From a virus, in IMG/VR virus record IMGVR_UViG_3300034068_000154, positions 1 through 28,602 of that record: a DNA stretch of 28,602 bases, one strand, 5' to 3'. Below are positions 1 through 28,602 of the stretch, piece after piece. Both the position numbers and the translations under genes were made by a program. The stretch's first letter is position 1, and each line of letters starts with the position of its first letter. The notes below the pieces were generated by a model, which did not search any database, was not told the DNA's origin, and worked only from the letters and a program-made list of their open reading frames with translations.

Positions 1-947
1 GGCGGTTCAAGCAGTTCTACCGCTGGCTGCAGGTGCAGCCCGACCTGAACCTGTGGCTGATGACTGGTACCCCCACCCCCAACGAGCCGACGGACGCATG
101 GGCACTGGCCAAGCTGGTCAACAGCCCGCACATGTCCAAGAGCTACACAGGTTTCAGGGAGCAGGTCATGACCAAGATCGGCCAGTGGAAGTTTGTGCCC
201 CGCCCGGACAGCGTGGACATTGTGAAGCACGTGCTCCAGCCATCCATCCGCTTCACCCGGGAGGACTGTCTGGACCTGCCTGACACCATCATCCAGACCC
301 GCAAAGTGGAGATGACCGCGGAGCAGACCAAGCACTACAAGCAGATGGTCAAGCAGCTTGTCACCGAGGTGGCGGGCGGGACGATCACGGCGGTCAACGA
401 GGCGGTCAAGGCGCAGAAGCTCATTCAGATCGCACTGGGCGTGGCCTACGGCGAGCACGGGGAGAGGCTGGAGCTGGACTGCGCGCCACGCATCAACGCG
501 GTCAAGGAGGTCATCGAGGAGGCGGGGGAGAAGGTCATCCTGTTCGTCCCGCTGACCGGCACGCTGCGCATGCTGGAGCGCGAGCTGTCCAAGCATTGGA
601 CCGTGGCTGTCGTCAACGGTGAGGTGTCATCGGCCAAGCGCAACGACATCTTCCACAACTTTCAGAACGCGCGTGACCCGCGCATACTTATCGCACATCC
701 CGCAACAATGGCGCATGGATTGACCTTGACAGCAGCGTCAACTGTTGTATGGTACGGACCTATAACCAGTAACGAACAGTATGTTCAAGCGAATGGCCGC
801 GTCGAACGCATCGGTAAGAGACATGTGTCGAACGTAGTTCATATAGAAGCAACCGAGGTAGAGCACCGCATCTATGAGCGACTGCAGAACAAGCAGAAGC
901 TACAGGGTGTGCTGCTGGACCTGATAGCCCAGATGGGAAAGGACTGA
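1..947 (+). CDS. SNF2-type DEAD/DEAH helicase, C-terminal part (5' end off the window)
   Basis: This is the C-terminal part of a superfamily-2 helicase/translocase of the SNF2 type, an ATP-driven motor acting on double-stranded DNA, commonly encoded in phage replication blocks. The frame is open to the left edge (first full codon at base 3), so the GTG at 33 is internal and the Walker A/DEAH half lies outside. Visible are the motif III-like LMTGTPTPN near the start, a RecA-like second lobe, the motif V region AHPATMAHGLTLTAAS and motif VI-like QANGRVERIGKR, in place of the usual QAxxRxxRxGQ. It ends one base before the next ATG. A stretch at about 681-880, which covers motifs V and VI, uses many A/T-ending codons (ATA, CTT, GTA, CAA) unlike the CTG/GTC/AAG-rich sequence before it. 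Family assignment is firm; the role (fork remodelling or recombination) is inferred. Confidence 0.88.
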   Translation, partial: RFKQFYRWLQVQPDLNLWLMTGTPTPNEPTDAWALAKLVNSPHMSKSYTGFREQVMTKIGQWKFVPRPDSVDIVKHVLQPSIRFTREDCLDLPDTIIQTRKVEMTAEQTKHYKQMVKQLVTEVAGGTITAVNEAVKAQKLIQIALGVAYGEHGERLELDCAPRINAVKEVIEEAGEKVILFVPLTGTLRMLERELSKHWTVAVVNGEVSSAKRNDIFHNFQNARDPRILIAHPATMAHGLTLTAASTVVWYGPITSNEQYVQANGRVERIGKRHVSNVVHIEATEVEHRIYERLQNKQKLQGVLLDLIAQMGKD

Positions 948-948
948 C

Positions 949-1176
949 ATGTCGTTTGAGATCGAGAAGGATGTACCGCTGCCGCAGAAGAACGTGCGGT
1001 GGAAGTACCCGTTTGACCAGTTGGAGAAGGGCGACAGCTTCTTCGTCGCCAACAAGGACACCACACAGATGTCCGCACTGTGCAAGCGGGCGAACACGCG
1101 CTACGGCGGCCGGTTCGTGACGTCCAAGGCGGAGAAGGGCGACCAGACTGGCGTCCGGGTATGGAGGCTGGAATGA
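949..1176 (+). CDS. Small conserved phage protein (75 aa), unknown function
   Basis: This 75-residue soluble protein has the pattern VPLP...KYPFDQLEKGDSFFV followed by an Arg/Lys-rich middle and the ending RVWRLE. Short proteins of this shape, a YPF..L..GDSF core and an R-W-R end, recur in replication regions of unrelated phages; from memory they have only a DUF-type description. The Shine-Dalgarno-like GGGAAAGGA sits in the last codons of the helicase gene. The stop overlaps the next start as ATGA, so translation is probably coupled. No catalytic motif, metal site or membrane segment is visible. Position suggests a replication accessory, but that is inference. Confidence 0.75.
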   Translation: MSFEIEKDVPLPQKNVRWKYPFDQLEKGDSFFVANKDTTQMSALCKRANTRYGGRFVTSKAEKGDQTGVRVWRLE

Positions 1177-1574
1177 GCTTCACGGTCGAGCAGGTGGTGG
1201 AGACTTACCTCAAACTTCGGAGGAAGAAGGAGGCTGTAGAGAACGAGACCAAGGACAGGGTCGCGGACATCAAGGCCAAGATGACCATGCTGGAGTCGTG
1301 GCTGATGCAGAAGGCTGGCGAGGATGGCGTGACATCCTTCAAGACCACCGCCGGCACTGCGTTCGTGACCACCACGGACTTCGCCAACGTCGCTGACTGG
1401 GATGCTGTGCTCGCGTTCATCAAGGAGAACGACGCGTTCGACATGCTGGAGAAGCGTGTGTCCAAGACCGCGGTCCGGGCACACATGGATGAGACTGGTG
1501 ACGTCCCGCCGGGCATCACCTACGGCAGCAAGATCGGGATTAACGTCCGCAAGGCGTCAGGAGATGGCGAATGA
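1173..1574 (+). CDS. Conserved phage protein with helical N-terminus (133 aa), unknown
   Basis: I chose the ATG at 1173 because it overlaps the previous stop (ATGA) and the 31 residues upstream are only an out-of-frame shadow of the preceding gene. The protein opens with a charged helix (about residues 5-50; LKLRRKKEAVENETKDRV, then the MLESWLMQKAGEDG turn), followed by a beta-rich part (TSFKTTAGTAFVTTT), a short helical stretch and the end VPPGITYGSKIGINVRKA. A coiled helix followed by a small domain, together with the position, is reminiscent of Gp157/Gam-like phage proteins, but I see no decisive motif. It lies between two overlapping partners (ATGA at both ends), so it belongs to the replication operon. 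Function unknown. Confidence 0.75.
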   Translation: MSFTVEQVVETYLKLRRKKEAVENETKDRVADIKAKMTMLESWLMQKAGEDGVTSFKTTAGTAFVTTTDFANVADWDAVLAFIKENDAFDMLEKRVSKTAVRAHMDETGDVPPGITYGSKIGINVRKASGDGE

Positions 1575-1849
1575 ACTGGCTGCGCAAGATCGTACGGCGC
1601 TGGCTGGATGCTGTGCCCGCCGCGAATGGCGAGGCTGCCATCAGCCGGGGCAACCTGCTGGATCAGATGTCCGATTACAGTAATCCAACTGCAGTCAGCG
1701 TAGTACCAGTGCGTAATGGCTTCCTGATCTGTCGTCGTACCTACAACCCAAATGGCCCGGACAAGGTGGACGCAGTCTATGCTGCTACCATCGAAGACCT
1801 CGGGCCCCTGATCGTCGCCGAGTTGGCGACGGTTCGTCTCACCAAGTAA
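1571..1849 (+). CDS. Hypothetical protein (92 aa)
   Basis: Its start overlaps the preceding stop as ATGA at 1571-1574. The N-terminus is a short amphipathic, basic helix (MNWLRKIVRRWLDAV), with a beta-rich remainder (VSVVPVRNGFLICRRTYNP) and the ending LATVRLTK. I do not recognise a family. The middle (about 1670-1790) has more A/T at third positions than its neighbours. There is no signal peptide or clear membrane span. Gene context alone places it in the replication operon. Confidence 0.65.
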   Translation: MNWLRKIVRRWLDAVPAANGEAAISRGNLLDQMSDYSNPTAVSVVPVRNGFLICRRTYNPNGPDKVDAVYAATIEDLGPLIVAELATVRLTK

Positions 1850-1866
1850 CGCTCAGAGAGGAAACC

Positions 1867-2874
1867 ATGAGCAACATCGTACCAACCAATATCCAAATCC
1901 CGGCCCACCTTGCACGTCTGGTAGGTCAACCCTCTGCTCTGTCGGCTGCTCTGGCCGGCGGGCTGGGAGGCGGCGCGGAGTACCCGCGCATCTCCATCAA
2001 GGGCTCACGCTTCCGCATCGTCGAAGGCGGGACGGAGACCGTGCTCGAAGACACCAAGCTGTCGGTCGTCGTCGTGGGTGCCAACCCCCGTCTATCAAAG
2101 ACGTACTACGCAAAGCAGTGGACTCCCGATGCTGAGCCCGCTTCGCCCGACTGCTACTCCTTGGATGGCGTGCGACCTGCGGCCGACAGCACCGGCCCCC
2201 AGAACGACACCTGCGCCGGCTGCCCCATGAACGCTTGGGGTTCCAAGATCACGCCGATGGGCCAGCAGATCAAAGCCTGCGCTGACCAGAAGCGTCTGGC
2301 TGTCGTCGCCTCGAACGACCCGACCGGGCCGGTGTACCTGCTGCAGATCACCCCTGCTGCGCTCAAGGGTCTGGCATCCTACCAGAAGGAGTTGTCGGTC
2401 CGTGGCATCCCGGTTGAGGCGGTCAAGACTGTCGTGACCTTTGACACTGATGCCAGCTTCCCCAAGCTTGCGTTCAAGTTCGGCGGCTTCCTTGAGGCGG
2501 ACGAGTACGCAGCAGTGGAAGAACTGTTCGGGTCGGACAAGGTGATGGAGATCACGGGCGAGAAGGTGGCAGCTGCTGCCGAGGAGGAAGCCCCGGCACC
2601 CAAGGCGAAGGCAGCCCCGAAGGCCGCCGCCAAGGTCGCGCCCCCACCAGAGCCGGAGCCGGAGCCGGAAGAAGCGCCTGCACCCAAGCGTGGGTTCGGT
2701 GCCAAGGCAGCACCGGCTGCAGCAGAGAAGGCAGAAGCCCCGGCACCCAAGCCGAAGGCAGCCGCCAAGCCCGCCGCCAAGCCCGCTGCAGCAGCACCCA
2801 AGGTGGAGAAGGGGGCAGCATCTCTGGCGGACGAGATCGCGTCCTTGATGGAGGATATGGATGCCGACGACTGA
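1867..2874 (+). CDS. Four-Cys phage replication protein with acidic tail; candidate ssDNA-binding protein
   Basis: A clear Shine-Dalgarno (AGAGAGGAAA) precedes the ATG. Residues 1-230 form a globular domain with YPRISIKGSRFRIVEGG near the start and a likely zinc site made of C96, C116, C119 and C138 (C-x19-C-x2-C-x18-C), around the block DTCAGCPMNAWGS. Residues about 232-318 are low-complexity Ala/Lys/Pro/Glu (APKAKAAPK-like repeats). The last 17 residues are acidic and end DEIASLMEDMDADD. A globular nucleic-acid domain, a flexible linker and an acidic tip is the layout of bacterial SSB and of T7 gp2.5, whose tips recruit replication partners. The position between helicase and primase agrees. 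The SSB role is inference; I see no recognisable OB-fold signature. The stop overlaps the next gene by 14 bases. Confidence 0.78.
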   Translation: MSNIVPTNIQIPAHLARLVGQPSALSAALAGGLGGGAEYPRISIKGSRFRIVEGGTETVLEDTKLSVVVVGANPRLSKTYYAKQWTPDAEPASPDCYSLDGVRPAADSTGPQNDTCAGCPMNAWGSKITPMGQQIKACADQKRLAVVASNDPTGPVYLLQITPAALKGLASYQKELSVRGIPVEAVKTVVTFDTDASFPKLAFKFGGFLEADEYAAVEELFGSDKVMEITGEKVAAAAEEEAPAPKAKAAPKAAAKVAPPPEPEPEPEEAPAPKRGFGAKAAPAAAEKAEAPAPKPKAAAKPAAKPAAAAPKVEKGAASLADEIASLMEDMDADD

Positions 2875-3151
2875 GCCCAAGGGAGTTACGTTCGAGAAGA
2901 TCGACGCGCTCCGTAGGCACATGCTCCTCACGCATACTCAGATGGCAAGGTTACTCGGGGTATCCCGGGTAACCTACTACAACTGGAAAAGTGTGGGGCA
3001 TCCAGCTGAGCGGACCGTCACCAAGACGCGGGCTATTCTGAAGGACCTACTGCGTGTTATGGTGGAACACGCGTGGCCGACGCCCGCCGTCGTGGCAATG
3101 GGTCAGGACGATCGGCTCATTGAGCTACAAAAACTGATCCGGGTAGTGTAG
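2861..3151 (+). CDS. Helix-turn-helix protein (96 aa)
   Basis: Small DNA-binding protein of the XRE/Cro-like HTH type. Residues about 20-50 (LLTHTQMARLLGVSRVTYYNW) read as helix-turn-recognition helix, followed by a basic segment and the long helix TKTRAILKDLLRVMVEH. The start lies inside the 3' end of the previous gene, with GGAGG at 2850-2854 six bases upstream of the ATG. It could control early-to-late switching, or could be a replication-associated DNA-binding factor. No operator pair is visible nearby. It is followed by a stem-loop and then the primase gene. Confidence 0.8.
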   Translation: MPTTEPKGVTFEKIDALRRHMLLTHTQMARLLGVSRVTYYNWKSVGHPAERTVTKTRAILKDLLRVMVEHAWPTPAVVAMGQDDRLIELQKLIRVV

Positions 3152-3153
3152 GG

Positions 3154-3173
3154 ATGGGGGCTCGGGCCCCCAT
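3154..3173 (+). terminator. GC-rich stem-loop after the HTH gene
   Basis: A perfect 8-bp stem, ATGGGGGC/GCCCCCAT, with the 4-base loop TCGG lies three bases after the HTH stop in the 43-base gap before the primase. No T-run follows, so it is a weak or attenuating terminator, or an RNA-processing or stability element, rather than a classic intrinsic terminator. Confidence 0.5.
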
Positions 3174-3194
3174 TCAACCGAGCAGGGTAGGGAA

Positions 3195-6062
3195 ATGGAC
3201 ACAACAGAGTTCTTCGGCCGGGTCCTTCCGGACACCGGTTACTATGTCGCCACGGTCATAAATCCAGACAGACGCGCACAGAAATCGTATGAAACCATAG
3301 ACGCGCTGGCCAACGCCGTCATCCGGATCGACATCGCAGGTGGGAACGTCTACTACGCAATGTCCTCGTTCGTCGAAGCGGGCAACCGCAAACAGGCCAA
3401 CGTCGAGCTGACCAAGTCTCTATTCATCGACATCGACTGCGGCGAGGACAAGCCCTTCGCTGACCAGCGCGAGGGTGCCAAGGCCCTCAAGGTTTTCCTC
3501 AAGGCCAGTGGCCTGCCTCCCCCCATGATCGTCAATTCAGGCCGTGGTCTGCACGTGTACTGGCCACTGACCGAGGCGCTTGCGCCTACAGACTGGCAGC
3601 CTCTGGCTGATGCGCTCAAGGAGTGCGCCAAGCACCACGACTTCCAGATCGACGCGGCTGTCACAGCGGACAGCGCCCGGGTCCTGCGCCCCGTGGGCAC
3701 TCACAACCCGAAGAATGGGGCCGAGGTAGCGCTCATCAAGGACGCGCCAGACAACACTCCCGGCAGCATGCGGTCGGCTCTGGCCCAGTTCATGCACAAG
3801 GTCCCCGTCAAGCGGGGGCTCACTGCGCAGGCCAAGCCCGTGTCCAGCATCACGGCATCGCTTGGGTCCGGCACGGAGTACGAGCCTGCTGTTGCAGGGA
3901 ACATAATTGGTGGATGCGCTCAGGTCCGGTGGGCAGCGAACAACCAGACAGATGTGGAGGAGCCGTTCTGGTACGCGCTGCTCGGGATCGCCGCATTCTG
4001 TGACGACCCGGAGGGTACTGCCATTGCGTGGTCAGACCAGCACCCGGGCTACGACTACCCCAAGACTGTCCTGAAGATCGAGCAGTGGCGTGGCCGGGCG
4101 ACAGGCCCAACCACCTGTGCCAAGTTCAAGGACCTGCGCGAGAGCGGCTGCAAGAAGTGCCCCTACGCTGGCAAGATCACCACGCCCTGTCAGATCGGCC
4201 GCAAGATGGCCGAGGCTGAGGGCCCCGCCGCAGACGTCATCGACGTCGTCGCCAATGAAGTCCCACTGCCGCAAGGGTTCAAGCGCACCAAGGCCGGCGG
4301 CCTTGCCCAGACCATCGACGACACCGACATCGAGGTCGTGCCCTTCGACCTGTACCCTGTGAGCTACGGCAAGGACGAGGCTCTGGGCTACGAGGTAGTT
4401 CGGTTCCACTGGAAGCGGCCGCACAAGGGGTGGCAGGAGATCAAGTTCCGCCAAGCCTACCTCGCCGACGGGAACCGGGAGTTCCCTACTGCCATCGCTG
4501 ACCAAGGGATCGTGCTCCCGTTCAAAGGTCTGACCGAAAGGTTTCAGTACATGCTGCGTGCATACATGGATGAGCTCCGCAAACTCCGGACTACCACCAA
4601 CCTCTACACCTCGCTCGGGTGGAAGGAGGAGGACACGCTGTTCGTCATAGGCGACAAGCAGGTCAGGAAGGACGAAGCCGGGCAAGTCGTGGTGGAGGAT
4701 GTGGTCCTCTCCTCGGCAGTCCAGCGGGTCAGCACAGGGATGTATGGCACCAAGGGCACCCACGAGAAGTGGCTCAAGGTCACCAAGCTGATGGAGCTGG
4801 CCGGGCTCAACGCCCACATCTTCGCCATGGGTGTGTCCATGTCGGGCCCCCTCTACAACTTCACCGGGCTCAAGGGCGGCGTGCTCTCGCTCTACGGCCC
4901 GACGGGCAGCGGCAAGTCACTGGCCCAGTTGGCGATGCAGTCAGTGTGGGGCAACCCTGTCGAGCTGCACTTCCAGTCCAAGTACACACAGAACGCCCTG
5001 TTCACCCGACTGTCGTTCTACAATAACCTCCCCATGACCATCGACGAGACGACCATGATGCCCGACAAGGAGGTCGGCGACTTCATCTACGGCGTGACGC
5101 AGGGCCGGGACAAGAGTCGCCTCAACGCCCGCGTCGAGGAGCGTGATCCGCGCACATGGGCAGCACCTGTGACCCTCTCCACCAACCGCCCCATGAGCGG
5201 CAAACTGCTGTCGGCGACCTTCGAGACTGACGCCCAGATGGCGCGGATGTTGGAGCTGTCGCTGGAGAGCGCGGACATCTTTACCAAGAGCACCGATGTG
5301 GGGCGCAAGTTCTACGATACGGTGACCCGCAACTATGGCCACGTCGGCCTGCTGATCCTGCAGTGGCTGGTGGAGCTGGGCGCGGCCGCGATTGAGAAGC
5401 TGATCGCCGACCACATGGTTGCCTTCGAGAAGAAGTACAAGGTCAGGTTCAGCGGGGAGGAGCGGTACTGGGAGGTCATGGTCGTGCTGGCTGATCTGAT
5501 GAACAAGGTCGCCACAGAGCGTGGGTGGGTCACCTACGACTACGTCCCCGCCACAAACTACGCACTGGAGCAGGCCGGCATGACCCGCCGCAGCATCAGC
5601 GCATCCAAGATCGACGAGTTCGACCTCCTCGGTGAGTACCTCAACGAGATGCGGGCAGCGACCGTCATCGTGTCACACGTGGATGGCAGTGACCTGCCCA
5701 TCTATGACGCACTCAGGCTGCCACGAGCAGAGGTGCGCGTGCGCTTCGACCTCTACCGCAAGACCCTCAACGCCAAGAACGACCGTGGCATCCTGCTGCT
5801 CGACAGGGCGCACCTGCGCAAGTGGATGGCGAGCCGGGGCGGCGACTGGAAGAAGTTCGGCGACACCCTTGTGACGGACAACATCGACGCAACGCCGGCA
5901 TCCAAGAAGGCCATCCTCGGCCGTGGTATTCCAGAGCTCAGGTTACCGCAGACCTATGTGCTGGGGATTAACATCGCCCACGACCGACTCCGCACCCTCT
6001 TGGAGAACGAGGATGCTCGGCCGGAGGCGATGACGCTGGGCCAGCTGCGGACAGTGCCCTAG
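3195..6062 (+). CDS. Primase-helicase: PrimPol-like domain plus phage/DUF927-type ATPase
   Basis: A 955-residue replication enzyme. The N-terminal 180 residues resemble archaeo-eukaryotic/PrimPol-type primases: acidic pair D79/D81 in LFIDIDCG, SGRGLHVYW at 115-123, and DSARVLRPVGTHNPK at 159-173. Four cysteines, C308, C319, C322 and C332, form a likely zinc or Fe-S module. The C-terminal half is a P-loop ATPase of the DUF927-like kind: Walker A GPTGSGKS (K574), Walker B MTIDET (D617, E618) and sensor-like STNRPM (N664). It should prime and unwind DNA at the phage fork. A good ribosome site (GGTAGGG) precedes the ATG. The tail after residue 750 looks helical, with possible winged-helix DNA binding. 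The stop shares CTAG with the convergent late gene. Domain assignment is strong; the primase activity is inferred from motifs. Confidence 0.88.
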   Translation: MDTTEFFGRVLPDTGYYVATVINPDRRAQKSYETIDALANAVIRIDIAGGNVYYAMSSFVEAGNRKQANVELTKSLFIDIDCGEDKPFADQREGAKALKVFLKASGLPPPMIVNSGRGLHVYWPLTEALAPTDWQPLADALKECAKHHDFQIDAAVTADSARVLRPVGTHNPKNGAEVALIKDAPDNTPGSMRSALAQFMHKVPVKRGLTAQAKPVSSITASLGSGTEYEPAVAGNIIGGCAQVRWAANNQTDVEEPFWYALLGIAAFCDDPEGTAIAWSDQHPGYDYPKTVLKIEQWRGRATGPTTCAKFKDLRESGCKKCPYAGKITTPCQIGRKMAEAEGPAADVIDVVANEVPLPQGFKRTKAGGLAQTIDDTDIEVVPFDLYPVSYGKDEALGYEVVRFHWKRPHKGWQEIKFRQAYLADGNREFPTAIADQGIVLPFKGLTERFQYMLRAYMDELRKLRTTTNLYTSLGWKEEDTLFVIGDKQVRKDEAGQVVVEDVVLSSAVQRVSTGMYGTKGTHEKWLKVTKLMELAGLNAHIFAMGVSMSGPLYNFTGLKGGVLSLYGPTGSGKSLAQLAMQSVWGNPVELHFQSKYTQNALFTRLSFYNNLPMTIDETTMMPDKEVGDFIYGVTQGRDKSRLNARVEERDPRTWAAPVTLSTNRPMSGKLLSATFETDAQMARMLELSLESADIFTKSTDVGRKFYDTVTRNYGHVGLLILQWLVELGAAAIEKLIADHMVAFEKKYKVRFSGEERYWEVMVVLADLMNKVATERGWVTYDYVPATNYALEQAGMTRRSISASKIDEFDLLGEYLNEMRAATVIVSHVDGSDLPIYDALRLPRAEVRVRFDLYRKTLNAKNDRGILLLDRAHLRKWMASRGGDWKKFGDTLVTDNIDATPASKKAILGRGIPELRLPQTYVLGINIAHDRLRTLLENEDARPEAMTLGQLRTVP

Positions 6063-9000
6063 TCGTAGGATGCCAGTTGGTCGATGAGCTCGATTGCATC
6101 TTGGTTGGCCTTACCAGCGGACTGCATGAACCTCTGCTTGGCGGGCATCAGTGCCTGCTTCTTGAGGCGCTGGTAGTTCTTTTCGAAGTCTCTGATCTCC
6201 AACAGGGTGCCCTTCTCGACCGCGTTCCACTCTTTGACGGAGCGCCGGATGGACGCAGCCGTGACCCGGTCGCCGCGCATCTCGGCCTTGAGCAGCTGCG
6301 TCCTGAACTTGGCCACCACTTGTTTCTGGTAGTTCGTCTCGCGCTTGGCCAGACGGATCACCTCGTACTGCGCCGCCACAGAGCCGGGCGTGAAGCCAAG
6401 AATCCGGATCGCCAGCATGGTGGTGGTGAGGTCGTCCTCGATGACATAGCCCCGCTTGTCGATGACTGCTCCGGTCGAGGCGTAGGCCATCGTGTCACCG
6501 AGAGCGCGAAGCAGCGTGACAGGCCCCTCCCGCATGGCGTCCACCACCGTGGCTGTCTCGGAGAAGGGAGCGGCAACCAACTGAGAGCTACCCTTGAGCG
6601 TCCCTTCGAGGAACCCCCACGCGGGGCCGACCACTTCCTTGAAGGTCTGGAAGGGGTCTTGCCCCGGCAGCAGCGCTGCGGTCCCGGGGGCAAAATCACC
6701 CATGGAGAAGCGGCCTGCCACATCTGCGCCGATGACCTTGGTCAGCGCACCGTTCAGGATGTACGGTGACATCCCCGGCATGACCTCGTCGATCAGCCGT
6801 GCCGCCTCAAGACGGACGCTACCGGTGGTCATACCCAACCGTTGCATGAGCGTGTCGAGCACGTCCTCAAGGTCCTCTGCGAAGGGGAGACCCGCCAGAC
6901 CAGACAGGGCCAGCAGCGGGATCAGGAACGCCGCCTTGCCGTGCGCGTCGAGGCGGTTGAACGTCTGGATCGAGGTCGTCTGCCACACCCGGTACATGTA
7001 GAGGAACGACTGGAAGCCTGAGCGCCATGCGGCTGGGCGGTTGACCACGCCGTACTCGCCTAGCGTGACGCGCACCCCGTCTGTGGCAAAGGTGGACGCC
7101 TTGGCGTATATAGTCCGGCGCTGGGCGTCGGTCAGGTTCTCAATCTTCAACCCCTTTGCATCCAGCTGGCGCGTCACCTGCACACGGAATGCAGCCAATG
7201 CCGCAGCGCGACGGGTCGCCTGCTCAGACGAGATGTAGAAGAACATCCACTTGTCCAGCGCCTGCCGGACGGCAGGGTTCGTGGTGTAGTTGCGCGAGTG
7301 GCCCAGCAGGCTGTTAGCCTGTGCCGGGGTCAGCACACCGTTGCGGGTCTCGTTGGCGATGAACTCAGCCTCGAATTTGGTGACGCCCGGGTGCTCGCGC
7401 AGTCCGGTGGCGACTTGGTCCCAGTACCCTGCTGTGTGCATCTCCACTGCTTGTTTGGAGAACGACATCCCGCCGCTGCTGCCGACGTCAGACATGGCTT
7501 GAATATACTGCATGTAGGCATTCTTGAACCCGGCGCCGCCGCCGAACCCATTCTTCGCGTTGTACGACATGAGCCACGGGAGGAAGTTGGTGAAGGGGCC
7601 GACGTTGTTCATGATTGGCTGAGCCAGCGTACCGCCTAGCTGGACCGAACTGATCCAGCGGCGGAACCACGATGCGACTGGGCCCGACCCCCAGTCGGAC
7701 TCGTTGACATCCTTGTTGCCGTTCACGAATGCCATCAGGTCCTGCGCTTCTGACAGGTACTTGTTCCCGAGGTTGACCTCGACACCGTTCTTGGTTGTGA
7801 TCGTGTGCTTCATCTTGGCGGCGTAGTCGGTGTACTCCGCCTTAGCGAGGAACCGTGCAGCCTCGTTCGCATTCGGGTCCGCTTCCGCCGCATCATACGC
7901 TTTCTTGAGGGCGTCTAGCTTCTGCTTGTCGCCGAACCACAGCTTCTGGCTCTCCGAAAGCTTGATGTTCATCAGCCGGTCAATGAGCGGGCGCATCTGG
8001 ATTTTCGAGATCAGCGAGGCGCGACCGTCAACGTGTTGCGCGATGGCTTCCAGTGCAGTGACGCCGCCCTCGACTTGGTAGCCGGGGTTACCGGTCTGCT
8101 CCAGCCGCTTACGGGCCTTGGCATCCTGCGCCGACATGTCGATGACGATCTGCTCCAGCTTGGTCGGTGTGACGTTCAGCCCGTACTGGCGCAGCCCGCG
8201 CAAGAACTCGTTAATGTTCAGGTTCAGCGGGGTGGTCACACCCGTGACAGCAGCGCTTGCCTCGGCGCGAATGATGACACGCCGCTCCTTGAAGTCTATC
8301 TCACCCTTGCCCCGCACCTTCATCTTGTAGGTACGCACTGGTTTGCCGTCGACCGTGGCGATCTCCACGTCCGTCGCACCCTCGGGGATGTTCTCCGTGT
8401 CGGCGAACTGCCCATTCATCTGGTTGGCGAGCGTAGTCACTTCCTCCACCGACCCGGCGGTGCGGTAGACAGCCAAGCCCTTGTGTTCAGTATCCATTTG
8501 CACGAACGCGCCAGTCTCGGCGTCGAAGGCATTGACCCTGATTTGGAAGCCCTGCTGCTTGCGGACGATGGGAGTGTACCCCTGTACCAGCATCTTGCGG
8601 GCGCTCGTCTCCGCGCTTGTGAAGGACATCTCTGCAGCAGCAAACTCAGCGACTGCGTTTTGCGCAGCAAACTCATTCTCCGTGGTCCGGGTAATGCGCT
8701 GGCGGAAATCCACCAGCTGCCCGATGAAGTCGTCTACCCGCTTGCCCGTAAAGAACTTGCGGACGGCGGCCTCTTTCTTGGTGTCGAAGCCCTTGGCGAG
8801 GATGACTTCGTTCACGGCCTTGCTAAACCGTTCTGCCTCGCCCCGGCCGGTCTCTGTGGCGATGAGGTTGTCCTCCACCGTGACAGCACCGCCTGCGTAC
8901 AGGGCGTAGTAGAGTTCGGTCCAAGTGCGGAACATCGCCCTCTCTTGGGGGAGCAGCTCCTTCTCCTTGCCCGGGCCGGGGTCAGCCAGCATGTCCAGCA

Positions 9001-12000
9001 TGGACATCTCAGCGTTGCCCCTGTCCTCGATCAGGGCCTTGTACTGCGCCTTGACGAACTCAAGCTCGGTCTCCTCGAAGGCTTCGCGGCCTGCTTCGTA
9101 TGCCTTCCACGTGGAATGGTCCTTGTCCAGTTTGTCTGCGATGCCTTTGTAGCGGCTGTCGGCGGCAAGGATGGCTTTGGCTTCTGGCAACGACAGCCGC
9201 CCTGCGGCTTTGTACGCCTCAATTGCATCAGTGTTATCCTTCACCTCGCCGTCGATGATGGAGAACATACGCGTCGGCTTCTTTGCCTCGCGCAACTTCT
9301 TGAGGGTGGCCTCAACCTTAGCGTCGACCTTGCCCCGCGCGTTGTCCTGCTGGGTGTACATCAGATAACCGGCGGCGACCTGTTCGTCCGCGGTGATACC
9401 ACCCATGACGCGCACGCCAAGGATACGGACCTCGCGGTTCAGCGCGAACCGCATGATTTCGTCGGCCCGGTTACGGACCGCAGCCGCGATCTCTCCCGAC
9501 CGCATGATAATGCGGACAAGCGCGGACAGCCCGGCGTTCTCCTGCGCGCGGAACATGGTCAAGCTGAAGAACTTGTTGACGAACTTCTCCGTCCGCGCTG
9601 ACAGCTGTGACGAGGCCTCCTTTATGGCGGCAGTTGCCTGCTCCACGGACCGGGGAGGTCCACCAAACACGTCGTACACAAGCAGGTCAGTGCGCAAGTT
9701 GTCGCTCCTGAACCCTTCCTTGAACCGGCCAGTCGCGAGGCTGTCGGCTCCGGACTCGATGTCGTGGATGTCACGGAACACGCCACTGGCGGTGAACATG
9801 TTGTCCCGCTTACCGTTGCGGACATAGCGACGTGCGGTGCGGACGAGGTGGCGGACCATGTCGTCGCTGAACTTGAAGCCCAGAGCGTTTAGCCCGTTCT
9901 TCATGGCGGCGGCGACCCGGCGCAGGACTGACATGTCCAGCACAGCGGCGTAGTCCGCGAGGTATTCTTCAGTGGCCTCAGCGCGGCTCATGCCACGCAC
10001 CGCCACGGTCATATCCACGTTGGCCTTGATGAGCGAGTTGCTGTTGTACACAGCATCCATGACGCCCTCGAACTTGCTGGCGGGCATGATGGCCCGCAGC
10101 CCGTAGTGGCCCAGAGTCTCGTGGGCGAGGACGAAGTTCAGCTGCTGTTCGGTGGCAATGCGATCGGAGAAGACAATGACCTCCCCATCACCGAAGGAAT
10201 AGCCCATTGCGTCAGCGGTGTCGAAGTCGCCCGTACCGCGGGCTGCCTTGGCGCGGGCGTAGAGCGCGGGGTTCTTGGCTTTGAGGTCTGCTTGGTTGCG
10301 AGCGACCGTCATCTTCGGCGGCCGAGCGAGCTTTGACGCAAAGTTGCGCATCAGAAGCTGCACCCTACCGGTCGCCATGGGAGTGACGGGCTTGCCGTCG
10401 TAGCCGGTTGCGCCCACGAGGGTGTTGAAATCGGCGAGGGCATTTACACCTGAGGCTGGGGCACCTGCGACTGGGGCGGGAACGATTCGCCGAACACCGT
10501 CGACGGTGCCGAAGGTCGGCCGGAACTTTTCGTTGAAGTAGGCTTTGAGCGGGCGCCCGTCGTAGAGGGCGTTCGGGTGGTCCTTGGCGACCACACCGGC
10601 TAGCGTGCTAAACCGGTCACCCTGACTAAACGCGCCACCGGCGCCGGAGTTGTAGGCGCGGATCAGCGCGATCAGGTCTGCCACCGGCTTGGGCATGTCG
10701 ACCTGCTTGGCAGTCTCCTTGGTGCCGCGCTCGGTGACCAGCTCCGCAGCAAGTGCTGCCTCGGCGACGGCTTTCTGCTCTGGCGTGACCGCGCTATCGA
10801 GGATTTTCTGTGCGCGCTCGCGGATGTCTAGGACAATGTCGGTGTCGTTGATGATGGTCAGCAGGTCTTTGGCCGCCTGCAGTCGCTCATCCTTCATAGG
10901 GTCGGCCGTTTTGCCGAGGTCCTTCTCCATACCCGCCAGTTCCTCTACGGTCTCCTGATCGAGTACTGCCTGCTCATCCCTAACCGTTTGCCTTTTTTCT
11001 TTGAGTTTCGGTTCCGCGAAGACCGACGTGGCCCCCGGCAGTTTGCCCTCGCCCGCCATCTTGGCAACTGCGGCACCAACTGTCTTACCCGTCAGCTTGT
11101 CACCCTCGATTGGCGACTCGTCGGAGCGAAACACCCATACCTTGTCCTTTATGCGGACCTCGACGGCCTTCCCATTTGACAGCTCCACAACGTAGTAGTC
11201 GAAGTCCAACCCTGACGTCGCCTTGGTTACGCGGGTCGGCTCCTTGGCGGTTACCTCGGCCGCAGGGGTCTCTGCGGTGGTCTGTGCTTCGGGTTCGGGT
11301 GCGTCGATGTTGTAAGTGTCGATGGCTGCGCGAAACCAACCTAGCTTATCTTCAACCGGGATCAGTTTCTCAAGGTAGGTCATCTCTTCGGCGTTCGTGG
11401 CGGCGCTGTCCTTGGCTTCACCCTCGGGTATGGCGTCCCATTCTGCACGCGCTTTGTTTTGGGCTTCGAGGTAAGCACGAAGAGCCCCATCGTTATCGCG
11501 GTCTGCGGCCATCGCGAGGAACTCCTCGCTGGCGTTTGGGCGGCGAGTTTCGACCACGGGGGCGGCGGTCTTAGCGGGGGTCTGTACCTCGGGTGCGGGT
11601 GTGACCACTGGTGCCGCCTGCCCTGTCGGACCTTTGGACTTGGGCGCGGCTGCGGGCTTTTCCGTCGTCCCCGCTTTGAGCGTAGCCTCTTTGGGAGCGG
11701 CAGTTTTCTTTGCTGGTGGTGTGGTTTCAGGCGGCGGAGCCGTAACTTCGTCTACTGCTTTCAATACTTCATCGGGGTTAGCCTCGATAGCAGCATCGAC
11801 CCCAGCCATATCCTCCACCCCAAGGCGATCCATGAGGGATACGTTCTGTTCATCTGTGAGGCCAGCGACGCGCTCACGCACAGCAGCTTTCTTGACAGCA
11901 GTCTGCTGAGCCTTGGTCAGGGCCTTTGGTTTGGTCGGCTTCTTGGTAGCTGCTGCCTTCCGAGCCTTGGTCAATGGCTTCGGCCCTTGCATCTCACGGA

Positions 12001-14074
12001 GCGGCCCTTGCGCCTCACGGAGCGGTCCCTGTGCTTCGCGGAGTGGCCCTTGCGCCTCACGGAGTGGCCCTTGCGCCTCACGGAGTGGCCCTTGCGCCTC
12101 ACGGAGTGGTGCCGCGGGGACAGCACGCTGGTTGCCACGCAGCAACAAAGCGCCCGGCCTTGCCTCCACCACAGGAGCCATCATGGATACTGTGGGTGGG
12201 ACGTCCGTCCGCTGACGCTGGGTCAGTAGGGCTTGACCCATAGGGGTGCCGGCAGCCGGGGCAGGCTGCACGCGCTGACTAGGAGCTAGTACAAGTGGAC
12301 CGCCACCCACGCGCTCGCTAGGGCGCAGCACCAGCGGAGGCTGTGGAGTAGTCGCAGCAGGCTGCACGCGCTGACTAGGAGCTAGTACAAGTGGACCGCC
12401 ACCCACGCGCTCGCTAGGGCGCAGCACCAGCGGAGGCTGTGGAGCAGTCGCAGCAGGCTGCACGCGCTGGTCGGGGCGCAGTAGTAGCGCACCCATAGGG
12501 GTGCCGGCAGCCGGGGCAGGCTGCACGCGCTGGCCGGGAGCAAGCTGCAGGGGACCAAGGGTCGACCGCCACTGGTCAGCCAAGGCTTGTTCAGACTCAC
12601 CAAGCGAGGGGACCGCAGGACCGAGCGCGGCATCGGACTGCCAGTCGGCAGCAAGCGCAGTTTCTTCGGGGGACAAGTTTGGTACAACAGGACCGAGTCC
12701 CTGCACTTCGCCGAGAGGCGCAGGTGCTTCCTTCTCCGCCGACTGCCCCGTCGCAGTGGTGTTCAGGTCGACGGGTTTGGTCTGGTCTATTTCCGGCTGT
12801 GGCGCCGCAGGGCCGGGAGTTCCACGGAAGTTGGCGACGCCACCCATGCCGCCACCGAGGACTGCACCCACACCAGCCGCAACGAGGTAGTCGTCGCCAT
12901 AGGTCTCGGAGAGGTAGGGGGCCATCGCCTTCCAGTCGCCCGCAGCCCACTGGTCGCGCACCGTGGGATCGAACAGTGCCGTCTCGCCCAACGTCTGCAG
13001 GGTCTCTGTCAACCCCTCGCCAAAGCCAGTCAGGGCAGCGCCAGTCAGGCCATTCCTCAGCGCACTGCGCGCCGCCTTCTTGCCCGACTCCTCGACGGTC
13101 TGCCGAAGTGCCCGAGAGATGATCTTGCCAGACGCCGCAGAGATACCGAGGACGTCAAGTGCAGTGTTCGCGAATGCTCCGCCGAGGATTTCTGTCTTGA
13201 TCTCGGGGTCGTTGGGGTCGAGCCCGTTGCGGACTGCCGCGTCAAAGTAGCTGCTCACGTGCATAGGGAACGTGGACCCAGCGCCGCCCGCTGTGGCAGC
13301 AGCCCGGATACCTGTGGCGCCTGCGCCCAGTGCGCGGGCACCCAGACCGGCCAGTCCCCCTCCCGTTACGACTGAGGCAATAGTCGGGATGGCCTGCCAC
13401 GCGCCGTCAATGATCTTCTGCATGAGCGTGCTGTTCTCAGCGATCAACGCAGCGCGCAGTTGCTCGTTCTGGTCCTGCCCGAACACACCTTGCGCAAACT
13501 CGCGGACGGCCGGCCCCGCCTCTGTGGCCCCGCCAAACTCCATCAGCGTGCCAATGCCGCCGATCGTGCCTTCGGCGAGTTGCCGGGCACCCAGACCCAG
13601 CAACTCGCCTTTGCCCCGCCGCTCGGAGAACGACGCGATGTAGTCGTTGAACGACCCCTCAGGGAGCGCGGCCCACCCCTGCCCCTGCGGACGCGTGGTG
13701 TTGCCCGGTTGCTGGGCGGCTTGGAGCGCGGATGTGGCGTCATCCGCCTTGAACGCACGATCACCAGCGAACATCTCGTTCGTCGCTTGGTTGAAGTAGA
13801 CCGTTGCGGGGGGGCGGGCAGTTGCCCGCTGTTCCAGCGGCGGCAGCGACATAAGGCCCTCTACCTGCTGCGCAGCGCCCGCGCGCAAGCCACCGATCGA
13901 CTGCTCCGGCGACGGAGGGACCACGGTGCCAACCATGGCCGTATCAGCCCGGGTCGGGCGGAGCGACCCGAGGCCCGATTGCATAGCAGGGTCAGCATTG
14001 AACCCGGCGGAGGGTACTCGCAAGCCCAGACCCATGGCCGCGCTGACAGGGCGGGCGGTGAACATGTCTGCCAT
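6059..14074 (-). CDS. Giant polyvalent-type internal virion protein (2671 aa) with zincin domain
   Basis: This is the last gene of the late block and fills 8 kb. A short Gly/Ala-rich hydrophobic section lies near residues 225-265 and another near 392-414. A disordered, repetitive linker follows (about 510-830: QRVQPA/LRPSERVGGG repeats, then six PLREAQG units, then a KAxxKKPTKPKALTKAQQ basic patch). A metalloprotease-like core follows, with HETLGH at 1318-1323 and a probable third ligand in EEYLADYAA near 1369. Then comes a long helical region, and a C-terminal part with a hydrophobic segment near 2380 (FLIPLLALSGLAGLPF) and RW.S..QLGGTLAQPIMN-like sequence. Such zincins occur in phage and plasmid polyvalent proteins thought to enter the host with the DNA. 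It probably acts as an ejected internal protein, by analogy with T7 gp16 or N4 vRNAP. No polymerase motif was found. AAGGAAG precedes the ATG. Confidence 0.85.
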   Translation of the reverse strand: MADMFTARPVSAAMGLGLRVPSAGFNADPAMQSGLGSLRPTRADTAMVGTVVPPSPEQSIGGLRAGAAQQVEGLMSLPPLEQRATARPPATVYFNQATNEMFAGDRAFKADDATSALQAAQQPGNTTRPQGQGWAALPEGSFNDYIASFSERRGKGELLGLGARQLAEGTIGGIGTLMEFGGATEAGPAVREFAQGVFGQDQNEQLRAALIAENSTLMQKIIDGAWQAIPTIASVVTGGGLAGLGARALGAGATGIRAAATAGGAGSTFPMHVSSYFDAAVRNGLDPNDPEIKTEILGGAFANTALDVLGISAASGKIISRALRQTVEESGKKAARSALRNGLTGAALTGFGEGLTETLQTLGETALFDPTVRDQWAAGDWKAMAPYLSETYGDDYLVAAGVGAVLGGGMGGVANFRGTPGPAAPQPEIDQTKPVDLNTTATGQSAEKEAPAPLGEVQGLGPVVPNLSPEETALAADWQSDAALGPAVPSLGESEQALADQWRSTLGPLQLAPGQRVQPAPAAGTPMGALLLRPDQRVQPAATAPQPPLVLRPSERVGGGPLVLAPSQRVQPAATTPQPPLVLRPSERVGGGPLVLAPSQRVQPAPAAGTPMGQALLTQRQRTDVPPTVSMMAPVVEARPGALLLRGNQRAVPAAPLREAQGPLREAQGPLREAQGPLREAQGPLREAQGPLREMQGPKPLTKARKAAATKKPTKPKALTKAQQTAVKKAAVRERVAGLTDEQNVSLMDRLGVEDMAGVDAAIEANPDEVLKAVDEVTAPPPETTPPAKKTAAPKEATLKAGTTEKPAAAPKSKGPTGQAAPVVTPAPEVQTPAKTAAPVVETRRPNASEEFLAMAADRDNDGALRAYLEAQNKARAEWDAIPEGEAKDSAATNAEEMTYLEKLIPVEDKLGWFRAAIDTYNIDAPEPEAQTTAETPAAEVTAKEPTRVTKATSGLDFDYYVVELSNGKAVEVRIKDKVWVFRSDESPIEGDKLTGKTVGAAVAKMAGEGKLPGATSVFAEPKLKEKRQTVRDEQAVLDQETVEELAGMEKDLGKTADPMKDERLQAAKDLLTIINDTDIVLDIRERAQKILDSAVTPEQKAVAEAALAAELVTERGTKETAKQVDMPKPVADLIALIRAYNSGAGGAFSQGDRFSTLAGVVAKDHPNALYDGRPLKAYFNEKFRPTFGTVDGVRRIVPAPVAGAPASGVNALADFNTLVGATGYDGKPVTPMATGRVQLLMRNFASKLARPPKMTVARNQADLKAKNPALYARAKAARGTGDFDTADAMGYSFGDGEVIVFSDRIATEQQLNFVLAHETLGHYGLRAIMPASKFEGVMDAVYNSNSLIKANVDMTVAVRGMSRAEATEEYLADYAAVLDMSVLRRVAAAMKNGLNALGFKFSDDMVRHLVRTARRYVRNGKRDNMFTASGVFRDIHDIESGADSLATGRFKEGFRSDNLRTDLLVYDVFGGPPRSVEQATAAIKEASSQLSARTEKFVNKFFSLTMFRAQENAGLSALVRIIMRSGEIAAAVRNRADEIMRFALNREVRILGVRVMGGITADEQVAAGYLMYTQQDNARGKVDAKVEATLKKLREAKKPTRMFSIIDGEVKDNTDAIEAYKAAGRLSLPEAKAILAADSRYKGIADKLDKDHSTWKAYEAGREAFEETELEFVKAQYKALIEDRGNAEMSMLDMLADPGPGKEKELLPQERAMFRTWTELYYALYAGGAVTVEDNLIATETGRGEAERFSKAVNEVILAKGFDTKKEAAVRKFFTGKRVDDFIGQLVDFRQRITRTTENEFAAQNAVAEFAAAEMSFTSAETSARKMLVQGYTPIVRKQQGFQIRVNAFDAETGAFVQMDTEHKGLAVYRTAGSVEEVTTLANQMNGQFADTENIPEGATDVEIATVDGKPVRTYKMKVRGKGEIDFKERRVIIRAEASAAVTGVTTPLNLNINEFLRGLRQYGLNVTPTKLEQIVIDMSAQDAKARKRLEQTGNPGYQVEGGVTALEAIAQHVDGRASLISKIQMRPLIDRLMNIKLSESQKLWFGDKQKLDALKKAYDAAEADPNANEAARFLAKAEYTDYAAKMKHTITTKNGVEVNLGNKYLSEAQDLMAFVNGNKDVNESDWGSGPVASWFRRWISSVQLGGTLAQPIMNNVGPFTNFLPWLMSYNAKNGFGGGAGFKNAYMQYIQAMSDVGSSGGMSFSKQAVEMHTAGYWDQVATGLREHPGVTKFEAEFIANETRNGVLTPAQANSLLGHSRNYTTNPAVRQALDKWMFFYISSEQATRRAAALAAFRVQVTRQLDAKGLKIENLTDAQRRTIYAKASTFATDGVRVTLGEYGVVNRPAAWRSGFQSFLYMYRVWQTTSIQTFNRLDAHGKAAFLIPLLALSGLAGLPFAEDLEDVLDTLMQRLGMTTGSVRLEAARLIDEVMPGMSPYILNGALTKVIGADVAGRFSMGDFAPGTAALLPGQDPFQTFKEVVGPAWGFLEGTLKGSSQLVAAPFSETATVVDAMREGPVTLLRALGDTMAYASTGAVIDKRGYVIEDDLTTTMLAIRILGFTPGSVAAQYEVIRLAKRETNYQKQVVAKFRTQLLKAEMRGDRVTAASIRRSVKEWNAVEKGTLLEIRDFEKNYQRLKKQALMPAKQRFMQSAGKANQDAIELIDQLASYD
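11982..12107 (-). repeat. Six tandem 21-bp units encoding PLREAQG
   Basis: Six head-to-tail 21-base units lie inside the giant gene. Three successive units (12045-12107) are identical, and the others differ at a few positions. Each encodes the heptad PLREAQG (the last is PLREMQG), about residues 656-698. The unit length is a multiple of three, so copy number can change without a frameshift. Confidence 0.95.
12236..12533 (-). repeat. 96-bp tandem repeat and flanking copies encoding QRVQPA / RPSERVGGG modules
   Basis: A 96-base unit starts at 12261 and recurs at 12357 with one visible base change. A third, partial copy begins at 12453. A separate block of about 40 bases containing CCCATAGGGGTGCCGGCAGC flanks the array at 12236 and again at 12491. 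The encoded 32-residue module is Pro/Val/Arg-rich (APSQRVQPA, LRPSERVGGGPLV). This looks like recent segmental duplication within a flexible linker. Confidence 0.9.
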
Positions 14075-14084
14075 GGCTGCTTCC

Positions 14085-16250
14085 TTACTTATTTACGGGG
14101 GCGAGAGTGACAAACGTGCTGCCATCCGGCCGTTGGCTCTCTTGCGGCACGTACTCCACGACGAGGCGGTCGCCGTCAAATATCTGTACGCCGCCCTCAG
14201 TGGTCTCGATGTATTTGAACTCGCGCGCCTGCTCTGGGAGTATGCCTTGGGTGCGCAGGGCCGCCTCGATCCGCTGCTTGGTGACGTCGTTGAGTTTGAT
14301 CCTCATGTCTCTGTCGACTTCGATCTCCGTCATGAGCCCGGCTTGGGTGACGGCGATGTCGGCCGCATCGAGCGCCTTTTGCAGGTCATAGGGATACTCA
14401 CCCCCAGCCGTGCCGCGTGCTTTGGCGTTAGCCTCAGCCTCTATCTGGGCGAGGGCAGCCTGCCGCTCCGCGTAGACTTGGTCAGTCATCGCCAACGTGT
14501 CCTGCGTAATCTGGTCCATCGGCACGCCGGAGAACTGCGGCTGCCCGTCGATATAGACGTCGTACACCCCGGGTGCCACGGGGACGAACTCGTAGTTGCG
14601 CGCCCGGCTTTCTGACCAAATGGCGTTCAGACGCTGTGGTGCGTTAAAGTCGCGCGCCTCCTCGATGGCCTGCCGTGCCACCGCCGCCTCCAGCTTGGCG
14701 TCGATCGAAGCAATCCCGTCCTGCACAGCCTGTGCGTCTTCGTACTGCTCTGCGTCCAGCAGCGCCTGCGCCCACTGCACCTGCTGATCGCGCTGCGCGA
14801 GCAAGTCTGTGATGGCACGTCCGGGTTGCCCGGGTGCCCCCAGCTCAATTGGTGGCGGGGCATAAGGGTCGACCCCGATCGATGAGACGAACTCATCCAC
14901 CATGACTTCTTCGGATGTGCGCGTAGGTGCACCCAAGTCTGGACCAAACCGCAACTGGGCAGGACTGGTGAAGTCTGCTGGTGCTGATGCTGCGGCGACC
15001 GGTGCTGCGGCCGGAGCTGGCTCCTCGGCAGGCACAGTCACTGGACCGTTCGGCCCTTGGATGGTGACAGTCGGTGCTGCAGGTAGTCTGCCTACCGGAG
15101 CGTCGGACCGACCAGAGAAACGTGCGTACTCGTTCGGTGCTGCCCCAACCGCAGCCTGCGCATCAAGCAGAGCCTGCTGCGCGCCTGCAACGCCGGTGCG
15201 ATAGCCGAGCGGATCGACGTAGACCAGAGGGCTCGCGCCCGCTGACTGAACAGCCAGCTCGGCTGCGAGCGCCTGCTCCTGCCGCAACCTTGCGTACTCC
15301 CTGCTCGCAGCGGGGTACAGAAGATCAGTCGTAGGCATCGGCTCGTTGTTATACAGCAGGTTTCCCCGCTCGTCCACGCCCAGTGCGGCGCCGAGCGGTT
15401 GCGAAAATACCGGCTCGCCGACAGCGCTCGGCGCCGCTGACACCGCTGGCGCAACAGGGGCCGCTGGCATCTGGCGGTTTTGTTGCAGACTGGTGTACTG
15501 CTGGAGCGCTATCTCGTACATCGGGTCGCTCGTAGGCACCCGCTCACCGTTCATCAATAGTTTCCCTTGCCCATCCATGCTCAGCTCAACACCAAGTGCG
15601 TTGGAGAACACCGGCTCTGCTGCGGCGGGGAGTCGCCCGACCGCAACGTCGGGCCGACCGGCTACGGTAGGCGAAACCCTGACACCTGCGGCGGGGAGCC
15701 GTCCAACCGGGGTATCGAACCGATTAGTCGGGGCCCTAACTCCAGCAAGCTGGTCACCCCCAGCACCGCCGGTTACGCCCCTACCGGCCCCACCTGAGAT
15801 GGGTGCCTCCACACCCATCGAACGCGCAGGCGCGTTGCGCGGGGCGACAGGAGCTGTGGGCACAGTAGCGCGAGACGGAGGTGCAGCAGGACCCTGCCGG
15901 TCACGACCCGTGCCAGCGGGGGCACCCAAATTGAGGCCCGCCACACCGCTACCGCCGGGAGCTGCGCCGAAGATACGTTGCTGCGCGGCGACCAGCCCCG
16001 CTGCCCTTGCTCGTGCCGTAGCCGCCGCAGCCTCTGCGGCTGCCTGACGCTTCTTGGCGTCTGCGCGGTCCTCGATCCTGAACGCCTGCTCCTGCGCAAG
16101 GATGCTCTGCCGCTGCCCCTCGCCGACCATGGCCTGACGTGATGCGCGCTGGTTGAGCGCGGTGTTCACACCGGCGCCGAAGGCTTCGGACATCCCGCCA
16201 CCCGGAGCGCCGATACCACCAAGGATGCGGTTGCCGAATACTTGTACCAT
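14085..16250 (-). CDS. Internal virion/ejection-type protein (721 aa), repetitive and disordered N-half
   Basis: Late structural-type protein with a strong ribosome site (AGGAGG five bases before the ATG). The first 40 residues are Gly-rich, followed by a charged Ala-rich helix (EDRADAKKRQAAAEAAAATA). The middle is Pro/Ala-rich with three [PA]VGRLPAA motifs. It also carries two diverged copies of a roughly 50-residue module (EPVFSNALGVELSMDGQGKL and EPVFSQPLGAALGVDERGNL). The last 300 residues are helical, with a small beta domain near the end (GVYDVYIDGQPQFSG). No enzyme motif is visible. Its place between the 302-aa membrane-active protein and the giant protein suggests the trio is packaged and ejected, like T7 gp14-gp15-gp16. 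That comparison rests on order and composition, not on homology. Confidence 0.75.
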   Translation of the reverse strand: MVQVFGNRILGGIGAPGGGMSEAFGAGVNTALNQRASRQAMVGEGQRQSILAQEQAFRIEDRADAKKRQAAAEAAAATARARAAGLVAAQQRIFGAAPGGSGVAGLNLGAPAGTGRDRQGPAAPPSRATVPTAPVAPRNAPARSMGVEAPISGGAGRGVTGGAGGDQLAGVRAPTNRFDTPVGRLPAAGVRVSPTVAGRPDVAVGRLPAAAEPVFSNALGVELSMDGQGKLLMNGERVPTSDPMYEIALQQYTSLQQNRQMPAAPVAPAVSAAPSAVGEPVFSQPLGAALGVDERGNLLYNNEPMPTTDLLYPAASREYARLRQEQALAAELAVQSAGASPLVYVDPLGYRTGVAGAQQALLDAQAAVGAAPNEYARFSGRSDAPVGRLPAAPTVTIQGPNGPVTVPAEEPAPAAAPVAAASAPADFTSPAQLRFGPDLGAPTRTSEEVMVDEFVSSIGVDPYAPPPIELGAPGQPGRAITDLLAQRDQQVQWAQALLDAEQYEDAQAVQDGIASIDAKLEAAVARQAIEEARDFNAPQRLNAIWSESRARNYEFVPVAPGVYDVYIDGQPQFSGVPMDQITQDTLAMTDQVYAERQAALAQIEAEANAKARGTAGGEYPYDLQKALDAADIAVTQAGLMTEIEVDRDMRIKLNDVTKQRIEAALRTQGILPEQAREFKYIETTEGGVQIFDGDRLVVEYVPQESQRPDGSTFVTLAPVNK

Positions 16251-16262
16251 GGAAGCCTCCTA

Positions 16263-17171
16263 TCAGGCGTTGTTGCCGTACATCTGGCCGAAGCCACCGG
16301 CCAAGTCTCGGCTGTAGTCGGACTTGCGCTTGTACAGGTCCTCGTAGATGGTCTTGTTGAGCTCGGAGGCAGACGTCGGCACACTGGTCGGAAGTGCGGA
16401 GAGGCCGGCGGCTGTGGTCTGCGCTGCGCGCGCCTGCTCTCCGGTGACTGCGGCTGTGCCAATCCGGGTGCCCTCGATCGACGCACGACGACGCTCGGCA
16501 TCACGAAGGCCGGGACGGCCGGCCAGACCAGCGCTCCGCTCAGTGTCGCGCAGCCCACGCTCCGTGGCCATCTTGGCCGTGGCGTAAGCCTGCTCTGGCC
16601 GAGCCTCGCCCTGTTGCAGCAGCGACCGGGCACCGGACAGACGCTCGTCAAAGACGCCTCGCTCGACAGCGGCGGTCTGTGCGTTGTCGATCAGGTTCTG
16701 CCGCTCGACCGCAGTCAGGTCCTGCGGGGCCTTGCCGAACATGGACATCGCCAGTGGTGCGAGGTTGCCGATATTGAGGCCAGAGAAGAACCCACCCGCA
16801 GCAGCCGGCGCCGCGGTAGCAGTCACGGCCGGGGCAACTGTGGCGCCCGTCGTGCCGAGTATGGATGCCGTGGAGCCCGGGGCAGCACCACTGAACAACC
16901 CGCCAAATAGGCCACCGCCTCCACCACCCGCAGCGGCCCCGCCGCCGGCAGCAAAACCGCCAAGACCGCCAAGGGCTGCGCCAACCAGCGGGTTAATGCC
17001 CGCTGCACCGGCTCCAAGACCGCCAAGACCCGCACCGACAAGCGCCGTGCCGAGTGCGCCTGACACACCAATCATGGCTGCGATGGGACCTGCGATGAAG
17101 GGGGCCGCGATCATGGCCACGGCGCCAGCGACCTTCTTGATGCCCTTCCAGATTTTGGAGAGAGAGCCCAT
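16263..17171 (-). CDS. Gly/Ala-rich membrane-active internal virion protein (302 aa)
   Basis: The N-terminus MGSLSKIWKGIKKVAGAVAM is a basic amphipathic helix that runs into hydrophobic Gly/Ala segments (about residues 15-110: IAAPFIAGPIAAMIG, GALGTALVGAGLGGLGAGAA, GGLFGGLFSG). The C-terminal half is charged and helical, with many Arg/Glu/Ala residues. Such composition fits a virion protein that inserts into the host envelope during DNA entry. I prefer the ATG at 17171 over the GTG at 17174 because AAGGAG lies seven bases upstream of it and it forms TGATG with the previous stop. The gene sits within the run of internal virion genes. No enzymatic motif is seen; the pore-forming role is inference. 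Confidence 0.75.
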   Translation of the reverse strand: MGSLSKIWKGIKKVAGAVAMIAAPFIAGPIAAMIGVSGALGTALVGAGLGGLGAGAAGINPLVGAALGGLGGFAAGGGAAAGGGGGGLFGGLFSGAAPGSTASILGTTGATVAPAVTATAAPAAAGGFFSGLNIGNLAPLAMSMFGKAPQDLTAVERQNLIDNAQTAAVERGVFDERLSGARSLLQQGEARPEQAYATAKMATERGLRDTERSAGLAGRPGLRDAERRRASIEGTRIGTAAVTGEQARAAQTTAAGLSALPTSVPTSASELNKTIYEDLYKRKSDYSRDLAGGFGQMYGNNA

Positions 17172-18559
17172 CACATGTCTCCTTCGTAGCTGTCGTCGTC
17201 GCCGTTGTCGCTGGCGGCTTTGCCGTTCGTACCACGAGCTTTGGCAATAAGCTTGTCAAAATGATCCGTGCCGAGCCTGCGTGTGACATCGGCCGGGATG
17301 ACGTACTCACCCTCGTGGGCGTTGATCGGGATCGACCCGTCGGGATTCCCACTCTTGGCAGGCAGCGCACCGCCCTTGATCATGGACATCTGCGGGCTCT
17401 GTCCGGCGGACATCGGCATCGCTTGCTGCGGGCCGGGGGTCGTCATCTGCCCACCACCCATCGTCTTCCCGATGATGTAGAGGATGATCAAGAACCCTTG
17501 GTCGTACTCCTCGCTGACATCCTCGGCGTCCAGCATGCCCTGCTGGATCAGGACCTGCCGCAGCTGCGGCCACATCTCCGGGTTCTGCAAGGCCGTGGTG
17601 GCCACCTGCACGAACATGTTCAAGCTCTGGGCGTCGACCTCGCCCGAAGCCATGGACTGCTGCACCTCTGCCTTGATCTGCTCCACCTGCTGCGGGTTCT
17701 GCTGCATGAACTGCTGCGCCTGCTGGTCGATCGCGGCGAAGTTAAGCGGACGGCCCTGCCCGCCTTGGGGGGCCAGACCCACAACAGGGGCCCCGCCTTG
17801 CTGGGCGACATTCATCGCCATCGGTGAAGACGCCATCGGGCGCTGCGGCGCGCCGCCGGGGCCAACCATCCCACCTTCTGCGTAGGACTGCATCGGGCGC
17901 TGCGGCATCCCACCGGGGCCAACCATCCCGCCCATGGCGAACGACTGGACAGGCATGGCCAACATGCGCGCGAGCGCAGGTGGCAGGTCCAAGGACGTCG
18001 TTGAGGGGCGCTGCGGCACACCGCCGGGGCCAACCATCCCACCAGCCTCGTAGGTCGGGACCTGCGACCGCTCTGCGTTCCTGCGGCTCGCCTCCTCGCC
18101 AGCGAGGTTACCCGCGTCCATGGAGTCGAGAGGAGCTGCGGGTGCCTCAACCGCTGCGGGGGCCTCTCTCCGCGACCCGGTGCTGACCGAGGGCAGGTAC
18201 TGCTGCTGCGCACCGTAGCGGTTGCGCGCGACGTTCGCAGGGTCAGACGACGTCAACCCTTGGATGGAGAACGCGGAGTAGTCAGGCTCGGCGAACTGCT
18301 GCCCAGTGGTCGTGTCAAGGTACTGGCGGTTATCGCGGTCACCTGTCATGACCACGTCCGGCCGTTTCTTCGGGCGGTCCGACGAAGTCGGTGTGCGAAG
18401 CCCTGCCGTCTGGCGGCTGCCGAGGGGGGTCACCCCTAGCGCATTTGCGGTCCCTGAGAGTGCGCCACCCACGAACGTGTCACCGGGACGACCTGCACCG
18501 CCGCCGTCAAACATGTCTCGAACGCTGGTGTAGCCACCACTGGAAGGACTGCGGGCCAT
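17171..18559 (-). CDS. Virion structural protein with GGMVGPGG repeats (462 aa)
   Basis: The first 180 residues are low-complexity, Ser/Thr/Gly/Arg-rich. The middle holds three copies of GGMVGPGGxPQRP, separated by Pro/Ser/Met-rich linkers. A helical Gln-rich region (about 270-350) follows, with a short hydrophobic patch GFLIILYIIGKTM. The C-terminal 60 residues contain INAHEGEYVIPADVTRRLG, a pattern (EGEYVIP) common in phage tail and internal virion proteins, and an acidic Ser/Asp end. The start has GAGGAG inside the end of the preceding gene. The stop is joined as TGATG to the next gene. It is probably an internal or tail-associated virion component; no enzyme function is visible. Confidence 0.72.
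   Translation of the reverse strand: MARSPSSGGYTSVRDMFDGGGAGRPGDTFVGGALSGTANALGVTPLGSRQTAGLRTPTSSDRPKKRPDVVMTGDRDNRQYLDTTTGQQFAEPDYSAFSIQGLTSSDPANVARNRYGAQQQYLPSVSTGSRREAPAAVEAPAAPLDSMDAGNLAGEEASRRNAERSQVPTYEAGGMVGPGGVPQRPSTTSLDLPPALARMLAMPVQSFAMGGMVGPGGMPQRPMQSYAEGGMVGPGGAPQRPMASSPMAMNVAQQGGAPVVGLAPQGGQGRPLNFAAIDQQAQQFMQQNPQQVEQIKAEVQQSMASGEVDAQSLNMFVQVATTALQNPEMWPQLRQVLIQQGMLDAEDVSEEYDQGFLIILYIIGKTMGGGQMTTPGPQQAMPMSAGQSPQMSMIKGGALPAKSGNPDGSIPINAHEGEYVIPADVTRRLGTDHFDKLIAKARGTNGKAASDNGDDDSYEGDM
17829..18047 (-). repeat. Three dispersed copies encoding GGMVGPGGxPQRP
   Basis: Three near-identical segments of about 40 bases each (about 17829-17876, 17891-17936 and 18004-18049) carry the GGGCGCTGCGGC...GCCGGGGCCAACC pattern and encode the same 13-residue motif. 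They are embedded in the 462-aa gene, spaced unevenly, and have no spacer structure. Confidence 0.8.
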
Positions 18560-18561
18560 GG

Positions 18562-18909
18562 TTAGCTCCTCAACTGTGAGATCAGCGTGTTCACCGTAGC
18601 CCGAAGCTGGGCGACGTCATTGGTCAGGGACTGTACATCCCTGACAAGTGCCTGATAGTCAGATAGCGACGGCACCTGCGCACCGCTTATTGTAAACCCT
18701 GAGCCCACCGCAGATACTGCACGTAACGTCGGTTCGGGCGCGCGTGTGATTGTTATACCAGACTTCAGTACTGCACGGCTAGAGGCATCCTGCTCACCAC
18801 GGGTGCCTATCAACAGCTCGATGTTCTGCTTCATGGCCCCCAAGATGCGCGACTGCCATTCTTCGACACCGACCTGCGGCAGACTGGGTATTCCTGTAAA
18901 GCGTGACAT
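18562..18909 (-). CDS. Small virion protein with C-terminal coiled coil (115 aa)
   Basis: The start overlaps the stop of the 812-aa tail gene as ATGA. The N-terminal part has FTGIPSLPQVGVEEWQSRIL, then a helix (MKQNIELLIGTRGEQ). The C-terminal 35 residues form a heptad-like coiled coil (YQALVRDVQSLTNDVAQLRA). Short proteins of this layout commonly follow the nozzle-like gene in podovirus-type genomes. It may be a minor tail or fibre-attachment component. No specific family is claimed. Confidence 0.7.
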   Translation of the reverse strand: MSRFTGIPSLPQVGVEEWQSRILGAMKQNIELLIGTRGEQDASSRAVLKSGITITRAPEPTLRAVSAVGSGFTISGAQVPSLSDYQALVRDVQSLTNDVAQLRATVNTLISQLRS

Positions 18910-21347
18910 CAGGACCTCTTTAGCGATGTGGGTGTTTCACCCATATGGACAGCTCGTACCCGAACTGTGCCTGTGATTTCTATCTCATAGGTGTCTGTCT
19001 TGTACCCTGTCGGCAGCCGGAAGACATCACTGCTCGACAGGTCTACAGTTGTGACCAGCGTCTTGTCAGCGAACAGTTTGAACTCCAGCGGTTCAGTAAC
19101 GTCCCACGTGACGTCTGCCGCAATCCATGCCACGTCATAGGTGCCCCACACAGGTGGAATCGTGATCCCCTGATAATCCGCGACCACTCGCGCAGCGCCC
19201 ATGTTGAAAGGCTCCTGCGAGATGAACACCTTGGACTTCCATGTGTAGTTGGTGTTGGGCTGCGCGGGGTCATCCCAGCGCACGATGTCCCCATTGGTGC
19301 CGGTGATGTAGTACAAGTACCCTTCCTGCGGGTCGAACCACGTGGCGGTGAAGATCGGTGCGAAGTTGATGAAGTCGCCGGGGGACTGGCCGTCTTGGCT
19401 GCGGCGGTAGAAGAACGACCCGGTGCTGTGCGAGGCAAAGTACATGCTATCGTAGAACGCGCCTACGATAGTGGTCGGGTTTAGTGCAAGGTTCCATGTG
19501 TCTGGGCTGTGGGCGGGGGCAGTCACAATCTGCACTCCGCCGGTAAACGACGCCAGAGCAAGCCCCTCATGGGTCGCATACATGACCCCGACGTCGGTCT
19601 GGACAATGCTGCTGGCGCTGAGGCAGGGGTAGTTCGTGGAGTAGCGGCTGACCGAAAGCACTGATGGGTCGGACCCGGAGATTGCATACGGGTAGCCCTC
19701 TGTCATCACCAACAGGTCGCTGCCCAGAGCGACCATGCCGACGACGTTGTACTCCAGAGAAATCTTGTACTTGTTCGGCCATGCGTGAAACTTGCTAGGC
19801 TCACTGAAGTAGATGTCGTTGCCGACAAACCCCACCATGATGTTGTTCTGGACGACGGCCAGCCCAGCCAAAGCCTCTGGCGGAGCGTCGAACTCGCTGG
19901 ACTCCAGAATGGTCAGCAGACTGCGGTAGTTGAAGTCGTCGACAAAGTCGTAGGACGCATCCCCCCAGTACCGCGCAGGGTCGACCGGCGGGTTCTCAGA
20001 GACGTCGTAGTACACCGTACCCGTAGCGGACGTGGTGGTCACGTCGGCGGCAGTCTGCGCGTACGTGAGGGTTCGGCTTGTAGGGACCGCCACCACCACG
20101 CCACCGGTGATGTTGAAGCTTGCGTCACTGCAACCGGACAGCTTGAACCGGTCGCCGTCGAGGAACTTGTGCGGTTCGGAGAACATGAGCGTCACAGTAT
20201 TGCTGGCGCGGGCAACGGAAGAAATCGCCTGCGGGAACCAGAGGGTCGCCAGTCGGAAGTAGTCTGCCTCGGCAGTGTCTGCTGTTGCCGCCAGCGTGCG
20301 GTAGAGTCGGATGCCGCGGATGAAGTTGGAGCCGGCGGGCGGCGCCGTAGGCAGCCCGGAGATGGTAACGATCTGGCCTTCCTTGATGAAGATTGCCGTC
20401 GATGGCTCTGACCCAATCGACTCCTCCTCCCAAGGGGTGTACCACGTGTACAGATATGATCGCGACTGCACCAGCCCGCCAAGGTCGAGCTTGCCGTCTG
20501 TGATTGCTGTGGCCGCAACCTGCGCCCCGGACGAGAAGTAGGTCAGCGTCGTCGAGTTGATGACGGTCATCGTCGTCGTGATGTTGAAATCACGGATGTC
20601 CCAGCGGCAATTACCAGAGGTAGTCCCAGACACAGTGTCGAGGAGGGTAAACGTGTCCACCCCGGTGACCGTGACCACATACGAGTTGGTCGTAGCGGTG
20701 CCGGTGGTAAACTCGATAAAAATTCGTGTGCCCGTCACCAGCCCGTGACCAGTGATGGTCACGGTGATAACGGCTAATGTGCGTGAGTAGGTGCCGGTCC
20801 GATAGGCAAACCCGGAGACGGTGGCCAGAGCGCCGTCCTTCAAGTTGTGCGCAGTACCCGTCACCAACGTGACGTTGCCGCCGCCGTCACGGGCCACGCT
20901 TGCCGAGGTCGCGGGAGTGAATGTCGTGGGGACCGCCGCAGGCGTAGCGGTCGGGAGCGGCAGGCCGAGGTCGTAGTAGCCACCGGCTACAGGGAACGGT
21001 ACTGCCCCCGCAGTGGCTAGGGCGTAGGTGCTGACCTTGGGCTTGCCGTCACCGGTATAGTAGAACCTTTGCTCGTCCAGCTCATCAGCAGCCGGCGTCG
21101 CAATGTTGACGTCGTTCGCCCACGTCAGCCACTCTAGGGCGTCGGTCACCGGGTCGCGCAGTGCGTATAGCGTACGCAGCACACCGGTGCGACCGGCCGC
21201 TGCGACAACCACTGGTACGGGGGTAGGGATAAGATCGCCGGAGTACAGCTTGACGCCCACGGCCGTCTGGGCCGCAGTGCCGGGCAGCAGCTCGGGGGAG
21301 ACTCGCGGGAGCGTCCCTTTAAACTCGGCGATCTTAGTCGTGGTCAC
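18909..21347 (-). CDS. Tail tube/nozzle-like structural protein (812 aa)
   Basis: A large beta-rich tail protein. I start it at the GTG at 21347, which overlaps the stop of the upstream 33-aa gene (GTGA); the 20 residues further upstream are shadow sequence from that gene. The N-terminal 400 residues contain three related beta motifs (HNLKDGALATVSG, HGLVTGTRIFIEF, HKFLDGDRFKLSG). About residues 500-700 read as propeller-like blades: NIMVGFVGNDIYFSEPSKF, LLVMTEGYPYAISGSDPS, VGVMYATHEGLALAS. These are typical of podovirus tail nozzle proteins (the role of T7 gp12 or P22 gp10). The end is a small beta domain. It probably forms the distal tail tube. Motif recognition is good, but I cannot assign an exact ortholog. 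Confidence 0.78.
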   Translation of the reverse strand: MTTTKIAEFKGTLPRVSPELLPGTAAQTAVGVKLYSGDLIPTPVPVVVAAAGRTGVLRTLYALRDPVTDALEWLTWANDVNIATPAADELDEQRFYYTGDGKPKVSTYALATAGAVPFPVAGGYYDLGLPLPTATPAAVPTTFTPATSASVARDGGGNVTLVTGTAHNLKDGALATVSGFAYRTGTYSRTLAVITVTITGHGLVTGTRIFIEFTTGTATTNSYVVTVTGVDTFTLLDTVSGTTSGNCRWDIRDFNITTTMTVINSTTLTYFSSGAQVAATAITDGKLDLGGLVQSRSYLYTWYTPWEEESIGSEPSTAIFIKEGQIVTISGLPTAPPAGSNFIRGIRLYRTLAATADTAEADYFRLATLWFPQAISSVARASNTVTLMFSEPHKFLDGDRFKLSGCSDASFNITGGVVVAVPTSRTLTYAQTAADVTTTSATGTVYYDVSENPPVDPARYWGDASYDFVDDFNYRSLLTILESSEFDAPPEALAGLAVVQNNIMVGFVGNDIYFSEPSKFHAWPNKYKISLEYNVVGMVALGSDLLVMTEGYPYAISGSDPSVLSVSRYSTNYPCLSASSIVQTDVGVMYATHEGLALASFTGGVQIVTAPAHSPDTWNLALNPTTIVGAFYDSMYFASHSTGSFFYRRSQDGQSPGDFINFAPIFTATWFDPQEGYLYYITGTNGDIVRWDDPAQPNTNYTWKSKVFISQEPFNMGAARVVADYQGITIPPVWGTYDVAWIAADVTWDVTEPLEFKLFADKTLVTTVDLSSSDVFRLPTGYKTDTYEIEITGTVRVRAVHMGETPTSLKRS

Positions 21348-21445
21348 TTCTTGGTGGCCTTCTTCATGCACGAGCCCATGGCGCTGCACTTCTTCGGCGC
21401 CGGGCAACCCGGGCAGGGGGTGAACTTAGGGGCAGGTTTCTTCAT
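21344..21445 (-). CDS. 33-aa Cys/Lys-rich micro-protein
   Basis: A 34-codon frame, too short for usual ORF calling, locked between the Rz1-like gene (ATGA overlap) and the nozzle-like gene (GTGA overlap). The product starts MKKPAPKFTPCPGCPAPKK and ends GSCMKKATKK. Four cysteines (C11, C14, C20, C26; C-x2-C-x5-C-x5-C) suggest a tiny zinc or metal knuckle, and nearly a third of the residues are lysine. The double overlap and the ordered motif argue that it is translated. Function is unknown: DNA- or virion-binding and redox roles are all possible. It resembles in style the four basic micro-proteins at 25754-26591. Confidence 0.65.
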   Translation of the reverse strand: MKKPAPKFTPCPGCPAPKKCSAMGSCMKKATKK

Positions 21446-21642
21446 TTGCAGAACTCCGATCGCTTCTCGTTATGCGACGTTACTCCCGTCAACAGCGACG
21501 GATCATTCGCTGCCAACCAGTCTACCACGTTGTCGCTGCCGTAGTATAGCGTTTCTGTCCATAGGCACTCATCTGTCGGGCTTGCGCACCCAGACACGAG
21601 ACCGAACCCTGAGAGCGTCAGGGCTAAGAACTTCCACTTCAT
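21442..21642 (-). CDS. Rz1-like outer-membrane spanin lipoprotein (66 aa)
   Basis: The chosen ATG at 21642 gives a classic lipoprotein signal: MKWKFLALTLSGFGLVSGC, with lipobox VSGC and lipidated C19; an upstream in-frame TTG would only add a charged leader. The mature part is about 47 residues, holds CLWTETLYYGSDN and ends HNEKRSEFC, a pattern seen in short phage lipoproteins beside holin/endolysin genes. It overlaps out of frame the end of the i-spanin-like gene, the hallmark arrangement of Rz/Rz1. Together they should fuse inner and outer membranes at the last step of Gram-negative lysis. Confidence 0.72.
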   Translation of the reverse strand: MKWKFLALTLSGFGLVSGCASPTDECLWTETLYYGSDNVVDWLAANDPSLLTGVTSHNEKRSEFCK

Positions 21643-21793
21643 CCTCGATCTCCCCTGCCTTGCGCACAACCTTCAGGTTATGCTCGACCACTTCCAGCTT
21701 GGCGTCAGTCTGGGCCGACTTCCTGCCACCAAACCAGCTTGCCGCTAGGGCGAACGGAGCTAGGAGCGCCGAGAGGAGCGCCCGCCAGATCAT
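21569..21793 (-). CDS. Rz-like inner-membrane spanin (74 aa)
   Basis: I start it at the ATG at 21793 (MIWRALL), which forms TGATG with the holin stop. One N-terminal membrane segment (about residues 2-21, LLSALLAPFALAASWF) is followed by a charged periplasmic stretch predicted helical (KSAQTDAKLEVVEHNLKVV) and an Arg-rich end. A type II single-span protein with a helical periplasmic domain, whose 3' half is overlapped by a lipoprotein gene, fits an i-spanin. It is shorter than lambda Rz (153 aa), so assignment rests on topology and context rather than sequence. Confidence 0.65.
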   Translation of the reverse strand: MIWRALLSALLAPFALAASWFGGRKSAQTDAKLEVVEHNLKVVRKAGEIEDEVEVLSPDALRVRSRVWVRKPDR

Positions 21794-21963
21794 CACTCGG
21801 CCTTGCGCTTGGCGTAGATTGACCAAGCAGCGACAGCCAGCGTTGCAGCGGCGCCGCCGATGGTGGTGACGGTTTCCGCGTCTACCATGCCTTGCCCAAC
21901 AAAATAACCGCCTATAGCCGCCGCCAAGGCGCGAACGATGCCGCCGATTTGTGCCGAATCCAT
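21793..21963 (-). CDS. Holin (56 aa, two membrane segments)
   Basis: A 56-residue protein with two hydrophobic segments, IVRALAAAIGGYFVGQG and TIGGAAATLAVAAWSIYA, joined by a short acidic loop (MVDAETV), and a basic tail KRKAE. This is the class II holin layout and resembles the small Pam3-gp28-like holins (from memory). The ATG at 21963 is supported by AGGAG located in the end of the endolysin gene; the longer open frame upstream is shadow sequence. Holins form inner-membrane lesions that release the endolysin and activate the spanins. It is sandwiched between endolysin and spanin genes. No dual-start antiholin signal is visible. Confidence 0.8.
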   Translation of the reverse strand: MDSAQIGGIVRALAAAIGGYFVGQGMVDAETVTTIGGAAATLAVAAWSIYAKRKAE

Positions 21964-21968
21964 GTCTG

Positions 21969-22385
21969 TCACTCCTGCTTTGCCGGATAGACCCGGCGGT
22001 CCAGTTCCCAATGAGGGCCGTCGCGAAACTTCACCCAATTTCCGCCCCATACGAGGGCGACCTTCTCGGTGGCGGCAGCGGCCTTAATGACGGGCGCGAG
22101 CTTGTGATAGAGAGGCCACGCATACATCTCCTCGAACTCGACCTTGCCGTCCTTGTCGATGTCCACATAGGGCACAAGGTCCACGGCATGGCCGGTGAGG
22201 TGTCGGCTGCCCAGTGTGCGGGACGCGCCAATTCTGACAAGCTCTCGCTGACGGGCGAGAGTGCGCATCCCCTCGGTCACGACAAAGGCAAACGGCGCAT
22301 CCTGCAGCGCCCGGTCCATGACCCGGCGGAGATCAGGGTGTACCCCGTGCAGGTTTTTCAAACTGCGCGCATCCCAGATTTTCAT
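21969..22385 (-). CDS. Endolysin: M15 L-alanyl-D-glutamate-type peptidase with EF-hand loop (138 aa)
   Basis: A zinc peptidase of the M15 / VanY-like group, as in phage T5 endolysin, which cuts peptidoglycan stem peptides. Zinc ligands are H62 and D69 in SRHLTGHAVDL and H125 in DGPHWEL; D122 is in the catalytic position three residues before the last ligand. Between them, residues 75-86 (DIDKDGKVEFEE) match a full EF-hand calcium loop, with acidic residues at positions 1, 3, 5 and 12 and Gly at 6. There is no signal peptide, so release needs the holin downstream. The start overlaps the TM/coiled-coil gene stop (ATGA). Length is normal for the family. Confidence 0.92.
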   Translation of the reverse strand: MKIWDARSLKNLHGVHPDLRRVMDRALQDAPFAFVVTEGMRTLARQRELVRIGASRTLGSRHLTGHAVDLVPYVDIDKDGKVEFEEMYAWPLYHKLAPVIKAAAATEKVALVWGGNWVKFRDGPHWELDRRVYPAKQE

Positions 22386-22606
22386 TTTCTTAGCGCCTGT
22401 TCTATGGTGTCAAGCTTGGCAAAGACGGTTTTGAAGCTGTCACGCATTTCCTTGAACTCCCTGTCGTGGGCCTCCTTGTTGGCCTCGTGCACCGCCTTTA
22501 AGACCGCGATGTCGATCTGGTGCCCCTGCTGAGTGCGGTAGAGCACCCATACAAACGCCGCCACCGGTGCGACAATCCACTTCATCACTGCGTCAAGAAT
22601 GTCCAT
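22382..22606 (-). CDS. Membrane-anchored coiled-coil lysis-cassette protein (74 aa)
   Basis: One N-terminal membrane segment (about residues 9-24, WIVAPVAAFVWVLY) is followed by a helical, heptad-like charged region (IAVLKAVHEANKEAHDREF through KLDTIEQALRK). The topology resembles an i-spanin or an XhlA-like/holin-accessory protein, in reversed order for XhlA. Being upstream of and coupled to the endolysin (ATGA overlap) suggests a lysis role such as holin partner or regulator. GGAG in the end of the 40-aa gene provides the ribosome site. The specific function is not assignable from sequence. Confidence 0.7.
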   Translation of the reverse strand: MDILDAVMKWIVAPVAAFVWVLYRTQQGHQIDIAVLKAVHEANKEAHDREFKEMRDSFKTVFAKLDTIEQALRK

Positions 22607-22608
22607 GG

Positions 22609-22731
22609 CTACTCCGCGACAGTCAGAGGGCCGCTGTCAGTCCAGCGCCATCTTGCGCGGTCTTCGCGGCTAGGCAGGTCAGTGCCGTTGCGGTAAACTC
22701 CGGGCGGTATGGCAAGCGGGATGAGGGGCAT
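22609..22731 (-). CDS. 40-aa protein with PPGVYRNGT motif
   Basis: A 41-codon frame below usual ORF cut-offs. It begins MPLIPLAIPPGVYRNGTDLP and ends SGPLTVAE. GGGAG lies just upstream, the preceding gene ends three bases before the ATG, and the next gene starts two bases after the stop, so the gap has no room for anything else. The motif PPGVYRNGT is familiar from the extreme N-terminus of large podovirus tail proteins, where it usually continues into a beta-rich body; here it stands alone. It may be a detached tail-anchor peptide or a small virion component. Function unknown. Confidence 0.65.
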   Translation of the reverse strand: MPLIPLAIPPGVYRNGTDLPSREDRARWRWTDSGPLTVAE

Positions 22732-22734
22732 GGG

Positions 22735-24090
22735 TTACTCCCACATAATGTTGATAGTGCCTGCATCAAACGTGTCGGTGCCGTTGGTGGTGGTGATGCG
22801 GAGGCGGTCAAGCGTGCCGCCGAGGGCAATGAAGCCGCCCGCCATTAGCGCCTGATTTCCGGTTGGCGATCCACCAGCAAAGGATGCCACCCAAGTGTTG
22901 CCAGTGATGTTTTGAAGGGTCATGATGCCACTCAACACATCTGCGGCCAGTGTGCTCAAGCCGAAAAGGAAGCCAACGGTTGAGCTAGTGCTTCCCGATG
23001 CAGCAGTAGCCAGCGCACCACCGCCGCCAGAGTAACCAGTTGTGGTAATCGATCCCGCGCCGATCTGAACAATCTTGCTAGCCGTACCTGCACTGACGCC
23101 CGCAATCATCACCGTCACACGCTTCGCCCAAGACGGGATGCCCGTAAAATCAAAGGACGTTCCCGACGTGGATACAACAGAAGTGCCAAGCACGGGGCGT
23201 GCTGCCTGTGCCACCCGCAACGGCGTCATGACCTTGGTGTTGTCCGTCCCGGCTTCCGCTTCGGCCTGTGATGCAAGATCAGCCGCTACAGTCGGATTGC
23301 CTGACACGCCATCGCCATTCGTGACTGCAATACCTGTTCCAGCCGTCACCGTGCGTGCGGCAGCCGTCCCGGCGCCCGTGCGGGCAATCATGCCGCTTGA
23401 AGACAACCCAGCAATGGCCGTCAGATCAGCATCAGATTCCTGTTTTGCGTTAAGTTGCGTCTGAATTGCGGATGTTACGCCGTCCGTGAAGTTCAACTCT
23501 GCGGTCGACGCAGTCACCCCGTCGAGGAGGTTGATCTCTGCGGTCGACGCAGTCACCCCGTCGAGGATGTTCAACTCTGCAGCCGTGGATGTCACGCCGT
23601 CGAGGATGTTTAGCTCAGCTGTTGATGCAGTCACCCCGTCGAGGAGGTTGATCTCTGCGGTCGACGCAGTCACCCCGTCGAGGAGGTTGATCTCTGCGGT
23701 CGACGCAGTCACCCCGTCGAGGATGTTCAGCTCGGCGGCTGAGGCGGTAACACTGAATTGGCCGAGACCCACCGCGTCGGCTGCATCTTGGGCCGTGTCG
23801 ACCATGCTGGCGGCAGTCACCCGCATCTCGATGGTAGACCCCGCGGCAAAGGTCCGGGCCGTCGTACCCTCGGCGCCGCGTGTTACGGTCAGCGTGTCCG
23901 TCACCCGGGCAGTGGCCTGCACGATCTCGTAGTTGCCAGCTGCGTCCTCGATGGTGGCGTAGAAGTACTCGCCCGCGCCGAGCGTGGGGAACCGGGCACC
24001 ATGACCAACGGGCAGGAGGATAGTCGTGCTCGACGACAGTACCTCTGTGCGGAGCGTCGACTGGACGTTGTTCTTCAGCTTAACTGTCAT
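22735..24090 (-). CDS. Tail fibre protein with seven 13-residue repeats (451 aa)
   Basis: The N-terminal 95 residues form the common fibre-anchor pattern (TTILLPVGHGARFP; VTRGAEGTTARTFAAGS). Residues 116-206 are seven tandem 13-residue units of the ASTAEINLLDGVT type, likely a trimeric beta or coiled shaft. A linker (QTQLNAKQESDADLTAIAG) follows. The C-terminal domain begins at SFDFTGIPSWAKRVTVMIAG and ends in GTINIMWE, a beta-sandwich-like receptor-binding tip seen in many siphovirus and podovirus fibres. It should mediate host attachment. It is the second fibre-like protein here, with the other at 26591-27697. It is separated by seven bases from the adaptor gene upstream. Confidence 0.85.
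   Translation of the reverse strand: MTVKLKNNVQSTLRTEVLSSSTTILLPVGHGARFPTLGAGEYFYATIEDAAGNYEIVQATARVTDTLTVTRGAEGTTARTFAAGSTIEMRVTAASMVDTAQDAADAVGLGQFSVTASAAELNILDGVTASTAEINLLDGVTASTAEINLLDGVTASTAELNILDGVTSTAAELNILDGVTASTAEINLLDGVTASTAELNFTDGVTSAIQTQLNAKQESDADLTAIAGLSSSGMIARTGAGTAAARTVTAGTGIAVTNGDGVSGNPTVAADLASQAEAEAGTDNTKVMTPLRVAQAARPVLGTSVVSTSGTSFDFTGIPSWAKRVTVMIAGVSAGTASKIVQIGAGSITTTGYSGGGGALATAASGSTSSTVGFLFGLSTLAADVLSGIMTLQNITGNTWVASFAGGSPTGNQALMAGGFIALGGTLDRLRITTTNGTDTFDAGTINIMWE
23473..23745 (-). repeat. Seven tandem 39-bp fibre repeats
   Basis: Seven consecutive 39-base units, each encoding 13 residues ending DGVT. Several units are nearly identical at DNA level (core GTCACCCCGTCGAGGAGGTT), while the outer ones have drifted. 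In-frame unit length permits fibre-length variation by recombination. Confidence 0.92.
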
Positions 24091-24097
24091 GACACCC

Positions 24098-24868
24098 TCA
24101 CGCGAAATTCGGGAACCGCACGGTCACGGTGCCGCGTGTGTTCATCAGGTTAGCCCGGGCCCTGCGCTCAGTGAGCGTAAACAGCGCCTGCTTGGCGTGG
24201 TAGGACGCAAGCTCGCGGTCGCTCCATGCCACACCGGGCATGACGAGAAGCTGCTGCAGCGCGGAGTGCACGATCGGCTCTTCCAACTCGTTCAGGATCG
24301 TCTGATCCATCCCGGCCGCCGTCCGCGTCGGCTTGAGCGCGTAGAACATCCGTACCATGTACGTGTCCTCACCATCAGGCAGCGGCAGCACGAGGTATCG
24401 ATCGGGCGTCAACTGCGTCATGGACCGCGGCTGCGCAGCGGCGGCGACGATAGCATCAGGCAAAACGAACGCAGAGCCCGGGTTGTATTCAGTCTCGTCG
24501 TAGACGTCTGAACCAGTGTAGCTGGGCGGTGTAAGGCTCCACACCACTGACGGGTCTTCGCCGCTGTAAATGTCCGCCCACTCCGGGTAGGCGTCCAGTG
24601 CCTGCTCCAGCGTCAGCACCTCAAGGGGGCTGTCATTCACCAGCATGCGGAAGACCACGTGAACTTCGGTGTCCACAGGCTTCTGGTACTCGTAGTCGAA
24701 GACCCCGGGCAGCAGCTGGAACTTGGGCTGGGCATAGCGCCATGCCAGCGTGCGCTCGCACACGCGGATCGCCGCGTCGCGAATGTGCTGGACGACCAGA
24801 GGCTGCGGGCAGCCGGGTACCGACGGTAGCACTTTGGGTAGTACGTCTGTAAATGCGCGCGTGGGCAT
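24098..24868 (-). CDS. Head-tail adaptor / tail-tube protein (256 aa)
   Basis: Soluble mixed alpha/beta protein. Its opening, FTDVLPKVLPSVPGCPQPLV, followed by IRDAAIRVCERTLAWRY, and the beta patterns FQLLPGVFDYEY and DRYLVLPLPDGEDTYMVRMF are familiar from podovirus genes that lie between capsid and tail genes. The helix near the end (SALQQLLVMPGVAWSDRELA) matches adaptor-type folds. It is coupled to the DUF6682-like gene upstream (shared base, TGATG). It probably forms part of the connector or tubular tail, comparable in role to T7 gp11. The role is inferred from order and pattern. Confidence 0.75.
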   Translation of the reverse strand: MPTRAFTDVLPKVLPSVPGCPQPLVVQHIRDAAIRVCERTLAWRYAQPKFQLLPGVFDYEYQKPVDTEVHVVFRMLVNDSPLEVLTLEQALDAYPEWADIYSGEDPSVVWSLTPPSYTGSDVYDETEYNPGSAFVLPDAIVAAAAQPRSMTQLTPDRYLVLPLPDGEDTYMVRMFYALKPTRTAAGMDQTILNELEEPIVHSALQQLLVMPGVAWSDRELASYHAKQALFTLTERRARANLMNTRGTVTVRFPNFA

Positions 24869-25512
24869 CAGATCACCTCGCCCCTATCGAATCCGGCTTG
24901 CTTCGTGTCGGTAATCTTGCGGCTCTGGAGCCCAGCGCCCAGTGCCTGCATGAAGCTGTCGGAGAACAGCTTGGCCCGGCCAGACTGGACATGCTCGTCG
25001 TCGATCGACTCAGCGAGGTAGACCACGCCGTCCACCAAGACTGGGAAGTAGACGTCCGTGAGAACGTCAATCGCGGCGTCGAGGGCATAGCTCGGTGGGG
25101 TCTTCGCATACTCACCGACAAGAATTACCCCCGCCGCAGGGCGGGGGTACAGGAAGTAGCGGTCGGGGTTCTTCACATGGCGCATGAAGTTGACCGGTTG
25201 CCCGGCCGCCTCCTGCATCCAGCCGGGGTAGTTCCGGTTCATGGTCTCGCGGTCGACCTCGGTGACCGCGTTGCCGTTCTTGATCTGAAAGATGTCGATC
25301 AGCCGAATCGCGTCTGACGGTAGAACCTGTGCCGCGGAGCCGGCCGTTGTCGCAATGTCCACGATGTCAGAAAAGAGATCGGGGCGCAGGATTGCCATAC
25401 GCTTCAGTGTCTGGTTGACGTACGAAAGCAGCACCGAATCGCTGTAGCGATATGGCGCGGTCTGGTCCTGCACAAGGCGCCGAGCCTCGGTTATGACATC
25501 TGCGGGCGTCAT
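24868..25512 (-). CDS. DUF6682-like connector protein (214 aa)
   Basis: Residues 1-45 are helical and typical of connector proteins (ITEARRLVQDQTAPYRYSD, then LLSYVNQTLKRMAILRPDLF). The middle has beta strands with VLPSDAIRLIDIFQI, and FLYPRPAAG recurs in this family; later helices complete a four-helix-bundle-like adaptor. From memory the pattern matches Pfam DUF6682, found upstream of a partner like the 256-aa protein. The start overlaps the previous stop (ATGA) and the end overlaps the partner start. Its likely role is portal-proximal head-completion or neck protein. Confidence 0.78.
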   Translation of the reverse strand: MTPADVITEARRLVQDQTAPYRYSDSVLLSYVNQTLKRMAILRPDLFSDIVDIATTAGSAAQVLPSDAIRLIDIFQIKNGNAVTEVDRETMNRNYPGWMQEAAGQPVNFMRHVKNPDRYFLYPRPAAGVILVGEYAKTPPSYALDAAIDVLTDVYFPVLVDGVVYLAESIDDEHVQSGRAKLFSDSFMQALGAGLQSRKITDTKQAGFDRGEVI

Positions 25513-25754
25513 TCAGGCAAGTTCCTCGATGCGTCTGCCGACAGTTCCGCCGAACTATACACCGGTTCGGTCAGGTTGTCATCAGCCACGAGCTCAATCT
25601 TCTTCGCGCGCTTCTTGGCCTTCTCCACGGACGGCGTCATGAAGCGCTCCGGGTACGCTTCCTGCTCGGTCACTTCCTCGCACAGAGGGTTCTTGGCGAG
25701 CACCGGGTGCCATTCGTAGATGAACCCGTCGTTTTTATTACGAAGATACTGCAT
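25509..25754 (-). CDS. Small phage protein (81 aa), unknown
   Basis: I prefer the ATG at 25754, which forms TGATG with the previous stop, over the GTG one codon upstream. The protein begins MQYLRNKNDGFIYEWHPVLA, continues with an acidic stretch (CEEVTEQEAYPERFM), then a lysine-rich helix (EKAKKRAKKIELVADD), and ends Ser/Ala/Glu-rich. The Y-x-W-HPxLAKNP pattern recurs in short genes next to connector genes in other phages. It has no signal peptide, and its function is not known. Confidence 0.7.
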   Translation of the reverse strand: MQYLRNKNDGFIYEWHPVLAKNPLCEEVTEQEAYPERFMTPSVEKAKKRAKKIELVADDNLTEPVYSSAELSADASRNLPE

Positions 25755-25933
25755 CACTTCTTCCCTTTTTTGGTCATTCCTGCCTCGCTCATAGCGATAG
25801 CGATGGCCTGTTTCCGGTTCTTCACAACGGGTGCTTTCTTCGGACCCTTGGGGTCAATGCCGCCGTGCAGGGTGCCGCGTTTGTACTCACCCATGACTTT
25901 GGCAACTTTGGCTGTCTGTGCTTTGGTTGGCAT
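25754..25933 (-). CDS. DUF6496-like micro-protein (59 aa)
   Basis: Below usual ORF cut-offs, but well framed: the ATG at 25933 has AGAGGAAG upstream inside the end of the preceding gene, and the stop is joined to the next start as TGATG. The product contains KVAKVMGEYKRGTLHGG, then a Pro/Lys linker, then VVKNRKQAIAIAMSEAG, and a basic tail. KNRKQAIAIA(M/L)SEA is the core of the family I recall as DUF6496. It is strongly basic and probably binds nucleic acid or an acidic virion surface (inference). It is the fourth, most downstream member of a run of tiny basic genes. Confidence 0.78.
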   Translation of the reverse strand: MPTKAQTAKVAKVMGEYKRGTLHGGIDPKGPKKAPVVKNRKQAIAIAMSEAGMTKKGKK

Positions 25934-25934
25934 A

Positions 25935-26165
25935 TCACTTCCTCTTGCCTGACGGTGACACCGGCCACGACTTGCGCGCGGGGCCGGTCTTCTTGGCCGC
26001 CATGGTGCGCTTCTCAGCGGTGGTCATCTTGGCAGCAGCAGCGGCCGGGCGACAGGCTGGGTAGGCGCGTGAGGACTTTTCAGACCCAGAGCGCCCGCAC
26101 TCCTTGCCGGTCTTGGTGTCGACCCACTTCTCGCCGAACCACTTGCCAAGCCCGCCCTTGCTCAT
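25935..26165 (-). CDS. GGLxxWFxEKWV micro-protein (76 aa), DUF5872-like
   Basis: It opens MSKGGLGKWFGEKWVDTKTG, then CGRSGS, a basic stretch and YPACRP (C23 and C38), then an Ala/Lys-rich tail ending in KRK. The two-Cys CGR...YPxCxP arrangement with the WF..KWV opening recurs in phages and some large eukaryotic viruses; from memory it is filed as DUF5872, not verified. Strong positive charge and a possible metal or redox pair are visible. Its start overlaps the previous stop (ATGA) and it ends one base before the next gene. Confidence 0.78.
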   Translation of the reverse strand: MSKGGLGKWFGEKWVDTKTGKECGRSGSEKSSRAYPACRPAAAAAKMTTAEKRTMAAKKTGPARKSWPVSPSGKRK

Positions 26166-26329
26166 TTCTTCACCCGGTTATCCGGGCCGCTCCAGCCGCC
26201 GCCGCGCTTCTTGTACTCCTTGGCAGCCCACGCGTTCGAGTAGGCACTCGGGTGCGTATCGTACTTTTTCTTAGCCTCCGCCTGCACACGGGACCAGAGT
26301 GCTGGGTTGGTGGGCTTGGGGCTGGCCAT
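26162..26329 (-). CDS. 55-aa basic micro-protein (HPSAYSNAWAAKEYKKRGG type)
   Basis: A 56-codon gene below usual cut-offs. The product is MASPKPTNPALWSRVQAEAK, then KYDTHPSAYSNAWAAKEYKK and RGGGW with a basic end. The block PSAYxNxWxxKEYKxRGG is a recurring signature in small phage proteins. It starts one base after the DUF6321-like stop and its stop overlaps the next start (ATGA), supporting a real coupled gene. Tyr/Trp/Lys-rich helices suggest binding to nucleic acid or to other virion parts. Function unknown. Confidence 0.76.
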   Translation of the reverse strand: MASPKPTNPALWSRVQAEAKKKYDTHPSAYSNAWAAKEYKKRGGGWSGPDNRVKK

Positions 26330-26330
26330 G

Positions 26331-26591
26331 TCAGCAGTTCCATGCTTTGAGGGATAGCGCCTTCCGCGTCGGCTTGCCCTTCTCGTCCTTCATCGGACCG
26401 GGCATCCCAGACATGCGGGCGCAAAACGACTTCCGGCGACCCTCGTCTTCCTTGGTCTTGGGGTTCGGGGCCGGCGGCTTCAGCCCGGGCTTACCCGGGT
26501 TGGCCTTGTTGTAGGACGCCCGGCCGGCCGCATTGAGGCCACCCTTCGGGTCCTTTCCCTCTTTTCGGGTCCATGCAGGAGTCTTGGCCAT
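26331..26591 (-). CDS. DUF6321-like basic micro-protein (86 aa)
   Basis: It begins MAKTPAWTRKEGKDPKGGLN and continues AAGRASYNKANPGKPGLKPP, then KSFCARMSGMPGPM and ends LKAWNC. This order (TPAWxRKEGKxPKGGLN, RKSFCARMxGM, LxAWNC) matches the family I recall as DUF6321, widespread in phages but of unknown role. Its net charge is clearly positive, and two Cys residues, one of them terminal, are present. The start overlaps the stop of the fibre gene by one base (TAATG). It is the first of the four-gene micro-protein run. Confidence 0.85.
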   Translation of the reverse strand: MAKTPAWTRKEGKDPKGGLNAAGRASYNKANPGKPGLKPPAPNPKTKEDEGRRKSFCARMSGMPGPMKDEKGKPTRKALSLKAWNC

Positions 26592-27697
26592 TACGCGATC
26601 CTCTCAACCGAAAGAACTGTAGACGGGATTGCGGGGATCGCAGGCGGGCCTGTGACTGCGGCAGTGTGGTCGAGTGTAACTAGCGTGCTCTCAGGGAGCC
26701 AGAAGATTTGCGCGTACTGTCCCGCGGTCACGGTCAGGTAGAACATGATCTGAAAGAACCCCACGCCGCCATCGCTGGTCTTGGGGACGACGATCCGCGT
26801 AGCGGAGCGTGGCACGTTGGTGCCGTTTACCGACAGCCATATCGTGATGTCATGGTCAGACGTGTCCGTGTTCTGCAGCTGCATGTTCGGTGCCACCATG
26901 TAGGTGCCAGCTACGGCGAACGTCAGGCGCGTCAGGTTTGTACCGTCGGTAACCATCGTGATGCCGGAGCCGGCTATGTCGGTTGTGCCGAACTTCATCG
27001 CCGTGGGCACCGTGGTGCTGCCGGTCTGATCCGTGATGTCAGAGAAAGCCGCGAAGGCCCGATCGGTGACCGTGCTGAACGGCACCTTGCCGCTTAGGAT
27101 GTCGACATTGGTGATGTTCACCTCGCCGGTGCCCTTGGGCGTGATATTGACGTCGATGTCGGTGTCAGTGCCGTCGGCACCCAGCGTGTTGCCGGTAAGG
27201 TTGACCCCTGCGGCCGCGGCGCTGGTGGCCAGCGTCGCCGACTCGACCAGTGTGAGGCCGGAGAAGCTGCCGGTGATCGTGACGCCTGAGAGCGTGCCGC
27301 CTGTAATGGCGACCGCGTTGGCGTTCTGCGTGGCCATAGTGCCGAGTCCGAGGTTGGTCCGCGCACCCGAGGCGTCAGACGCCCCTGTGCCGCCGTCAGC
27401 GACGGCGAGGTCTGTGATCCCTGCGATGGTGCCGCCGGTGATGGCCACCTTGGCTATGCTCACTGAGCCCGTGCCGTTGGGCGCGAGGACGAGGTTCCCG
27501 TTCGTGTCGAGCGTGCTGATCGTGTTACCGTTCAGCTGGATGTTATCCACAGAGGCGGAGCCGGTGCTGAGCTTCAGCGCCGTGGCTGTACCTGTCGCAC
27601 TTAGGACGGATTTCTCCGCAGCGTCAGGGCCGCCATCGATGTGCAGCAGCTGGGGAAAGCTGTCCTTGATCTTCTCGTTGGTAAGATTTGTGGGCAC
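26591..27697 (-). CDS. Tail fibre / decoration protein with C1q-like tip (368 aa)
   Basis: The GTG start at 27697 is preceded by GGGGGA. The N-terminal 50 residues, with FPQLLHIDGG and ATALKLSTGSASVDN, form a common phage fibre or decoration anchor. A repetitive middle follows: NGTGSVSIAKV, ITGGTIAGI, then VADGGTGASDASGARTNLGL, a classic fibre motif, and GTLSGVTITGS. The C-terminal 150 residues are a beta jelly-roll-like tip (FAVAGTYMVAPNMQLQNTD through LPESTLVTLDHTAAV, ending PAIPSTVLSVERI), similar in pattern to C1q/TNF-like trimeric domains. It could bind a host receptor or decorate the capsid. It follows a strong stem-loop, so it may have its own transcription level. Confidence 0.78.
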   Translation of the reverse strand: MPTNLTNEKIKDSFPQLLHIDGGPDAAEKSVLSATGTATALKLSTGSASVDNIQLNGNTISTLDTNGNLVLAPNGTGSVSIAKVAITGGTIAGITDLAVADGGTGASDASGARTNLGLGTMATQNANAVAITGGTLSGVTITGSFSGLTLVESATLATSAAAAGVNLTGNTLGADGTDTDIDVNITPKGTGEVNITNVDILSGKVPFSTVTDRAFAAFSDITDQTGSTTVPTAMKFGTTDIAGSGITMVTDGTNLTRLTFAVAGTYMVAPNMQLQNTDTSDHDITIWLSVNGTNVPRSATRIVVPKTSDGGVGFFQIMFYLTVTAGQYAQIFWLPESTLVTLDHTAAVTGPPAIPAIPSTVLSVERIA

Positions 27698-27717
27698 GGT
27701 GCTATCCCCCTATAGGT

Positions 27718-27741
27718 AGTGGAGGCCTGATGGCCTCCACT
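27718..27741 (-). terminator. Stem-loop after the 158-aa virion gene
   Basis: A perfect 10-bp stem, AGTGGAGGCC/GGCCTCCACT, with a four-base loop lies four bases after the stop, in the 48-base gap before the fibre gene. No strong U-run follows on the - strand (CTATAGGGGG), so termination may be partial, setting a higher level for upstream structural genes. Confidence 0.68.
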
Positions 27742-27745
27742 CGTG

Positions 27746-28222
27746 TTAGACAAGGACGTAATCGAAGATCACGTCGATGTGGGTCGCGGTCGTGACGCTG
27801 CTGCCGGTCTTGCCAACGGTGACGGCCGTGCTCACGTCATTGGCAGTGTAGGACGCACCATCCGCGAGGACGGCCGCGCCTGTGCCGCCGTCAGTGAGCA
27901 CCGTGCTCCGTGTCAGGTTAGCCTGAGCAAAAGCGACGAGCTTCGCAGCAGTGGTCTGGGTACCGATGATGTCCACTGTGGTCACTGCACCAGCGGCACC
28001 GCCAATGGCGATCACCTTGGCGCCGACCATGCGAATGGACTTGCCAGTTACGGCCGGGACTAGCGTAGCCCCAGCATTCACCTCAGCGATCGTAAACCGC
28101 TGACGCACGTTCATGGCCACACCGGCTGCAACGACCGATCCGGTAACGACCAGCGACTGCAGAGTTGCATTGCCGCTGTTGATTCGCACGTTGTCCTGCG
28201 AGATGCCTGTATAAACACCCAT
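27746..28222 (-). CDS. Small virion/decoration-type protein (158 aa)
   Basis: A Gly/Ala/Thr/Val-rich beta protein: MGVYTGISQDNVRINSGNAT at the start, then VRQRFTIAEVNAGATLVPAV, strands VGAKVIAIGGAAGAVTTVD, and HIDVIFDYVLV at the end. The strongest ribosome site in the window (GAAAGGAGA at 28237-28229) precedes the ATG, indicating high expression. Flanking stem-loops isolate it as a separate transcript unit. Composition and position suggest a capsid decoration or head-fibre protein; I do not recognise a named family. Confidence 0.72.
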   Translation of the reverse strand: MGVYTGISQDNVRINSGNATLQSLVVTGSVVAAGVAMNVRQRFTIAEVNAGATLVPAVTGKSIRMVGAKVIAIGGAAGAVTTVDIIGTQTTAAKLVAFAQANLTRSTVLTDGGTGAAVLADGASYTANDVSTAVTVGKTGSSVTTATHIDVIFDYVLV

Positions 28223-28246
28223 GTTCAGTCTCCTTTCTGGGGGAGA

Positions 28247-28264
28247 TGGGGGCCGAAGCCCCCA
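28247..28264 (-). terminator. C(UUCG)G stem-loop terminator
   Basis: On the - strand this reads TGGGGGC-TTCG-GCCCCCA: a 7-bp GC stem with the very stable UUCG tetraloop, three bases after a stop codon. It has the shape of an efficient phage terminator or RNA-stability hairpin, though the T-tract is replaced by TCTCCCCC. Confidence 0.75.
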
Positions 28265-28267
28265 CCG

Positions 28268-28602
28268 TTAGGCCGACGGGATGACGCCGAGGTCAGCGCC
28301 CATGTTGACCACTGCCAGCGAGACCTTGACGCGGGCAACGTCGATGCTGGCGGAGTTAAGCGTCAGCAGGATGTTGGTATCCACCGCGCAGTAGTAGGCC
28401 GTCGCGTCGGCGTAGCCGCCGGTGGTGCCCACTGCAGCGTTCAGATCAAAACCATCAACCCAGAAGTCAACGGTTCCGCCGCCGATGCCGACGTCGATGT
28501 TACCCGCGGCGCCCTCTGCCTTCTCCAGCGTCGCAACGCCAGACAGAACAAATGCGCCTTTGGGCAGCACGCCGATCACCAGCGTATCGGCCGAAGTCAG
28601 CG
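28268..28602 (-). CDS. Structural protein, C-terminal part (5' end off the window)
   Basis: The frame is open to the right edge: before the GTG at 28579 the codons read LTSADTL, so the real start lies outside. The visible 110 residues are beta-rich: LVIGVLPKGAFVLSGVATLE, then GNIDVGIGGGTVDFWVDGFD, and VDTNILLTLNSASIDVARVK near the end. This pattern (a DTL..I.LPKGA..L opening and a regular beta fold) is common in small phage capsid-associated proteins encoded next to the major capsid gene. It is followed by a strong terminator-like hairpin. The role as capsid or decoration protein is inferred. Confidence 0.7.
   Translation of the reverse strand, partial: LTSADTLVIGVLPKGAFVLSGVATLEKAEGAAGNIDVGIGGGTVDFWVDGFDLNAAVGTTGGYADATAYYCAVDTNILLTLNSASIDVARVKVSLAVVNMGADLGVIPSA

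Follow-up and report, generated by a model that had tools for sequence, protein, structure and literature searches.

The stretch of DNA analyzed here (the window: 28,602 nucleotides, IMG/VR virus record IMGVR_UViG_3300034068_000154) carries on its minus strand four consecutive small genes, termed O1 to O4, which lie between a fibre-like gene and the gene of a head-tail adaptor. The features of this region are as follows.

27746..28222 (-), 158-aa protein, located between the major capsid protein and the fibre gene in the window lineage
26591..27697 (-), fibre-like protein directly upstream of O1, with weak tail-fibre PHROG matches (E 7e-4)
26331..26591 (-), O1, 86 aa, DUF6321 module (SFCAR...WNC), basic
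26162..26329 (-), O2, 55 aa, N-terminal half of DUF5872 (PSAYxNAWAxKEYKKRGG; alignment A1), basic
25935..26165 (-), O3, 76 aa, C-terminal half of DUF5872 (GLGKWFxEKWVDxKTGKxCGR...YPACRP; alignment A2), basic
25754..25933 (-), O4, 59 aa, DUF6496 (VMGEYKxGTLHxG...RKQAIAIAxSEAG; alignment A4), basic
25509..25757 (-), O5, 82 aa, pI 5.0, an acidic co-conserved neighbor and not a basic module
24868..25512 (-), SU10-type head-tail adaptor (PF24175, E 8.1e-24; phrog_399)
24098..24868 (-), virion structural protein (phrog_437, E 7.5e-31)

Base 26591 belongs both to the fibre gene and to O1 (TAATG), single-base gaps separate O1 from O2 and O3 from O4, and O2 and O3 overlap by four bases (ATGA). Coordinates, sizes, overlaps and gaps of the four minus-strand frames, as given in an earlier note on this DNA, were reproduced exactly on recheck. 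Four-base overlaps also occur at O4/O5 and O5/adaptor, and since coupling thus runs on through O5 and the adaptor, it reflects the style of the operon and is no special mark of the quartet. Reading frames of O1 to O4 are kept in relatives, with pN/pS values (0.18, 0.20, 0.19, and 0.18) similar to that of the adaptor gene (0.18), indicating selection as proteins; O1 to O4 are real genes under purifying selection. All four products are basic, as the earlier note had remarked, with computed pI values of 10.3, 10.1, 10.5, and 10.6, net charges of +7 to +13, and a combined lysine and arginine content of 22-25%, whereas the flanking proteins have pI values of 4.0-5.0 with a single exception of 8.1.

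Profile searches assigned O1 to DUF6321 over the full model (PF19846, positions 1-72/72; Pfam E 1.6e-26, 93.2 bits versus a gathering score of 28.5; PHROG match phrog_4689) and O4 to DUF6496 (PF20106, E 3.5e-10, 40.5 bits versus a gathering score of 24). O2 and O3 matched different parts of one and the same family, DUF5872 (PF19197): positions 1-38/116 for O2 (E 9.3e-7, 29.9 bits) and 53-100/116 for O3 (E 4.6e-6, 27.6 bits), each above the cut-off of 27.5. No single protein of the window matches the whole 116-position profile, which is split over the two genes. The earlier note had allotted each protein to a family of its own and thereby divided one family in two. Judged from these profile matches, DUF5872, one protein elsewhere, is present here as two coupled genes, a first sign of linkage. 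Searches of NCBIfam yielded no match, nor did PADLOC-DB, a collection of anti-phage defence families, at E<=1. Relatives of O1 carrying DUF6321 were found in 509 of 50,697 deposited phage records, and phages harboring conserved modules infect cyanobacteria, Pelagibacter, Roseobacter, and Vibrio; a scan of cellular genomes with O2 returned one small alphaproteobacterial MAG contig. Conservation in alignment A1 was too low for a profile scan. In the literature searched, the DUF names turned up in one paper, there as a table entry only. The GenBank records of CRP-207 and DSL-LC04 omit or shorten O3, although the gene is intact in sequence (L003:4690-4914, L004:8179-8433).

Cysteines occur in O1 (SFCAR and WNC) and in O3 (CGR and YPAC), the motifs that had been pointed out before, and are absent from O2 and O4. 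Among relatives of O1 both cysteines are present in 166 sequences and both replaced in 17, whereas a single cysteine never occurs; this pattern suggests that the two residues form a pair, either a disulfide or a metal site, and the 17 relatives lacking them may constitute one clade. An AlphaFold2 model of O1 (pLDDT 88) comprises three helices (21-30, 47-61, and 76-83), yielded no match at E<=1 in a PDB fold search, and in BFVD retrieved mainly DUF6321 proteins. DUF6321-like folds were also encountered in BFVD within uncultured-phage proteins named after ferritin/DPS and AAA domains (A0A6J5N5R9 and A0A6J5R4H4). The O3 model is poor (pLDDT 68), and its weak BFVD matches were therefore kept out of the main evidence. 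Sequence searches of the PDB produced no match at E<=0.2 for any of the four proteins.

The placement of the quartet between fibre and connector genes, proposed earlier, is borne out by gene order in a locus of the same lineage (L095), whose O3 is 97% identical to that of the window. Here, genes for a portal-like protein, a 329-aa protein, an HNH nuclease, and the major capsid protein (phrog_267, E 3e-60) are followed by two 158-aa genes, the fibre gene, O1 to O4, O5, and the adaptor, placing the quartet in the capsid-to-adaptor stretch of the head block. The second gene after the major capsid protein in this locus is a homolog of the 158-aa protein at 27746..28222, which is possibly a decoration protein. 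O5 has no Pfam or PHROG match; it was seen again in 61 loci, most of which belong to the window lineage. Comparable positions are found in other phages: O1, O2, and an unannotated O3 lie between cement and adaptor genes in DSL-LC04; in P-SCSP2 the interval from scaffold to capsid gene holds an O2 variant together with O3 and O1; and O1 lies between scaffold and capsid in KBS-P-1A, between capsid and tail tube in P-SCSP1u, and shortly after the capsid gene in HTVC103P. Elsewhere on the minus strand, the window encodes a tail-fibre-like protein in which LLDGVTASTAEIN-type units repeat (22735-24090) and, at 6059-14074, an ORF of 2671 aa that is internally repetitive (PLREAQG; LRPSERVGGGPLVLAPSQRVQPA).

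Loci were then fetched from IMG/VR with each of O1 to O4 as seed (238 of 305 sequences kept after removal of near-duplicates), and the families were mapped on them by iterative profiles. A foreign-lineage subset was defined by loci without a detected homolog of the fibre, capsid-side, O5, adaptor, and phrog_437 genes of the window. Within this subset, all 26 O2 matches in 66 O1-seeded loci fall within 4 kb of O1, the 4-10 kb bins being empty, and all 28 O1 matches in 53 O4-seeded loci lie within 2 kb; the partner is always encoded on the same strand. Under uniform placement the corresponding probabilities are ~6e-7 (O2 near O1) and ~2e-14 (O1 near O4), a rough measure, given the kinship among loci and the general clustering of head genes. 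Chance-level co-occurrence in profile searches was what the earlier note had named as evidence against its proposal of proteins acting as a set; co-occurrence was found above chance in lineages that share no flanking gene. Module orders vary (O1-O4, O4-O1, O1-O2, O3-O1, O2-O1, O1-O4-O2-O3), while O2 and O3 directly adjoin in 97 of 97 pairs. The notion of a fixed quartet did not hold, as the complete O1-O2-O3-O4 order occurs in 17 of 79 window-lineage loci and other small basic families recur alongside. The quartet is thus a local selection from a broader stock of such families.

Several such families were noted within 3 kb of the seeds (loci L010-L304), namely a RGDGCCxKGKTKG type (42 loci), a RFGQQGV...SFKARH...YWADKVKW type (36 loci), and GLYANIHAKRKR (22 loci), LKNWTKQKWRTKSGKPS...GERYLPE (19 loci), and AAGRPYPNLVDNM (18 loci) types. 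The SFKARH family (alignment A5, 28 loci) matches DUF5754 with a best E of 3e-4 and, weakly, DUF6321 (0.011); on these matches, it is a possible link between small proteins of phages and of algal viruses.

Modules that are separate genes in the window are joined in single reading frames elsewhere. O4 and O2 are fused in L118, L121, and L145-L149 (E about 1e-16 and 1e-27), and one 337-aa protein of S-BM3 (P0001) combines an O3-like part, O2 (4e-22), a Cys module (CWKGY...VPNC), and O1 (2e-28). Related strings of the T4-GC119 type occur in the T4-like cyanophages P-SSM2, S-SM1, S-TIM4, S-B05, Syn2, S-RIM8, WH25-B, P-RSM1, P-SSM4, and S-PRM1, mostly near gp16/gp17, that of P-SSM4 being devoid of an O2-like part. 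In most strings the relationship is remote, with hhalign values of E 0.06 (probability 1%) for the O3-like part and 0.008 (5%) for the Cys-rich O2 variant; O3 of DSL-LC04 bridges the window O3 (4e-9) to the S-BM3 and L217 forms (1e-7 and 4e-7). Solved structures gave no useful sequence match for the string protein either. Pfam itself unites O2 and O3 in DUF5872. The fusions of O4 with O2 and of O3-like part, O2, and O1 together make a network that touches all four families, and O4, which was not found in T4-like strings, appears to be tied in through O2 only. Fusions linking all four families, together with co-location in unrelated lineages, thus back the earlier suggestion that the proteins act as a set. 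In one locus (L122:8994-10001, +), an intein-like insert of ~250 aa splits O2 within its most conserved motif (YP^C...VTGN^SAYAN), a reading based on end residues and a CTPGH block (profile support weak, Hint E 0.11; no NCBIfam match).

Published virion proteomes include string homologs. The virion table of S-CREM2 lists ORF137 (gp137; 108049-109521) with four unique peptides and 4.1% coverage (PMC10665884), and a DUF6321 match at 109273-109518 lies within this ORF, at the C-terminus of the protein. We regard this detection as weak; contaminants are possible in CsCl-purified virions, a point that the authors raise for other proteins. For S-SCSM1, 45 virion proteins were identified by mass spectrometry (PMC9602691), and ORF29 (S-SCSM1_29, 517 aa), comprising O3-like, O2-like, and Cys modules and O1, bears the record label "virion protein", which, given the naming in the record and the count in the paper, is taken to mean detection by mass spectrometry. 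Both detections are at the level of the whole protein and are not assigned to individual modules. The cryo-EM text on P-SCSP1u, which carries DUF6321, names, as far as searched, portal-tail parts and no mass spectrometry, weak evidence either way, and the searched main text of the S-SZBM1 and S-CREM1 papers does not list the relevant ORF. The Syn9 record gives no more than the name gp114. The suggestion of the earlier note that these proteins are packaged is accordingly backed for string homologs by the published mass spectrometry of S-CREM2 and S-SCSM1 and not for the window phage, in whose own lineage virion presence would follow by analogy.

Glu sites like those cut by the T4 prohead protease are enriched at junctions within the strings. 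T4 gp21 cuts after L/I-x-E (PMC9026906). We inspected 15-residue windows upstream of string-module cores (n=58) and compared them with 2000 within-window shuffles. A relaxed site, [LIVMF]xE/[AGSK] (the slash marks the cut), precedes 37 of 58 modules versus 7.2% of other windows, with a shuffle mean of 8 and none of 2000 shuffles reaching 37, counts that are suggestive only, as string proteins are related and not independent and the same motif (LNE/K) is also found inside the DUF6321 module of O1. The strict T4 form, [LI]xE/[AGS], occurs at 8 of 58 junctions versus 1.7. Per 100 residues, relaxed sites number 2.1-2.3 in protease and scaffold (gp21/gp22) of S-SM1 and 0-0.7 in other tested proteins. 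F-x-x-F...E stretches precede 10 of 66 string modules. The starts that a cut would leave, such as GAAWTKK or ASPAWQRK, resemble in sequence the free-standing start AKTPAWTRK after removal of methionine, and O1 to O4 of the window begin directly at the module. String junctions may therefore be cut by the prohead protease, with the reservation that the specificity of T4 gp21 may not be that of the cyanophage enzyme.

This analysis directly observes genes under selection, their co-location, their fusions, and the enrichment at string junctions. As the pieces recur together, shuffled or fused, and the string is found in purified particles, we consider it reasonably probable that O1 to O4 are packaged, interchangeable basic head modules that stand as separate genes in the window and are concatenated in T4-like phages. 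In the proposed scheme, O1 to O4 would be expressed late, alongside the capsid genes, and would travel in the virion, most likely in its interior next to the DNA, with which they might be in contact. The window phage would produce four separately translated, coupled proteins, whereas in T4-like cyanophages DUF6321, both DUF5872 halves, and extra Cys-rich modules make up a single precursor whose gene lies close to those for the terminase. This precursor probably enters the prohead, where the prohead protease may cut between modules, and the free-standing versions of the window would presumably behave alike. The earlier note had named DNA condensation, capsid binding, and host silencing, which all stay candidates on the present evidence. 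Candidate roles within the particle are DNA organization, assembly, or action after ejection.

The last two of these roles correspond to distinct explanations. The modules could be effectors that the head carries and that, once ejected, work on the host and not on the phage DNA, in anti-restriction or take-over, like T4 IPI*/Alt. The same detections in S-CREM2 and S-SCSM1 would fit, small, variable, mix-and-match sets would suit diverse hosts, and T4 internal proteins offer a precedent (PMC9026906). The strong conservation of the modules across phages of cyanobacteria, Pelagibacter, Roseobacter, and Vibrio is nevertheless unlike that of host-specific effectors, all four proteins are basic and devoid of an enzymatic signature, and PADLOC-DB gave no match, although this library covers counter-defence poorly; we judge this explanation unlikely. 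Assembly or surface factors, such as scaffold partners, cement, or connector-binding proteins on shell or neck that have no DNA role, would likewise account for the virion detections and for a position between major capsid/decoration genes and the adaptor, or between scaffold and capsid. Their uniform strong positive charge is unlike that of adjoining structural proteins, and lineages differ freely in gene order and in which modules they have, which is unusual for stoichiometric shell parts, leaving this alternative improbable as well.

A lack of any joint function, with unrelated small genes gathering in a permissive stretch after the capsid gene, would be in line with the clustering of other small families at this place and with the complete quartet being restricted to a minority of loci. 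It is hard to reconcile with fusions that unite all four families, with O2 and O3 adjoining in every one of 97 pairs, and with strict same-strand co-location where no flanking gene is common, and we disfavor it as highly improbable.

Packaged basic head modules have their nearest working models in T4 internal proteins and in basic proteins of chloroviruses, an analogy that claims no membership of O1 to O4 in the T4 group. The T4 proteins IPI, IPII, and IPIII and the core proteins gp22, gp67, and gp68, matured by gp21 (PMC9026906), are likewise small head-associated proteins of a T4-type head, and string homologs recall the T4 targeting and cleavage pattern with L/I-x-E-like Glu sites and F-x-x-F...E stretches. 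Unlike the T4 internal proteins, O1 to O4, for which no sequence relation and, in the case of O1, no solved-fold match was detected, belong to families that are free-standing in non-T4 phages, shuffled in order, fused into strings, and equipped with Cys pairs. Chlorovirus A278L and A282L, with their "PBCV-1 specific basic adaptor domain" (PMC3281028), resemble them in being basic domains, some of them fused, from virions of aquatic dsDNA viruses, but they represent other families, and DNA association was demonstrated for the chlorovirus proteins (PMC3281028), whereas O1 to O4 are known from sequence. O1 to O4 do show the protamine- or histone-like trait of being small and strongly basic, a sequence property. 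A report on the algal virus CpV-BQ1 lists both DUF5872 and DUF5754 (PMC12085832); as compared with this listing, DUF5872 in the window is split into two coupled genes of a tailed phage.

Module families are common in aquatic phages, yet their annotation is nearly always hypothetical. Fusion, co-location, and virion detection bring several so far separate domains of unknown function together in a single system open to testing, in which the contrast between split and fused forms predicts exact cleavage sites. Beyond the window, we put forward as a tentative and rather doubtful generalization that aquatic tailed phages might draw on one large pool of exchangeable, small basic head modules for coating or organizing packaged DNA, encoded either as separate mini-genes or, in T4-like phages, as a protease-processed precursor, and partly common to algal giant viruses (DUF5872 and DUF5754). 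The chlorovirus paper states that evidence is lacking for basic proteins contributing much to the neutralization of phage DNA (PMC3281028), a view that would change if the modules neutralize packaged DNA. If true, this would amount to protein-based genome packing, a kind of chemistry that tailed phages are not believed to have.
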